A program made the position numbers and the translations under genes. A stretch of DNA of 64,000 nt. It comes from Clostridiaceae bacterium BRH_c20a (GTDB lineage Bacteria; Bacillota; Peptococcia; Peptococcales; BICA1-8). The stretch is taken from assembly GCA_000961765.1 (NCBI GenBank), contig LADT01000013.1, positions 62,001-126,000 of the forward strand. Direction: 5' to 3'. Within the stretch, counting starts at the first letter, position 1. The number at the start of each line of letters is the position of its first letter. Positions 1-64,000 of this stretch are shown here, piece after piece. A model generated the notes under the pieces. The model did no database searches. It worked only from the letters and a program-made list of their open reading frames with translations, and had not been told where the DNA came from.

Positions 1-379
1 TCATGGTTCCCCGGGAGCGGAGATGCCTAGTTAGTGCCCGGGTATCAACACCTTCTAAACCCACAATTTTATGGGTTGCCAGGAAGTTCTCCAAGCTTTC
101 ATCAGCCTGCCAGTTATTATGGTAGGTACAGTTCTCCCTAACAATAAATCCCTTAACATGGGGTCTTGATGACTCATTATCTTCTAAATTTACTCCATAA
201 TTCCCGATTAAAGGATATGTCATGACAACTATCTGTCCCACATAAGAAGGATCGGTAATAACCTCTTGGTAGCCAACCATCCCTGTATTAAAAACTACTT
301 CCCCCTGTGTATTGCCCCGAAAGCCAAACACCTTCCCGGGAAAGCAAGTACCATCTTCTAATATCAATACGCCAGCCAA
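1..379 (-). CDS. carA: Carbamoyl-phosphate synthase small subunit, N-terminal part (cut by window edge)
   Basis: Glutamine-hydrolysing subunit of carbamoyl-phosphate synthase, supplying carbamoyl phosphate for arginine and pyrimidine synthesis. The visible 126 residues read [18 protein letters not shown], then [20 protein letters not shown] and [21 protein letters not shown], all typical of the CarA N-terminal domain. The glutaminase domain lies beyond base 1. The likely start is TTG at 379, preceded by an AGGGGG ribosome site inside the end of argD, which explains why the ORF track missed it. It starts 4 bp after the argD stop, so it is translationally coupled to the arginine operon, as in Bacillus argCJBD-carAB. 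Confidence 0.93.
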
Positions 380-383
380 TTAC

Positions 384-1547
384 TTAACCCCCTATTGCCT
401 TTGCCAACACTTCAATAACCTGGTCAATTTCTCCTTCATCTACCGTCAGAGGAGGTACAAATCTCAATACACTGTTCCCTACCGCGTTAATTAAAACCCC
501 ATTTTCCAGGCACTTTTCCACAATAGGCTGGGCATCAACTGACAAATCACAGCCAATCATCAAACCCATTCCTTTGACCTTAGTTATCTGGGGATACTCT
601 TTTTGTAATTGACTTAATTTCTCCTTAAAATATTGTCCTTTTTTAACTACTGCTTCTAAAAACTCCGGATTAAGTAAGACTGAAGTAGCCGCTAAACCTG
701 CAGCAGTGGCTAGAGGATTACCTCCAAAGGTAGCTGCGTGGTCACCGGGAACAAAAGCTTTAGCAACCTCGTCTTTAGCTAGCATAGCTCCAATAGGAAC
801 ACCACCGCCTAAGGCTTTAGCCAAGGTTACAATATCAGGACTTAGACCAAAATTTTGGTAACCAAAAGCTTTTCCGGTTCTCCCTAAGCCAGTTTGTACT
901 TCATCAATAATTAAGAGCACGTTATTTTTTCTGCAAATAGCTTCTACCCCTTGCAAATATTCCACGGAAGGGACATTTACGCCCCCTTCTCCCTGAATAG
1001 TTTCAAGCATCACTGCACAAGTTTTTTCAGTGACCGCATTAGAAAGAGCAGCTAAATCATCATAGGGTACATATTTGAAACCTTCCGGAAGTGGAGTAAA
1101 AGCTTTTCTGTATTTTTCCTGACCGGTAGCTGTCAATGATCCTATGGTGCGACCGTGGAAAGACTGCTCCATGGAAATAATTTCATAACGACCATTACCC
1201 CATTTTCTAGCCAGCTTAATTGCTGCTTCATTAGCCTCTGTCCCGCTATTGCAGAAAAAAGCCTTATCGCAGCAGGAATTTTCTACCAAAACTTTAGCTA
1301 GCTTTACCTGAGGCTCTATCCAATAAAGATTTGAACAATGAATAAGCTTTTCAGACTGTTCCTTTAAAGCGTCGCTAACCACCTTGGGGCAATGTCCCAA
1401 GGAATTAACAGCAATCCCAGCCACAAAGTCTAAATATTTATTACCTTCCGAATCCCAGACATAAGAGCCCTCACCTTTAACAAAAACCTTGGGTAAACGC
1501 TTATAGGTATTCATCACATACTTTAATCCTAATTCCACCATTTCCAT
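384..1547 (-). CDS. argD: Acetylornithine aminotransferase
   Basis: PLP-dependent class-III aminotransferase converting N-acetylglutamate semialdehyde to N-acetylornithine with glutamate as donor. At 387 aa it has the usual family length. Visible marks are the cofactor-binding LIIDEVQTGLGRTG segment, the Schiff-base lysine in TLAKALGGGVPIGAM and CNSGTEANEAAIKLAR near residue 100. The start at 1547 has AAGGAGTG about 9 nt upstream. It lies 7 bp after argB and overlaps the carA ribosome site, so it belongs to one transcript with its neighbours. A role in lysine (succinyl-DAP) synthesis is possible for the family, but the context argues for arginine. Confidence 0.96.
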   Translation of the reverse strand: MEMVELGLKYVMNTYKRLPKVFVKGEGSYVWDSEGNKYLDFVAGIAVNSLGHCPKVVSDALKEQSEKLIHCSNLYWIEPQVKLAKVLVENSCCDKAFFCNSGTEANEAAIKLARKWGNGRYEIISMEQSFHGRTIGSLTATGQEKYRKAFTPLPEGFKYVPYDDLAALSNAVTEKTCAVMLETIQGEGGVNVPSVEYLQGVEAICRKNNVLLIIDEVQTGLGRTGKAFGYQNFGLSPDIVTLAKALGGGVPIGAMLAKDEVAKAFVPGDHAATFGGNPLATAAGLAATSVLLNPEFLEAVVKKGQYFKEKLSQLQKEYPQITKVKGMGLMIGCDLSVDAQPIVEKCLENGVLINAVGNSVLRFVPPLTVDEGEIDQVIEVLAKAIGG

Positions 1548-1554
1548 AGCTTCT

Positions 1555-2418
1555 TCACTCCTTTATTACCATAGTTCCGACACCTTTATCGGTAAAAACC
1601 TCTAAAAGAAGGGCATGGGGCAATCGTCCGTTAATTATATGAACTGTTTTGACCCCTCCCAATAAAGCCTCCATACAACACTCAATTTTGGGAATCATCC
1701 CACCATCTATTACTCCCGTTTCCATAAAGTGCCGTGCCTCTTTAAAGCTTAAAGCAGAAACAAGCTCCCCCTTACTATCCAAAACCCCTTCAACATCAGT
1801 CAGAAGAACAAGCTTATCAGCCTCTAGGGCACCTGCAATACTGCCAGCTACATAATCTGCGTTAATATTATAAACATCTCCATCCCCATTAGTACCTATA
1901 GGAGCTATTACTGGGATATGCCCCTGTTCTATAGCGCTGTAAATCAATTGGGGATTAATATGATCCACTTCGCCCACAAAACCTAAATCTATTTCTACCC
2001 CGTCCTTCTCAACAAGCTTTTTATTCACCTTAATCATGTCACCGTCAATTCCGCTTAAACCTAAGGCTTTACCACCGTTTTTCTGCACAAGGCCAACTAT
2101 TTCTTTATTAATTTTCCCCACTAAAACCATCTGGGCTATTTCCATGGTCTTTTCATCAGTTACCCGCATGCCGTTAACAAAATTGTATTCCTGTCCTGTC
2201 TTTTCCAACCAATAATTGATTTCCGGTCCACCGCCGTGGACAATAACAGGATTAATACCAACATATTTCATTAGCACAATGTCCATCATTACTTTATCTT
2301 TTAAGTCCGGATCAGTCATCGCATGACCGCCGTATTTAATTACAACTGTTTTACCGTAAAACTTTTTAATATAAGGCAGTGCTTCAATCAATATCTCCGC
2401 CTTTGCTAAAGGTTCCAT
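1555..2418 (-). CDS. argB: Acetylglutamate kinase
   Basis: Phosphorylates N-acetylglutamate, the second committed step of arginine synthesis. It belongs to the amino-acid kinase fold: the N-terminal VVIKYGGHAM carries the phosphate-binding lysine, followed by VIVHGGGPEIN and, near the C terminus, GGMIPKIECCMEAL. At 287 aa it has the normal length. The start has GGAGGAGAAG just upstream. Unlike the tight argB-argD-carA spacing, 394 bp of repeat-filled DNA separate it from argJ upstream, so the operon transcript carries a long non-coding stretch here. Confidence 0.96.
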   Translation of the reverse strand: MEPLAKAEILIEALPYIKKFYGKTVVIKYGGHAMTDPDLKDKVMMDIVLMKYVGINPVIVHGGGPEINYWLEKTGQEYNFVNGMRVTDEKTMEIAQMVLVGKINKEIVGLVQKNGGKALGLSGIDGDMIKVNKKLVEKDGVEIDLGFVGEVDHINPQLIYSAIEQGHIPVIAPIGTNGDGDVYNINADYVAGSIAGALEADKLVLLTDVEGVLDSKGELVSALSFKEARHFMETGVIDGGMIPKIECCMEALLGGVKTVHIINGRLPHALLLEVFTDKGVGTMVIKE

Positions 2419-2439
2419 TGGCTTCTCCTCCTAAAACAC

Positions 2440-2802
2440 TTGAATAGTTACTGCAGGGCTCGGGGCTCCGTACCCAGTGCCCAGAAAAACACTTTTATTT
2501 AACCACGGGCCCTTCGGGCACACGGATGAACACGGTAAAAAATAGTCTATAGTCGATGGTCAATAGTTTATAGCTAATATAGGCTGAGGCAACCTCTTGG
2601 GTCGGGATTGCCACGCATTAAAGGCTCGCAATGACAACATATATCGATGCATCCCTTAAGCTAGACCTTTGAGTAGATGCGTCCTGTTATGTTCACAAGC
2701 ATGGGATGCATCCCAATATCTCAACCTAATATAGATTCTATAAACTCGGTGACACGATGTCACGGTAGCACGTCAAGAGAGCTAGACATTCATGGTGACA
2801 CA
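2440..2802. repeat. Composite repeat block between argJ and argB
   Basis: The 394-bp gap inside the arginine operon holds no credible gene; the plus ORF at 2677-2916 is an artefact. It holds, in order, heptamer-like GGGCTCGGGGCTCC (about 2457-2482), TCTATAGTCGATGGTCAATAG heptamers (about 2548-2575), a GTCATTGCGAGC-type inverted repeat (2587-2637), and three GATGCATC/GATGCGTC palindromes at 2646, 2676 and 2705 spaced 30 and 29 bp apart. GGTGACAC/GATGTCAC repeats follow near 2748-2801. The same families recur elsewhere in the window. No terminator or promoter is evident. Confidence 0.8.
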
Positions 2803-2812
2803 TTACTTTGGC

Positions 2813-4015
2813 TTACGTTCGGTAGGCGGCGTTTATCTTTACATAGTCGTAGGATAAATCACAGCCCCAGGCTTTTGCCTCAAACTCACCTAGCTTCAAA
2901 TCTACTGTTATTATAACTTCTTGTTTAGCTAAGATTTCACTTGCCTTTACCTCATCAAAGCTTAGGCCTGTGCCATTTTCCGCCATCAATAAATCACCTA
3001 TATATACATCAACCTTATCGGGGTCAACCTCTGCTCCCGAATAACCTAAGGCAGTCACTATCCGACCCCAATTGGCATCCTCCCCAAATATTGCTGACTT
3101 AACAAGACTTGATGAGCTAATACTAAGGGCTGCTTTGCGGGCATCTCCTAGTGAAAGGGCTCCACTTACCTTTACTTCTATAAGCTTTGTTGCTCCTTCA
3201 CCATCCTGAGCAATCATCTTGGCTAAAATAACCGATATCTCAGTAATTGCTGCCTGAAACACTTCATAATATTGATTATCCATGGTAACTACGGGGTTAT
3301 TTGCCATCCCATTAGCCATTAGAACAACCATATCATTAGTACTGGTATCTCCATCAACTGTAATCATATTAAAGGTAGCATTCACTGCTTCCTTTAGAAT
3401 CTTTTTTAGGCACTGTACTTCAACTGCTGCATCGGTTGTTATAAAGCCTAGCATGGTCGCCATATTCGGATGAATCATGCCAGAACCCTTAGCCATTGCA
3501 CCAATAGTTACTGTTTTTCCTCCTATTTCTAGCTGAACGGTAATCTCTTTTTTTACCAGATCAGTTGTCATAATTGCCTCAGCGGCACTAGGACCGCCTT
3601 CTCTTGAGAGAACTTCAGCTGCTTCTTTGATACCTATCTCTAGGGTATCAAGAGGCAGCGGAGCCCCTATAAGCCCAGTGGAGGCAACAACTACATCAGT
3701 ACTGTTTATCTTTAATACTTCTGCAGCCATTTCCGCCATTTTTGTAGCTGCATCCATTCCCTGCTGCCCCATACAAGCATTTGCTATTCCGCTATTAATA
3801 ACCATTCCTTGAGCCATCCCATTAGTAAGATGTTCCTCGGTAACCTTTAGTGGTGCAGCTTTAAATTTATTTATTGTATAAACAGCTGCTGTAGCTGCTG
3901 GAACTTCTGAATAAACCAGTGCTACATCCTTTTTTCCTTTTTTCCGTATTCCTGCAGCTACCCCCGCTGCCCAAAAACCTTGAGGTGCCGTAACCCCACC
4001 TTCAATTATTTTCAT
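2813..4015 (-). CDS. argJ: Bifunctional ornithine acetyltransferase / N-acetylglutamate synthase
   Basis: Recycles the acetyl group from N-acetylornithine to glutamate, so the pathway runs as a cycle. The 400-aa precursor carries the self-cleavage site in MIHPNMATMLGFITTDA; the Thr after Ala becomes the N-terminal nucleophile of the beta chain. EDANWGRIVTALGYSGA is typical of the C-terminal half. The start at 4015 is supported by GGAGG upstream. Whether the enzyme is mono- or bifunctional cannot be told from sequence by eye; the absence of a separate argA in the window does not settle it. A hexamer repeat separates it from argC. Confidence 0.95.
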   Translation of the reverse strand: MKIIEGGVTAPQGFWAAGVAAGIRKKGKKDVALVYSEVPAATAAVYTINKFKAAPLKVTEEHLTNGMAQGMVINSGIANACMGQQGMDAATKMAEMAAEVLKINSTDVVVASTGLIGAPLPLDTLEIGIKEAAEVLSREGGPSAAEAIMTTDLVKKEITVQLEIGGKTVTIGAMAKGSGMIHPNMATMLGFITTDAAVEVQCLKKILKEAVNATFNMITVDGDTSTNDMVVLMANGMANNPVVTMDNQYYEVFQAAITEISVILAKMIAQDGEGATKLIEVKVSGALSLGDARKAALSISSSSLVKSAIFGEDANWGRIVTALGYSGAEVDPDKVDVYIGDLLMAENGTGLSFDEVKASEILAKQEVIITVDLKLGEFEAKAWGCDLSYDYVKINAAYRT

Positions 4016-4041
4016 TTTCTTATAACCTCCTGTTTTAAATT

Positions 4042-4253
4042 CAAGGTTAAGGTTTCGCTCACTTCATTCACTAGGTTAAGGTTACTAAAGGAGCATTTGT
4101 ATTTGAATCTAGCGAAGCGAAATCTTAATCTTAATCTTGGTCTTGATCTTGATCTTGATCTTGATCTTGATCTTGATCTTGATCTTGATCTTGACCTTAG
4201 CCTCAACCTCAACCTCAACCTCAACCTTAACCTTAACCTCAGCCTCAGCCCTA
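4042..4253. repeat. Hexamer repeat element with nine perfect TCTTGA copies
   Basis: This fills the argC-argJ gap. It opens with AAGGTTAAGGTTTCGCTC and CACTAGGTTAAGGTT, continues with TCTAGCGAAGCGAAATCTTAATC, then nine exact TCTTGA units (4141-4194), and degrades into CTCAAC, CTTAAC and CTCAGC units up to the argC stop. It is the most homogeneous of the window's hexamer loci. Six-frame translation yields the (RS)n, (DL)n and (IL)n shadow ORFs in the track, which are not genes. Confidence 0.9.
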
Positions 4254-4254
4254 T

Positions 4255-5298
4255 TTACGGATAAATTGGCGAAAACCAAATTCCAGCCGTTTCCTCTAAA
4301 CCAAACATTAAATTCATATTTTGAATAGCCTGACCGGATGCTCCTTTTACCAGATTATCCAGTGTAGATATAATAATTATTCTTCCCGTTCTTTCATCAA
4401 ATACCGGTGCAATATCACAATAATTTGAGCCCTGGACCCACTTGGTTTGAGGTAGATTATTTAAATCTCGTATTCTAATAAAGGGACAATCCTGATAAAA
4501 ATCACCATATAATTTACCTAGCTCATCTTGGCTAAATGACTTAACTACCTCGGCATAGATAGTTGATAGCATCCCTCTGTTCATGGGTATCAAATGGGGA
4601 GTAAAGTTTATCTGTATTTTTGTGCCGCTTAGCAGACTTAACTCCTGTTCAATTTCTGGTGTATGCCTGTGGTTGCCTACTTTATACGCCAAAAGGTTAT
4701 CGTTCATATCAGGGTAATGGGTTTGTTGACTCAACGTTTTTCCCGCTCCGGAAATCCCTGATTTACTATCAATAATTATATTTTTTAAGTTAATAAGGTT
4801 ATTTTGCAGAAGGGGGGCCAAGCCTAAAATAATACTGGTAGGATAGCAGCCCGGATTTGCAACTATTGCACTTTTCTCGATCTTTTCTTTGTATATTTCC
4901 GGCAGACCATAAACACTCTCTGCCAATAATTCAGGATATTCATGTTCTAGCTCATACCATTCTTTATAGTCATTAACGCTTTTCAAGCGAAAATCTGCAC
5001 CTAAATCAATAACTTTTACCCCTTTTTCATACATTTTTTTTACCAAAGATACAGATTTTCCATGGGGCAAAGCCAAAAATACAACATCCAAACCTTCAGC
5101 AAAGGTATCGGAATTTATATCATCTTCAACTAAAGATATTAAGCCGGCTAAATGGGGATGCACCTTAGTTACTTCATTCCCGGCATTACTTCTGGAGGCA
5201 GCTTTTTTTATCTCTACATGAGGATGATTTAACAATAATCTTAATAATTCCCCCCCTGTATAACCCGTTACCCCCATAATTCCTGCCTTGATTTTCAT
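4255..5298 (-). CDS. argC: N-acetyl-gamma-glutamyl-phosphate reductase
   Basis: NADPH-dependent reductase giving N-acetylglutamate semialdehyde. The N-terminal Rossmann motif is GVTGYTGGELLRLL, the catalytic cysteine lies in NPGCYPTSIILG near residue 150, and HRHTPEIEQ and HLIPMNRGMLSTIY are also conserved. At 347 aa it has the standard length. It is the first gene of argC-J-B-D-carA; the ATG at 5298 follows ACCTCC (complement of GGAGGT) by about 8 nt, with a strong promoter upstream. Confidence 0.96.
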   Translation of the reverse strand: MKIKAGIMGVTGYTGGELLRLLLNHPHVEIKKAASRSNAGNEVTKVHPHLAGLISLVEDDINSDTFAEGLDVVFLALPHGKSVSLVKKMYEKGVKVIDLGADFRLKSVNDYKEWYELEHEYPELLAESVYGLPEIYKEKIEKSAIVANPGCYPTSIILGLAPLLQNNLINLKNIIIDSKSGISGAGKTLSQQTHYPDMNDNLLAYKVGNHRHTPEIEQELSLLSGTKIQINFTPHLIPMNRGMLSTIYAEVVKSFSQDELGKLYGDFYQDCPFIRIRDLNNLPQTKWVQGSNYCDIAPVFDERTGRIIIISTLDNLVKGASGQAIQNMNLMFGLEETAGIWFSPIYP

Positions 5299-5333
5299 TA
5301 CTATTTACCTCCATTTCCCTTTTGCTTTTTATA

Positions 5334-5363
5334 ATTATACATATTATTGTATATATATGCAAT
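5334..5363 (-). promoter_or_regulatory. arg operon promoter overlapped by ArgR-like palindrome
   Basis: On the minus strand TTGCAT (5362-5357), 17 bp, then TATAAT (5339-5334) form a good vegetative promoter 36 bp upstream of argC. The -35 lies inside ATTGCATATATATACAAT (5363-5346), an 18-bp near-perfect palindrome with the size and AT-rich centre of ARG boxes. Repression by ArgR/AhrC with arginine is inferred, not shown. Confidence 0.65.
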
Positions 5364-5497
5364 AGCCAAAATTACTACCTCCGTAATTTTGACCGTTTAT
5401 TCGTGAGCGCGTGAGCTAGTGGGCGCGCTAATAGTAAATTCGTTTATTTATTATGTCTATCACCTTGCCCATCTATTCCTTTATGCCCACATAACGG

Positions 5498-5521
5498 AAA
5501 AAACTAGCTTCCGCTAGTTTT
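5498..5521. terminator. Bidirectional-looking terminator downstream of the HD-GYP gene
   Basis: AAAACTAGC-TTCC-GCTAGTTTT hairpin with A and T tracts on both sides, about 90 bp after the HD-GYP stop. It would end the cheW/HD-GYP transcript ahead of the arg promoter. Confidence 0.7.
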
Positions 5522-5543
5522 AAAATATCTTTTATATATTTTT

Positions 5544-5570
5544 CTGTAGCACTGTAGCACTGTAGCACTG
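5544..5570. repeat. Octamer array CTGTAGCA x3
   Basis: Three perfect CTGTAGCA units plus a partial fourth. Related sequences occur near 10295-10335, 32034-32060 and 51265-51290. It begins about 40 bp beyond the stop of the HD-GYP gene. The rest of 5364-5611 holds a GTGAGCGCGTGAGC-type repeat at about 5402-5432 and the terminator, with no gene seen. Confidence 0.8.
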
Positions 5571-5611
5571 ACATACTGTATATCCCATGAGCTCACACAC
5601 TGTTTCACTAA

Positions 5612-6649
5612 TCACAGTCCCAGCTTGTCCCTTTCTTTTTCCGATACTATCTCGTTTATAAATATCGTTCTTTCCTCTAGCAAATCCAGCTCAGGGAAAT
5701 CCATAAGCAATCCGCCAAATCTATCAGTAACCAGTTTTATAATAGGCCTGGTTGGAAAATTACTATGCAAGCCCACTACCACCCCTAATGAGTTAGTATT
5801 AATCCTAACCAAACTACCCACAGGATAAGGAACTATATTACGGGTAAAAGCTATGACCATTTCGGGATGAAACATTTTCCCGCTCTCAGCTACAATTCTT
5901 TCTATCGCTTGATAAGGATACATCCTATCCTTGTTATCCTCTGGTGCCACAAGACCATCATAGTAATTAGCAATAGCCGTAATCGCCCCAAATAAATGAA
6001 TTTCTTCAGATTTTAATCCTCTAGGATATCCTTTGCCATCATATCTCTCATGGTGCTGATATGCTACATGAGCACAGGCAATATTTATCTCTTTATTCTG
6101 ACGTATTAAATTAAATCCTAAGGTTGTATGCTCCTCTCCCTGGACTAGGCTTTTACCTATATCATGGAGAACCGCACCCATCGCTAAGTTTTTTAATTTT
6201 AGCTGGTCCAACTTTAAGACCATTCCGGTAACTATTGCTAAAACTGCCACAGAAATACTATGGTTAAATAACTGCAAGCTATTCGCTCTAATATCTAGTA
6301 AACTAACGAGAAGGTTTGAGGACGATGCTATGTCATCTATTATCTTATTTACTACTTCACTAACATATCTAATATCAATGTTTTTAGAAATTTTAGCCCT
6401 ATCCATTGAGAATTTAATCATCTTAACTGATTGAATGCGAACAGAATCATGAATCAAGTCTTCTGTATCTATAGGTCCTATAAGCTCATCCTCTACATAA
6501 ACGAAAGGTATCCCCAACTCCTCTAGCCTTTTGATATACATTTTTTTAAGGATAGTCCCCTTATGCAGAAGAATACGACCTGCATCATCATAAATAGGCC
6601 TAGCTAATTTCTGTCCTTCTTTTAAATTTTCTAAATCTATACCACGCAT
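5612..6649 (-). CDS. HD-GYP domain protein, probable cyclic-di-GMP phosphodiesterase
   Basis: 345 aa. Residues about 1-55 form a small N-terminal domain seen in many HD-GYP proteins (LKEGQKLARPIYDDAGRILL). The central HD-GYP domain shows GAVLHDIGKSL (HD) and HHERYDGKGYPRGL (GYP signature), predicting hydrolysis of c-di-GMP. Residues about 275-345 are a beta-rich tail of unknown role. There is no membrane segment, so it is cytoplasmic. It lies directly downstream of cheW, suggesting a link between signalling and motility or surface behaviour; the input signal is not visible. The stop codon region runs into GTGATTAGTGAAAC-type repeats. Confidence 0.9.
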   Translation of the reverse strand: MRGIDLENLKEGQKLARPIYDDAGRILLHKGTILKKMYIKRLEELGIPFVYVEDELIGPIDTEDLIHDSVRIQSVKMIKFSMDRAKISKNIDIRYVSEVVNKIIDDIASSSNLLVSLLDIRANSLQLFNHSISVAVLAIVTGMVLKLDQLKLKNLAMGAVLHDIGKSLVQGEEHTTLGFNLIRQNKEINIACAHVAYQHHERYDGKGYPRGLKSEEIHLFGAITAIANYYDGLVAPEDNKDRMYPYQAIERIVAESGKMFHPEMVIAFTRNIVPYPVGSLVRINTNSLGVVVGLHSNFPTRPIIKLVTDRFGGLLMDFPELDLLEERTIFINEIVSEKERDKLGL

Positions 6650-6679
6650 AAGCCTCTTCCTTTTCCCATTTTCTGCATT

Positions 6680-7096
6680 CTAAAATATTTTTTCTAAGTC
6701 TAATAGAATTATCAGTCTATTATCAACCTTTGCTACACCATGTATATAATCATCATTAATCTGGGCGGAAATGTTAGAGGAATCATCTACCTGTTCATTG
6801 TTAATCCTTATTACTTCAGCTACCTCGTCTACTATTATTCCTAATGTCATATTTTTTACATTTACAACAATAATTCTAGTATGCCCATCTTTTTCTTTAC
6901 GTTCTAGGTTAAACTTAACCTTTAAATCCACAATTGGTATCACTGAACCTCTTAGATTAATTACTCCATCCATATATGCAGGCGTATTAGGCATTTTAGT
7001 TATAGCTTGCATTTTTACTATTTCGCTGACCTGCAAAATATCAATTCCATATTCAACCTTGTCTAGTTTAAATATTACATTCTGCTGCTCTGACAT
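6680..7096 (-). CDS. cheW: CheW-like chemotaxis adaptor protein
   Basis: 138 aa, a single CheW domain over its whole length: FKLDKVEYGIDILQVSEIVK at the N terminus, then PAYMDGVINLRGSVIPIVDLK, typical of the receptor/CheA-coupling fold. It would bridge chemoreceptors and the CheA kinase at the inner face of the membrane. No cheA or receptor gene is in the window, and the neighbour 30 bp downstream is an HD-GYP protein, so it may serve a non-flagellar output. Confidence 0.92.
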   Translation of the reverse strand: MSEQQNVIFKLDKVEYGIDILQVSEIVKMQAITKMPNTPAYMDGVINLRGSVIPIVDLKVKFNLERKEKDGHTRIIVVNVKNMTLGIIVDEVAEVIRINNEQVDDSSNISAQINDDYIHGVAKVDNRLIILLDLEKIF

Positions 7097-7171
7097 ACTA
7101 TCCCCCCATCTCAGAAAATTGGTAGTTATCGGCTAAATTCCCCATTTATCAATCAAAATCCTTCTTTATTC

Positions 7172-7256
7172 TTTAAAAAATGTCTATGGAGTATCGACTA
7201 TCGACTATGGTCGTCTTACTAGCCAATAACCACTGACGCCCAATGGGCGCCCCTAC
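7172..7256. repeat. Heptamer TATCGAC array and GTAGGGGCGCCC repeat
   Basis: TATGGAG-TATCGAC-TATCGAC-TATGGTC (about 7182-7209) is a heptamer array. It is followed at 7225-7256 by a repeat that on the minus strand reads GTAGGGGCGCCCATTGGGCG. The latter recurs at 51298-51322 and, in variant form, at 10550-10570. The TAG in CCGTAGGGGCGC is the stop codon of the radical SAM gene at 7253. Confidence 0.8.
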
Positions 7257-8137
7257 GGTACATTCCCTAAATACACTTTACCAAGATGCCTCATTGCTAC
7301 CTCCCGTGCCTTTTCTAATGTCTTTATAGGTGTAGGCGGTAAATTCAACTGATAATTAGGAAAATATCTAGTCAAATGCAACGATATGCTGGGTGAAATT
7401 GATTTGAGCCATCTTGCCAGCTCTTCAATCTCCTCTAAAGCATCATTTTCTTCAGGAATTACTAAAGTTGTTACTTCAACATGACATTTGCTTGCTACCA
7501 TCTCCACCGTCTTTAGCACAGGGTCTAGCTTACCTTTGCACATTTTAGGATAAAAGGTTTGATTAAAAGCTTTGATATCTATGTTTGCCCCATCAATAAA
7601 AGGGAGTAATTCTTCCAAGGGTTCCTCATTTATATATCCATTTGAAACCAGTACATTTTTTAAATCTTTCTTTTTTATTTCCTTACACCCATCCAAAACA
7701 AACTCATACCACATTAAGGGTTCTGAATAGGTATAGGCAATTCCAATGCTCTCATTAACCTTATGTTTTTCGGCTAAATCAGCTAGTTCTTTGGGGGTAA
7801 TTTCATACTTGGTCGGATGTTCACCATGGGCAATTTCCCAATTTTGACAAAATGAGCATTTAAGATTACATCCAAAGGTACCTACAGAAAGTATAGAAAA
7901 GCCCGGAAAAAAGTCAAAAAGAGGTTTCTTCTCGATAGGATCTATGGCAAGAGCAGTACAAAGACCATAATTAATACTCCTTAAAATACCATTATAATTT
8001 AACCTTACTCTACATATACCCTTATTCCCCGGTGAAATCACACAACCATGGGGACAAAGAATGCATTGGACTACATCATTGTCCTTTTTGAGATAATACA
8101 TTGCTTCCTTAACCAACAAAATCACTCCCATTCTCAA
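7253..8137 (-). CDS. amrS: AmmeMemoRadiSam system radical SAM enzyme
   Basis: Radical SAM protein of about 290 aa. The [4Fe-4S] motif CNLKCSFC (CX3CX2C) lies near residue 95, preceded by a second cysteine cluster CILCPHGC...GICRVR near residue 25, a layout resembling pyruvate formate-lyase activases and the AmmeMemoRadiSam family. Its partner gene upstream carries the Memo and AMMECR1 domains, which confirms the family call by context. The substrate is unknown for the family. The start is uncertain: the track uses MRMGVILL, but GGGAGTG favours a TTG at VKEAMYY and AAGGA favours the ATG at MYYLKKD. Its stop lies in a dispersed repeat. Confidence 0.88.
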   Translation of the reverse strand: MRMGVILLVKEAMYYLKKDNDVVQCILCPHGCVISPGNKGICRVRLNYNGILRSINYGLCTALAIDPIEKKPLFDFFPGFSILSVGTFGCNLKCSFCQNWEIAHGEHPTKYEITPKELADLAEKHKVNESIGIAYTYSEPLMWYEFVLDGCKEIKKKDLKNVLVSNGYINEEPLEELLPFIDGANIDIKAFNQTFYPKMCKGKLDPVLKTVEMVASKCHVEVTTLVIPEENDALEEIEELARWLKSISPSISLHLTRYFPNYQLNLPPTPIKTLEKAREVAMRHLGKVYLGNVP

Positions 8138-8485
8138 GTCCTAGTGCATGGTGCTCGCACTCGGTGCCCGATGACCAGTGGCAGAAAAAGAATTTAAATT
8201 GGGGCACACTCGGATAGTATGTGGAGATCGCCGCACTACGCTCGCGATGACAGAATATATATAAGTCCATACTTTTTTACTGCACCGACAGGTGACATCC
8301 TATCCCGCAATGAGCCTCTAAAGCCTGTGTCAGACGCAATATGTTAACCCTTAAGTATTGTCAGACGCAAAATCTAAACAGTAGTGTATATCAAGCGCTA
8401 AAAATTGTCTTAGCAGTAATGTCCTCACTGGTCACTGGTCCCTGGTCCCTGGTCACCGGTCCCTGGGCCCTGGTCACCGAGTACA
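8138..8485. repeat. Repeat-filled gap within the AmmeMemoRadiSam locus
   Basis: 348 bp between the two genes, no gene seen. Contents: heptamers of the GKGMYCR class (about 8143-8190), a GATCGCCGCACTACGCTCGCGATGAC repeat (8226-8256), and a 30/31-bp-period repeat with TGTCAGACGC at 8328 and 8359 and a degenerate copy at 8389. It ends with a heptamer array GGTCACTGGTCCCTGGTCCC in opposite orientation (about 8430-8480) that touches the stop of the next gene. Confidence 0.8.
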
Positions 8486-9883
8486 TCAGTAGTATCTAAC
8501 CACTCTAAACCTCTCTAATTCCACATCTTCATGGGGTCGAATTCCCGCCTTTTGCTTTGCAATTGCTACCTGTTCCTCTACTATATCAATTCCCTCAAGC
8601 ATTGGTAATAAAAGTCCTTGTCGGGAACCTTTTTTGACGATTACACCATATATTTCCGGATCAAGCTCTTTCATGCTAGCTATTTTTTCTGGTTTTTCTA
8701 AGATATCTACTGAATAGGTTAATTGATCTAATTCATCCTCCTTTATCGGTTCAAATCTGGGATCCTCCAGTGCAGCCTTTAAGGAATTACTTTGTATCTC
8801 TTCAGCTAAAGTTTCCTTTGTTGCAGAAATGGTTCCAATACAGCCCCTAAGTTGTCCTTGTTTCTTGATGGATACAAATACACCTTTAGGACTCGAAAAC
8901 TCCTGGGGTACAGTTTCCGGCTTACTGTGTTTCCTGCCGGTACTTAGATAACTCTCCAGATTTTCCCGAGCCCATTTTACTGGCCAGCTCTCATTCTCTC
9001 TAATCCTATCGATATTATCCTTCTCATTTTTTATTATTTCCTTAAGTAAAAATCGGGTCTCTAATTCCGGTCCAGGCGTCAGAGTTGCAACAAGATATCC
9101 AACTCCAAAAGGCCCTTCATAAGAATATTTTTTGGACATAATCTCATGACCATCCAAAACGCCAAGCCCCATAATAACTGGCCTTAAACCGCACTCCCCT
9201 GCTTTATTGACTAATTGATTATCGATTGTTAAAACCCTCATAACATCGCCTTCTTCTAATGCCTGAACTAATATCTCATCAAATACCTTCCCTAGGGGTT
9301 CAAAACCAGCAGGGGCATTATGGGTCAAACGGTGGGATAAATCTGCGCTGACTACCACTACTACTTTACCAGGAAAACTATTTATTACTTCCTTTAAACA
9401 TATACCAAACTCATACAATTCATGAAAAGGAAGCATGCCCATGTTTACTGGAACAATAGGTGCGTTAATGCCGGCTTTATCAAAATAATAAAGGGGTATT
9501 AATATTCCATGATCCAACTCCAAATTAATCCCATAACCATGAGCATCAGAATCAGTTATCTCCGCAACCATCGCCTTTAATCCCCTGGCCCGTTTAACTA
9601 AACTTGTACTAAACTCTCCCCCAAAGGTTCTTTCTAAAGAAAGGGAAGTTCCGAATTTTTGCAAAGACCCTTTGACCTTTTTGGGACGGGATATAGTTAT
9701 AGCATCCTGAAAAACAGGACCATGGGGTGTAATAAATACTAATAGATCTGGTTCTAATTCTTTAATATCTAAAGCAATTTCCATCATTCCCTTGACTGTA
9801 CTCTCAGCTTTTCTCTCCTCCCCCTTTCCTACCTCCGGAATGATTATCGGAGGGTGGGGGCAAATTGCTACCATCTGCAGCAT
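8486..9883 (-). CDS. amrB-amrA: AmmeMemoRadiSam fusion protein: Memo/LigB-like domain plus AMMECR1 domain
   Basis: 465 aa in two domains. Residues about 1-270 are Memo-like, related to class-III extradiol dioxygenases (CPHPPIIIPEVGKGEE, DHGILIPLYYF, VVSADLSHRLTHNAP). Residues about 290-465 are AMMECR1 (GVFVSIKKQGQLRGCIGTI, with the diagnostic LRGCIG, then DPRFEPI). Protein A and protein B of the AmmeMemoRadiSam system are separate in many genomes; here they are one chain with the radical SAM gene downstream, which supports joint action. No biochemical role is established for the bacterial system, and I do not assign one. Cytoplasmic, with no signal peptide. The stop codon abuts a heptamer array. 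Confidence 0.9.
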   Translation of the reverse strand: MLQMVAICPHPPIIIPEVGKGEERKAESTVKGMMEIALDIKELEPDLLVFITPHGPVFQDAITISRPKKVKGSLQKFGTSLSLERTFGGEFSTSLVKRARGLKAMVAEITDSDAHGYGINLELDHGILIPLYYFDKAGINAPIVPVNMGMLPFHELYEFGICLKEVINSFPGKVVVVVSADLSHRLTHNAPAGFEPLGKVFDEILVQALEEGDVMRVLTIDNQLVNKAGECGLRPVIMGLGVLDGHEIMSKKYSYEGPFGVGYLVATLTPGPELETRFLLKEIIKNEKDNIDRIRENESWPVKWARENLESYLSTGRKHSKPETVPQEFSSPKGVFVSIKKQGQLRGCIGTISATKETLAEEIQSNSLKAALEDPRFEPIKEDELDQLTYSVDILEKPEKIASMKELDPEIYGVIVKKGSRQGLLLPMLEGIDIVEEQVAIAKQKAGIRPHEDVELERFRVVRYY

Positions 9884-10592
9884 AAAAAAACCTCCTCTAT
9901 TTTTGGATAACTTTTCGGGTTACGTGACCGGTGACCAGGGTTCAGTGACCTGTGCTCGGTGATTCAGTGCTCTGTGCCCGGTAATCAGGGCAAGGTCGTA
10001 AATATATTGATTGGTGACTAAGGAACTGGTGGACTGGTAAGACGACTATAGACTATGGTCTATGGTCTAGTCTACTAACATGTCATTGCAAGCCCGTGAG
10101 GGCGTGGAAATCTCTTGGGTTAAGATTGCTTCAGTCGTACCTCCATCGCAATGACAATTAACTAAACCATTTTCATATTCTTCTATTTGTAACGCTATTA
10201 ATATTTTACCCATAATCCCAAATTTCCTGTTCTATTCTTCTTATCTATAGCCATATCTATTACTAAATAGCTATAAAAGACTATACAGAATGTCAGTGCA
10301 CCGTGCTACAGTTCTATAGTTCTATAGTTCTACAGAAAAATATTGTTTCTTCCCAAAGTCACTGGGAAATCCTGTGTCAGACGCACAATATTCACCCAGA
10401 AGTATTGTCAGACGCAATAAAATGCCCTCAAAGCATGTCAGACGCAATATCTTACCCAAAAGAAATTCTGGTCCCTGGTCCCTGGTCACCGGGCACCGGG
10501 CACTGAGCATTAATACCAGAAATTACCAGCTACCAATATGAGCCACGGACGCGCAATGCGCGCCCCTACAAAATAAAGCGGGGTGTTATGTA
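9884..10592. repeat. 709-bp divergent intergenic region packed with repeats
   Basis: This lies between the fusion gene (minus) and cwlD (plus) and holds no convincing gene. It contains GKGMYCR heptamers (9925-9996), TATGGTC heptamers (10032-10075), a GTCATTGCAAGC...CGCAATGAC inverted repeat (10080-10156), octamer-like GTGCTACAGTTCTATAG (10295-10335), three TGTCAGACGC copies at 10375, 10406 and 10436 (31 and 30 bp apart), reverse-oriented heptamers (10468-10507) and a GCGCGCCCCTAC repeat (10550-10570). Promoters for both flanking genes must lie here, but I could not pick one confidently. Confidence 0.8.
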
Positions 10593-11333
10593 ATGAAATT
10601 TAAAGAAGCCTTAAATTTCAGAAAACTTCCGGTTATTGTCAGTCTATTAATTGTCTTCGTTTGTGTATCGAGTTTTAGCTTTTGGTTTTATCAGATAGGT
10701 AGCTATGACCAGCATATTGATGCCCTATCCTGGGTTGTGGCCAGCAAAAAAATTGTAATTGACCCCGGCCATGGCGGAATTTTCCCTGGTAAAGTAGGTA
10801 GTAACGGTTTAGTAGAAAAGAATATTAATTTAGAAATCGCAAAAAAATTATCTCAAATTTTTAGTGAATCCGGAGCTATGGTCATTATGACCCGGAACAA
10901 TGATTCTGACCTAGTCTCACCTAATACTAACGGCAGCTTTTTAACTAAACAGCGCTCTGATTTAGAAAATCGGGTAAAACTGGCCCACGACTATCAAACT
11001 GATTTATTTATTTCCATACATTCAAACAGTACTCCTTCCCAAATATGGGCTGGAGCTCAAACTTTTTATGATCCAGAGCATAAAGAAAGTGAGATCTTAG
11101 GGAAGGCTATCCAAGAAGAGATTATTAAACAGTTGAAAAATACAAAACGGCAGGCTTTAGTCCGTAGAGAAACCTATTTGTTTGATAAGCTGGAAATTCC
11201 GGCAGTAATTATTGAATGCGGATTTCTATCAAATCCCCAAGAAGCTGAACTACTCTCCCAGGAGGAATACCAGTATCGCATGGCATTTGCTATCTACTCA
11301 GGGGTTGTTAAGTATTTGGGGCGCGAAACATAA
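10593..11333 (+). CDS. cwlD: N-acetylmuramoyl-L-alanine amidase, CwlD-like (spore cortex)
   Basis: 246-aa zinc amidase (Amidase_3). An N-terminal hydrophobic segment (about residues 13-33, PVIVSLLIVFVCVSSFSFWF) serves as signal anchor. Catalytic-domain marks are KIVIDPGHGGIFPG, GLVEKNINLEIAKKL, LFISIHSNSTP and the glutamate in AVIIECGFLSN. CwlD removes peptide side chains so that muramic-delta-lactam can form in spore cortex; together with sigH this supports a spore former. It is one of only two plus-strand genes. Start: GGGGTG about 8 nt upstream of the ATG at 10593. A cell-wall amidase with another role cannot be excluded. Confidence 0.88.
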   Translation: MKFKEALNFRKLPVIVSLLIVFVCVSSFSFWFYQIGSYDQHIDALSWVVASKKIVIDPGHGGIFPGKVGSNGLVEKNINLEIAKKLSQIFSESGAMVIMTRNNDSDLVSPNTNGSFLTKQRSDLENRVKLAHDYQTDLFISIHSNSTPSQIWAGAQTFYDPEHKESEILGKAIQEEIIKQLKNTKRQALVRRETYLFDKLEIPAVIIECGFLSNPQEAELLSQEEYQYRMAFAIYSGVVKYLGRET

Positions 11334-11402
11334 TTAATTATAGCCACGAATTCGTGTGCCTCAGAGGCTCCCTGCTTAAGGGACTTAGCCCATGGGATGT
11401 AT

Positions 11403-11456
11403 GATTTTAATCTTGGGTCTTAGATTGCCACGCCCTAACGGGCTCGCAATGACATC
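11403..11456. repeat. GTCATTGCGAGC-type inverted repeat
   Basis: ATTGCCACGCCCTAACGGGCTCGCAATGACAT. The same module occurs at 2587-2637, 8226-8256, 10080-10156 and 55831-55897, always between genes. Such GTCATTGCGAGC...GGCAATC palindromes are seen in many unrelated genomes. CGCGCCCACGAGCTAACGCG follows at about 11468-11492, another dispersed repeat. Confidence 0.75.
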
Positions 11457-11516
11457 TTGTAATTTTTCGCGCCCACGAGCTAACGCGCCCACGTTTTAAC
11501 GCTCCAAGAGATAAAG

Positions 11517-11543
11517 AAAAAAACCTGGACAATGTCCAGGTTT
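11517..11543 (-). terminator. Terminator of the ribosomal/ECF/rplM-rpsI transcript
   Basis: On the minus strand AAACCTGGACA-TTG-TCCAGGTTT followed by a T run, starting 4 bp after the rpsI stop. Confidence 0.88.
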
Positions 11544-11547
11544 ATCT

Positions 11548-11943
11548 TTATCTCTTTGAGAACTGTGGTGCTCTTCTTGCACCCTTTAAGCCGTATTTCT
11601 TTCTTTCTTTCATTCTTGGGTCTCTTGTTAAGAAACCTGCTCTTTTTAAAGCTGGACGCAAACTGGGCTCTGCTTTCAAAAGGGCCCTAGCTATTCCTAA
11701 GCGGATAGCACCGGCTTGACCGGTTGTGCCGCCGCCGTTTACTTTTGCAACTACATTAAATCTTACTTCAGTGTCGGTAAGTACCAACGGTTGTTTGGAA
11801 ATCATCTCTAATGTCTTCTTACCAAAGTATTCATCCAACTGACGGTTATTAACTACTACGTGACCATCACCAGGAATCAACCTTACTCTTGCTACTGAAG
11901 ACTTACGACGCCCTGTTCCATAATATTGCACTTGTGCCACCAA
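11548..11943 (-). CDS. rpsI: 30S ribosomal protein S9
   Basis: Small-subunit protein whose C-terminal tail reaches the P-site tRNA. It has [16 protein letters not shown] at the N terminus, [22 protein letters not shown] in the middle and the invariant basic end RAPQFSKR. About 130 aa, full length. The track start is TTG (11943); a GTG at 11940 is equally well placed behind GGGAGGCG. It sits 1 bp after rplM and is the last gene before a strong terminator. Confidence 0.97.
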
Positions 11944-12378
11944 TTACGCCTCCCTTCCCCATACTTCAGGTTTTTGAGCTTGATGTGGATGATCTGAACC
12001 ACGGTAAACTTGTAACTTACTATACATCTGTTTACCTAATTTAGTATGTGGTAGCATACCTTTAATTGCTACTTCAACAGCTAAATCTGGTTTAGTTGCC
12101 ATTAAGACCCTGTACTTAGTTCTTTTTAAGCCACCAGGGAAACGGCTGTGACGAATCAATTCCTTTTGATCTAACTTTTTGCCTGTTAAAACTACTTCCT
12201 TAGCATTGATGACGATAACATGGTCACCACAATCCACATTGGGAGTATAGGTCGGTTTATGCTTGCCTCTTAGTAAAGTAGCAGCAATTGTAGCTACTCT
12301 ACCTAGTGGTTTGCCAGCGGCATCAAGAATATACCATTTTCTTACAACCTCATTAGGCTTAGCCATATAGGTGCGCAT
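11944..12378 (-). CDS. rplM: 50S ribosomal protein L13
   Basis: Early-assembly large-subunit protein. [45 protein letters not shown] and a late [12 protein letters not shown] are family hallmarks. 144 aa, full length. Start ATG 12378 behind GGAGGG. It has its own promoter and a possible L13-type leader, and forms a pair with rpsI as in other Firmicutes. Confidence 0.97.
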
Positions 12379-12515
12379 TTGTTATTTCCCTCCTTAGTTC
12401 AAAGGTAACTAATGTAATGAATTAATTTATTATTATTTAAGATCCGGGGCTCTGGATCACAAAATAACATAAAAAGACATACTAATAGTTTAATAGACTC
12501 TTACCCCCATGTCAA
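12379..12515 (-). promoter_or_regulatory. rplM promoter and candidate L13 leader
   Basis: TTGACA (12515-12510), 17 bp, TAAACT (12492-12487); the -35 overlaps the last codons of truA. The roughly 100-nt leader contains a GATCC-AGAGCCCC-GGATC hairpin, reminiscent of Firmicute L13 autoregulatory leaders. The promoter is well supported; the leader identity is a guess. Confidence 0.55.
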
Positions 12516-13255
12516 GAATAGAATACTTTTTTTAAGCATAATCCCTGGGGTGGGGCAGTTTTCCCCGCAAATGTACGGTCTTTATTATTCAGTGCTTCCT
12601 TAATCGAGTCTTCATCCCTTCGTCCTTTGCCTAGCTCCACTAAAGTACCGATAATTACTCTTACCATTTTGTACAGAAAACCATTACCTTGAATATGGAA
12701 TTCCCATATATTTTCATTGCTGACAATATCTAACGAATGAATTGTCCTCACAAAATTTTTAACATTTGTCCCACTAGCTGAGAAGCCCTTGAAATTATGG
12801 GTCCCCACAAAAAGCCTAGAGCCCTCCCGGATTTTTTCCATATCCAGTTTATAAGGAATATAATAGGAAAAACGACTGTGAAAAGCCGATGGAATTCGGT
12901 TATTATAAATTCGATAAATATAATACTTTCCCCGAGCATCATACTGGGCATGAAAATCAGGTCTTACTTCTTCTAGAACTTTTATTGCTATATCATTAGG
13001 CAGTTGGCCATTTATTACCATGGGGAGACGCTCCAGAGGAATATTGTTATTTATTTTGAAATTTATAACCTGTCCCTCGGCATGAACTCCGGCATCGGTA
13101 CGACCTGCACCTGTAATTTTTATAGGCTCCATTAAAGCCCGCATCAAACAACTCTCTAGTTTACCCTGAATAGTGGGAAGTTTTTTATTGAGCTGAGTTT
13201 GAAAACCATGATAATTTGTCCCATCATATTCAATAGTGGCCTTAATATTGCGCAT
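12512..13255 (-). CDS. truA: tRNA pseudouridine(38-40) synthase
   Basis: Isomerises uridines 38-40 in the anticodon arm of many tRNAs. The catalytic aspartate is in GAGRTDAGVHAEGQVINF; the N-terminal IKATIEYDGTNYHGFQTQ is also diagnostic. I place the start at the ATG at 13255 (MRNIKATIEYDG), because GAGGTGA lies 6 nt upstream; the track's start at 13276 adds 7 poorly placed residues. 247 aa, normal. It follows ecfT, with a hexamer repeat in the 130-bp gap. Confidence 0.95.
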   Translation of the reverse strand: MRNIKATIEYDGTNYHGFQTQLNKKLPTIQGKLESCLMRALMEPIKITGAGRTDAGVHAEGQVINFKINNNIPLERLPMVINGQLPNDIAIKVLEEVRPDFHAQYDARGKYYIYRIYNNRIPSAFHSRFSYYIPYKLDMEKIREGSRLFVGTHNFKGFSASGTNVKNFVRTIHSLDIVSNENIWEFHIQGNGFLYKMVRVIIGTLVELGKGRRDEDSIKEALNNKDRTFAGKTAPPQGLCLKKVFYS

Positions 13256-13320
13256 CACTTTCACCTCAATGTGCATCAGTGCATTCGTGAGAAAAGCATG
13301 ATCATGCCAACGTGGCCACT

Positions 13321-13389
13321 AAGGTTAAGGTTTCGCTTCGCTAGGTTAAGGTTAAGTTTTTTCTCAACCTCAGCCTTAGCCTTAACCTG
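13321..13389. repeat. Hexamer repeat element (ecfT-truA gap)
   Basis: AAGGTTAAGGTTTCGCTTCGCTAGGTTAAGGTTAAG, then TTTTTTCTC, then CAGCCTTAGCCTTAACCTG. The two arms are reverse-complementary hexamer tracts, so a transcript would fold into a hairpin. Same family as nine other loci in the window. Confidence 0.88.
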
Positions 13390-13412
13390 ACCTTCAGTAT
13401 AGCAGTATTAGC

Positions 13413-14213
13413 CTACGCTGCAACCCTTGTGTAAATACTAAAGCCAAGAAAAACAATAGTTACAAACATTGCACCAGTGTCTAGAGATGTATACATGAGT
13501 TGTTTCATTCGGGTTCTATTTTCACCGCCCCGATAGCACCTTGCTTCCATTGCCATAGCCAATTCATCAGCTCGGCGAAATGCTCCTAAAAATAAAGGAA
13601 CAAGCAAAGGAATAAGTGCTTTAGCCCGCTGAATAATATTGCCGCTTTCGAAATCTGCTCCTCGGGCCATCTGGGCCTTCATAATCTTATCTGTTTCTTC
13701 AATCAGAGTGGGAATAAACCTAAGAGCTATTGTCATCATCATTGCCAGCTCATGGGCCGGAACCCCAATCCTTTTAAATGGATTAAGCAGCCTCTCGATA
13801 CCATCAGTTAAAGTCATTGGTGTAGTTGTTAAGGTTAATACCGAGGTAACAGTAACTAAAAGTATTAATCGTGTACCCATAAAGATACCCTGCTTAAGGC
13901 CCTCCCGGGTTACTACTAGAGGACCAATTTCTGCTACTACTGTTCCAGGAGTCATAAAAATATGAAGACTTACTGTTAAAATAATAATTATTAATAATGG
14001 CTTTAATCCTTTTAAATAATATTTAATGGGAACACGGGATAAAAGGATAATATTTAAAGAGAAAAGTAAAATAAAATAATACCCAATAGCATTATTTATG
14101 ATAAACAATGCTGTCATATATATTATTACCGTTAATATTTTAGTCCTAGGATCTAGCCTATGTATCAGGGAGTCTCCGGGAATATACTGCCCAATAGTTA
14201 TATCTTTAAGCAT
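13413..14213 (-). CDS. ecfT: ECF transporter transmembrane protein EcfT
   Basis: 266-aa membrane protein of energy-coupling-factor vitamin/cobalt transporters. Several hydrophobic segments are visible in the first about 130 residues and again at the C terminus. Coupling motifs [13 protein letters not shown] and MEARCYRGG contact the two ATPases. It overlaps ecfA2 by 8 bp. It acts with substrate-specific S components encoded elsewhere. The position downstream of the alpha operon is the standard Firmicute arrangement. Confidence 0.95.
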
Positions 14214-15075
14214 TTTCCCTCATCCCCATCCTCAATATTTTAATAATCTCCGCTTTTGCCTCTTCCATATTTAGCAAATCCGTTCTGACCTCATAGCCTT
14301 TAGCTTTTAAACTATATAGTAATGCAGAAACAGTGGGTACCCCTAAGCCTATAGCCTTGAGTATTTCCGGTTTTTGAAAAATCTCCCGGGGTGTTCCATT
14401 GAGTTCCACTTTTCCATCATGCATAACAACTAAACGATCAGCCATTTTAGCTACATCATCCATGCTGTGAGAAACTAGAATAATAGTAATTTTTAGTTTT
14501 CGATGAAGTTCTTTAATCTGAGCCAAGATCTCATCCCTACCTCGAGGGTCAAGTCCAGCAGTCGGTTCGTCAAGAACCAGGTATTTAGGTTCCATAGCCA
14601 GTACTCCGGCAATAGCTACCCGCCTTTTTTGTCCGCCGCTTAAATTAAATGGGGATTGATCTTTAATCTCCATATAATCCAAATTTACTACCTCCAAGGC
14701 AGCTCTTACTCTTTTATCTATTTCCGATGTTGAAAGGCCTAAATTTTGTGGGCCAAAGCTGACATCCTTCAAAACCGTTTCTTCAAATAATTGATGCTCG
14801 GGATATTGAAATACCAATCCGACTTTTTTGCGTATTTCTTTCAATTTGATGCCCTTTTGACTTATGTCCACACCATCAATTATTATTTGCCCTCGGGAAG
14901 GTTTTAATAGTCCATTTAAGTGCTGAACTAATGTCGATTTACCAGAACCGGTATGGCCAATCAATCCAATAAATTCACCTTCCTCAATGGCGAGATTAAC
15001 TTCCTGAAGAGAATGAGTTTCATATGGTGTACCGACCTGATAGGTATGATACAAGTCTTTAATCTCTATGGGCAT
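14206..15075 (-). CDS. ecfA2: ECF transporter ATPase EcfA2
   Basis: 289-aa ABC ATPase. Walker [10 protein letters not shown] near residue 40, signature LSGGQKRR, Walker [13 protein letters not shown], and [16 protein letters not shown] family-typical C-terminal extension follows. It overlaps both ecfA1 (10 bp) and ecfT (8 bp), so the three are translationally coupled and presumably made in equal amounts. Confidence 0.95.
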
Positions 15076-15890
15076 AAGGCCACCACCATTTCTTCAATGG
15101 TCATAATATCTCTAGGGAATTCCGGAATTTCTTTATTTAAAAGATATGCAAGTACAGTAATTGCCGGGACATCTAGATGCAGCTTTTTTAATACGGAAAC
15201 CTGGGAAAAAACTTCTCTTGGCTTACCCTCAAGAACAATCTCTCCCGCTTCCATGACTACTACCCGGTCAGCATAAACTGCTTCCTCCATAAAATGGGTA
15301 ATATGGACTATTGAAAGTCCCTCTTCTTTGTTAAGCTTTTTAATAGTAGAGATAACCTCATCTCTGCCGGAAGGATCCAGCATAGCAGTAGGTTCATCTA
15401 ACACTAAATACTGGGGCCGCATAGCAATAATCCCAGCAATAGCGACTCTTTGTTTTTGCCCGCCAGAAAGAAGGTGGGGTGCCCTAGACTTAAAATCAGC
15501 CATACCCACGATATCAAGGGCCTCATCTACCCTTTGCCTAATCTTTTCAGGTGAAATACCCAAATTCTCCGGACCAAAGGCCACATCTTCTTCAACAGTA
15601 GTAGCTATTAGCTGGTTGTCAGGATTCTGAAATACCATACCCACCTGCTGCCTAATTTCCCACAACTGATTAGGGTCAGAAGTATCAAGACCATTGACCA
15701 TTACTTTTCCTTCAGTCGGTAAAAGCAGAGCATTTAAGTGCTTGGCCAAGGTTGATTTTCCAGATCCGTTATGGCCCAGGACAGCTACAAATTCCCCTTT
15801 AGCAATTTTTAAACTTAGATTATTAATAGCCGTTAATTCCTGGTTATTGCCCATACGGTATTTATGTGTAAGGTTTCTTATCTCAATCAT
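15066..15890 (-). CDS. ecfA1: ECF transporter ATPase EcfA1
   Basis: 274-aa ABC ATPase. Walker [10 protein letters not shown], signature LSGGQKQR, Walker [13 protein letters not shown]. It pairs with EcfA2 as a heterodimer that powers the EcfT/S-component transporter. It lies 230 bp downstream of rplQ; that gap is filled by hexamer repeats and palindromes, so co-transcription with the alpha operon is likely but not proven. Confidence 0.95.
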
Positions 15891-15901
15891 ACTCTCACCC
15901 T

Positions 15902-16078
15902 TAAGTAGTAATGCTAAGCATTACTAAGGTTTAGGTTTCGCTTCGCTAGGTTGAGGCTCAGTAGTAATGCTAAAGCATTACTAAGGCTAAGGTTTCGCTT
16001 CGCTAGGTTGAGGTTGAGAAAAACCTTAACCTTAGCCTTAGCCTTATTTAATAACTAAGGCTCTGCCTTAGTTATTAA
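15902..16078. repeat. Hexamer repeat element with three short palindromes (rplQ-ecfA1 gap)
   Basis: Two copies of GGTTTCGCTTCGCTAGGTTGAGG follow the palindromes AGTAATGCTAAGCATTACT (about 15906-15925) and AGTAATGCTAAAGCATTACT (about 15962-15981). An AACCTTAACCTTAGCC tract comes next, then a 28-bp inverted repeat TTTAATAACTAAGGC/GCCTTAGTTATTAAA (16047-16078) that could act as a bidirectional terminator. Confidence 0.85.
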
Positions 16079-16120
16079 ATACAGAGAAGCCAGGAATACG
16101 ATCCTGACCTCTAAGTTGAT

Positions 16121-16462
16121 CTATTCTACCAATTCTACAATAGCCATGGGAGCAGAATCTCCACGACGGGGTCCTGTTTTCATAATTCTAGTGTACCCGC
16201 CCTGCCTTTCGGCAAATTTAGGTGCAATTGTATCAAACAATTCTTTGACAACAGTTTCATCCAATAGATAGGCCATTGCCAATCTCCGGGCGTGCAAATC
16301 ACCACTTTTACCTAAAGTAATCATCTTCTCAGTAACTCTTCTCACTTCTTTAGCTTTAGGTTCAGTAGTTTCAACTCTTCCGTATTTTAGTAAAGAAGTT
16401 GCCATATTCTTTAACATTGCCCTACGCTGTGAACTAGGACGGCCGAGCTTTCTATAGCTCAT
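16121..16462 (-). CDS. rplQ: 50S ribosomal protein L17
   Basis: 113 aa, full length. [23 protein letters not shown] at the N terminus and [24 protein letters not shown] at the C terminus are diagnostic. It ends the alpha operon (rpsM-rpsK-rpsD-rpoA-rplQ), 36 bp after rpoA. Start ATG with GGAGG upstream. Confidence 0.97.
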
Positions 16463-16498
16463 ACCTTTTACCTCCTTTACCTGCCAGTTTGTTGTTCC

Positions 16499-17446
16499 TT
16501 ATTCCTCAGAGGCCCTTAAAATTAAACCAAGAGCTTTCATCTTGTGTTCTACTTCCTCTAAGGATTTCCTTCCTAAATTTCTTACTTTCATCATATCTTC
16601 TTCTGATTTTTGCGTTAACTCGTAAACGGTATTAATACCCGCCCGCTTTAAGCAATTATAGGAACGTACTGATAAATCTAACTCTTCAATAGTCATATCC
16701 AGGATCTTATCTTTTTCTTCTTCTTCTTTTTCGACCATTATTTCTACGTCACCCATGGTATCAGTCAAACCAACAAATAATTTGAGATGATCACTCAAAA
16801 TTTTAGCTGATAAACTGATAGCTTCATCTGGTCTGATACTTCCATCGGTTAAGATATCTAGTGTTAATTTATCGTAATCTGTTCGCTGTCCTACCCGGGT
16901 ACCCTCTATCCCAAAGTTCACTTTCTTTACCGGAGAAAATATAGCATCAATGGGAATAAGACCAATAACATCATCTTCTTTTTTATTCTTTTCCGCAGAA
17001 ACATAACCCCGGCCTCGTTCAATGGTCAATTCCATAAACAATTTGGCATCGGCGTTTAATGTAGCAATATGCAAATCAGAATTTAGTATCTCCACATCAC
17101 TATTAATCTTAATATCCCCAGCAGTAACAACACCTTCACCTTCAGCTTCTATACGAACAATCTGCGGTTCATCGGTATCCATTTTTATTGCTAGTGATTT
17201 TAAATTAAGAATTATATCAGTTACATCTTCCACAACCCCAGGGATTGTGGAAAATTCATGGAGAACCCCTTCGATTTTAACTGATGTTACCGCAGCACTG
17301 GGTAAGGATGATAATAGGATACGACGCAGGCAATTACCTAAAGTAGTACCAAAGCCTCTCTCTAGAGGCTCTACAACAAATTTTCCATAAGTATTATCAT
17401 CACTTGATTCTACACATTCTATTCTGGGTCTTTCAATTTCAATCAT
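16499..17446 (-). CDS. rpoA: RNA polymerase alpha subunit
   Basis: 315 aa. The N-terminal assembly domain carries [28 protein letters not shown]-like sequence. A linker rich in E/K ([11 protein letters not shown]) is followed by the C-terminal domain [19 protein letters not shown]...[12 protein letters not shown], which contacts UP elements and activators. Start ATG 17446 behind GGAGGG. Embedded in the alpha operon between rpsD and rplQ. Confidence 0.98.
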
Positions 17447-17499
17447 TTATAACCCTCCTACTCATACCTGGCATAACCCCAAATCCAGGTAATGACTAT

Positions 17500-18126
17500 C
17501 TACCGGGAGTATAATTCGACAATCATTTGTTCTTGGACAGGCAAATCGATATCTTCTCTTGTAGGTAAGGCAACGACTCTACCATTTAGAGCTTCTTTAT
17601 CTAATTCCAGCCAAGCGGGGGGTGTTTTTTGCCCAAGATTCTCAACAATTTCCTTAATTACTGCAGAATTCTTGCTCTTTTCTTTCAGTTGAATAACATC
17701 ACCAACACTAATCTGCATAGAAGGAATATTAGCTTTATGTCCATTTAATGTAAAATGGTTGTGACGAACTAGCTGCCTTGCTTGAGATCTGGAGTTTGCA
17801 AAACCTAAACGGAAAACCACATTATCTAGACGTTTTTCTAAAATACGCAGTAGGTTTTCACCAGTAACCCCTTGTTGACGGTCAGCTTTTCCAAAGTAGC
17901 CTCTGAATTGTCCCTCTAATATACCATATACACGACGAACCTTTTGTTTTTCTCTTAACTGCATTCCGTACTCACTGACTTTAGTGCGGCGTTGACCATG
18001 TTGTCCAGGAGCATAATTTCTTCTATCAATAGCACATTTTTCGGAATAACAGCGATCACCTTTTAAATATAGCTTTAAGCCTTCTCTACGACATAAACGA
18101 CAAACTGGTCCTGTATATCTTGCCAT
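17500..18126 (-). CDS. rpsD: 30S ribosomal protein S4
   Basis: 16S-rRNA assembly initiator. It has [23 protein letters not shown] with a four-cysteine (CX2C...C...C) zinc-binding N terminus, and an S4 RNA-binding domain ([30 protein letters not shown]). I use the ATG at 18126 (208 aa), which has GGAGG about 12 nt upstream; the track start adds 16 residues reading back into rpsK. Here it sits inside the alpha operon, unlike B. subtilis where it is separate. Confidence 0.96.
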
Positions 18127-18143
18127 TTCGCTTATAACACCTC

Positions 18144-18542
18144 CTAAACTCTTCTGCGTTTTGGTGGACGACAACCATTATGAGGAATAGGAGTAACATC
18201 CTTAATCATGTTTACTTCTAATCCAGCAGCCTGTAAAGAACGGATAGCCGCCTCTCTGCCTGCGCCAGGTCCCTTAACAGTACATTCTACTTCCCTCATA
18301 CCATGTTCCATAGCAGCCTTAGCTGCTGTTTCTGCCGCCATTTGCGCTGCAAATGGAGTACTTTTTCTCGAACCTTTAAAACCGATTCCACCGGCACTTG
18401 CCCAAGAAAGAGTATTACCATTAAGGTCGGTAATTGTAACAATAGTATTATTAAAAGTAGATTTGATGTGGGCTACACCCTTTTCAATATTTTTACGTTC
18501 TCTACGTCTAACTCTAGTTGCTGCACCCTTTGGTTTGGCCAT
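18144..18542 (-). CDS. rpsK: 30S ribosomal protein S11
   Basis: 132 aa. [39 protein letters not shown] and the end [13 protein letters not shown] match the family (the end here reads [13 protein letters not shown]). It forms part of the platform and mRNA exit region. 18 bp downstream of rpsM, with GGGGTGAT upstream of its ATG. Confidence 0.97.
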
Positions 18543-18560
18543 TCTTAATTATCACCCCTT

Positions 18561-18929
18561 TTATTTCTTGCGTTTTGCGCCTACTGTTCTAATTTTTCCT
18601 TTACGAGTTCTAGCATTAGTTTTAGTCCGCTGACCTCTTACAGGCATTCCTTTGCGATGTCTAACACCACGATAACTGCCAATTTCAACTAAGCGTTTAA
18701 TGTTTAAGGAAATCTCTCTGCGAAGATCACCCTCTACCCGCATCCGACTAATAGTTTCTCTTAACTTAGCTACTTCTTCTTCTGTAAGGTCCCTAACCCT
18801 AGTATCAGGGTTAATACCTGCTTCAGCCAATATTTTTTGAGAAGTTGCTCTGCCAATACCGTAAATATAGGTAATACCTATTTCCACCCGTTTTTCTCTT
18901 GGCAGATCAACACCTGCAATTCTTGCCAT
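18561..18929 (-). CDS. rpsM: 30S ribosomal protein S13
   Basis: 122 aa. [25 protein letters not shown] at the N terminus and [28 protein letters not shown] at the C terminus. It contacts the P-site tRNA and the subunit bridge. First gene of the alpha group, after rpmJ. Confidence 0.97.
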
Positions 18930-18959
18930 CTAGTGCACCTCCCATTCCCAAATTGGCAC

Positions 18960-19100
<141 letters not shown>

Positions 19101-19316
19101 TTATTTGAATCGATACGTAATACGCCCACGCTTTAAATCATATGGTGAAAGTTCTACTGTTACTTTATCTCCGGGTAAGATTTTAATAAAGTTCATTCTT
19201 ATTTTTCCGGAAACATGAGCAAGAACTTGATGACCATTTTCTAATTTTACTTTAAACATAGCATTCGGAAGAGGCTCTATTACAGTACCTTCAACTTCAA
19301 TAACATCCTTAGACAT
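19101..19316 (-). CDS. infA: Translation initiation factor IF-1
   Basis: 71 aa, single S1-like OB fold: [23 protein letters not shown], then [16 protein letters not shown] and [16 protein letters not shown]. It binds the 30S A site during initiation. Start ATG with GGAGGTCAC upstream. It lies between the KOW protein gene and rpmJ. Confidence 0.97.
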
Positions 19317-19330
19317 AATGTGTGACCTCC

Positions 19331-19615
19331 TTATTCCATGTCAACTCCAGCCATAAGGCTCTCAAGAGCTTCACGGATGTCGGCATTGGTAACCTTGCTG
19401 CCACTTTCTAATCTTTCCCTAATTTTATCTGCTACTTTGTCAGTATACCATAAATGCCGGATATTCTTCTTTTTGGGATTTTGAATGCGTCTAATGTCAC
19501 CATCGACTACATAAATATATTCCTGATCCCAATCGAATATTAAATAAACCTGATCTTTATCACGACCAGCTCTTGATTTAACAAGTTGACCTTTTTTAAT
19601 TTCCCGGGTTGACAT
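19331..19615 (-). CDS. KOW-domain RNA-binding protein (L14e-like), uncharacterised
   Basis: 94 aa. The N terminus, about 1-50, reads as a KOW/SH3-like barrel ([39 protein letters not shown]); the C terminus is helical and charged. Small KOW proteins at this exact place, between map and infA, occur in many Clostridia and are annotated only as RNA-binding or L14e-like. The context suggests a ribosome- or translation-linked role, but none is shown. 10 bp from map. Confidence 0.85.
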
Positions 19616-19624
19616 ACTATCACC

Positions 19625-20371
19625 TTAGATTTCCGTTAAAATTAAAGGACCTTTTTCAGTAACAGCAACCGAGTGCTCAAAATGGGCTGATAGTTGTTTG
19701 TCTTTAGTAACAACCGTCCAGTTATCCAGTAGAGTTTCTACTTCATAAGTCCCCATGTTTACCATAGGTTCTATAGCTAAGCACATGCCCGGTTTTAATC
19801 GTGGTCCCCGTCCAGGCATTCCGAAGTTAGGCAATTGTGGCTCCTCATGCATCTTTGTTCCTATACCATGTCCTACAAAATCTCTGACCACAGAATATCC
19901 ATTTTGCTCTACATAAGATTGAATTGCATGTGATATATCAGTAAGCCTATTATCTACCTTTACTTGTTCAATCCCTTTATATAAACACTTTTCTGTCACT
20001 TCTAATAAATGGGCAGCACCTTTTGATATTACTCCTACCGGCAGTGTAACTGCAGCATCACCATAATAACCATTAATGACTGCACCAATATCAATACTAA
20101 TAATATCACCAGTTTTCAAGGCTCTTAAACCTGGAATACCGTGTACTACCTCATCGTTTATAGAAGCACAAATGGTTGCAGGAAAACCATGATATCCTTT
20201 AAAGGCTGGTACAGCCCCTTTTTGGGTAATGTAATCCTCTGCTACCTGATCAAGTTCTTGGGTAGAAATTCCGGGAGCTACCGTTTTTTTTAGCTCTTGA
20301 TGGGTTTCGGCTACTATCCTGCCAGCATCCCGCATATACGAAAGCTCCCGGCCTGATTTCATTATGATCAT
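19625..20371 (-). CDS. map: Methionine aminopeptidase, type Ia
   Basis: 248 aa, removes the N-terminal methionine from new proteins. The five metal ligands are visible: the two aspartates in [16 protein letters not shown], the histidine in [15 protein letters not shown], and the glutamates in CLAIEPMVN and [12 protein letters not shown]. There is no N-terminal zinc-finger extension. It begins 2 bp after adk and is likely coupled to it. Confidence 0.96.
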
Positions 20372-20372
20372 A

Positions 20373-21038
<666 letters not shown>

Positions 21039-21041
21039 TTA

Positions 21042-22298
21042 TTATTTCATAAATCCTTCATAATGGCGCATTAACAGACTAGCCTCTAACTGTTTCATTG
21101 TTTCCAAGGCTACCCCAACTACAATCAAGAGAGCAGTTCCACCAAAATAAACCGGTAGTTGAGTAGTCGAAATCAAAATTGTCGGAAGTACTGCAATAGC
21201 CGCCAAGAAAAATGCACCTACCAAAGTAATCCTGTTCATCACTTTAGCAATATATTCTGAGGTTGGCCGACCTGGTCTAAGCCCAGGTATAAAACCGCCA
21301 TATTTTTTTATATTGTCTGCTACGTCCATTGGGTTAAAAGTAATTGCTGAATAGAAATAAGTGAAAAAGATAATAAACAGAGCATATAACAAATTATAAA
21401 AAAATGATTGGAAATTAAAAACATTAGTAATCCAGACTGCAAAACTGTTATCGGGAAACCATGATGCTATGGTGCCTGGAAACATTAAAATTGACATTGC
21501 AAAAATTACAGGTATAACACCGGCAGAGTTTACCTTAATAGGAATATGCGTACTCTGTCCACCATAGACCTTACGTCCTACAACCCGTTTAGCATACTGC
21601 ACGGGAATGCGGCGCTGACCCTCTTGGATGGCTACAATACCCACGATTACCACTAATGCAATAATTGCAAATAAAATTACAACAAGAATATTAGTAGTCC
21701 CTGCTTTAACATAGGCATAAATTGATGCTAAACCAGCTGGTAAGCTGGATACGATACCTGCAAAGATGATTAAGGAAATACCATTTCCTATACCTTTTTC
21801 AGTAATCATTTCACCCAACCACATTAAAAATGCTGTACCAGCTGTTAGAGTAAGGGCGATTAAAACAATGCTCCCAAAGGAAGTATCTACTAAAGCGCTC
21901 CTTAAGCCGAAGGAAATACCTATAGCTTGAATAAAACCTAATATTACTGTTAAATATCTGGTATATTCAACTATCTTTTTGCGTCCTTCTGCACCCTCTT
22001 TAGCCAATCTCTCTAGAAAGGGAACAACTACTGTTAAAAGCTGCATAATAATTGATGCGTTAATATAGGGAGTAATACTCATAGCAAAGATAGAAAAGTT
22101 TCTAAAAGCACCCCCGGATATAACGTCAAAAAAGCCTAAAAGCTGCCCCTCGCCCATGATATCTGCTATTACGTCTAGGTTTATGCCAGGAACCGGGATG
22201 TGAGCCCCAATTCTAAAAACCAGAAACATCATTAATGTAAAAACAATTTTTTGCCTTAAGTCCCCAATTTTCAAAGCACTTCGCAGAGCTTGTAACAT
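21042..22298 (-). CDS. secY: Preprotein translocase subunit SecY
   Basis: 418 aa, the channel protein of the Sec translocon, with about ten hydrophobic segments. FRIGAHIPVPGI, YINASIIMQLL, GEMITEKGIGNGISLIIFAGI and PGLRPGRPTSEYI are conserved. Its ATG overlaps the rplO stop codon (TAATG), giving translational coupling. The partner SecE is encoded at 47.4 kb. Confidence 0.97.
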   Translation of the reverse strand: MLQALRSALKIGDLRQKIVFTLMMFLVFRIGAHIPVPGINLDVIADIMGEGQLLGFFDVISGGAFRNFSIFAMSITPYINASIIMQLLTVVVPFLERLAKEGAEGRKKIVEYTRYLTVILGFIQAIGISFGLRSALVDTSFGSIVLIALTLTAGTAFLMWLGEMITEKGIGNGISLIIFAGIVSSLPAGLASIYAYVKAGTTNILVVILFAIIALVVIVGIVAIQEGQRRIPVQYAKRVVGRKVYGGQSTHIPIKVNSAGVIPVIFAMSILMFPGTIASWFPDNSFAVWITNVFNFQSFFYNLLYALFIIFFTYFYSAITFNPMDVADNIKKYGGFIPGLRPGRPTSEYIAKVMNRITLVGAFFLAAIAVLPTILISTTQLPVYFGGTALLIVVGVALETMKQLEASLLMRHYEGFMK

Positions 22299-22744
22299 TA
22301 TATCACCTCTACTTTACCACCAGCTGCCTCGATTTTTTCCTGAGCAGCTTTACTAATGGCATTAACTTTAACCGTTAAAGGCTTTGTTACTTCACCTTTT
22401 CCCAGAACTTTGATACCACCATTTTTGATCTGTTTAACTATGCCGGCTGCTTTTAACACTTCCGGAGTAATTTCGGCATTTGCATCAAAATTTTCCAGCA
22501 GCGTCAGGTTAACTTCTGTAAAATCTATTTTAAATCTAGCATTAGTAAAGCCTCTTTTAGGCATGCGGCGTTGCAAAGGAGTTTGACCACCTTCAAAGTA
22601 TGGTCCTTTACCGCCTCCGGAACGGGCTTTTTGGCCTTTATGTCCTCTACCGGCAGTCTTTCCTAAGCCTGAACCTATACCCCTGCCCTTGCGTTTGGTT
22701 ACATGTCGTGAACCTTCTGCAGGCTTTAGCTCATGGAGTTTCAC
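22298..22744 (-). CDS. rplO: 50S ribosomal protein L15
   Basis: 148 aa using a GTG start at 22744 ([13 protein letters not shown]); the track's GTG at 22753 lies inside the GGAGGTG ribosome site. The glycine-rich basic N terminus [22 protein letters not shown] is diagnostic. It links 23S rRNA domains. Its stop overlaps the secY start. Confidence 0.96.
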
Positions 22745-22761
22745 TGAAAACACCTCCTGTT

Positions 22762-22950
22762 TTAAGCTTCAACTTCTTCAACTTCAACTAAATGGCTAAT
22801 TGCATTAACCATACCTCTAATAGCAGGTGAATCCTCATGAATAACAAAACTATTAGTTTTCTTAAGGCCGAGGGTTTTTACAACCTTGCGTTGCTGCTCA
22901 GGTCTACCTATAACACTTCTAACTAAAGTAACTTTGATTTTATTAGCCAT
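22762..22950 (-). CDS. rpmD: 50S ribosomal protein L30
   Basis: 62 aa: [27 protein letters not shown], then [19 protein letters not shown]. Short bacterial-type L30, complete. It lies between rpsE (10 bp) and rplO (17 bp). Confidence 0.96.
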
Positions 22951-22960
22951 TGTTATCCCC

Positions 22961-23461
22961 CTAACCCAGAATTTCTTCTACAGTTTTGCCCCTAAGTCTA
23001 GCAACATCTTCAGCCTTCTTTAATGAAGCCAAACCTTGTAGAGTAGCTTTTACTATATTTAGTGCAGTATCAGCACCTAATGATTTAGTTAGGATGTTTT
23101 TAATTCCAGCTAATTCAACTACTGCCCTTACTGCACCACCGGCTATAACACCGGTACCTTCAGATGCAGGTTTTAATAAAACTTTACCTGCACCAAAACG
23201 CCCTACAACTAAGTGAGGAATTGTGGAGTTGATAACGGGTACTTGAATTAAATTTTTCTTAGCGTCTTCTATCCCTTTACGAATAGCCTCAGGCACTTCG
23301 TTGGCTTTACCCATACCAACACCAACTCTACCATTTCCGTCTCCGACAACTACTAGGGCACTAAAACTAAAGCGACGTCCACCTTTTACAACTTTAGCAA
23401 CCCTGTTTATATTAACTACTTTTTCGCTTAAATCCAGCTTGCTAGCATCGATTCTCGCCAA
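22961..23461 (-). CDS. rpsE: 30S ribosomal protein S5
   Basis: 166 aa. [33 protein letters not shown] is the double-stranded-RNA-binding part; [25 protein letters not shown] follows. It takes part in decoding accuracy; the loop near GRRFSF looks wild type. Confidence 0.97.
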
Positions 23462-23487
23462 TTACCTTTCCCTCCTTCACAATCGAT

Positions 23488-23838
23488 TTAGAAGTCAAGA
23501 CCGGCTTCTCTGGCCCCTTCGGCGAGAGCTTTTATACGACCATGATAAATATTGCCGCCCCGGTCAAAAACAACTTTCTTAATTCCCTTTTCCAATGCTC
23601 TTTGAGCAACTATTTCACCGACTTTTTTTGCAGCCTCTACATTGCCGCCCAATCCTAGATCTAAAGATGAAGCCGCCGCTAGTGTAACGCCAGCTACATC
23701 ATCAATAACCTGAGCATAAACATTATTCAAGCTTCTATATACACTCAAACGTGGTCTCTCAGGAGTACCAGTAATAGTGTGTCTTAATTTCCAGTGTTTT
23801 TTAGCACGGATTTTTTTCTTGGGAGTTTTGGTAATCAC
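23488..23838 (-). CDS. rplR: 50S ribosomal protein L18
   Basis: 116 aa, a 5S-rRNA-binding protein. [34 protein letters not shown] and [26 protein letters not shown] are family marks. Slightly short at the N terminus compared with some homologues but complete. Confidence 0.96.
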
Positions 23839-23880
23839 TTTTGCATCACTCCTTTCACCGAAAATAAGAGCTTACGCTAC

Positions 23881-24426
23881 TTATTTTTTAGCTCCAGCTT
23901 TACCTGCTTTTAGTTTGATTCTTTCGCCTTCATATCTGATGCCTTTCCCTTTATAAGGTTCAGGCTCTCTCACTGCACGAATATTAGCAGCTAATGTCCC
24001 AACATCCTCTTTGTTAATCCCTTTGACAACAATTCTGTTAGGAGCCGGAACTTCAATTTCCATGTCTTTACTTGGCTCGAATTCCACAGGATGAGAGTAT
24101 CCAACCTGCAAAACCAGTTTTTTACCCTGTAATTGTGCTCTGTAACCAACACCAACTAGTTCTAAATTCTTTTGGTATCCTTTTGTCACACCTTCAACCA
24201 TGTTGTTAACAAGGGTACGAGTTAGTCCATGTAAAGCTTTATGTTTATTACTCTCACTGGGACGATTAACCAAAATAGTACTATCCTCTATAACGATATC
24301 CATTTGCAGGTTGCCGAGGTCTCTTGTCAGTTCACCCTTTGGTCCCTTTACAGTAATAACATCGTCTTGTAAATTAACTTGAACTCCGTCAGGGATTATG
24401 ACGGGAAGCTTACCAATTCTGGACAT
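23881..24426 (-). CDS. rplF: 50S ribosomal protein L6
   Basis: 181 aa, duplicated RNA-binding fold near the factor-binding site. [17 protein letters not shown] at the N terminus and [24 protein letters not shown] at the C terminus. GGGAGG precedes the ATG. spc-operon order is normal. Confidence 0.97.
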
Positions 24427-24460
24427 TTTTACACCTCCCGAGCTTAACTTTTATAATTAA

Positions 24461-24859
24461 TTACCATACATAACAAATAACTTCGCCGCCTAAACCGGTT
24501 TTACGAGCTTCTTTATCAGTCATAATGCCCTGAGAAGTGGAGATTATTGCAATTCCTAGTCCGCCAAGCACCCTTGGTGTTTCGTCCTTTTTGGAATAAA
24601 CTCTTAAACCAGGCTTACTGATACGCTTCAAACCTGTAATAACTCTTTCTTTGTTACTACCATATTTCAGATAGATCCGTATAACTCCTTGTTTTCCATC
24701 TTCAATATACTCAAAATCCTTAACAAAACCTTCTTTTTTAAGAATTTCCGCTAAAGACTTCTTAGTTTTGGAAGCAGGAATCTCTACTTTTTCATGCATA
24801 ACCATATTTGCATTACGAACTCTTGTTAAAAAATCAGCAATCGGATCAGTCATCACCAT
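24461..24859 (-). CDS. rpsH: 30S ribosomal protein S8
   Basis: 132 aa. [51 protein letters not shown] and GGEVICYVW. It binds the central domain of 16S rRNA and in many bacteria represses the spc operon. The start with MVM matches the B. subtilis form. Confidence 0.97.
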
Positions 24860-24889
24860 TTACAACGACCTCCTTCCATTCCATGAGGT

Positions 24890-25069
24890 TTACCAACTGG
24901 ATTTTGTGACTCCAGGTAATTGGCCTTTATAAGCAAGTTCCCGGAAACAAATCCGGCACAGACCAAATTTGCGCATATAAGCATGGGGACGTCCACAGAC
25001 CTTACATCTATTTACTACCCGCACTTGATATTTTGGAGCCCTTCTTACTTTCATCGACGTTTTAGCCAC
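24890..25069 (-). CDS. rpsN: 30S ribosomal protein S14, zinc-binding type Z
   Basis: 59 aa with a GTG start at 25069, missed by the ORF track for length and start codon. It reads [20 protein letters not shown], then [29 protein letters not shown]. The CX2C...CX2C zinc ribbon defines the short type-Z form typical of Gram-positives. GGAGGTAATACA precedes the GTG. It sits between rplE (20 bp) and rpsH (30 bp). Confidence 0.97.
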
Positions 25070-25089
25070 TGTATTACCTCCTTATAATT

Positions 25090-25629
25090 TTAACTTGCAA
25101 ACGGCATTCCAAGGAGCTTTAACAGTTCTCTACCCTCTTCGTCTGTTTTAGCGGTAGTTGTAAAAACAACTTCCATACCGCGGATTTTATCAATTTTATC
25201 ATATTCGATTTCAGGGAATAGTAACTGTTCTTTCAATCCCATACTGTAATTTCCCCGACCATCAAAGGACTTAGGAGAAACTCCTCTAAAGTCACGTACC
25301 CTGGGTAAAGCTACATTGATAAGTTTATCAACGAACTCATACATCCGCTCACCCCTAAGGGTTACTTTAACACCAATAGGCATTCCAGCACGTAATTTAA
25401 AGGCAGCTATGGATTTCTTCGCTTTTGTAACAACAGGTTTTTGACCAGAAATAGTTGTTAAATCTATTAAAGCAGCATCTAGTGCTTTAGGATTTTGAAC
25501 AGCTTCTCCTAAACCAATATTAATGATAACCTTTTCTAGCTTAGGAATTTCCATTACGTTTTTAAAATTAAATTTCTGCTGCAAAGCTGGAACTACATCA
25601 TTAAGATATTTCTCTTTTAATCTAGCCAT
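25090..25629 (-). CDS. rplE: 50S ribosomal protein L5
   Basis: 179 aa from the ATG at 25629 ([20 protein letters not shown]). The track start at 25710 runs back into rplX and adds 27 spurious residues. [45 protein letters not shown] and [17 protein letters not shown] are diagnostic. Binds 5S rRNA. Expected length is 179. Confidence 0.96.
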
Positions 25630-25657
25630 CCGGTTTTTAGTCTCCTTTCTGCCAGAG

Positions 25658-25987
25658 TTATTTATCAAAAACTTCTCCGCATTGATGGCAGCTGCGTACC
25701 TTATTACCATCTGCCAATTCTTTTTTAGATATTCTTACACCCTCACCACATTTGGAACAATAAGGCATTACATTTGATACATGAATAGCTGCTTCCCTCT
25801 CAACAATACCTCCTTGAGGCATCTTTTGCGTAGGACGGGTGTGTTTTTTAATCAAACTAACACCTTCAACTACTACACGCAAATCATCGGGTAAAGCCTG
25901 CAATACTTTTCCTCTTTTACCTTTATCTTTGCCGGCAATAACAACAACATTATCACCTTTTTTGACGTGCAATTTTTTTTTCGCCAT
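25658..25987 (-). CDS. rplX: 50S ribosomal protein L24
   Basis: 109 aa from the ATG at 25987 ([23 protein letters not shown]), behind GGAGGTG. A KOW motif occupies the N terminus. A C-terminal [18 protein letters not shown]...[12 protein letters not shown] stretch has two CX2C pairs, a likely zinc ribbon found in some bacterial L24 forms. An assembly initiator of the 50S subunit. Confidence 0.95.
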
Positions 25988-26014
25988 AATTTTCACCTCC
26001 AAAGGCTACATCTT

Positions 26015-26383
26015 TTAGAGCACTTCAGGAGCAAGAGATATTATTTTCATAAAGTCTTTCTCCCGCAATTCTCTAGCAACTGGCCCAAAGATACGGGTTC
26101 CTCTTGGACTTTTATCATCTTTAATGATTACAGCAGCGTTTTCGCTGAAGCGGATATGTGAACCATCGGGTCTTCTTAGGGCATGTGTGGTTCTTACTAC
26201 AACAGCTTTAACCACTTCACCCTTCTTAACAACGCCCCCTGGTGTTGCTTGTTTAACAGAAGCAATTATAATATCACCAATAGAAGCATACCGACGTTTA
26301 GAACCACCCAACACTCGGATGCACAATAGCTCTTTAGCCCCGGTATTGTCACCCACTTTAAGTCTTGTTTCTTGTTGAATCAT
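26015..26383 (-). CDS. rplN: 50S ribosomal protein L14
   Basis: 122 aa. [27 protein letters not shown] at the N terminus and [29 protein letters not shown] at the C terminus. It contacts 16S rRNA at an inter-subunit bridge. Ordinary spacing to rpsQ and rplX. Confidence 0.97.
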
Positions 26384-26421
26384 GCCAGGTTACCTCCTTT
26401 CGGCAACAGGTCTATATCTGA

Positions 26422-26682
26422 CTATAGAATAGGTGCCTTTTCTACTACTTCTAACACACGCCATCTTTTAGATTTACTTAAAGGACGTGTTTCCATGATT
26501 TTAACTTTATCCCCTACACCACAAGTATTTTCAGCATCATGTGCCATATATTTTTTTGTTAATTTAGTGGCTTTGTTATATAGAGGATGACGGAAATAGT
26601 TTTCTACAGCCACAGCAACTGTTTTATCCATTTTGTTACTAACTACTTTTCCGTAAAGGACTTTACGGTTTCCTCTTTCCAT
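26422..26682 (-). CDS. rpsQ: 30S ribosomal protein S17
   Basis: 86 aa, OB fold: [32 protein letters not shown], then [27 protein letters not shown]. Primary 16S rRNA binder. Full length. Confidence 0.97.
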
Positions 26683-26707
26683 CCGTACTAACCTCCTTTA
26701 GCTTATA

Positions 26708-26911
26708 TTAGGCCCTTTGCTCCTTTATTTCACGTTCCCGTAAAATAGTTTTTGCACGAGCAATATCCTTCTTGACATCTCTAATCCTCATTGGATTTTC
26801 AAGTTGTCCAGTGGCCATTTGGAAACGCAAATTAAAGAGTTCTTCTTTGAGGTTGTCAACCTTGCGTACTAATTCATCAACCGTTAAATCAATAAGCTTA
26901 TTAGCTTTCAT
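26708..26911 (-). CDS. rpmC: 50S ribosomal protein L29
   Basis: 67 aa from the ATG at 26911 ([21 protein letters not shown]); the track adds four residues upstream. It overlaps the last codons of rplP by 11 bp. [34 protein letters not shown] is diagnostic. It lies at the tunnel exit, where trigger factor and SRP dock. Confidence 0.96.
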
Positions 26912-27335
26912 TTGCGTCACCACCCATTTCCTCCCGCTTAATTATTTTGCATTTTACGGGCAATTTATGCATAGCCAAACGAAGAGCTTCACGGGCGATT
27001 TCTTCAGACACTCCAGCCAGTTCAAACATCACACGACCTGGCTTTACAACAGCTACCCAGTACTCTGGCGAACCTTTACCAGCACCCATCCGGGTTTCGG
27101 CAGGTTTAGCTGTTACAGGTTTATCTGGGAAAATCTTAATCCATACCTTACCACCCCGTTTAATATAACGGGTCATCGCAATACGGGCCGCTTCTATTTG
27201 GCGGTTGGTAATCCAAGCTGCTTCTAAGGATTGCAGACCGTATTCACCATAGGAAACAGCATTACCTTTTTGGGCTTTACCCTTCATTGTTCCTCTATGG
27301 GGCTTACGATATTTTACTCTCTTTGGAACTAACAT
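26901..27335 (-). CDS. rplP: 50S ribosomal protein L16
   Basis: 144 aa. [25 protein letters not shown] at the N terminus, then [28 protein letters not shown]. It helps position aminoacyl-tRNA in the A site. Its end overlaps rpmC. Confidence 0.97.
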
Positions 27336-27338
27336 TGA

Positions 27339-28004
27339 TTATTGGCCCCCTTCCTTAGGTTGAACCTTCTTAGCCTCAGGAAGAACTTCTCCTTTATAAA
27401 TCCAAACTTTAACACCAATTTTTCCGTAAGTTGTATCAGCTTCTGCAAAACCATAGTCGATATCAGCTCTTAGGGTATGCAGGGGCACTTTGCCTTCACT
27501 GTACCATTCTGTACGGGCAATTTCAGCACCGCCCAAACGACCGGAAACAGCAATTTTAATACCTTCAGCACCCATCCTTAAAGATCTGGAAACTGCTTGT
27601 TTTGTAGCTCTTCTAAAAGCAATGCGGCGCACTAATTGTGCTGCTACACCCTCAGCTACTAGCTGAGCCTCAACATCTGGTTTCTTAACTTCTTGGATGT
27701 TAATGTTTACCTGCTTTTTGGTCATTTTTTCCAATTCGGTGCGCAAGGACTCTACTTCGGATCCATTACGCCCAATAACAATACCAGGTTTAGCAGTAAA
27801 AATAGTAACTTTTACTCTGCTATTGGCAGCTCTTTCGATTACGATATTAGCAATTCCGGAGTGGAATAATTTCGCTTTAATAAACTTACGGAGTTTTAAG
27901 TCTTCATGGAGGAGTTCTACATAGTTTCTATCAGCATACCATTTGGCATCCCAATCTTTGATAATACCAATACGCAACCCTTTAGGATTTACCTTTTGAC
28001 CCAC
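27339..28004 (-). CDS. rpsC: 30S ribosomal protein S3
   Basis: 221 aa. [27 protein letters not shown] domain with [21 protein letters not shown]-terminal [30 protein letters not shown]. Lines the mRNA entry channel. 3 bp before rplP. Confidence 0.97.
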
Positions 28005-28008
28005 TTAG

Positions 28009-28350
28009 TTATCCCTCCTTCTTTTCAGAAACTATCACTGTAATATGACTAGTTCTTTTGCGGATGGAATCCGCTTTACCCATTGCTCTAGGTTTAATCC
28101 GCTTTAAGCTTGGTCCTTGATCTACATAACAACGACTTACAACCAAAGAGTCAACATCCATTTCATAATTATTCTCTGCATTACTTGCGGCAGATTTTAA
28201 TACTTTTTCAATCAATTCCGCACCTTTGTTTGGTGTGAATTTCAAAATTGCATATGCATCATAAATACCTTTACCCCTGATAAGATCCATTACCTGACGT
28301 GCTTTCCGGGGAGATATTCTGATAAATTTAGCAACTGCTTTAGCTTCCAT
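28009..28350 (-). CDS. rplV: 50S ribosomal protein L22
   Basis: 113 aa. [26 protein letters not shown] at the N terminus; the beta-hairpin region that reaches into the exit tunnel is [24 protein letters not shown], with no insertion of the kind linked to macrolide resistance. Confidence 0.97.
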
Positions 28351-28373
28351 AACAGGAACCCCCTCTCTGGTTT

Positions 28374-28658
28374 CTATTTAAGGGATGTAGATCTTTCAGT
28401 ATGGGATCCATGACCTTTAAAAGTCCTAGTAGGAGCAAATTCCCCTAATTTATGCCCAACCATATCCTCTGTTATATATACAGGAACATGTTTTCGCCCA
28501 TCATGAACTGCAATGGTATGACCTATCATCTCGGGAAAAATTGTAGAACTGCGTGACCAGGTCTTTAGAACCTTTTTCTCATTTTTTTCATTCATAGCTT
28601 CTATTCTTGTCAATAATTTTTTTTCAATATATGGTCCTTTTTTCAATGATCTACCCAT
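28374..28658 (-). CDS. rpsS: 30S ribosomal protein S19
   Basis: 94 aa. [69 protein letters not shown] (abridged). A head protein near the A site. Full length, with normal S10-operon position between rplB and rplV. Confidence 0.97.
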
Positions 28659-28698
28659 GAGGATTGATTAGCCTCCTTTCGCGCAAGATAAATTTTGA

Positions 28699-29532
28699 CT
28701 ATTTCTTCTTGCGTGGTTTAACAATAAATTTGTCGTTCGTGTTATTCTTCTTGCGGGTTTTACCACCAATCGCAACCTTACCCCAAGGTGTCATAGGCGC
28801 TTTCCGCCCAACAGGAGCACGGCCTTCACCACCGCCGTGGGGGTGATCAACAGGGTTCATAACCACACCACGAACTGTAGGTCTCTTGTTTTTCCAACGG
28901 GAACGACCAGCTTTACCGATTGTAATATTCTCATGGTCTAAGTTGCCCACCTGACCGATAGTTGCTTTACAGTTTATGTGTACTAAGCGAACCTCACCGG
29001 AAGGTAATCTCAAATGAGCATAGTCCCCTTCTTTAGCCATTAGCTGAGCAGCGCCACCAGCTGAGCGGCAAAGTTGACCACCCTTTAATGGTTTTAACTC
29101 AATATTATGGATAACTGTACCTACAGGAATATTTTTTAACGGCAGAGCATTACCTACTTTAATATCAGAGTCTGCTCCGGATACAACCATATTCCCAACT
29201 TTTAACCCATTAGGTGCAAGGATATATCTTTTTTCACCATCAACATAATGAAGTAAAGCTATCCTTGCTGAACGGTTTGGATCATATTCAATAGTTGCAA
29301 CCTTAGCTGGAATACCGTCTTTATTCCGTTTGAAATCGATTATACGATAAGATCTTTTATGGCCGCCACCTTGGTGACGCACTGTCAAACGCCCCTGAGC
29401 ATTTCGGCCGGCTTTATTCTTTAGAGGTTCAACCAATGATTTCTCCGGTTTATCAGTTGTTATTTCTTCAAATGTAGAAACAGTCATCTGACGTCTACCG
29501 GGAGAAGTAGGCTTGAACTTTTTGATTGGCAT
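28699..29532 (-). CDS. rplB: 50S ribosomal protein L2
   Basis: 277 aa from the ATG at 29532 ([17 protein letters not shown]). The conserved peptidyl-transferase-proximal [13 protein letters not shown] lies near the C terminus, and [19 protein letters not shown] near residue 50. Normally it follows rplW closely, but here a 253-bp hexamer-repeat block separates the two. Confidence 0.97.
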
Positions 29533-29573
29533 CACAGTTCCCTCCTTCTTGGAAAGTTACTAGTGACAATTTA

Positions 29574-29764
29574 TAAGGTTGAGGTTTCGCTTCGCTAGGT
29601 TGAGGTTAAGTAGTAATGCTTTAGCATTACTAAGGTTTAGGTTTCGCTCACTTTGTTTCGCTAGGTTGAGATTGAGAAATACTTTGAGTATCACTTAACC
29701 TTAGCCTTAACCTTAACCTTAATTGTTAACTAACCTTAACCTTAACCTCAGCCTTAACCTCGAC
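29574..29764. repeat. Hexamer repeat element inside the S10 operon (rplW-rplB gap)
   Basis: AAGGTTGAGGTTTCGCTTCGCTAGGTTGAGG, the palindrome AGTAATGCTTTAGCATTACT (29612-29631), and a second core GGTTTCGCTCACTTTGTTTCGCTAGGTTGAG. Then come long TTAACC, TTAGCC and CTCAGCC tracts to about 29764. No promoter or gene is seen; the element must be transcribed as part of the S10 operon mRNA. Confidence 0.88.
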
Positions 29765-29788
29765 CCAGCATCTCACTTGTCAGCTAGT

Positions 29789-30076
29789 TTATAGTCCTTC
29801 AATAACTTCAATCTTGTCGCCTTCTTTTAAGGTAACAATAGCTTTTTTCCAGTTAGGTCTTTTTCCTTCATAACGACCCATACGCTTTACCTTGCCTTTA
29901 ACGACCATTGTTTTAACATCAAGTACTTTTACTTTAAATATTTCTTCAATGGCACTTTTGATGTCTATCTTATTTGCTTTCAAATCTACTTTAAATGTGT
30001 ATTTATTCTGTTCCATGCAAGCCACAGATCTCTCAGATACAATAGGCTTAACAACGATGTCGCGTGCATTTTTCAT
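29789..30076 (-). CDS. rplW: 50S ribosomal protein L23
   Basis: 95 aa. ARDIVVKPIVSERSVACMEQNKYTFKVDLKANK at the N terminus, and a tail GRYEGKRPNWKKAIVTLKEGDKIEV. It lies at the tunnel exit as the trigger-factor and SRP dock. Its ATG overlaps the rplD stop by one base (TAATG). Confidence 0.97.
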   Translation of the reverse strand: MKNARDIVVKPIVSERSVACMEQNKYTFKVDLKANKIDIKSAIEEIFKVKVLDVKTMVVKGKVKRMGRYEGKRPNWKKAIVTLKEGDKIEVIEGL

Positions 30077-30696
30077 TACGCAAACACCTCCTCAACCTTA
30101 GCTACTGCTTCTTTAGTCAAAATTAGCTTATCATGCATTAAGATATCATAAACATTTAAACCTGTCGCTCCCAGTGACGTAACCCCCGGAATGTTCCTTG
30201 AGGATTTATCAACATTTTCTTCAAGCTCAGCTGTAACAACTAGAGCTTTAGAAGCTTTTAAGGCCTCTAGCACCTTAATCATTTCTTTTGTTTTTGGTTG
30301 CTCAAAGCTTAATTCATCTACTACAATTAATTCACCATCTAAGACTTTAGCAGATAATACTGATTTAAGAGCTAACCTTCTTTTCTTTTTAGGAATTGAG
30401 TAGCTGAAATCTCTAGGCTTTGGTCCAAAGATTATAGTACCACCCCGCCACAATGGGGAACGGATTGTACCCGCCCGAGCACGTCCTGTGCCTTTTTGTC
30501 TCCAAGGCCTGCGTCCACCACCCCTTACTTCTCCCCTTGATTTAGTATTAGAAGTGCCGCGGCGTAAACTGGCTTGCTGCATAACTACAGCTTCATGAAC
30601 TACACTCTCATTTGGCTCAATTCCAAAAACCTGATCATTCAACTCGATTTCTCCAACCTGAGAGCCTTCTTTATTATATAAAGCTACCTTTGGCAT
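30076..30696 (-). CDS. rplD: 50S ribosomal protein L4
   Basis: 206 aa from the ATG at 30696 ([19 protein letters not shown]), behind GGAGG; the track adds seven residues. The tunnel-lining loop [25 protein letters not shown] carries the K and RG positions in wild-type form. In many bacteria L4 represses the S10 operon; no such leader was identified here. Confidence 0.96.
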
Positions 30697-30750
30697 CGTA
30701 GTTCCTCCTTTCGTCAAACGGCATTTATGCTTAAACGCTTGCCATTTGTA

Positions 30751-31377
30751 TTACTTAGACTTAACGGAAGCTTTAATTGTTAGTAAAGCTTTTTTTGGAC
30801 CCGGAACAGCACCTTTGATCAAAAGCAGATTGCGCTCCTTGTCAACTTTTACAATTTGCAGGTTTTGTACAGTAATCTTGTCATTACCCATGCGACCAGG
30901 CAACTTACGGCCTTTAAAAACTCTGTTTGGACCTAAAGCACCTAGCGAACCAGTACGACGATGATATTTAGAACCGTGAGCCATGGGCCCTCTGCTAAAG
31001 TTGTGTCTCTTAATAGCTCCAGCGAAGCCTTTACCTTTGCTGATACCCGAAACATCAACCTGTTCACCAGCTTCAAACACATCAACACCAATTTCTTGGC
31101 CAACCTTATACTCACTTGCATTATTCAGCCGGAATTCTCTCAAAAATCTTAATGGCTTAACTTGCGCCTTAGTGAAATGCCCTTTTAACGGTTTAATAAC
31201 CCGGGATTCCTTTTGTGCGCCAAATCCAACCTGGATAGCCTCATACCCATCAGTTTTAGCAGTCTTAGTTTGAATTACTACACATGGTCCTGCCTGAATT
31301 ACTGAAACCGGTACAGCTTTACCTTCTTCATTAAAGATTTGAGTCATACCAATTTTTCTTCCTAATAAAGCTTTCAT
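30751..31377 (-). CDS. rplC: 50S ribosomal protein L3
   Basis: 208 aa. [30 protein letters not shown] at the N terminus; [23 protein letters not shown] is the extension reaching the peptidyl-transferase centre. It initiates 50S assembly. Second gene of the S10 operon. Confidence 0.97.
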
Positions 31378-31419
31378 CTTTTTTTGCCACCTCCTACCGG
31401 ATTAGATGTTTGATATCCA

Positions 31420-31728
31420 CTAAAGCTTAATTTCGATATCTACACCAGCGGGTAGATCCAATCTCATCAATGAGTCCACTGTCTTTGCAGTAGGCTCTAA
31501 AATATCGATCAACCGCTTATGAGTACGCATCTCAAACTGTTCTCTGGAGTCTTTGTTAACGTGGGGTGACCTTAAAATAGTAAAAATATTCTTCTCCGTA
31601 GGAAGAGGAATAGGTCCCGAAACGTTAGCCCCCGTCTTCTTTGCAGTCTCCACAATTTTTTCAGCAGACTGATCCAGAATTTTGTGATCAAAAGCCTTTA
31701 AGCGAATTCTTATCTTTTGCTTTGCCAT
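31420..31728 (-). CDS. rpsJ: 30S ribosomal protein S10 / NusE
   Basis: 102 aa. [30 protein letters not shown] and [37 protein letters not shown] (abridged). A ribosomal head protein, also the NusE antitermination partner of NusB. First gene of the S10 cluster; 384 bp separate it from tuf. Confidence 0.97.
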
Positions 31729-32112
31729 AAAGATTCCCTCCTTTGCGCCCGAATTAAAATACGGACATTCTCAGCAAAAATTTCCTAGTCCACGGTGTCT
31801 GGCGTGTCACCATGGTAGCAACCTCCTGCCTCATCGCATGTCATGCACACTTTTACAATTATAGCACAGTGCTTGAAATTACGCTAGAAAAAAATTTATT
31901 TTATTCTAGGTATTTTTGTCTACTATTGTCTATCGTCTTGCCTGGATAACAGATACAGGGGCGAGGTAATCTCGCCCACTGATTCTTAAGTGTATAAGTG
32001 TGATTAGCGTGTAAGTGTTTAAGATTATTCTGTAGCACTGTAGCACTTTCGCACTGTCATGCAGACTAACTTGTTAGCCATCACACTGACCCAATATATT
32101 GCTTAGAAGAAA
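31729..32112. promoter_or_regulatory. tuf-rpsJ intergenic region with candidate S10 promoter and repeats
   Basis: No gene here. A TATAAT with upstream TGC (extended -10, minus strand 31863-31858) could start the S10 transcript about 130 nt before rpsJ; its -35 (TAGCGT) is poor. Repeats present: a variant ACAGGGGCGAGGTAATCTCGCCC (about 31950-31977), octamers CTGTAGCACTGTAGCACT (about 32032-32050), and a GTCATGCAGACTAACTTGTTAGCCAT module (about 32057-32083) resembling one at 48798-48830. Confidence 0.5.
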
Positions 32113-33306
32113 TTAGTCTGCACGGATTGCCGATACTACTCCTGCGCCAACAGTTCTTCCACCTTCACGAATAGCGAAGCGTAAGCCTTCTTCCATTGCG
32201 ATTGGAGTGATTAATTCGATATCCATCTTAATGTTATCACCAGGCATTACCATTTCAATTCCTTCTGGGAGTTGAGCTACGCCTGTTACGTCTGTTGTAC
32301 GGAAGTAAAACTGTGGACGATATCCATTAAAGAACGGAGTATGACGGCCACCTTCTTCTTTTGTTAATACATAAACTTCCGCATAAAATTTAGTGTGTGG
32401 TTTGATGGAACCTGGCTTTGCTAATACTTGGCCACGCTCAATCTCTTTTCTATCTACACCACGCAGCAATGCACCGATGTTGTCCCCCGCTTCTGCTCTA
32501 TCTAGAAGCTTACGGAACATTTCTACTCCTGTACATACTGTTTTACGAGTTGCTTCAGTCATACCTACGATTTCTAATTCTTCGCCAACCTTGACTGTTC
32601 CACGTTCTACACGGCCTGTAGCAACTGTTCCACGACCTGTAATACTGAAAACGTCCTCTACCGGCATTAAGAATGGTTTGTCTACTGCACGCTCAGGTGT
32701 CGGAATGAATTCATCTACTGCTTTCATTAATTCATGAATTTTTTCTGCCCAAGGACCTGTTGGGTCTTCTAAGGCTTTTAGTCCGGAACCTCTAATTACT
32801 GGAATGTCATCACCTGGGAATTCATACATACTTAACAATTCCCTTACTTCTAGTTCTACTAATTCTAATAATTCTTCGTCATCTACCATATCGGATTTAT
32901 TTAACCATACTACGATATGTGGCACACCTACTTGGCGAGCTAAAAGAATGTGCTCACGGGTCTGAGGCATAGGGCCATCAGCTGCACTTACTACTAAAAT
33001 TGCTCCATCCATTTGCGCTGCACCTGTAATCATGTTTTTAACATAGTCAGCGTGACCTGGGCAGTCAACGTGGGCATAGTGACGATTGGCAGTTTCATAC
33101 TCAACGTGAGCTGTGTTGATTGTGATCCCACGAGCTTTTTCTTCTGGTGCTTTATCGATCTCATCAAACTTTGTTGCTTTTGCATTCCCTGTTAAGGATA
33201 ATACAGATGTAATAGCTGCTGTTGTAGTTGTTTTACCATGGTCAACGTGACCGATTGTTCCAATATTTACGTGGGGCTTGTTTCTTTCAAATTTTGCTTT
33301 TCCCAT
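32113..33306 (-). CDS. tuf: Elongation factor Tu
   Basis: 397-aa GTPase delivering aminoacyl-tRNA. G1 [13 protein letters not shown], switch-[15 protein letters not shown]4 NKSD; domain III ends [15 protein letters not shown]. The only tuf copy in the window. It follows fusA, separated by 188 bp containing a hexamer element. Confidence 0.98.
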
Positions 33307-33351
33307 CTTTAATTTCCTCCTTAATATTTAATAAGTCAATATTTTGGGTAT

Positions 33352-33475
33352 AGGTTAAGGTTTCGCTCACTTTGGTTCGCTAGGCTAAGGTTGAGAAGAT
33401 GCCTTGAAAACTCACTTAACCTTAACCTTAACCTGACCTGTAAATTACTCAAGAGCTAACCTCGACCAATAAGTT
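33352..33475. repeat. Hexamer repeat element inside the str operon (fusA-tuf gap)
   Basis: GGTTAAGGTTTCGCTCACTTTGGTTCGCTAGGCTAAGGTTGAG, then CACTTAACCTTAACCTTAACC. It ends in a module TTACTCAAGAGCTAACCTCGACCAATAAG that also ends the elements at 55575-55610 and, shortened, 58190-58215. This fixed right-hand module shows the element has a defined end. Confidence 0.88.
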
Positions 33476-33494
33476 TTGACCAAAAAGCAAAAGA

Positions 33495-35579
33495 TTATCT
33501 TCCTTGCCTTTTAGCAACAATTTCTTCAGCAATACTCTTTGGAACTTCGTCAAAATGATTGAAATGCATAGTATAAATTCCACGACCTTGGGTTTTGGAA
33601 CGCAGGTCTGTTGCATATCCAAACATTGAGGACAGAGGTACAAAACCCCTAATCACCTGGGTATTAGCCCTTGGCTCCATGCCTTCTATACGACCCCGGC
33701 GAGAATTTAGGTCACCAATAACATCGCCCATATATTCTTCCGGTACAACTACTTCAACTTTCATTACAGGTTCTAAGATAACTGGTTCTGCTTTAATTCC
33801 CGCACTTTTAAATGCCATGGAACCAGCAACCTTAAAGGCTATTTCAGAGGAGTCAACCTCATGGTAAGAGCCATCAACCAAGGTAGCTTTAATATCAACA
33901 ACAGAATAGCCGGCTAAGATACCATTTTGCAAAGATTCTCTAATACCTGCATCAACAGGTGCAACATATTCTTTGGGAACTACACCACCAACGATTTTAC
34001 TTTCAAATTGATAACCAGAACCTGGCTCTAAAGGCTCAAAGACCACGACACAATGCCCATATTGACCTCTACCACCAGACTGCCGTACAAACTTACCCTC
34101 AGCTTTAACAGTCTTACGGATAGTTTCTTTATAAGCAACCTGAGGTTTACCTACTTTTGCATCAACCTTGAATTCGCGCAGCATACGGTCTGTTATGATT
34201 TCTAAGTGAAGTTCTCCCATACCAGCAATCAAAGTTTGACCGGTTTCTGCATCAGTATAAGTTTTAAAAGTGGGATCTTCCTCAGCCAGTTTTGATAAAG
34301 CAACACCCATTTTTTCCTGATCCGCCTTAGTACTAGGTTCAATTGCCACTTTTATAACAGGTTCAGGGAATACCATTGATTCCAAGATAATTGTATCCTC
34401 TTCTATACAAAGGGTATCGCCAGTCGTAGTATCCTTAAAACCTATAGCTGCTGCAATATCACCGGCATAGACTATATCAACTTCTTCTCTATGGTTTGCA
34501 TGCATCTGCAGAATACGACCTAGTCGTTCCCTTTTACCTTTTGTTGAATTATATACATAAGATCCGGCTTTCATAGTACCAGAATAAACACGGAAAAATG
34601 TCAGTCTTCCAACATATGGATCAGTCATGATTTTAAAGGCTAATGCACTAAATGGTTCCTTATCATCAGCCTTACGGAAAGCCTCCTCATCGGAGTCAGG
34701 CAGCATACCATGAATAGGCGGTATGTCTAAAGGTGATGGACAGTATTCAACAACCGCATCTAATAATAGATGGACACCTTTATTTTTAAAGGCAGAACCG
34801 CAAACAACAGGAATAACCTTAACATCAATTGTTGCTTTACGTAGTGCTGTCCTGATTTCTCCCTCAGTGAGCTCTTCGCCCTCTAAGTATCTCATCATCA
34901 GGTCTTCGTCACTTTCAGCTATAGCTTCCAGCAGTTTTTCCCGATATTTTCCGGCTACATCAACCAATTCCTCAGGTATATCCTCTTCATCACCTAGTTT
35001 ACCTAAATCATCTTTATAGTAAAATGCCTTGTATTTAACTAGATCCACAATGCCCTTAAACTCATCCTCACAACCAATAGGTAATTGGATAGGCACAGCA
35101 TTTGCACCTAATTTTTCTTGTATCTGACCGACAACATTCAAAAAGTCAGCGCCCACTCTATCCATTTTATTGACGAAGGCTATTCTAGGAACACCATATT
35201 TGTCAGCCTGACGCCACACTGTTTCGGATTGAGGTTCTACACCACCTACAGCACAAAAAACAGCTACAGCACTATCTAAAACCCTTAAAGACCGTTCTAC
35301 CTCTACTGTGAAATCCACGTGCCCTGGCGTATCAATAATGTTTATACGATTTCCCTTCCATTGGGCAGTAGTAGCAGCAGAGGTAATAGTAATACCCCGC
35401 TCCTGCTCTTGCACCATCCAGTCCATGGTTGCAGCACCATCATGCACCTCACCTATCTTATGCACACGACCAGTGTAAAAAAGAATACGCTCAGTGGTAG
35501 TAGTTTTACCGGCATCAATGTGAGCCATTATACCTATATTTCTTGTTTTATCTAATGGAAAAGCGCGAGCCACGTTCAA
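33495..35579 (-). CDS. fusA: Elongation factor G
   Basis: 694-aa translocase GTPase. G1 [15 protein letters not shown], switch [19 protein letters not shown]4 [10 protein letters not shown]; domain IV contains [18 protein letters not shown]. Full length. str-operon order L7Ae-like, rpsL, rpsG, fusA, tuf. Confidence 0.98.
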
Positions 35580-35649
35580 GTCCTCCTTCAGCCTGTGTTG
35601 GCCACATAATCTTTAGGGTTACCCCAGTGAACAACTACCCTATATTATA

Positions 35650-36135
<486 letters not shown>

Positions 36136-36142
36136 TCATTCA

Positions 36143-36526
36143 TTATTTTTTACTTTGCTTTGGACGTTTTGTGCCGTACTTAGAACGACTTTGATTACGA
36201 TTTTGTACACCGGCAGCATCTAAAGTACCACGAACTAAATGATAACGAACACCAGGTAAGTCCTTAACACGACCACCTCTTACAAGTACCACGGAGTGTT
36301 CTTGTAAATTGTGTCCAATACCAGGAATATATGCGGTAACTTCAATACCATTTGTCAACCTAACCCTCGCCACTTTACGTAAAGCGGAGTTTGGTTTCTT
36401 AGGTGTAGTTGTATAAACTCTAGTACACACTCCTCTTTTTTGTGGGTTTTCCTTTAAAGCAGGAGCGGTAGATTTCTTTTTCATAACACTTCTACCTTTT
36501 CTAACTAATTGACTGATTGTTGGCAT
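36143..36526 (-). CDS. rpsL: 30S ribosomal protein S12
   Basis: 127 aa. [22 protein letters not shown], with the decoding-site loops [16 protein letters not shown] and [17 protein letters not shown]. The lysines equivalent to positions 43 and 88, whose changes give streptomycin resistance, are unchanged. 102 bp after the L7Ae-like gene. Confidence 0.97.
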
Positions 36527-36628
36527 CCCCTACACCTCCTTCCTGACTCATCTTTGATGTTTTAAAAAATAGCTGGGAGTCGAGACTATAGTTAGCCTCG
36601 ACCCACTAACTTTAATTACCTGTAAATT

Positions 36629-36880
36629 TTACTTTTGGATTAGAATTGCAGCAGTTGCTGCACCTACTTCAATACCAAAAGCTTTACCTAGCTCTCTCAT
36701 GGAAGGAACCTTAATTATCTGGACACCTTTTTCTTTAGCCAGAGTCTCTAAAGGTTCTGTAACACGGTTTTCAGCATCCTTAGCAATATATAAAACAGCT
36801 GCTTCATTTTTTTGCAAAGCTTTGGTGGTTTGTTTGATGCCTATTACCTTGGGTACATTCCTCAATTCATCAACCGCCAC
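36629..36880 (-). CDS. L7Ae-family RNA-binding protein (YbxF-like)
   Basis: 83 aa, GTG start behind GGGGGGAG. KVIGIKQTTKALQKNEAAVLYIAKDAEN and PSMRELGKAFGIEVGAATAAILI fit the L7Ae/L30e fold that binds kink-turn RNA. Proteins of this type sit between rpoC and rpsL in Firmicutes. B. subtilis YbxF binds kink-turns; a ribosomal role is unproven. First gene behind the promoter at the end of rpoC. Confidence 0.9.
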   Translation of the reverse strand: MAVDELRNVPKVIGIKQTTKALQKNEAAVLYIAKDAENRVTEPLETLAKEKGVQIIKVPSMRELGKAFGIEVGAATAAILIQK

Positions 36881-36911
36881 TTAACTCCCCCCATAATACA
36901 CACACTTGAAC

Positions 36912-36940
36912 ATTTTATCACCACATATATTTACTGTCAA
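36912..36940 (-). promoter_or_regulatory. str operon promoter overlapping the rpoC stop codon
   Basis: TTGACA (36940-36935), 17 bp, TAAAAT (36917-36912). The rpoC stop TGA (36939-36937) is inside the -35 hexamer. It would drive the L7Ae-like gene, rpsL, rpsG, fusA and tuf. Confidence 0.78.
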
Positions 36941-39900
36941 GATTGAGGTTCTGATTCAAATTCTGGTAAGTTTTGTTCATTAGGTATAACTCTAAGGTTC
37001 CTGTATCTGCTCATCCCTGTACCAGCAGGAATCAGCTTACCAATAATTACGTTTTCTTTTAAGCCAAGTAGTGGGTCCGTTTTACCTTTAATTGCTGCAT
37101 CAGTTAAAACTCTGGTAGTTTCTTGGAATGATGCTGCTGATAAGAATGAGTCGGTAGCCAAGGAGGCCTTGGTAATACCCAACAATACCGGCTTAGCAGT
37201 TGCGGCTTCCGCCCCTAAAGCCTGTATACGATTATTCTCATCCTCGAAATCGAAAATATCCACTAATCCGCCCGGTAAAAGATCTGTATCACCAGGTTCC
37301 TCAACTTTAACTTTTCTAAGCATTTGTCGTACCATAACCTCAATATGCTTATCATTAATATCAACACCCTGCAAACGGTAAACCTTCTGTACTTCCTGCA
37401 AAAGATATGATTGAACACCTCTAATACCTCTAATCCGCAGGAGGTCATGGGGGTTAACAGAGCCTTCAGTGAGTTCAGTACCGGGTACAACCCGCTGTCC
37501 GTCCAGAACCCTAATTCTCGAACCATATGGAACGGGATAACTCTTAGTTTCACCATCGGTAGGTGTAACTTCAATTTCTTTACGGCTTTTTATCTCATTA
37601 ATTCTAACTATACCGTCAGTTTCAGCGACAATTGCCTGACCTTTAGGCTTTCTAGCCTCAAATAGTTCTTCAACCCGGGGCAAGCCCTGGGTAATATCGT
37701 CACCCGCTACACCACCGGTATGAAAGGTACGCATTGTTAACTGAGTACCAGGTTCACCAATGGATTGGGCAGCTATAATACCTACCGCCTCACCTATGTC
37801 AACATGGTGACCAGTAGCTAGATTGCGACCATAGCATTTGCGGCAAACACCATAACGGGTTTTACAGGTTAATGCTGTCCTTATTTCTATCTGTTGCAGC
37901 CCTGTACTAATGATATATTCGGACATGTCGTCAGTAATTATCTCATCAGCTTTTACTAAAACTTCGCCAGTCTCCGGATGGAGAATATCCTTAGCTGCGA
38001 ATCTGCCAGCAATTCTTTCTTCCAAAGGTTCAATTGTTTCATTACCGTTTTTAACATCATCTACTACTATGCCATCTACAGTTCCACAGTCATCTTCCCG
38101 TATTATTACATCCTGAGCAACATCAACCAAACGACGGGTCAAATACCCGGAATCAGCAGTACGTAAAGCAGTATCGGCTAGACCCTTACGAGCACCGTGG
38201 GTGGAGATAAAATACTCCAAAACTGTCAAGCCTTCTCTAAAGTTAGCCTTAATAGGTAATTCGATGGTTCTCCCCGATGGGTCAGCCATCAGTCCCCGCA
38301 TACCGGCCAGCTGACGAATCTGCTGGATATTACCCCGAGCTCCTGAGGTAGCCATCATGTAGATGTTATTAAAATGATCTAATGATTCTAATAAGGCTTT
38401 AGTTACTGCATCCGTAGATTTATTCCAAACATCAATTATTAATTGGTAACGTTCCTCTCCGGTAATTAAACCCCTTCTAAACTTCTGCTCGATAGATTCA
38501 ACTCTACCATCGGATTCCTTTATAATCTCTGTTTTTTCATCGGGCACAATAATATCACTAAGGCCAACGGTAATGCCTGCTTTAGTAGAATAAGTAAACC
38601 CAAGTTTTTTTATACCGTCAAGCATTTCAGCAGTAGCGCTTGAGCCTAATTTCCTAAAACATTTGGCAACAATTTTACCTAGCACTTTTTTTGTTACAAC
38701 TTCATTAATATAACCAACCCCTGAAGGAATAACCCCATTAAAGATTACTCTGCCTACAGTTGTTTCTAAACGGCCAACACCCTCACGGCGCACCTTGACT
38801 TTGGCATGAATATCAACATTATTTGTATTATAAGCCAACATTACTTCATTATAGTCTTTAAATATTTTCCCTTCCCCTAAAACCCCGTCTTTCTCAACTG
38901 TTAGATAATAAGAACCCAAGACCATATCCTGTGTTGGCGTACAAACGGGATGACCATCTTTAGGGTTTAAGATATTATGGGAAGAAAGCATTAAAATTCT
39001 AGCTTCCGCTTGGGCTTCTGCAGAAAGGGGCACGTGTACAGCCATCTGATCACCATCAAAGTCAGCATTATAAGCCGTACAAACAAGGGGATGTATCTGC
39101 AGTGCTCTGCCTTCAACTAAAACCGGCTCAAAAGCCTGAATCCCTAATCTATGCAGGGTAGGTGCCCGGTTTAAGAGTACAGGATGTTCTTTAATGACCT
39201 CTTCTAAGACATCCCAAACCTCGGTTTTAACCCTTTCAACCATCCTCTTAGCACTTTTTATATTATGGGCATGACCATCATTTACCAATCTTTTCATTAC
39301 AAAGGGTTTAAAAAGCTCCAAAGCCATTTCCTTAGGAAGTCCACATTGATGCATCTTCAAATCAGGACCTACCACAATAACCGAACGACCGGAATAATCA
39401 ACCCTTTTACCCAATAAATTCTGCCGAAAACGACCTTGTTTACCTTTAAGCATATCACTCAAGGATTTTAATGGTCTGTTGCCAGGTCCAGTAACAGGGC
39501 GACCCCTGCGTCCATTGTCAATAAGAGCATCTACCGCTTCCTGCAACATCCGTTTTTCATTGCGAACGATAATATCAGGTGCACCTAAATCCAAAAGCCT
39601 TTTTAGTCGGTTATTCCTGTTTATTACTCTGCGGTACAGGTCATTTAAGTCCGAAGTGGCAAATCGCCCACCATCAAGTTGAACCATCGGTCTTAATTCC
39701 GGAGGAATCACGGGCAGTACGTCCATTACCATCCATGTAGGATTATTACCAGACTTTTTCAGTGCTTCAACTACCTCTAAGCGGCGAATTGCCCTGATTT
39801 TCCTCTGGCCCGTTGTATCTCGGATTTCCTGTCGCAGTTCTAGATAGTGGGCTTCTAAGTCTATTTCAGCCAAGAGCTTTTGGATAGACTCAGCACCGAT

Positions 39901-40407
39901 ATCTGCTTCAAACCTGGCTCCATATTTTTCCTTATATTCTCGGTATTCTGTTTCTGTCAACAATTGTTTTTTCATTAAAGGAGTGTCCCCTGGATTAATG
40001 ACTATATAGGAGACAAAGTATATTACCTTTTCCAAAGACCTCGGTGACATATCCAGTAATAGTCCCATACGACTGGGAATACCTTTAAAATACCAAATGT
40101 GTGAACAGGGGGCAGCTAGCTCAATATGTCCTAACCTTTCCCTTCTAACCTTCGAGCGAGTAACTTCAACACCACATCGGTCACAAATTATACCTTTGTA
40201 TCGGACCCTCTTATATTTTCCACAGTGGCACTCCCAGTCCCGGGTTGGACCAAATATCTTTTCACAAAACAACCCTTCCCGTTCTGGTTTTAAAGTCCGA
40301 TAATTAATTGTCTCCGGTTTTTTCACTTCTCCGCTGGACCAGGCACGGATCAGTTCCGGAGAGGCCAAGCCAATCCGCATTCGATCAAAGTTATTAACAT
40401 CTAACAA
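36937..40407 (-). CDS. rpoC: RNA polymerase beta' subunit
   Basis: 1156 aa. The N-terminal zinc ribbon is [20 protein letters not shown], the catalytic magnesium loop [15 protein letters not shown] (near residue 450), and the second zinc site [15 protein letters not shown]. No large insertion; the Firmicute short form. 32 bp after rpoB. Its last codons host the str promoter. Confidence 0.98.
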
Positions 40408-40439
40408 GGGCCTCGCTCCCTTCCCTGAATCATTATTTC

Positions 40440-43400
40440 TTAATCAAGGGCATCTTCATCTTCTTCATCTAAATCAATATTCATATCTTCGAAATCTACA
40501 TCTTCCTCATCGTCCCCAATATCTTCACCAACAACTAGATTGCCGTCAGCTATTATTGCTCTTTCCTTCTCTTCTTCACTGGGAATATCTAAGCCTAACT
40601 CTTTGGCGGTCTCTGCAATGTCATCTTCAGCTTCTTGGATTTCAATTTCCTCATCATCTTCAGATAATATTTTCACATCTAAGCATAAGCTCTGTAATTC
40701 CTTGATCAATACCTTAAAGGACTCAGGCACACCCGGCTCTGGGACATTTTCACCCTTGACTATAGCCTCATAAGTTTTCACCCGGCCAACAACATCATCG
40801 GATTTGACAGTAAGTATTTCCTGGAGTGTATAGGCTGCCCCATAGGCCTCTAGAGCCCAAACCTCCATCTCACCAAATCGCTGACCACCAAATTGAGCTT
40901 TACCGCCTAATGGTTGCTGAGTAACCAGAGAATATGGACCTGTAGACCGCGCATGTATTTTATCATCGACCAAGTGAGCCAATTTAAGAACATACATATA
41001 TCCAACCGTTACCTGGTTATCCATAGCTTCACCAGTACGACCGTCCCTCAGAGTAAACTTACCACTTTTGTCAAAGCCAGCTTTTTCTAGCATTTCCATA
41101 ATATCGTTTTCTGAAGCACCGTCAAATACAGGGACAGACATATGAATCCCCAAGGCCTTGGCGGCCATACCCAAATGGGTCTCCATGACTTGCCCGATGT
41201 TCATCCTTGAAGGAACACCCAACGGGTTAAGTACTATCTCAACAGGAGTTCCATCGGGAAGGAAAGGCATATCTTCCTCCGCCATAATACGGGAAACAAC
41301 CCCCTTGTTACCATGACGACCTGCCATTTTATCCCCTTCGGAAATCTTTCTTTTTTGTGCAATATAGACACGAACAATCTGATTCACTCCAGGAGCAAGT
41401 TCATCGCCATTTTCTCTAGAGAATACTTTTACATCAACAATTTTCCCGGCCTCACCGTGGGGAACCCTTAATGATGTATCCCTAACTTCTCTGGCTTTTT
41501 CTCCAAATATGGCCCTTAGTAGTCTTTCTTCCGCCGTAAGCTCTGTCTCGCCTTTCGGTGTTACTTTACCTACGAGAATATCTCCAGGCCGAACCTCCGC
41601 ACCTACCCGGATAATACCCCTATCATCTAAATTTTTGAGAACATCTTCGCCAACATTGGGAATATCTCGGGTTATTTCTTCAGGGCCTAATTTAGTATCC
41701 CTAGCATCACACTCATATTCTTCAATGTGAATAGAGGTATAGTAATCCTCTTTCACCAGTTTTTTGCTTAATAAAATAGCATCCTCATAGTTATATCCTT
41801 CCCAAGTCATAAAGGCAACCAGAACATTACGCCCTAAGGCTAATTCACCTTTATCAGTGGAAGGACCATCAGCTAGAAGATCACCTTTTTCAACCCGTTG
41901 CCCACTTCTTACGAGAGGCTTTTGGTTGATACAGGTTCCTTGGTTTGATCTATCAAACTTTGTTAATTTGTAGTTATCTGTTTTCCCTTGGTCATTATTG
42001 ATAACAATTTCATTTGCTGTAACCTTTTGAACAGAACCGGATTCTTTAGCAATTACCATTACCCCGGAGTCGTAAGCAGCTTTAAACTCCATCCCTGTAC
42101 CAACTAATGGAGCATCGGTCCGTAAAAGTGGGACTGCCTGACGCTGCATGTTTGCACCCATTAATGCTCGGTTAGCATCATCATGCTCCAAAAATGGAAT
42201 CATAGCGGTAGCTATGGATACAACCTGCTTAGGGGACACATCCATATAGTCTACCCTGTGGGCATCAACAAAGATGATTTCATGGCCATGGCGAGCATTA
42301 ACCTTTTTATTGATAAAACGCCCTTCTTCATCCAAAGGAGCATTAGCCTGGGCAACGGCATAATTATCCTCTTCATCTGCAGTTAAATACTCTATTTCTT
42401 CGGTAACTTTTCCTTCTTCCTTATTAACCTTCCGATAAGGAGTCTCAATAAACCCAAATTCATTAATCCGGGCAAAGGTACTTAAGGAACTGATTAACCC
42501 GATGTTGGGGCCTTCCGGAGTCTCAATAGGACACATCCGTCCATAGTGAGAATGGTGTACATCACGAACTTCAAAGCCTGCCCGTTCTCTGCTTAATCCA
42601 CCGGGACCCAAGGCACTAAGCCTTCTTTTATGAGTCAGCTCTGCCAAAGGGTTAGTTTGGTCCATAAACTGTGATAATTGGCTGGAACCAAAAAATTCTT
42701 TAATGGCTGCTACTACAGGACGAATATTGATTAATACTTGAGGAGTAATTACATCCACATCCTGAATAGTCATCCTCTCCCGTACAACTCTTTCCATCCT
42801 AGAAAGACCAATACGAAATTGGTTTTGCAACAGTTCGCCCACAGAACGCAATCGACGATTGCCTAAATGGTCAATATCATCTGGACGACCTTCTTCTTTG
42901 ACAAGCTTTATTAAATATTTTATGGAAGCAACAATATCTTCCTTAGTAATATGCTTGATTTCTTTATCAATTTGAAGTTTCAGTTTTTTATTTAGTTTAT
43001 AACGACCAACTTTAGCTAAATCATATCTTTTGGGATCAAAAAATAAGGTTGACAATAAAGACCGAGCACTATCAACTGTGGGTGGTTCTCCTGGCCTTAG
43101 TCTCTTATATATATCAACTAATGCCTCTCCCTCACTTTCAGTATGGTCTCTTTCTAAAGTCATCCTAATTCTGTCATCACTATCAAAGAGTTCTAAAATT
43201 TGACCATTGCTACCATATCCTAATGCCCGTAATAACACTGTTGCCGGCAATTTCCTAGTCCTATCAATACGGACAAATATATTTTCGTTGACATCTGTCT
43301 CAAACTCCAGCCAAGCACCTCTATTGGGAATAAGTGTGGCATTGTAAAGTCTTTTGCCACTGGTGTCTATAGTTTCCGAATAGTATGCACCAGGAGAACG

Positions 43401-43808
43401 AACCAGTTGGCTGACAATAACCCTTTCGGCACCGTTTATTATAAACGTGCCTTTATTTGTCATCAACGGAAAATCCCCCATGAAAACTTCTTGCTCTTTA
43501 ACCTCACCGGTTTCTTTATTAATTAGTCTTACTTTTAAACGCAAGGGGGCAGCATATGTAACATCTCTTTCTTTACATTCATCCACATGATATTTGGGTT
43601 CCCCCAGAGTATAATCAACAAACTCTAGAATTAAATTTCCAGTGAAATCCTGAATGGGGGATATATCATGAAACATCTCCCTTAAACCTTCTTCAAGAAA
43701 CCACTGATAAGAGTTTTGTTGAATTTCTATTAAGTTAGGCATTTCCATAACCTCTTGGATCTGCGCAAAACTATGCCTTTGTCTAAGCGCACGAGTCGGA
43801 TTGACCAA
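40440..43808 (-). CDS. rpoB: RNA polymerase beta subunit
   Basis: 1122 aa. The rifampicin pocket reads [20 protein letters not shown], then [29 protein letters not shown]. The aspartate, histidine and serine positions most often mutated in resistant strains carry the wild-type residues. Catalytic-centre [13 protein letters not shown] is present. The C terminus ends in a highly acidic tail ([20 protein letters not shown]) seen in several Clostridia. It appears to have its own promoter. Confidence 0.98.
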
Positions 43809-43978
43809 TTACTCTCACCCCTTAGCATTATTTAACGACAATATGCAATATAAAAGCAAGGCAGTGACCTCACTTATTAAATAAAGAAAATTACCTTAAC
43901 TATTTTTGCCATTATTCAACTAGTATATTCTTATTACAAATCCATTTGCCAAAGATTAACATGAAATCGCATTCTATA

Positions 43979-44007
43979 ATGCTAGCACAACGATTTTGGA
44001 AAGTCAA
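43979..44007 (-). promoter_or_regulatory. Candidate rpoB promoter
   Basis: TTGACT (44007-44002), 17 bp, TAGCAT (43984-43979) with a TG extended -10. Together with the strong terminator after rplL it suggests rpoBC is transcribed independently of rplJL. The -10 is only a 4/6 match. Confidence 0.5.
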
Positions 44008-44029
44008 GGGAGTATTTCGGGAACGTTAT

Positions 44030-44186
44030 TGCGTGGGCTCGTGAGCGCGTGGGCACGAAAAACCGTAGAGGTACGTATTTCACTTCTGCATCTAAATTCT
44101 TCATCATACAGTTTCCGAAGCAAACGGGCAACAATGCTACATTTATTACATAATTTTATGACGCGCTCACGTGCCCACGAGAAGGC
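44030..44186. repeat. Inverted pair of GTGAGCGCGTGGGCACG repeats (rplL-rpoB gap)
   Basis: GTGGGCTCGTGAGCGCGTGGGCACGAAAA (about 44031-44060) and its near reverse complement ACGCGCTCACGTGCCCACGAGAAGG (about 44160-44185) flank about 100 bp of unique sequence. Related sequences occur at 5402-5432, 11468-11500 and 50445-50470. No credible gene lies in this 417-bp gap; the plus ORF at 43996 is composed of the repeats. Confidence 0.75.
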
Positions 44187-44195
44187 GAATTGACG

Positions 44196-44225
44196 TTAAA
44201 AAACACCCTTTCGGGTGTTTTTTAA
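44196..44225. terminator. Terminator of rplJ-rplL
   Basis: AAAAAACACCC-GAAA-GGGTGTTTTTT directly after the rplL stop, symmetric and able to act in both directions. Confidence 0.88.
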
Positions 44226-44600
44226 CTACTTAATTGTTACAGCTGCGCCAGCTTCTTCAAGTTTTTTCTTAACTTCTTCAGCTTCTGCTTTTTCAACTTT
44301 TTCTTTAACTGGTTTAGGCGCTCCATCAACTAGGTCTTTAGCTTCTTTTAAGCCTAAACCAGTTAATTCACGAACCACTTTGATTACGTTGATTTTTTTC
44401 TCGCCGGCAGCAGTTAATATTACATCAAATTCAGTTTGCTCTTCAACAGCTTCAGCAACAGGAGCTGCGCCCACAGCTGCAACAGCAACAGGAGCAGCGG
44501 CACTTACACCAAATTCTTCTTCAAAAGCTTTAACTAATTCGGATAATTCTAATACAGAAAGACCTTTTACTAATTCAATAATTTCATTTACTTTAGACAT
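44226..44600 (-). CDS. rplL: 50S ribosomal protein L7/L12
   Basis: 124 aa. N-terminal dimerisation helix pair ([30 protein letters not shown]), an Ala-rich hinge ([14 protein letters not shown]), and a globular domain [44 protein letters not shown] (abridged). Stalk protein recruiting translational GTPases; several copies per ribosome. Followed by a terminator. Confidence 0.98.
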
Positions 44601-44656
44601 TTATTTTTCCTCCTTATTATATACAACTAGTTTATTTTTTTGTTAGGCACTCTTTC

Positions 44657-45184
44657 TTACGCTTGTGATTCTTTGAGTTTTCTGACTTCTTCTAGAGCAT
44701 AACCCAGTTTTCTGATAGGTCCTTGAAGCACATTGACCAGACCTACGATTGGAGCTTGGAAAACAGAAGCGACTTGAGCTAGCAGAACTTCCCTTGGAGG
44801 AAGGTCAGCCAGAGCTTTTACCTGTTCAAACCCAATAACCTGGCCTTCTAAGATACCGCCCTTAATTTCCAGGTTTTTATGGTCTTTTGCAAACTTGGAA
44901 AGTATTTGTGCTGGCGAAACTGCATCCGCTAAACCAAAGGCTACGGCAGTAGGTCCTTGGAAGTATTCCTCTGTACCTGCAATGCCCGCTTCCTTAGCAG
45001 CGATTTTTAAAAGAGTATTTTTTACTACTCTATAATCTACACCTGCTTCTCTTAGTTTGCTTCTTAATTCGGTAACTTCAGCAACATTAAGACCGCGGTA
45101 ATCAGTAATAACTACAGATTTTGAATCATTAAATTTTTCAACCATCTCTACAACTATCTGTTTTTTAGTTTCGGGACTATCCAA
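44657..45184 (-). CDS. rplJ: 50S ribosomal protein L10
   Basis: 175 aa. SKSVVITDYRGLNVAEVTELRSKLREAGVDYRVVKNTLLKIAA is diagnostic. It anchors the L7/L12 stalk. The C-terminal helix LVNVLQGPIRKLGYALEEVRKLK binds L12 dimers. It is preceded by an L10-type leader RNA, the usual site of feedback control by L10-L12. Confidence 0.97.
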   Translation of the reverse strand: MDSPETKKQIVVEMVEKFNDSKSVVITDYRGLNVAEVTELRSKLREAGVDYRVVKNTLLKIAAKEAGIAGTEEYFQGPTAVAFGLADAVSPAQILSKFAKDHKNLEIKGGILEGQVIGFEQVKALADLPPREVLLAQVASVFQAPIVGLVNVLQGPIRKLGYALEEVRKLKESQA

Positions 45185-45221
45185 TAGTGTACACCTCCAT
45201 TCTTATTTTGGGTTAAAAATG

Positions 45222-45300
45222 TGATTGGTCTATGGTCTATAGTCGTTAGTCTATAGTATAGTGCCTTTACAATAAGCTATTGACCATTAGCTATCGACTA
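45222..45300. repeat. CTATRGT-class heptamer arrays in the rplJ leader
   Basis: TGGTCTA-TGGTCTA-TAGTCGT-TAGTCTA-TAGTATA (about 45228-45262), then TTGACCATTAGCTATCGACTA (about 45282-45301). The array lies between the L10 leader structure and the rplJ start, so it is transcribed in the mRNA. Same class at 2548, 7182, 10032, 47895 and 55797. Confidence 0.8.
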
Positions 45301-45308
45301 AACTAAAA

Positions 45309-45415
45309 TTGCCCCCGCTGACAATACGGAGGCAAGAAAACTTCAGGAATATTTTCCTAAAATTAGCCTCGGCAGGAAATTAAGCCAATAACGGCACCTA
45401 CTGTCTACAGCGAAA
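45309..45415 (-). ncRNA. L10 ribosomal protein leader
   Basis: On the minus strand CGCTGTAGACAGTAGGTGCC, TTAATTTCCTGCCGAGGC, then GCCTCCGTATTGTCAGCG. The outer CGCTG/CAGCG pair, the GCCGAGGC/GCCTCCG arms and the AGACAGTAGGTGC core match the L10 leader known upstream of rplJ in Firmicutes, where L10-L12 binding represses rplJ-rplL. Confidence 0.85.
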
Positions 45416-45439
45416 TATTATATTTTATTTACATCACTT

Positions 45440-45468
45440 AATATATATAATGTTTAATAATTTGTCAA
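45440..45468 (-). promoter_or_regulatory. rplJ promoter
   Basis: TTGACA (45468-45463), 17 bp, TATATT (45445-45440), about 25 bp upstream of the L10 leader structure. Confidence 0.7.
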
Positions 45469-45497
45469 CTTTCACTGATAAACTATTCCACCAGCTC

Positions 45498-46190
45498 TTA
45501 GGATACCTTTGTTGTATTAACTTTTACACCAGGTCCCATAGTGGATGAAACAGTAATGCTTCTCAAATACTGACCTTTAGAACTGGCTGGTTTAGCTTTA
45601 ACAAGAACATCTATTATTGTCTGAAAGTTTTCCTGGAGTTTTTCTACATCAAAGGAAGCTTTACCGATAGGAACATGGATAATACTTGTTTTGTCTATCC
45701 TATACTCAATTTTACCGGCTTTAACCTCATTAACAGCTCTTTCAACATCAAAAGTAACAGTTCCGGTTTTGGGGTTAGGCATTAATCCTTTAGGACCTAA
45801 TATCCGGCCTAATTTTCCAACTGTGCCCATCATATCAGGAGTTGCAATAGCAACATCAAAACCAAACCATCCACCTTGGATTTTTTCCAGCATATCTTCA
45901 GCGCCTACAAAATCAGCACCTGCAGCCTCTGCTTCTTTAGCTTTTTCACCTTTGGCAAAGACTAAGACACTGCGGGTCTTACCGGTGCCGTGAGGCAATA
46001 CAACAGCACCACGGATCTGTTGATCAGCATGACGGGGATCCACACCCAATTTCACTGCAACTTCAATTGTTTCATCAAATTTAGCTTTAGCCATTGTTTT
46101 CGCCAATTCTAGAGCCTGCTGCGGTTCATAAACTGTCTGTTTTTCATATGTTTTTATAGAATCCAGGTAATTTTTACCATGTTTTGGCAC
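45498..46190 (-). CDS. rplA: 50S ribosomal protein L1
   Basis: 230 aa from a GTG at 46190 ([18 protein letters not shown]) preceded by AAGGAGGAATGTAAG; the track's start lies 14 codons upstream of that ribosome site. [23 protein letters not shown] and [29 protein letters not shown] (abridged) are diagnostic. It forms the L1 stalk that moves deacylated tRNA. Confidence 0.96.
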
Positions 46191-46231
46191 CTTACATTCC
46201 TCCTTGTGGTATTTGCGGAAAAATCCTCCCA

Positions 46232-46287
46232 CTTAATCTTAGGTTAAGGTTAAGATTTTTTCTCAGCCTTAGCCTTAGCCTTAACCT
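46232..46287. repeat. Short hexamer repeat element (rplK-rplA gap)
   Basis: CTTAATCTTAGGTTAAGGTTAAGATTTTTTCTCAGCC, then TTAGCCTTAGCCTTAACC. The minimal form of the family: two opposed hexamer tracts without the TTTCGCT core, 17 bp after the rplK stop. Confidence 0.82.
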
Positions 46288-46303
46288 GTCCCCCGTTAGG
46301 GAC

Positions 46304-46732
46304 CTATCCTTCTACGATTTCGATACCCATACTGCGGGCGGTACCTTCTATCATTCTCATAGCGGCTTCAACCGAAGCTGCATTTAAGTCCTTCATCTTT
46401 TCTTCAGCTATTTGGCGAACCTTAGATATAGGAACCTTGGCAACCTTTTTACGGTTTGGTTCACCAGAAGCTCTTTCAATACCTGCAGCTTTTTTCAAAA
46501 GTACAGCGGCGGGGGGCGTTTTGGTGATAAATGTAAACGACCTGTCCGCAAAAACTGTAATTTCAACAGGAATAATTAAACCTATCTGGTTTTTTGTTCT
46601 CTCATTAAATTCTTTACAAAAACCCATAATGTTAACACCATGCTGACCTAATGCAGGTCCTACTGGTGGTGCAGGATTTGCTTTACCTGCATTTACCTGC
46701 AACTTTATAAAACCAATTACTTTTTTTGCCAT
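46304..46732 (-). CDS. rplK: 50S ribosomal protein L11
   Basis: 142 aa. [38 protein letters not shown] (abridged) with the thiostrepton-region prolines, and [21 protein letters not shown] at the end. GTPase-associated centre and RelA signalling. Between nusG and rplA. Confidence 0.98.
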
Positions 46733-46808
46733 TTAGGGTACACCTCCTTAGACAAGTTGTGGTATAGCGGGGTTTAACCCTCCCACTAAAACAAAACAAA
46801 ATTATACT

Positions 46809-47333
46809 TTATACTTTAGCTACCTGTGTGAATTCAAGTTCAACAGGTGTCTCACGACCAAACATAGAAAGGAGAACTTTGACTTTACCTTTATCGGGAT
46901 ATATTTCCCCAATTATCCCCAAGAAGTTTTCAAAGGGACCGGAGTTAACCCGAATATTTTCCCCTACGTTTAAATCAATCCTAGCTTTAGGATCTTCTAC
47001 TCCCATTTGTTTCAAGAGGTTTTTCACCTCTGAATCATGTAAAGGTACCGGTTTTGAACCCGTACCAACAAAACCAGTAACTCCTGTGGTATTTCTAACT
47101 ACATACCAAGAGTCATCTGTCATTTTCATTTCTACTAATACATATCCCGGGAATACTTTGCGTTTGACAATCTTCTTTTTTCCATTTTTAATTTCCATTT
47201 CATCTTCCATGGGGACTAATATGCGAAAAATTTTATCACCCATGTTCATCGACTCAACTCGTTTTTCCAAATTAGCTTTAACTTTGTTTTCGTATCCCGA
47301 ATACGTATGAATAACATACCACTTTTTATCCAT
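46809..47333 (-). CDS. nusG: Transcription termination/antitermination factor NusG
   Basis: 174 aa. NGN domain (KKWYVIHTYSGYENKVKANLEKRV, then KVFPGYVLVEM) and C-terminal KOW domain (VGENIRVNSGPFENFLGIIGEI). It binds RNA polymerase and couples it to S10. 51 bp after secE. Confidence 0.97.
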   Translation of the reverse strand: MDKKWYVIHTYSGYENKVKANLEKRVESMNMGDKIFRILVPMEDEMEIKNGKKKIVKRKVFPGYVLVEMKMTDDSWYVVRNTTGVTGFVGTGSKPVPLHDSEVKNLLKQMGVEDPKARIDLNVGENIRVNSGPFENFLGIIGEIYPDKGKVKVLLSMFGRETPVELEFTQVAKV

Positions 47334-47383
47334 AACACAAGGGCCCTATCACCAGGACCCCCACCCCCTCAACAAACCAATTC

Positions 47384-47599
47384 TTAGATTATTAACTCCA
47401 AGACAAAGCTAAGGGCGGAATCAACAACCCAGATCATTGCAGATACTATAACAACCGTAACCAAAACAACGGAAGTATAAGTAATTAACTCTGATTTATT
47501 TGGCCAATGTACTTTTTTTAGCTCATTTAATGAGCCTTTAGTATATTTTTTTAGTCTTTCCATTAGGCCCGGTTTTTTTTCAGCTTGTCTCACACTCAT
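47384..47599 (-). CDS. secE: Preprotein translocase subunit SecE
   Basis: 71 aa from the ATG at 47599; the track's GTG start lies inside the GTGGAGAAA ribosome site. It has a basic amphipathic stretch (GSLNELKKVHWPNKSELITYT), then one membrane helix (VVLVTVVIVSAMIWVVDSALSFVLELI, abridged). The single-helix Gram-positive form. It clamps SecY. Confidence 0.95.
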   Translation of the reverse strand: MSVRQAEKKPGLMERLKKYTKGSLNELKKVHWPNKSELITYTSVVLVTVVIVSAMIWVVDSALSFVLELII

Positions 47600-47616
47600 T
47601 TTCTCCACTTCCCTAA

Positions 47617-47766
47617 CTACTTAGTTTCTTTATGAACAGTATGGGTTTTGCAAAATGGGCAGTATTTCTTAAGCTCAATTCTATCCGGGTTGTTTTTCTT
47701 GTTCTTGTTAGTACTATAATTACGGCGTTTACACTCAGTACACGCTATTGTAATACCTAAACGCAC
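47617..47766 (-). CDS. rpmG: 50S ribosomal protein L33, zinc-binding form
   Basis: 49 aa, GTG start, not in the ORF track. It reads [20 protein letters not shown], then [26 protein letters not shown]. Two CX2C pairs make it the C+ zinc-binding form. GGAGGTGGCGCCA precedes the GTG at 47766. The order rpmG-secE-nusG is standard for Firmicutes. Confidence 0.97.
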
Positions 47767-47825
47767 TGGCGCCACCTCCTAGTCGAATCTTACTAGATTA
47801 CTATTATTTAATCAGTACCTTATCT

Positions 47826-47855
47826 ACTTTAGCACACCGGTTGCAGATGTGTCAA
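47826..47855 (-). promoter_or_regulatory. rpmG-secE-nusG-rplK-rplA promoter
   Basis: TTGACA (47855-47850), 18 bp, TAAAGT (47831-47826) with a TGC extended -10, about 60 bp upstream of rpmG. The rest of the gap to the tRNA terminator (47856-48143) holds a TGGTCTATGGTCTATTG heptamer patch near 47893-47911 and TGACGTAATGCC/GACGTCACGC repeats near 48088-48115; no gene is seen. Confidence 0.7.
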
Positions 47856-48143
47856 CTGCAAATTAGCCGTTAGTTACTATGTACTGATGGTCTATGGTCT
47901 ATTGATAGAATTACTAAGTTATAATTAAATGTATTTTTGCCAATCGCCGGCTGAATTAGTCAAAAGCTAGCATAACATTATGCTTTTCATTGTAAATGTA
48001 ATGCTTTATCATATTTCCTCTATTTTTCTAAGTTATTCTACATAATTTTAAAAAACCTGTCAATTAGATAAGGGTGAATCATGACAGCATGACGTAATGC
48101 CGACTCGAAGACGTCACGCTAGCCATCTAAATCACCCTATACT

Positions 48144-48184
48144 AAAAAAAGAGCAAGATGTGATTACTCATCTTGCTCTTTTTT
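48144..48184. terminator. Terminator of the tRNA cluster
   Basis: AAAAAAAGAGCAAGATG-TGATTACT-CATCTTGCTCTTTTTT, a strong symmetric hairpin beginning 2 bp after the last tRNA. Confidence 0.92.
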
Positions 48185-48185
48185 A

Positions 48186-48262
48186 TGGTGGCGGCGCAGG
48201 GATTTGAACCCCGGACACTGCGGGTATGAACCGCATGCTCTAGCCAACTGAGCTACGCCGCC
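48186..48262 (-). tRNA. tRNA-Met(CAT), elongator
   Basis: GGCGGCG acceptor pairs with CGCCGCC, followed by A and an encoded CCA. Anticodon loop TTCATAC in stem TGCGG/CCGCA. The normal G1-C72 pair distinguishes it from the initiator further upstream. Last of five tRNAs. Confidence 0.95.
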
Positions 48263-48292
48263 ATATATTTTATTAATCGCCTCAACTTGAGC

Positions 48293-48369
48293 TGGAGCCC
48301 ATAACCGGGATTGAACCGGTGAACCTCCGCCTTACCAAGGCGACGCTCTACCAACTGAGCTATATGGGC
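48293..48369 (-). tRNA. tRNA-Thr(GGT)
   Basis: GCCCATA acceptor with TATGGGC, discriminator T, encoded CCA. Anticodon loop TTGGTAA in stem CGCC/GGCG gives GGT, reading ACC/ACT. One of two threonine tRNAs in the cluster. Confidence 0.95.
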
Positions 48370-48373
48370 AAAA

Positions 48374-48449
48374 TGGTTGCGGGAGAAGGATTTGAACCTT
48401 CGACCTTCGGGTTATGAGCCCGACGAGCTGCCAGCTGCTCCATCCCGCG
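48374..48449 (-). tRNA. tRNA-fMet(CAT), initiator
   Basis: CGCGGGA acceptor against TCCCGCA gives the unpaired C1-A72 characteristic of the initiator. Three consecutive G-C pairs flank the anticodon loop (CGGGCTCATAACCCG). CCA is encoded. This fits translation start rather than elongation. Confidence 0.95.
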
Positions 48450-48512
48450 CTAATCTGAAATCAGTCGTCAGAAATCGGATATCAGAATTTAAACCATAAT
48501 TTATCTTTTTTT

Positions 48513-48540
48513 CCGACCTCCGACCTCCGACCTCCGACTT
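48513..48540. repeat. Heptamer array CCGACCT x4 between tRNA genes
   Basis: Three exact CCGACCT units and one CCGACTT, in the 98-bp spacer between tRNA-fMet and tRNA-Tyr. Before it lies AATCAGTCGTCAGAAATCGG, apparently a decayed part of the same class. Confidence 0.88.
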
Positions 48541-48547
48541 CTGTTCT

Positions 48548-48633
48548 TGGTGGAGGGGACAGGATTCGAACCTGTGAAAGCGCAGCTAACAGATTTACAG
48601 TCTGCCCCCTTTGGCCAACTCGGGAACCCCTCC
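48548..48633 (-). tRNA. tRNA-Tyr(GTA)
   Basis: GGAGGGG acceptor, long variable arm (86 nt in all), anticodon loop CTGTAAA giving GTA, encoded CCA. The class-II shape fits bacterial tyrosine tRNA. Confidence 0.95.
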
Positions 48634-48661
48634 ATGTTTTTACTATTAGGTTAATTTATTG

Positions 48662-48765
48662 GGTCAGTGTCTACATGAATGTCTAGCTTACATGACGTGT
48701 CCATATGATTGTCAATTTTACATGACGTGTCACGATGAATGCCATTCTACCGGGATGTGTCATCG
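48662..48765. repeat. 30-bp-period repeat (TGACGTGTC class)
   Basis: GTCAGTGTC, TGACGTGTC, TGACGTGTC and GATGTGTC end at 48671, 48701, 48731 and 48761, exactly 30 bp apart. The intervening 21-22 bp are related (TACATGAATGTCTAGCTTACA, CATATGATTGTCAATTTTACA, ACGATGAATGCCATTCTACC). It resembles the GATGCATC repeat at 55146-55305. A GCACGGTCATGCAGTTTAGCC module follows to about 48830. The repeat lies between tRNA-Thr(TGT) and tRNA-Tyr. Confidence 0.82.
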
Positions 48766-48851
48766 TTTTTTTCGGTGGCACGATCGCACGGTCATGCAGT
48801 TTAGCCTGTAAGCCATGGCACGGATATACCGTATAGCCCTTAAGAGAAAAA

Positions 48852-48927
48852 TGGAGCCGACGATGGGACTCGAACCCGCAACCTGCTGATTACAAGTCAG
48901 CTGCTCTACCAATTGAGCTACGTCGGC
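48852..48927 (-). tRNA. tRNA-Thr(TGT)
   Basis: GCCGACG acceptor with CGTCGGC, discriminator T, encoded CCA. Anticodon loop CTTGTAA in stem GCTGA/TCAGC gives TGT, reading ACA/ACG. First tRNA after the promoter. Confidence 0.95.
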
Positions 48928-48955
48928 CCGGCTATCTGTTTTACTGACAAAATCT

Positions 48956-48984
48956 ATTTTATATCAAATTCGGCCTCAAGTCAA
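48956..48984 (-). promoter_or_regulatory. tRNA cluster promoter
   Basis: TTGACT (48984-48979), 17 bp, TAAAAT (48961-48956), 29 bp upstream of the first tRNA. Confidence 0.75.
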
Positions 48985-49058
48985 CACTTTTTCAGTGGTA
49001 ATTACTGGTTTGTCCAGATAAATACTGACTCCTACTAGCCATTAAATACTCCTATTTC

Positions 49059-49700
49059 CTAGTCCCGTTTTTCTAGATATCTTTCTAGTTTTCTTTTCAC
49101 CCTTTGTAGTGCATTATCGATTGATTTTACATGTCTTTTCAAGTCAACAGCAATTTCCTGATAGGATTTGCCTTCTAGATAAGACATCAGAACTTTCCAT
49201 TCTAATGAACTTAATATCTCACCCATTTTTTCTTCAATGTCGTCAAACTCTTCTCTGCTAATAATAAGTTCCTCAGGATCGGTTATTTTGGAACCGGATA
49301 TTACATCTAATAAGGTTCTATCAGAATCCTCATCATAAATAGGCTTATTTAAGGAAACATAGGAATTAAGCGGGATATGTTTTTGTCTGGTAGCTGTTTT
49401 AATAGCAGTTATTATTTGACGAGTAATACATAACTCCGCAAAAGCACGGAAGGAAGACAATTTATCATAGCGAAAATCCCGTATAGCTTTATATAAGCCA
49501 ATCATCCCTTCTTGAATAATGTCTTCACGATCAGCACCTATGAGAAAGTATGATCTAGCCTTTGCCCTCACGAAATTCTTGTATTTATTAATTAAAAACT
49601 CCAGAGCATAGGTATCACCGTCTTTTGCTATTTCTACTACTTTTTCATCATCCATTATCTCAAAGGTGTCGCAAAGATCCTGCTTTGCAGTAATAGTCAT
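49059..49700 (-). CDS. sigH: RNA polymerase sigma-H factor (early sporulation/stationary phase)
   Basis: 213 aa from the ATG at 49700 (MTITAKQDLCDTF), with GGAGGCGAGAGC upstream; the track adds ten residues. Sigma-70 region 2 reads LEFLINKYKNFVRAKARSYFLIGADREDIIQEGMIGLYKAIRDF (abridged); region 4 reads ILSSLEWKVLMSYLEGKSYQEIAVDL and KSIDNALQRVKRKLE. The position downstream of rlmB-yacP and upstream of rpmG-secE-nusG is that of B. subtilis sigH. A marker for endospore formation. Confidence 0.94.
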   Translation of the reverse strand: MTITAKQDLCDTFEIMDDEKVVEIAKDGDTYALEFLINKYKNFVRAKARSYFLIGADREDIIQEGMIGLYKAIRDFRYDKLSSFRAFAELCITRQIITAIKTATRQKHIPLNSYVSLNKPIYDEDSDRTLLDVISGSKITDPEELIISREEFDDIEEKMGEILSSLEWKVLMSYLEGKSYQEIAVDLKRHVKSIDNALQRVKRKLERYLEKRD

Positions 49701-49805
49701 GCTCTCGCCTCCACTTAAAAATTTCAACATTATGCAATTGTCTGAATATTGCCCAGCCTTAAAAAACCCATATACTCTTTAGTTTGTCCACTTATCACAT
49801 TGATA

Positions 49806-49835
49806 ATTATACCCGAGGTCATAAAAATAAGTCAA
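49806..49835 (-). promoter_or_regulatory. sigH promoter
   Basis: TTGACT (49835-49830), 18 bp, TATAAT (49811-49806), about 105 bp upstream of the sigH ATG and just beyond the yacP stop. A vegetative-type promoter; an AbrB or Spo0A link is not visible. Confidence 0.7.
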
Positions 49836-49853
49836 GGAAAGTTTAAATTGCAG

Positions 49854-50369
49854 CTATTTACCCCGCCGCCATTTTTCAAGAATCACTTTAACTTCATCAG
49901 TCAAATGTGAGTCTAAGCGGTATGGCCTGTACTGATTTTCTTTAAAAAAATTCCTATTATTTTCCACTGTTTCTTCTACTTCTGCTAGAAGCTCCCGAGA
50001 GGATATGCGGTATGCCCCTTTGCCCCAAATCATCTCCTGCTCAGTTTTATCCGAAGTAGCAACAAAAACCCTGCAGTTGATACAAAAGGTAGAAACGAGC
50101 TTTTCAATTACTAAATCTGCAGGTACACCCTCTCCTGAATATATTACCTCCACCTTTCCGCAATACTCCCTACGCTCAACACCACCTTTTACAAGATGGG
50201 CATCAAACACCACTATAACTTTTATGCCTTTATATCCCGAATAATTACTAATAATCTGCAATAATTTCAAACGAGCATGTTCAAAGTTTTTTTCTTTTAA
50301 TTTTATGAGCTCTGGCCAAGCATTTATGACATTATATCCATCAATTATTAATATTTCATCATGGGGCAT
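49854..50369 (-). CDS. yacP: NYN-domain endoribonuclease, YacP/Rae1-like
   Basis: 171 aa. PIN-like NYN fold: ILIIDGYNVINAWPEL at the N terminus, then IKVIVVFDAHLVKGG, GEGVPADLVIEKLV, and FVATSDKTEQEMIWGKGAYRISSRELL. B. subtilis Rae1 (YacP) cleaves mRNA in the ribosomal A site; the same activity is likely but inferred. Neighbours rlmB upstream and sigH downstream match Bacillus. Confidence 0.9.
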   Translation of the reverse strand: MPHDEILIIDGYNVINAWPELIKLKEKNFEHARLKLLQIISNYSGYKGIKVIVVFDAHLVKGGVERREYCGKVEVIYSGEGVPADLVIEKLVSTFCINCRVFVATSDKTEQEMIWGKGAYRISSRELLAEVEETVENNRNFFKENQYRPYRLDSHLTDEVKVILEKWRRGK

Positions 50370-50508
50370 TCTGTCTCCTCCACTTTTTTCTACTGGCTAA
50401 GACTTTTAGGTCAGCAAGCAAAACTCGCCCCAGCGAGTTTTACCGTCCTTTCGTGGGCGAGTGGGCGCGAAAACAAGATATAACGAAATTTATGGGTCGT
50501 CACGCCTG

Positions 50509-51240
50509 TTAAGCATTACTTCTTTGTCGTAATGCTTCATATAGAACAACACCAGTTGCCACTGAGGCATTTAGTGAATTAATTTTACCTTGCATAGGTA
50601 TGGTGACTAAAAAGTCACACTTCTCCTCAGTTAGTTTGCCGAGGCCACTGCCTTCACTGCCAACAACAACTACAAGGGGCCCTTTTAAATCCTGTTCATA
50701 AAGCACTTTTCCCTGCAAAGAAGTACCGACTATCCAGCAGCCTTCCTTCTTCAACTGCTCCATAGTCTGCACAATATTAGCCACCCGGGCAACAGGCACA
50801 TATTCTACAGCACCTGCGGAAGCCTTTGCTACCCCTTCGGTTAAAGGAACAGCTCTCCTTTTAGGAATAATCACCCCGTGAGCCCCTGCTGCATCTGCAG
50901 TTCTTAATATGGCCCCTAAATTATGGGGGTCTTCAATTTCATCCAATATTATAATTAAGGGATCCTCATTTTTTTCTCGTGCTCTCTCTACGATATCCTG
51001 CCATTCTACATAATCAGCAGCCGACGCTAGAGCTGCAACCCCCTGGTGATTCTCACCGGAAAACATTTTGTCCAAATGGCTTCTCTCAACCTGTTGAAGA
51101 GTAATTCTTTTTTGTTTTGCAAGCTTAACAATTTCTTGTATTGGTCCTTTTTCCGTTCCCGCGGCTATAAGTATTTTGTTTATTGATTTATCCGACCTTA
51201 AAAGCTCCAATACAGGGTTTCTTCCAAAAATCTCAGCCAT
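50509..51240 (-). CDS. rlmB: 23S rRNA (guanosine-2'-O)-methyltransferase RlmB / TrmH family
   Basis: 243 aa from the ATG at 51240 (MAEIFGRNPVLELLRSD), behind AAAGGAGTG; the track adds seven residues. SpoU motifs are LDEIEDPHNLGAILRTADAAGAHGV, VVVGSEGSGLG and IPMQGKINSLNASVATGVVLYE (abridged). An N-terminal substrate-binding domain is present. The exact target nucleotide is family inference. Confidence 0.92.
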   Translation of the reverse strand: MAEIFGRNPVLELLRSDKSINKILIAAGTEKGPIQEIVKLAKQKRITLQQVERSHLDKMFSGENHQGVAALASAADYVEWQDIVERAREKNEDPLIIILDEIEDPHNLGAILRTADAAGAHGVIIPKRRAVPLTEGVAKASAGAVEYVPVARVANIVQTMEQLKKEGCWIVGTSLQGKVLYEQDLKGPLVVVVGSEGSGLGKLTEEKCDFLVTIPMQGKINSLNASVATGVVLYEALRQRSNA

Positions 51241-51264
51241 TTTTTTACACTCCTTTGACATACT

Positions 51265-51460
51265 GAATGTCAGTGCTACAGTGCTACAGAAGAATCTTTC
51301 TGACGCCCAATGGGCGCCCCTACCAATTATCCTGCAATGCCTGTGTCAGACGCAGATTATTCACCCGAAAGTATTGTTAGACGCAAAAAATATCCCATTA
51401 GTTAGCAATTGTCTTTTCTGGGCACTGGTCACCGGGTTACTGGACACGGGACCCAATTAA
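51265..51460. repeat. Mixed repeat block between thyX and rlmB
   Basis: GTCAGTGCTACAGTGCTACAG octamers (about 51270-51290), GACGCCCAATGGGCGCCCCTAC (51302-51323), TGTCAGACGC at 51344 and TGTTAGACGC at 51375 (31 bp apart), and degenerate heptamers CACTGGTCACCGGGTTACTGG (about 51424-51455). The same four families occur in the 9884-10592 gap in a similar order. No gene is present. Confidence 0.8.
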
Positions 51461-51484
51461 CTCACACGCTTACTCACTAACACA

Positions 51485-52228
51485 CTAACACACTTTCCCG
51501 CTGAACTTCTCTCTCATTTCCTTCACTTGTCCACAAGTAAATTTGCCTTCAGGACAAGGACCGGCTATACATCCCGGCCCTGCAGCTTTAAAAATATTTG
51601 GAGCAGCATTTTTGCATAAGCTAAGCATTTCCACAGCCAGAGCCCTGATTTCCCACTGGGCACGATTACAGCAGCGGAGATTAAAAAAATGCAAAAGCTG
51701 TCGAGCATTCATGGTTACAATCATTTTAGTTTCTGCAGCATTTGGCAAAATAAAACGGGCATCCTCGTTGGATTTTTCCCCTTTATCACCCAATTTTTCC
51801 AGCCACCCATCATACCAGCTCTGAATTGTCAGCATCTGCCCTCTATACTCTTCAATAGCCTCCACACCTAATTCCTGAATACTAGGAGGAATTATGTAAT
51901 TAAAGGTTTCGCCTTGCTCCCGGCTTTGTTCACTTACGTATCTCTGAGATTTAACACTAAAACTTGCGATCCGGTGACGGGTAATTTGAGCCAAAAGGCT
52001 CCGCGATATGCCTTCTATCCCAAAAGTAAATGCAACATGTTCAATAGGCGAAAGATGCTCCATATCTAGGAGTTTATCAATAAAAGATCCTTGCTCTTTT
52101 TCTTCTACCCCTTTTTGAAGTTCAGTTAAATCACTACTGGTATAACATAGTTTAGCACCCATTGCTACAATCTCTTCCGGCCCGGGAGTATATCTCAATA
52201 ACTCCACCTTTAAATTTACATTCCCCAT
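51485..52228 (-). CDS. thyX: Flavin-dependent thymidylate synthase
   Basis: 247 aa, makes dTMP from dUMP with methylene-tetrahydrofolate and FAD. The ThyX signature is RHRIASFSVKSQRY near residue 85; HLSPIEHVAFTFGI and QLLHFFNLRCCNRAQWEIR are also conserved. Start ATG 52228 behind GGTGGAGG. Its last codons and TAG stop are made of an octamer array (GTGTGTTA x2). It lies between mrnC and rlmB as in related Clostridia. Confidence 0.95.
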   Translation of the reverse strand: MGNVNLKVELLRYTPGPEEIVAMGAKLCYTSSDLTELQKGVEEKEQGSFIDKLLDMEHLSPIEHVAFTFGIEGISRSLLAQITRHRIASFSVKSQRYVSEQSREQGETFNYIIPPSIQELGVEAIEEYRGQMLTIQSWYDGWLEKLGDKGEKSNEDARFILPNAAETKMIVTMNARQLLHFFNLRCCNRAQWEIRALAVEMLSLCKNAAPNIFKAAGPGCIAGPCPEGKFTCGQVKEMREKFSGKVC

Positions 52229-52268
52229 TTCAAACCTCCACCCTCCACTTTTTCACCGTTTCACTTTT

Positions 52269-52664
52269 TCACTGTTCCACTATTTCTTCTATTTGCGACA
52301 AAAATTCATCTATCCGGCTAAATTCACCTTTTAAAAATAGATAACCAATTAACGTTTCCAGCCCCGTACTTTTCCGGTATTCAGTTACCTCAGTATTTTT
52401 AGGAACGTGACCTGATTTTGCATTACGTCCCCTTCGAGCAACAGCCCGCTCTGTTTCTGTAAGTTGACCTTCGATCCTTTCGAGCAGCCTTGCCTGTAAA
52501 GTAGCATTGACCCTTTTGATAGCTTCCTTATGTAAATTTTGCACCCTAACATGACCCTTTTCTATTAGGCTATTCCGTACATACAGCTCATAAACACCAT
52601 CACCAATATAAGCTAAAGTTAAAGATGGCAGCTGAGTAGGGTCTCCCTGAAAAGACGAAAACAT
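52269..52664 (-). CDS. mrnC: Mini-ribonuclease III
   Basis: 131 aa from the ATG at 52664 (MFSSFQGDPTQLPSLTL), behind AAAGGAAGTG; the track adds nine residues. RNase III catalytic domain without an RNA-binding domain: LAYIGDGVYELYVRNSL, ARRGRNAKSGHVPKN, TGLETLIGYLFLKGE. It matures 23S rRNA ends. It normally follows cysS, as here. The stop (TGA) lies in a GTGAAAAA-type array. Confidence 0.93.
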   Translation of the reverse strand: MFSSFQGDPTQLPSLTLAYIGDGVYELYVRNSLIEKGHVRVQNLHKEAIKRVNATLQARLLERIEGQLTETERAVARRGRNAKSGHVPKNTEVTEYRKSTGLETLIGYLFLKGEFSRIDEFLSQIEEIVEQ

Positions 52665-52716
52665 AAGAACACTTCCTTTAAACTTATCCATAATATTATA
52701 TCATTAATCCTACAGG

Positions 52717-52738
52717 AAAAAACGGCTCCGCCGTTTTT
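52717..52738. terminator. Terminator-like hairpin between cysS and mrnC
   Basis: AAAAAACGGC-TCC-GCCGTTTTTT. Symmetric, so the direction is not determined. It lies about 50 bp upstream of mrnC and may separate it from the cys operon. Confidence 0.7.
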
Positions 52739-52883
52739 TAGGTTAAGGTTTCGCTTCGCTAGGTTAAGGTTAAGGAAGTACCTAAAAAAAATGCTTAATC
52801 TTAGCCTCAACCTAGCGAAACAAAATGAGCGAAACCTCAACCTTAGTTGGAAGTAATGTTCCTTTAAAACATTACTTCCAACT
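52739..52883. repeat. Hexamer element plus palindrome at the cysS 3' end
   Basis: GGTTAAGGTTTCGCTTCGCTAGGTTAAGG faces AACCTAGCGAAACAAAATGAGCGAAACCTCAACC, a complete inverted repeat of the core. It is joined to a 16-bp-arm palindrome AGTTGGAAGTAATGTT/AACATTACTTCCAACT (52845-52883). The right arm of that palindrome encodes the last residues and stop of cysS. Confidence 0.85.
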
Positions 52884-54446
52884 AGTTCCCTGTGGTGCAT
52901 CCTCAATAATTATACCCACATTTTTCAACTCCTCTCTTATTAAATCAGCAGTTTTAAAATCTTTATTTTTTCTGGCAATTTGCCTAATATTGATTATCAC
53001 TTCCATTATTTTTTCTAAAAGATCCGCTGCCTCCCCCTCATGCTTCCAAAGGGTTCCCTTAGTGCCGTCTTCCAAAACTATTCCAATTTCCTGTAAATGG
53101 TCCCTAATACTATCTGCAGTTTTAAAATTCTTTGCTGCTCTAGCATTTTGCCGTAATATGATTATTAAATTCATCAAACCATCAATATTTCCAGTTCCGT
53201 TCACTTCTTTTCCTAGGGAAATTCCCAAAACAGCTAATAAATCGTCAAATACTTTTTGCGCCTCTCCTAAAGAAGTTTTATCCAACTGTGGCTCCCTTAA
53301 GTAAGTATTTACCTCCCGAGCTAAATCAAATAATACAGCTATTGCTAAAGCGGTGTTGAAATCGTCATTCATAGCCCCTTGGAATTCTATACAGGCTTTT
53401 TCAGCCGCCTGCCTTATTTTCTTTCCATTATCATATTGTCCCGAGATTTTTAACCCGTTTAAAAGCTGCGAATAAGAATTGGATAGCCTTTCTAGCCCTT
53501 TTTGGGCTACCCTCAATTTTTCATCATCAAAATCTAGCGGACTGCGATAATGGGTAGCCAACAGGTAAAACCTTATTACCATTGGATCAAATTTCTCCAT
53601 TATTTCTCTAAGTAAAAAGAAATTACCTAGAGATTTGGACATTTTCTCTTGATTTATAGTTATAAAACCATTGTGCAGCCAGTACCTAGCCATAGGTGCA
53701 TCCATTAAGGCTTCCGTCTGGGCAATTTCATTTTCATGATGGGGGAAAACTAAGTCATAGCCTCCTCCATGAATATCAAACTCCTCACCCAAATACTTGC
53801 AGGACATTGCCGAGCACTCTATATGCCAGCCCGGCCGTCCTTGACCCCAGGGGCTATCCCAAGCAGGCTCTCCTGACTTAGCTTTTTTCCATAATGCAAA
53901 ATCCAAAGGATCTTTCTTTCGCTGGTCAACCTCTACCCTTGCCCCCGATAGGAGGTCATCAATACTTCTACCGGAAAGCTTCCCATAGTCAACAAATTTT
54001 CTTACGGAGAAATAAACATCTCCCTCAACCTCATAGGCATATCCTTTTTTTTCCAAATTTTTAACAAAGTTAATTATTTCTTCCATATGTTCACTTACTT
54101 TAGGATGGATATCTGCTCTTTTTACCATAAGCCTATCTGCATCCGTAAAATACTCAGTTATATATTTATCAGCTAAAGCCAAAGGATTTTCCTCTTCTTC
54201 TTTAGCTTTGTTGATAATCTTATCATCCACATCAGTAAAATTTTGCACATAAGTTACCTTATAACCCAGATATTCCAAATACCTTCTAATAGTATCAAAT
54301 ACTACTATGGGCCTAGCATTACCGAGATGAATAAAGTTATAGGTGGTCGGCCCACATACATACATTCGTACGTGTCCTTCCTCCTTGGTTATGAAATGTT
54401 CTCTCCTCTTAGTTAAGGTATTATAAACGTGTAAATTATTATTCAT
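52872..54446 (-). CDS. cysS: Cysteinyl-tRNA synthetase with duplicated C-terminal hairpin
   Basis: 524 aa, against about 465 for typical bacterial enzymes. Class-I motifs: [16 protein letters not shown] (HIGH-like) and KMSKSLGN; zinc-site residues in WHIECSAM. The usual end, ...[25 protein letters not shown], falls near residue 468. After a seven-residue linker comes a second copy, ...[25 protein letters not shown], roughly 60% identical. Start ATG 54446 overlaps cysE by 8 bp. Controlled by the upstream Cys T-box. The extra copy may extend tRNA contact; its role is unknown. Confidence 0.95.
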
Positions 54447-55104
54447 TTTTTTTACCCTCCAATTGATATACCTTTTCTTCGAGCCTTTGAACCTGCTTTT
54501 GCAAGCATAAAAGCATTTCTTGAACAGGATCTGGGAGATTATTGTGTTGCAAATCTATTTCATTTATTCTTTCTTTATTTAAATTTACTCCATCTTTAAT
54601 TACGACCCGCCCTGGTACCCCTACAACTGTACAATTCTCCGGAACCTCCCTTAGTACAACTGAGCCTGCCCCTATTCTTACATTATCCCCAACTTTAAAA
54701 GAACCAAGTACTTTTGCCCCGGTACTTATAACAACGTTATTTCCAATAGTCGGGTGTCGTTTACCCTTTTCTTTTCCTGTGCCTCCTAGAGTAACGCCCT
54801 GATAAATAGTAACATTATCTCCTATTTCTGCTGTTTCACCAATAACCACCCCTGCTCCATGGTCAATGAATAATCCTTCACCAATAGTGGCCCCCGGATG
54901 AATCTCAATCTGGGTAAGAAACCTTCCTACCTGCGAGATAAAGCGGGCTAAAACATACCATTTCATTTTGTAGAAAAAGTGACTGCTTCTGTGAAACCAG
55001 ATTGCATGTAATCCGGGATAATTTATTAAAATCTCTAAGATACTTTTAGCGGCAGGATCTCTCTCAAATACAACCTGTATATCCTTTTTTATTCTATTAA
55101 ACAT
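54439..55104 (-). CDS. cysE: Serine O-acetyltransferase
   Basis: 221 aa, makes O-acetylserine for cysteine synthesis. Left-handed beta-helix hexapeptides: [32 protein letters not shown] (abridged), [23 protein letters not shown]. The C-terminal [22 protein letters not shown] looks like a coiled coil. Start behind GGAGGAG. First gene of cysE-cysS, an arrangement shared with B. subtilis gltX-cysES; it overlaps cysS. Confidence 0.96.
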
Positions 55105-55145
55105 TATTATCTCCTCCTCTGTTTACTTATGGGTAAAGCTTTGTG

Positions 55146-55305
55146 GTCAGCATCCGATGAATGGCATTTTCCTGGGATGCATCTGCTATTAGGTCTTACT
55201 GCATGATGCATCTGATGATTGTGAATTTGTTTTGATGCATCCTTTAAGCTAGACCCGGGTGCAGATGCCACCTATGATACTAGCATGCATGGGATGCATC
55301 CCATA
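55146..55305. repeat. 29-bp-period GATGCATC repeat
   Basis: The 8-bp palindrome GATGCATC recurs at 55176, 55205, 55234 and 55293, with a variant GATGCCAC at 55264 and a degenerate TCAGCATC ending at 55154. The spacing is 29, 29, 30 and 29 bp. Spacers differ but are partly related (GATGAATGGCATTTTCC, GATGATTGTGAATTTG). The last 70 bp match 2646-2712 closely (CTTTAAGCTAGACC, GCATGGGATGCATCCCA). It lies between the T-box terminator and cysE, so it is in the mRNA. Confidence 0.85.
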
Positions 55306-55344
55306 ATATTTACCTTTAAGCAGATTCATGCCTTTTTTTGTACG

Positions 55345-55772
55345 CAAAAAAGTCCCTCATCTCCTACAGAGACGAAAGACTTCGCGGTTCCACTCTGGTT
55401 GAACAGTAATTATAATTACCGCTCCACTCATTCGGGCTTTTAACGGTGCCAACCGGAAAAACCTACGGTTTATTGGAGAGCCAACAAAAGGTTAAGGTTT
55501 CGCTTCGCTAGGTTAAGGTTGAGATAAGACCAGAAATTAAACCCGGACTAAACCTTAGCCTTAGTCTGACCAACAAAATTACTTAGAAGCTAACCTTGAC
55601 CAATAAGATTTGACCTAAAAGTTAAGTCAACCTTAACCTGTTATCAGGCGTAGCCAGATAACACTTCAGCTTTTCGATTCACGGGTGCACTTCACTTCTA
55701 CCGGAGCCTAGGTTTGCTTACAGCCGACGACAAACCCTCTCTGGAGGTTCAATAAAAACTACTCTCCCGGTC
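55345..55772 (-). promoter_or_regulatory. Cysteine T-box riboswitch controlling cysE-cysS, with inserted repeat
   Basis: On the minus strand: stem I from GGGAGAGTAG, a specifier loop GTGAAGTGCACCCG giving TGC (Cys, 55689-55687), the antiterminator T-box AGAGTGGAACCGCG (55396-55383), then terminator AAGTCTTTCGTCTC/GAGATGAGGGACTT with a T run (55382-55345). Uncharged tRNA-Cys should favour antitermination. A hexamer element of about 150 bp sits between stem I and the antiterminator, stretching the leader to about 430 nt. The match to cysE and cysS supports the specifier. Confidence 0.9.
55490..55640. repeat. Hexamer repeat element inside the Cys T-box
   Basis: GGTTAAGGTTTCGCTTCGCTAGGTTAAGGTTGAG, a variable middle, AACCTTAGCCTTAG, and the right-end module TTACTTAGAAGCTAACCTTGACCAATAAG shared with 33446-33475. 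A final CAACCTTAACCTG closes the pair with the left end. It is placed in the linker where T-box leaders tolerate length variation. Confidence 0.88.
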
Positions 55773-55830
55773 ATTATCTTTACTTATTTAGACTTTCGTC
55801 TATCGTCCATCGATTATTTTGTTTGTCATC

Positions 55831-55897
55831 GCGAGCGTAGCGCGGCGATCTCTTACCCAAGAGATTGCTTCAGTCGTACCTCCATCACAATGACACA
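55831..55897. repeat. GTCATTGCGAGC-type inverted repeat in the cysE leader
   Basis: GTCATCGCGAGCGTAGCGCGGCGATCTC, then TTACCCAA, then GAGATTGCTTCAGTCGTACC and ACAATGACAC. It is nearly the same as 10080-10156 (ATTGCTTCAGTCGTACCTCCATCGCAATGAC). It lies between the promoter and the T-box. Confidence 0.8.
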
Positions 55898-55946
55898 TTG
55901 GATTAAAATCTGAGTATATTTCAAGTTGACTTGAATCTTAATAATA

Positions 55947-55976
55947 ATTATATCTCGGCTTAATTCCTAGTGTCAA
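55947..55976 (-). promoter_or_regulatory. cysE-cysS promoter
   Basis: TTGACA (55976-55971), 18 bp, TATAAT (55952-55947). It lies just after gltX and about 175 bp upstream of T-box stem I, leaving an unusually long leader filled by a dispersed repeat and a heptamer patch (CGATGGACGATAGACGAAAG, about 55797-55820). A weaker GATAAT near 55776 could be a closer start. Confidence 0.7.
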
Positions 55977-56025
55977 GGTATGAATTAAAACATAAGACAT
56001 TTCTATTAGACGATGGACTATTAGC

Positions 56026-57492
56026 TTATCGACTATTAGCCTTCTCTAGCGTATACTCTACCCGCTTTTCTACCAGTTCTGTACCTAGAACAGGAATAAT
56101 ATAATGAAGCTCTGGTCCGTGCATCTGCCCCGTCAAAGCTACTCTAATGGGCATAAATACATTTCTGCCTCCAAGTTTGGTTTCCTTGGTAATTGCCTTC
56201 AACGCCTTTTTAACTGCTTCTGGTTCTATTATATCCATTTCTTTGAGCTTTGTTCGTAAAGCTTCAATAACTTGAGGCACCTGTTCTTCCGTTAGCACTA
56301 GGCGGGTCTCCTCATTTTCAAACTCAACCTCTACCCCAACAAATATTTTCATGTAATCAAGAACTTCATTAACACAATGTATTTTTTCCTGAATAGAAGT
56401 TACAATCATTTCTACCCACCGGTATTGTTCTTCGTTAATGTCCTGAGGTAAATAGCCTGCTTCCCGAAGGAAAGGTAAGGCTAGCTTTACAATTTCTTTA
56501 GCAGGGCTTTGTCTAATATAGTAGCCGTTAATCCATTTTAACTTATCCATGTCAAATACAGCAGGATTCTTCGCAACTCTATCCAGAGAAAACTGTTCAA
56601 TTAACTGCTCCATTGTGAATATCTCTTCTTCGCCGCCAGATGACCAGCCCAATAAAACCAGGAAATTCACCACAGCTTCTGGCAAATAGCCCTGTTCTTT
56701 ATACTGAACAACAGAGGTAGCTCCATGCCTTTTGCTCATTTTGGATTTATCCTTACCCAGTATTAAAGAAATATGTGCAAATTTTGGTTTTCCCCAATCT
56801 AAAGCTTCATAAATCAAAACCTGCCGTGGAGTATTTGATAAGTGTTCCTCGGCACGAATAACATGGGTGATTTTCATTAAATAATCATCAACTACTGCTG
56901 CAAAATTATAGGTGGGAATCCCGTCTGATTTAATTATGACATAATCCCCAATACCGCTGGACTCAAAAATAACGGTCCCTCTAACTAAATCATCAATAAC
57001 AACGGGTTGGTTATCGGGAACCTTAAATCTTATAACCGGCTTACGTCCCTCATTAACATACTTTTCTTCCTGCCCTTTAGTTAGTTTTCTACAGCAGCCG
57101 CTGTAGCGCGGCAACTCCCCTTTTGCAGTAAAGGCCTGCCTTTGCTCCTCTAGCTCTTCCTCACTACAGTAACAAAGGTATGCCAATCCTTTTTCTATAA
57201 GTACTTGGGCATACTTAGTATATAAATCCAACCTCTCAGTTTGACGATAGGGTCCAAAGCTGCCTCCGACATCTGGTCCTTCATCCCAATCAATCCCCAG
57301 CCATTTTAGCGATTCATAAATATTAAGCTCAGACTCCCGACTAGACCTTTCTAAGTCGGTATCTTCTATCCGGAGCACCATTTTGCCGCCTAATCTTCTA
57401 GCCAGCAAATAATTAAAAAGAGCTGAACGAGCTCCCCCTATATGTAATGGGCCGGTAGGACTAGGAGCAAAACGAACTTTTATATTTTCCAT
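56026..57492 (-). CDS. gltX: Glutamyl-tRNA synthetase
   Basis: 488 aa, class I. HIGH region PSPTGPLHIGGARSALFN, KMSKR in SKMSKRHGATSV, and a cysteine-containing insert (CYCSEEELEEQRQ...YSGCCRKL), a zinc-site-like pattern. Whether it also charges tRNA-Gln (non-discriminating, as in most Firmicutes) cannot be told by eye. The final codons (AATAGTCGATAA) and stop belong to a TAATAGTC heptamer patch. 31 bp after ispF. Confidence 0.96.
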   Translation of the reverse strand: MENIKVRFAPSPTGPLHIGGARSALFNYLLARRLGGKMVLRIEDTDLERSSRESELNIYESLKWLGIDWDEGPDVGGSFGPYRQTERLDLYTKYAQVLIEKGLAYLCYCSEEELEEQRQAFTAKGELPRYSGCCRKLTKGQEEKYVNEGRKPVIRFKVPDNQPVVIDDLVRGTVIFESSGIGDYVIIKSDGIPTYNFAAVVDDYLMKITHVIRAEEHLSNTPRQVLIYEALDWGKPKFAHISLILGKDKSKMSKRHGATSVVQYKEQGYLPEAVVNFLVLLGWSSGGEEEIFTMEQLIEQFSLDRVAKNPAVFDMDKLKWINGYYIRQSPAKEIVKLALPFLREAGYLPQDINEEQYRWVEMIVTSIQEKIHCVNEVLDYMKIFVGVEVEFENEETRLVLTEEQVPQVIEALRTKLKEMDIIEPEAVKKALKAITKETKLGGRNVFMPIRVALTGQMHGPELHYIIPVLGTELVEKRVEYTLEKANSR

Positions 57493-57522
57493 TTAAATTA
57501 ACCTCCATCAATTAGTTACTAG

Positions 57523-58008
57523 TTACTGGTGACTGGTGACTTTAAAAACTGTGCATACCGCATAGCAAGCTATGCCTTGTCCGTTTCCAGCAAAGCCAAG
57601 ACCTTCTGTTGTCGTTGCTTTGACATTTACCAGATCTTTTTCGACTTTTAAACAGTGAGATATGTTTTCCTGCATTTCAAGAATAAATGGTGCTAGTTTA
57701 GGCTTTTCAGCTACAATTGTAGCATCAATATTATTTACCCGAAAGCCTCTATCTGCTAAAAGCTTATTTATCTCCGCCAGAAGCAGAATGCTAGAAATGC
57801 CTCGATATTTTTCATCAGTATCAGGAAAGTGCTTGCCAATGTCACCCAGCGCCAAAGCACCCAAGAGTGCATCCATGACAGCGTGCACTAAAACATCCGC
57901 GTCAGAGTGGCCCAATAATCCCATCTCATAAGGAATATTGACCCCACCTAGGACCAAAGCCCTTCCCGCTACAAGCCTATGTACATCATAACCAAATCCT
58001 ATCCGCAT
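57523..58008 (-). CDS. ispF: 2-C-methyl-D-erythritol 2,4-cyclodiphosphate synthase
   Basis: 161 aa, non-mevalonate isoprenoid pathway. Metal-binding [39 protein letters not shown] (abridged), and [20 protein letters not shown]. The normal protein ends near AVCTVF; the last residues KVTSHQ and the stop are encoded by a heptamer array (GTCACCA x2, GTAACTA x2). Downstream of ispD. Confidence 0.95.
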
Positions 58009-58028
58009 GATTATCCTCCATTATTTAC

Positions 58029-58215
58029 AAGGTTAAGGTATCGCTTCACTTCATTACGCTAGGTTAAGGTTTCGCTACATTACATTTCGCTAGATTTTCT
58101 TTAGTTTTTTGAATCTTGCGAAGCGAAATCTTAATCTTATCTTAGCCTTAACCTCAGCCTCAGCCTCAACCTTAGCCTTAGCCTTGGCCTGACCTGCAAA
58201 ATTACTTAAGAGCTA
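58029..58215. repeat. Hexamer repeat element (ispD-ispF gap)
   Basis: GGTTAAGGTATCGCTTCACTTCATTACGCTAGGTTAAGG and GGTTTCGCTACATTACATTTCGCTAGA, then GCGAAGCGAAATCTTAATC. A long CCTTAACCTCAGCCTCAGCC tract follows, then the right-end module ACCTGCAAAATTACTTAAGAGCTAACCTT. It fills the 213-bp gap. Confidence 0.88.
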
Positions 58216-58221
58216 ACCTTG

Positions 58222-58929
58222 CTATTTTAGCCTCCTGGCTAAAATAGCATTTCCAATATCCAAATCTTCCGGAGTCGTAATTTTAATATTTTCATAGCTG
58301 CCAAGAACAACCCTTACATCTTTACCAATTAACTCTATAAGAGATGCATCATCTGTTCCACATATTCCTTGTTCATAGGCAAATTGATATGCCTTCAGGA
58401 GCAGTTCCCTATTAAAAACCTGTGGTGTCTGTACAGCCCATATTTCCCCCCGAGGAATAGTCTCTCTGACAGCTCCGGATATTACTCTTTTAATAGTATC
58501 CTTAACAGGTACGGCAACAATTGCTGCCTCTTTCTCTTGGGCAAGTGCTATAGCCTCAGATATTATATTCTGCGCAATAAGTGGCCGTGCACCATCATGC
58601 ACGACCACTAGTTCACATTGGACTGGCAGGGCTTTTAGACCTTCAAAAACAGAATCCTGCCTTTCTTTACCACCAACCACTACCTCAAGTACCTTATTAA
58701 AGTGATAGGGTTTAACAATCTCTTGATAACAAAAATTTACTTCATCTTGCCGCGAAACAACAATTATCCCATCAATTAAAGGGTGTTTTTCAAAAACCTC
58801 CAAGGTATGGACTAGTATTGGCTTGTCCATCAGGTTTAGATATTGTTTATTAACTTTTGTACCCATTCTGCTACCTTGACCAGCGGCAACAATAACAGCA
58901 ACAGTTTTAAACAATTCCTCCCACCTCAT
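58222..58929 (-). CDS. ispD: 2-C-methyl-D-erythritol 4-phosphate cytidylyltransferase
   Basis: 235 aa from the ATG at 58929 (MRWEELFKTVAVIVAAGQG), with GAGAGG 6 nt upstream; the track's start at 58965 reads further into yacL. Nucleotidyltransferase motif VAAGQGSRMGTKVNKQYL, then VVVHDGARPLI and VKDTIK. It overlaps the yacL end by 23 bp. Works with IspF in the DXP pathway. Confidence 0.95.
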   Translation of the reverse strand: MRWEELFKTVAVIVAAGQGSRMGTKVNKQYLNLMDKPILVHTLEVFEKHPLIDGIIVVSRQDEVNFCYQEIVKPYHFNKVLEVVVGGKERQDSVFEGLKALPVQCELVVVHDGARPLIAQNIISEAIALAQEKEAAIVAVPVKDTIKRVISGAVRETIPRGEIWAVQTPQVFNRELLLKAYQFAYEQGICGTDDASLIELIGKDVRVVLGSYENIKITTPEDLDIGNAILARRLK

Positions 58930-60016
58930 TATAACCTCTCTTTTCATCACCCTTAAGCTTAGCAAAAATCATCCTTCCAGCCGCAGTTTGGAGCACGCTT
59001 GTAACCAAGACTGTAACCGTGTCACCTATCACGCGCCTGCCGTTTTCCACAACAATCATGGTGCCATCATCTAGATAAGCCACACCCTGACCAGATTCTT
59101 TACCATCTTTTAAAATTTGTACCGTCATTTCTTCACCAGGAAGAACTACCGGCTTTATTGCATTCGCTAATTCATTTATGTTTAATACTTTTACTCCCTG
59201 TAGCTCTGCAACTTTATTGAGGTTATAATCATTTGTCACTACATATCCATCTAAAACCTGGGCGAGTTTTACTAGTTTACTATCCACCTCTGCAATTTCC
59301 TCAAAGTCAGTGCTGGAAATTTGAACTGTAATATCCAATTCCTTACGTATTTTATTTAAAATATCCAATCCCCGCCGACCTCGATTTCGCTTTAGAGAAT
59401 CTGATGAATCAGCAATGTGCCTTAACTCCTCCAAAACAAAGTTGGGAATAACCAGTGGGCCCTCTACAAAACCTGTTTTACATATATCTGCGATTCTTCC
59501 GTCAATAATAACACTAGTATCCAAGACCTTATGCTTTGGCTTGCTTTCAAGTTTGTTTGCTTTATCCTTAGAACCAAACTTGAATATCGAAAAAATACTG
59601 AGTAGGTCTTCTTTTTTCTTAGCCCCTACACTCATTCCGATATAACCCAATAATAGACTGGCAAAAATAGGAATGTACGTGCCGACAAAAGGAATTCTTG
59701 AAAATGAGTTTCCTATAAAACTAGCAATTATAAGTGCAATAATCAAACCGATAGCACCACCCAAAAGATCCTGAATGGGCATTTTTTGCAGGCTTCCTTC
59801 AATCCAACCCGTCATTTGCAATACCCACTGGATTGCCCTAGGGGCTATACTGTAGCCAATTAGTCCTAAAATAACCCCCGGAAAAACCATTAAGGCTATT
59901 TTAATCTCATTGTTAGCGGGTAATGTAAAAAATTCACGGGAGACAAAGAAACCTAAATAAAGACCTCCTGCCGCACAAGCCAGTCCAATCCCTATTCTAA
60001 CTAGCTTTTTTATCAC
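58907..60016 (-). CDS. Membrane PIN/TRAM-domain protein (YacL-like)
   Basis: 369 aa. Four hydrophobic segments in the first 140 residues, then a PIN nuclease domain (KVLDTSVIIDGRIADI, then VIPNFVLEELRHIAD with acidic catalytic residues), then a C-terminal TRAM domain (GEEMTVQILKDGKESGQGVAYLDDG). This architecture defines the YacL family found next to carD/disA/ispD in Firmicutes. It is likely a membrane-bound ribonuclease; targets are unknown. Downstream of carD, separated by a terminator. Confidence 0.92.
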   Translation of the reverse strand: MIKKLVRIGIGLACAAGGLYLGFFVSREFFTLPANNEIKIALMVFPGVILGLIGYSIAPRAIQWVLQMTGWIEGSLQKMPIQDLLGGAIGLIIALIIASFIGNSFSRIPFVGTYIPIFASLLLGYIGMSVGAKKKEDLLSIFSIFKFGSKDKANKLESKPKHKVLDTSVIIDGRIADICKTGFVEGPLVIPNFVLEELRHIADSSDSLKRNRGRRGLDILNKIRKELDITVQISSTDFEEIAEVDSKLVKLAQVLDGYVVTNDYNLNKVAELQGVKVLNINELANAIKPVVLPGEEMTVQILKDGKESGQGVAYLDDGTMIVVENGRRVIGDTVTVLVTSVLQTAAGRMIFAKLKGDEKRGYNEVGGIV

Positions 60017-60122
60017 TTTTTCACCCCCCTTCCAGAATATACAAACTTAGTTATCATTATACGATACTTTCGGGCTTGCTTTCAAGGAAAATAGCCTAAA
60101 AATAGCAAAGTCTATTTCCTAC

Positions 60123-60147
60123 AAAAAAAACGACCAGGCAAGCCTGG
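60123..60147 (-). terminator. carD terminator
   Basis: CCAGGC-TTG-GCCTGG-like hairpin (CCAGGCTTGCCTGG on the minus strand), followed by CGTTTTTTTT, 11 bp after the carD stop. Transcription may partly continue into yacL, for which no clear promoter was seen. Confidence 0.8.
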
Positions 60148-60157
60148 CAATTACAGC

Positions 60158-60634
60158 TTATGCAAATAACTCTTCTAACATATTTTTAATAGAATCTTCT
60201 TTTTCCTCTTTGGCCAGAACCAGCTCACTTATTAAAATTTGCCGTGCGTTCTCAAGCATTTTCCGCTCTCCTGTCGAAAGCCCTTTTTCTCTATCCCGCA
60301 AAGAAAGATTCCTTACAACTTCTGCAACTTCATAAATATTACCGCTTTTTATCTTTTCCATATTTGCCCGATAGCGTCTATTCCAGTTGGCAGACATGGA
60401 ATTGTCATTATCCTGGAGGATTGATATTACCCTAATTACTTCTTCAGGATTAACAACCTGCCGTAAGCCGTTTTCATTGACATTATCAATAGGAACCATT
60501 AACTTCATATTTCCAAAAGGCATTTTCATGATGTAGTAGCTACGTTTGTCACCCAGTACTTCTTTTTCTTCAATAGCCTCGATAATGCCAGCTCCATGCA
60601 TAGGGTATACTACTTTATCCCCAATCTTAAACAT
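60158..60634 (-). CDS. carD: CarD/CdnL-family RNA polymerase-binding transcription regulator
   Basis: 158 aa. N-terminal RNAP-interaction domain (MFKIGDKVVYPMHGAGIIEAIEE, then SYYIMKMPFGNMKLMVP) and a helical C-terminal DNA-binding domain (WNRRYRANMEKIKSGNIYEVAEVVRNLSLRDREKGLS, abridged) with the conserved tryptophan that stabilises the open promoter. Expected to act at rRNA and housekeeping promoters. Two stacked promoters lie upstream. Confidence 0.95.
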   Translation of the reverse strand: MFKIGDKVVYPMHGAGIIEAIEEKEVLGDKRSYYIMKMPFGNMKLMVPIDNVNENGLRQVVNPEEVIRVISILQDNDNSMSANWNRRYRANMEKIKSGNIYEVAEVVRNLSLRDREKGLSTGERKMLENARQILISELVLAKEEKEDSIKNMLEELFA

Positions 60635-60664
60635 TCTTTCACCTCCAGAATAAATATGAGCCTA

Positions 60665-60693
60665 TTTTATCAAAAAAGGAGGATGTTGTCAAA
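60665..60693 (-). promoter_or_regulatory. carD promoter, proximal
   Basis: TTGACA (60693-60688), 17 bp, TAAAAT (60670-60665), about 31 bp upstream of the carD ATG. The spacer contains TCCTCCTTTTTTG. Confidence 0.65.
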
Positions 60694-60702
60694 ATTTAAT
60701 AA

Positions 60703-60731
60703 TTATATCATGGCATTTTAATAAAAGTCAA
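60703..60731 (-). promoter_or_regulatory. carD promoter, distal
   Basis: TTGACT (60731-60726), 18 bp, TATAAT (60708-60703). It is 38 bp upstream of the proximal promoter in the same orientation. The two may respond to different sigma levels or simply be additive. Confidence 0.65.
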
Positions 60732-60846
60732 CAACTTTTCACAAACTTTTAGCTAGAATTTCTTCCGAAAATCCTTAAAACAACGCCAATTTTACCCCAC
60801 AATGGTACATCCGCTGATTTTTATTTTATTATTTAAGCTTCATCCT

Positions 60847-60903
60847 TTAATCTTAATCTTAACCTTAACCTTAACCTCAACCTTAACCTTAACCTCAACC
60901 TCG
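60847..60903. repeat. Hexamer tract (carD-orphan divergent gap)
   Basis: CTTTAATCTTAATCTTAACC, then TTAACCTCAACCTTAACCTTAACC. One arm only, with no TTTCGCT core and no opposed arm. It lies between the divergent promoters of carD and the orphan gene; nothing else is seen in the 381-bp gap besides those promoters. Confidence 0.8.
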
Positions 60904-60947
60904 CCTTATTAATGCTTATGCAATAGATAAATAGTTATGTTATTTCG

Positions 60948-60977
60948 TTGACATATTAACTTCCGCAGCTCTATAAT
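60948..60977 (+). promoter_or_regulatory. Promoter of the 131-aa orphan gene
   Basis: TTGACA (60948-60953), 18 bp, TATAAT (60972-60977): consensus boxes at 39 bp before the start codon, suggesting strong expression. Confidence 0.78.
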
Positions 60978-61015
60978 ACTAAATATAGGAGCCCATAAAG
61001 GGAGTTGATTTCGAA

Positions 61016-61411
61016 ATGAAGGATTCAATATGTAAAGATTTCCAGCAAACCGTTGCTGAATACCTTATTCGGCATCAGAGTATTTTAGATATCCTTTCAA
61101 AAACCCAGGAAACAAATGCCCGTGTTAATCGATCTGTTACTAAAGCTGTAACTCAATGCGGATGTGTAGATATAAATGGTAAAAAAAGCCCCTTAACCGA
61201 AGATGCTTCCTTTGAAAGCATGAAATCACTGCTTAGCAGTCAACTGACTGGCGAATTGTGCGAACACTGCAAAGGTGTAATTGAACAGGAAATAGGCAAA
61301 AATCTATTTTATCTAGCTGGTCTCTGCAATGCCTTAGGTCTCAGCTTTGAGGAAGTCCTTGATAAGGAACATAGGAAAGTTAAAACTTTGAGAATGTTTA
61401 ATTTGACATAA
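61016..61411 (+). CDS. Uncharacterised 131-aa protein, divergent from carD
   Basis: I cannot assign a function. It is helical with no signal or membrane segment. Residues about 1-45 form an amphipathic stretch (DFQQTVAEYLIRHQSILDIL, then TNARVNRSVTKAVTQCGC). Four cysteines lie in CGC and CEHC, which could bind metal. The C-terminal part, GKNLFYLAGLCNALGLSFEE, then VLDKEHRKVKTLRMF, resembles the last helix pair of MazG-like pyrophosphohydrolases, but the EExxE catalytic motif is not evident. It has a consensus promoter, GGGAG upstream of the ATG, and its own terminator, so it is a monocistronic, probably well-expressed gene. Confidence 0.82.
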   Translation: MKDSICKDFQQTVAEYLIRHQSILDILSKTQETNARVNRSVTKAVTQCGCVDINGKKSPLTEDASFESMKSLLSSQLTGELCEHCKGVIEQEIGKNLFYLAGLCNALGLSFEEVLDKEHRKVKTLRMFNLT

Positions 61412-61440
61412 AAGAAGTCCGGGAATCCGGACTTCTTTTA
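61411..61440 (+). terminator. Terminator of the orphan gene
   Basis: AAAAGAAGTCCGG-GAAT-CCGGACTTCTTTTA, overlapping the stop codon's last base. Symmetric with A/T tracts on both sides. Confidence 0.9.
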
Positions 61441-61442
61441 TG

Positions 61443-61656
61443 TCAGGGACCAGGGCTCAGGGACCAGGGCTCAGGGACCAGGGCTCAGGGACCAGGGCTC
61501 AGGGACCAGGGCTCAGGGATCGGGGATCGGGGACCAGGGCTCAGGGATCGGGGCTCAGGGACCAGGGCTCAGGGATCGGGGATCGGGGATCGGGGATCGG
61601 GGATCGGTGAACAGGGACCAGGGATCAGTGATCAGGGATCAGTTACCGGTGCCCGG
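61443..61656. repeat. Heptamer array of about 30 units
   Basis: Starting at TCAGGGA, the whole stretch parses in 7-bp steps: TCAGGGA/CCAGGGC alternating five times, then mixed TCGGGGA, TCAGGGA and CCAGGGC, four TCGGGGA in a row, then divergent units (TCGGTGA, ACAGGGA, TCAGTGA, TCAGTTA, CCGGTGC). The heptamer is kept while most positions vary between two bases. It starts just after the orphan's terminator and is the longest array in the window. Confidence 0.95.
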
Positions 61657-61663
61657 AAAAACC

Positions 61664-61930
61664 AGTTGGCTCTCCTGGGTGCAATGGAAAATTGCATCAT
61701 TTTCTTTTAAAAGTTAAATTGTCATTAGAAAAAATTTCCCCTAAGTATAACTTAGGGGGTTCAAAAGTTGTAGATAGCAAGGCAGATTTTAAAGCCCAGG
61801 CCGCAGTCGTAATTGTTGGGGACATTCCTGTCCAAAAAACTCTCAAAAACTCGGCAGGTGTGTCCCCTTTCCATTTTACGTCGAGGACCTCGGCTTTAAA
61901 ATTAACGAAGCTAGATGCGGCTTTTCAACC
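61664..61930. other. Gap between heptamer array and disA: terminator-like hairpin and GGGGACA inverted repeat
   Basis: CCCCTAAG-TATAA-CTTAGGGG (61738-61758), read on the minus strand, is followed by AAATTTTTT and may end the radA-disA transcript. At 61818-61866 an imperfect inverted repeat GGGGACATTCCTGTCC...GGCAGGTGTGTCCCC resembles hairpins near IS200-type or REP-associated elements. No transposase is present; the plus ORF at 61692 has no recognisable features. Confidence 0.55.
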
Positions 61931-61933
61931 CCC

Positions 61934-63013
61934 TTAAATATGTCTATCAAGGAATATCTGTTCCCGGAGGCGTCTTAGTCCATCCTTAATATTTCTGGCC
62001 CTCACTTCACCAATCCCCTCCACTTCATCAAGCTCTTCAGTAGAGGCATCCAAAATGCTTTGGAAGTTGGGGAAAGAAACCAATAAGTTATCTATTACCT
62101 GAGCAGGCAGACGGGGAATTTTATGTAATAATCTAACGCCTCTAGACGAAACAGAAATATCTACATTATTATGGGGTAGAGTATAACCCATTTCTCGAGC
62201 TATATTTGATAGCTCTAATAATTCCTCCGAGGACCATGTCCTTAGATTCTTCATTATTTCCTCCGGTTTTTTTTCTAGGCTGCGTTGATAATAATCCCTA
62301 ATTACACACAGGCCTTCCTCTTCTACATTAACCACCAGCTCTTCAGCCTGCATATTAATTAAACGTCCTTCTACCCCCAGTTCCGTAATATATTTCTCCA
62401 ATTCCTTAACAATGTTCATTACCATCTCTGTGCGCTGCAAAACCTTTGTTACATCAAATACAGTAACCAGATCATCATATTCCAATGCACTTAAATTGTT
62501 TAGTGCTCTATCTAAAACGTTTTTATACTTTTCTAATATCTGAATAGCTTGGTTGGCTTTTGTCAGAATAACACTGATATCTCTTAAGTAGTATTTAATA
62601 AAGCCGTTATATAACGTTATAACATTTCGCCTCTGAGAAATAGAAATAACCAGCTCTTCAGTTTGCCGAGCTACTCTTTCAGCTGTTCTATGTCTTATTC
62701 CCGTCTCAGTTGAAGGAATAGTAAATGCCGGAACCAATTGAGCATTAGCAATCAATATCTTTGAGGCATCCCGGTTTAGGATTATTGCGCCATCCATTTT
62801 AGCCAGCTCATATAAAAATGAGGGCGAAAAAGGAGTATTGATCTGAAATCCGCCCTCAACAATAGACATTACTTCCGGACTGTCCCCAACAACAATCAAA
62901 CCACCTGTTTTAGCCCGTAGAATATCTTCCAACCCCTGCCTCAACCTAGTTCCGGGAGCTACCATCTTTAAAGCCTCGATCAGCCTTTCCTCATATATTT
63001 TATTCATTTCCAA
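61934..63013 (-). CDS. disA: DNA integrity scanning protein, diadenylate cyclase
   Basis: 359 aa, makes c-di-AMP while scanning DNA for lesions. The N-terminal DAC domain has MDGAIILNRD (DGA) and TGIRHRTAERVARQT (RHR). A central helical spine is followed by a C-terminal HhH domain (IPRLPAQVIDNLLVSFPNFQSILDASTEELDEVEGIGEVRARNI, abridged). The likely TTG start at 63013 follows GGGGGG; an ATG two codons later is possible. 3 bp after radA, the usual Firmicute pair. Confidence 0.96.
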   Translation of the reverse strand: MEMNKIYEERLIEALKMVAPGTRLRQGLEDILRAKTGGLIVVGDSPEVMSIVEGGFQINTPFSPSFLYELAKMDGAIILNRDASKILIANAQLVPAFTIPSTETGIRHRTAERVARQTEELVISISQRRNVITLYNGFIKYYLRDISVILTKANQAIQILEKYKNVLDRALNNLSALEYDDLVTVFDVTKVLQRTEMVMNIVKELEKYITELGVEGRLINMQAEELVVNVEEEGLCVIRDYYQRSLEKKPEEIMKNLRTWSSEELLELSNIAREMGYTLPHNNVDISVSSRGVRLLHKIPRLPAQVIDNLLVSFPNFQSILDASTEELDEVEGIGEVRARNIKDGLRRLREQIFLDRHI

Positions 63014-63016
63014 TAA

Positions 63017-64000
63017 TTAACCCCCCAGTACAAAATCCAATGCCTCCCGAACAGTTTTTACTCCAATTAACTCAATTGGAGACTCCTGCTTATTTGTAGT
63101 ATTACCAAAAGGTACAACTGCTTTTCGAAAACCTAATTTAGCTGCCTCAGCTAAACGCTTCTCCAAATAATTTACCGCTCTCACTTCTCCCGTTAAGCCA
63201 ACCTCTCCAATTACAACAATATCCTTATCCGCAGCAAAGTTTTTATAACTTGAAGCAACAGCTAAAGCAATCCCCAAATCAAGGGCGGGTTCATCAATCT
63301 TCAGACCACCTACTATATTTATATATGCATCATGGTTACCTAAATTCAAACCTACTCTTTTATCTAAAACAGCCATAATCATAGCTACTCGGTTATAATC
63401 TGTCCCTGTAGTCATCCGCCGAGGCTGCCCAAAAACTGTTTGAGATACGAGAGCCTGAAGCTCAATAAGCAGAGGTCTAGTCCCTTCCATACAAGGCACC
63501 ACAATGGAACCTGAGCTTTCTAAAGGACGTTCCGCTAAAAAAGCCTGGGATGGATTGGCTACCTCTTTTAAGCCGTCTCCGGTCATTTCAAATATTCCCA
63601 ATTCGTTAGTTGAGCCAAAGCGATTCTTGAGCCCCCGCAAAACCCGGTACTGGTAATGCCTTTCTCCTTCAAAATATAAAACAGCATCTACCATATGCTC
63701 CAAAACTCTAGGTCCCGCTACAGATCCGTCCTTGGTTACATGGCCCACAAGAATTACTGGGATTCCCCAGCCTTTAGCCCACTGTAATATTCTCCCCGTA
63801 CATTCCCTTAGCTGACTGACACTTCCAGGAGCCGAGGAAACTTCTGTTAAATAAACAGTCTGAATAGAATCTAAAATAATAAAGCCAGGCTCAGACTTTT
63901 GAATCTCTATTTCAATTTTTTCTAAATCTGTTTCAGCTAGAATCAGCAAGTTACTATTATCAACACCTAATCTTTGTGCCCTAAGCTTAATCTGATGGCA
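63017..64000 (-). CDS. radA: DNA repair protein RadA, C-terminal two-thirds (cut by window edge)
   Basis: 327 codons visible; the reading frame stays open through base 64000, so the track's start at 63949 is artificial. HQIKLRAQRLGVDNSNLLILAETDLE leads in from the Walker A region, which is outside the window. Walker B is PGFIILDSIQTVYL; the RadA-specific KNRFGSTNELGIFEM and the C-terminal Lon-like domain (RRMTTGTDYNRVAMIMAVLDKR, abridged) follow. It helps process recombination branches. About 454 aa are expected in total. Coupled to disA. Confidence 0.96.
   Translation of the reverse strand, partial: CHQIKLRAQRLGVDNSNLLILAETDLEKIEIEIQKSEPGFIILDSIQTVYLTEVSSAPGSVSQLRECTGRILQWAKGWGIPVILVGHVTKDGSVAGPRVLEHMVDAVLYFEGERHYQYRVLRGLKNRFGSTNELGIFEMTGDGLKEVANPSQAFLAERPLESSGSIVVPCMEGTRPLLIELQALVSQTVFGQPRRMTTGTDYNRVAMIMAVLDKRVGLNLGNHDAYINIVGGLKIDEPALDLGIALAVASSYKNFAADKDIVVIGEVGLTGEVRAVNYLEKRLAEAAKLGFRKAVVPFGNTTNKQESPIELIGVKTVREALDFVLGG

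Follow-up and report, generated by a model that had tools for sequence, protein, structure and literature searches.

The cysE leader

The leader described here lies in a 64,000-nucleotide stretch of the Clostridiaceae bacterium BRH_c20a genome (contig LADT01000013.1, positions 62,001 to 126,000), hereafter "the window." On its minus strand the open reading frames run ispD, ispF, and gltX, then the leader, then cysE and cysS; these names were assigned from the sequences together with the gene order. Relatives of cysE are found in 37 of 40 genomes. Along the leader come, in order, a promoter, an inverted-repeat element, a heptamer-like patch, a T-box, a terminator, and a GATGCATC array, followed by cysE (Table 1). 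A preliminary description of this DNA had named the promoter, the repeats, Stem I and its specifier, a hexamer element, the antiterminator, the terminator, and cysE, and every one of these parts is present on the minus strand.

Table 1. Features of the cysE leader and the two genes that follow it (positions in the window)
Feature	Position	Strand	Remarks
Promoter TTGACA-18 nt-TATAAT	55976-55947	-	12/12 consensus matches; the sole one of such quality
Inverted-repeat element GTCATTG/GTCATCGCGAGC, GTCATTGTGA...CGCGATGAC	55825-55894	-	Between promoter and T-box; folds at -24.2 kcal/mol
Heptamer-like patch GATGGAC GATAGAC GAAAGTC	55791-55813	-	Short; read from the sequence at the locus
Stem I, with AGAGAG motif (55737-55742) and specifier TGC (55687-55689)	55679-55783	-	Rfam alignment; 3' end approximate
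Stem II lower helix, 5' strand GAAAAGCU	55668-55675	-	Pairs at 8/8 positions
S-turn GAA	55665-55667	-	Directly after the Stem II 5' strand
Stem II hairpin 1 (TGTTATC...GATAACA)	55639-55663	-	Formed with other letters in G003 and G004
Hexamer element in Stem II tip (AACCTT family, TAGCGAAGCGA module)	55488-55639	-	152 nt
Stem II hairpin 3 (TTGTTGG...CCAATAA)	55470-55487	-	Also in G003 and G004 cysE and G000 valS leaders
S-turn 3' half CGUA	55464-55467	-	
Stem II lower helix, 3' strand GGUUUUUC	55456-55463	-	
Stem IIA/B element with CCGUUA	55441-55456	-	Rfam alignment
Stem III	55401-55425	-	Rfam alignment
Antiterminator with T-box bulge UGGA	55368-55396	-	Hairpin, -4.1 kcal/mol
Intrinsic terminator	55346-55381	-	14-bp hairpin, -17.8 kcal/mol, then T run
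GATGCATC array	55176-55300	-	Spacing 29, 29, and 59; between terminator and cysE
cysE (serine acetyltransferase)	54439-55104	-	First regulated gene; ORF
cysS	52872-54446	-	After cysE; ORF

The T-box (55783-55365, minus strand) matches Rfam RF00230 over the whole length of the model (positions 1-219) with 90.9 bits and an E-value of 2.4e-20. Because this is 2.1 bits under the gathering score of 93 bits, the T-box is missing from a default scan. A check with the T-box covariance model had been proposed, and the unspliced sequence passes it, although at a score under the gathering score. Genome-wide, G000 (the genome that holds the window) has 24 T-box matches in total.

The leader had also been described as an intact-looking cysteine T-box, and the details bear this out. 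The core elements follow in order, the specifier UGC fits the GCA anticodon of both genomic tRNA-Cys genes, and the bulge UGGA fits the UCCA ends (U73) of both, the genes ending in TCCA. Antiterminator and terminator overlap at 55368-55381 and are thus mutually exclusive. The Stem II lower helix covaries. Across 21 Cys T-boxes, 135 of 147 cells are paired, whereas shuffling gave 85 on average and at most 108. One base departs from the usual pattern, the S-turn here being CGUA instead of AGUA. The promoter sequence TTGACACTAGG also stands ahead of the cysE T-boxes of the sister genera G001, G003, and G004, and no second good promoter was found between the terminator and cysE.

A repeat inside Stem II

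A hexamer element of about 150 bp had been reported at 55490-55640, in close agreement with the extent that we find (Table 1). Its unit belongs to a repeat family. AACCTTAACC occurs 24 times in the window versus 0.24 expected, with 0 copies in the coding DNA of the window, and the core AACCTAGCGNAGCGAAACCTTNACC (≤3 mismatches) has 117 copies in the genome, the reversed-pattern control giving 0. A perfect core match at G000:C17:117490-117514 falls within the cysE leader. The element as a whole consists of hexamer arms plus a TAGCGNAGCGA module and has many intergenic copies, which places it among dispersed families. Its arms are complementary (inverted); we have not filed it as a MITE. Counts of a related 15-mer are 374 in G000, 111 in G001, 36 in G003, 68 in G004, 1 in G002, and 0-2 in three outgroups; the hexamer family therefore belongs to this group of genera.

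The insertion had been placed in the linker. The covariance model alignment puts it in the Stem II tip instead, between the S-turn halves, above the S-turn and enclosed by the Stem II helix. It is flanked there by two small hairpins (1 and 3), which relatives also have, and the full-length Rfam match confines the extra length of the cysE T-box to Stem II. The distance from one S-turn half to the other is 197 nt here, 132 nt in G003, 67 nt in G004, 65 nt in G001, and 45 nt in G002; in the Cys T-boxes of 16 named genomes it is 3-72 nt, with a median of 14. A hairpin TTGTTGG..CCAACAA was considered as a piece of the hexamer element and ruled out, as it shows no genome-wide repetition.

Repeats outside the T-box

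It had been proposed that the leader was "rebuilt from four repeat families." Among the repeat families at this leader, the hexamer element alone falls within the T-box, and the rest lie on its flanks. The core of the upstream inverted repeat has 26 copies in the genome and 0 in four relatives, with 0 for the reversed-pattern control. Downstream, the GATGCATC palindromes are a genome-wide array family: pairs at ~29-nt spacing number 41 in G000 (control 0), 28 in G001, and 120 in G004, with 0 exact-pattern pairs in G002 and 0 in G003. Some of the stretches between these palindromes recur at several places.

Elsewhere in the window there are tandem arrays of a 7-mer, TCAGGGA, with a 28-bp higher period (61443-61642), of a 6-mer, ATCTTG (4122-4198), and of another 7-mer, TCACTGG (8425-8479). 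The genome seems rich in several short-repeat families.

Related leaders

Natural orthologues served as insert controls, G004 being without the element and G003 with one. In G003, which represents another genus of the family (cysE 87% identical), the cysE T-box contains a hexamer element at the matching position, and the G001 cysE T-box has heptamers at this Stem II site. In the G004 cysE T-box the site holds a small hairpin alone, with hexamer-like ends.

The same site is occupied in front of a second gene. A G000 T-box (L016:1501-1890, G000:C42:17410-17799), assigned to valS because of the downstream protein, carries a long hexamer array there, and the hairpins flanking the array resemble those of the cysE leader. 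In the G001 valS T-box (L200, G001:C43:43441-43854; 414 nt, 107.8 bits), Stem II contains heptamers and hexamers in one mixed patch, and the G004 valS T-box is without an insert at the site. In 74 T-boxes of four genomes, inspected by a motif scan and, among the long ones, by direct reading, the only hexamer arrays seen were in Stem II. Repeats at the same spot in related cysteine and valine switches suggest a part of the T-box that tolerates foreign RNA. The T-boxes of a pheS-like gene, L022 (G000:C85:139387-139725) and L183 (G003), likewise have long Stem II tips, made of sequence other than hexamers.

The cysE orthologues score 102.6 bits with hexamers (G003), 103.7 without (G004), and 119.7 with heptamers (G001); the leader in the window is the lowest of the four. 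The insert as such does not lower the T-box score, since orthologues with and without it score alike. The suggestion that a repeat had entered a tolerant place, and that the leader could be used as a natural experiment, is supported. The inserts of G000 and G003 may well go back to a common origin; the branching of the sister genera is not resolved by the cysE tree. An exchange of Stem II tips between the cysE and valS leaders of G000 is possible.

Landing and folding of the insert

The window has 10 hexamer clusters in 12.8 kb of non-coding DNA. The 24 T-boxes of G000 make up ~5.5 kb together, and 2 of them contain hexamer elements; chance would give ~4 by the window density and <1 by the 117 genome-wide cores. 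Targeted insertion into T-boxes is unsupported, as the two seen fit random landing in non-coding DNA. The informative point is the location of the surviving inserts, rather than their number. Preference for the Stem II site (two independent G000 leaders and the G001 cases) is suggestive, short of statistical proof.

Without constraints, the minimum fold of the leader with its insert lacks the canonical Stem II base. Forcing this base in the full RNA costs 2.6 kcal/mol over that minimum and leads to separate folding of hairpin 1, the insert, and hairpin 3. Core pairing with the real inserts lies above the shuffle mean in 5 of 5 cases, with small individual differences. For the cysE leader it is 0.788 versus 0.675 with shuffled inserts (standard deviation 0.107), and structural insulation through folding amounts to a weak trend, given that 16% of shuffled inserts in this leader perform no worse than the real one.

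Discussion

We consider it likely that the cysE leader is a transcription-attenuating tRNA-Cys T-box with a dispersed intergenic hexamer element in its Stem II tip. Stem I would read tRNA-Cys through the UGC specifier, and the Stem II base, S-turn, and IIA/B element would brace the codon-anticodon pairing; published structures have the Stem II S-turn against the codon-anticodon duplex (PMC7583486). Binding of the uncharged UCCA end by the UGGA bulge would favour the antiterminator over the overlapping terminator, so that a shortage of charged tRNA-Cys would turn on cysE-cysS transcription.

The hexamer element is predicted to fold largely on itself and to be directed away from the tRNA contacts, and would be tolerated for that reason. 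Sitting above the S-turn within a closed helix, it should leave the S-turn and codon-anticodon contacts free. The likeliest account is that dispersed repeats have accumulated in a tolerated pocket of a T-box that probably works; the cysE leader presumably still switches, and the insert would be close to neutral.

The cysE leader shares with the RF00230 T-box (transcriptional, Stem II, tRNA-Cys) all core elements in the same order. It differs in the S-turn spacing: a median of 14 nt separates the halves in the 16 named Cys T-boxes, whereas 197 nt do so here, 152 of them dispersed repeat. Stem II is the variable T-box domain, of about 10-200 nt, and insertions without an explained origin are described in every T-box domain (PMC7583486). 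In contrast to those, the insert in the cysE leader can be traced to a genome-wide repeat family.

The nearest precedent that we found comes from pneumococcus, where a BOX repeat lying between two trp T-boxes is transcribed with them and is apparently compatible with regulation (PMC3049150). In both cases a dispersed repeat and a T-box form a composite leader RNA. The BOX repeat lies between two T-boxes, whereas the hexamer element lies inside one, in Stem II, at a site that recurs in other leaders and genera. Among the open-licence papers searched, we found no report of a repeat within a single T-box, let alone one that recurs at one site across leaders and genera. As to the repeat itself, the Beggiatoaceae TAACTGA repeats (PMC4679880) are similar in forming short-unit arrays across non-coding DNA; the hexamer family differs in its AACCTT unit and TAGCGAAGCGA module. 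The literature searched contained no named family matching the AACCTT/TAGCGAAGCGA repeat.

Other explanations should be weighed. The first is that nothing was inserted, and that slippage expanded a native Stem II hairpin, such as AGGTTGAGG...TTTGACCT in G004, into an array of hexamers. The small G004 hairpin, with its hexamer-like ends at the same position, speaks for this, but it could equally be a remnant, and the insert has the TAGCGAAGCGA module, which is present in more than 100 unrelated places. We regard growth by slippage as unlikely.

Slightly less likely again is a decaying T-box, in which insertions are breaking the leader and cysE-cysS are expressed without tRNA control. Several repeats are piled up around this leader, which has the lowest score of the four orthologues and one S-turn departure. 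Nevertheless, the promoter, both tRNA contacts, the Stem II helix, the antiterminator, and the terminator are all retained, the stretch from terminator to cysE is without another good promoter, and in the sister genus G003 a T-box that has kept a hexamer insert still scores above the cut-off.

It is also conceivable, although we think it improbable, that the repeat was co-opted as a modulator of the switch, for instance one that slows transcription from Stem I to the antiterminator or binds a factor. Repeats do recur in Stem II tips, and hexamer-free tips in this family are already long (45-67 nt, where the 16 named genomes have a median of 14), but tip sequence and length vary freely between genera and the numbers are consistent with random landing in non-coding DNA. 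Finally, the earlier proposal, which the element's complementary arms might recommend, that Stem I meets the antiterminator through the hexamer hairpin is hardly credible, because the conserved Stem II helix, which closes around the insert and is present in short-tip relatives as well, already links the two ends of the element.

Wider meaning

The cysE leader is, then, a T-box that carries an unusual passenger. The most surprising find comes from outside the window, in the leuS T-box of G003 (L169:1501-1867, G003:C90:8591-8957; 137.6 bits), where a complete tRNA-Ala(GGC) gene is located inside Stem III (L169:1744-1819). AGAAGTC heptamers are also found in this Stem III, and its base GATAGG/CCTATC is kept. 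This gene is the sole tRNA-Ala(GGC) match in the G003 genome assembly. A TATAAT is too close to the tRNA to be a clear promoter of its own, and the attenuator transcript may therefore be the source of the tRNA.

A more general picture can be drawn, although we think it unlikely: the T-box Stem II tips of this family, and once Stem III, would be places where dispersed repeats, and even a tRNA gene, regularly come to rest; cysteine and valine leaders would trade whole Stem II tips; the kinetics of switching may change with the added RNA; and the G003 leuS attenuator transcript would double as a tRNA precursor.

For annotators, it is worth remembering that repeat-bearing leaders can drop just below curated cut-offs and so be overlooked. 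For those interested in T-box function, the orthologues with a small hairpin, a heptamer patch, or hexamer elements are a natural series for the effect of foreign RNA in Stem II on tRNA sensing. One T-box insertion is given an origin: it is a dispersed intergenic repeat, lodged above the Stem II S-turn in a defined pocket.
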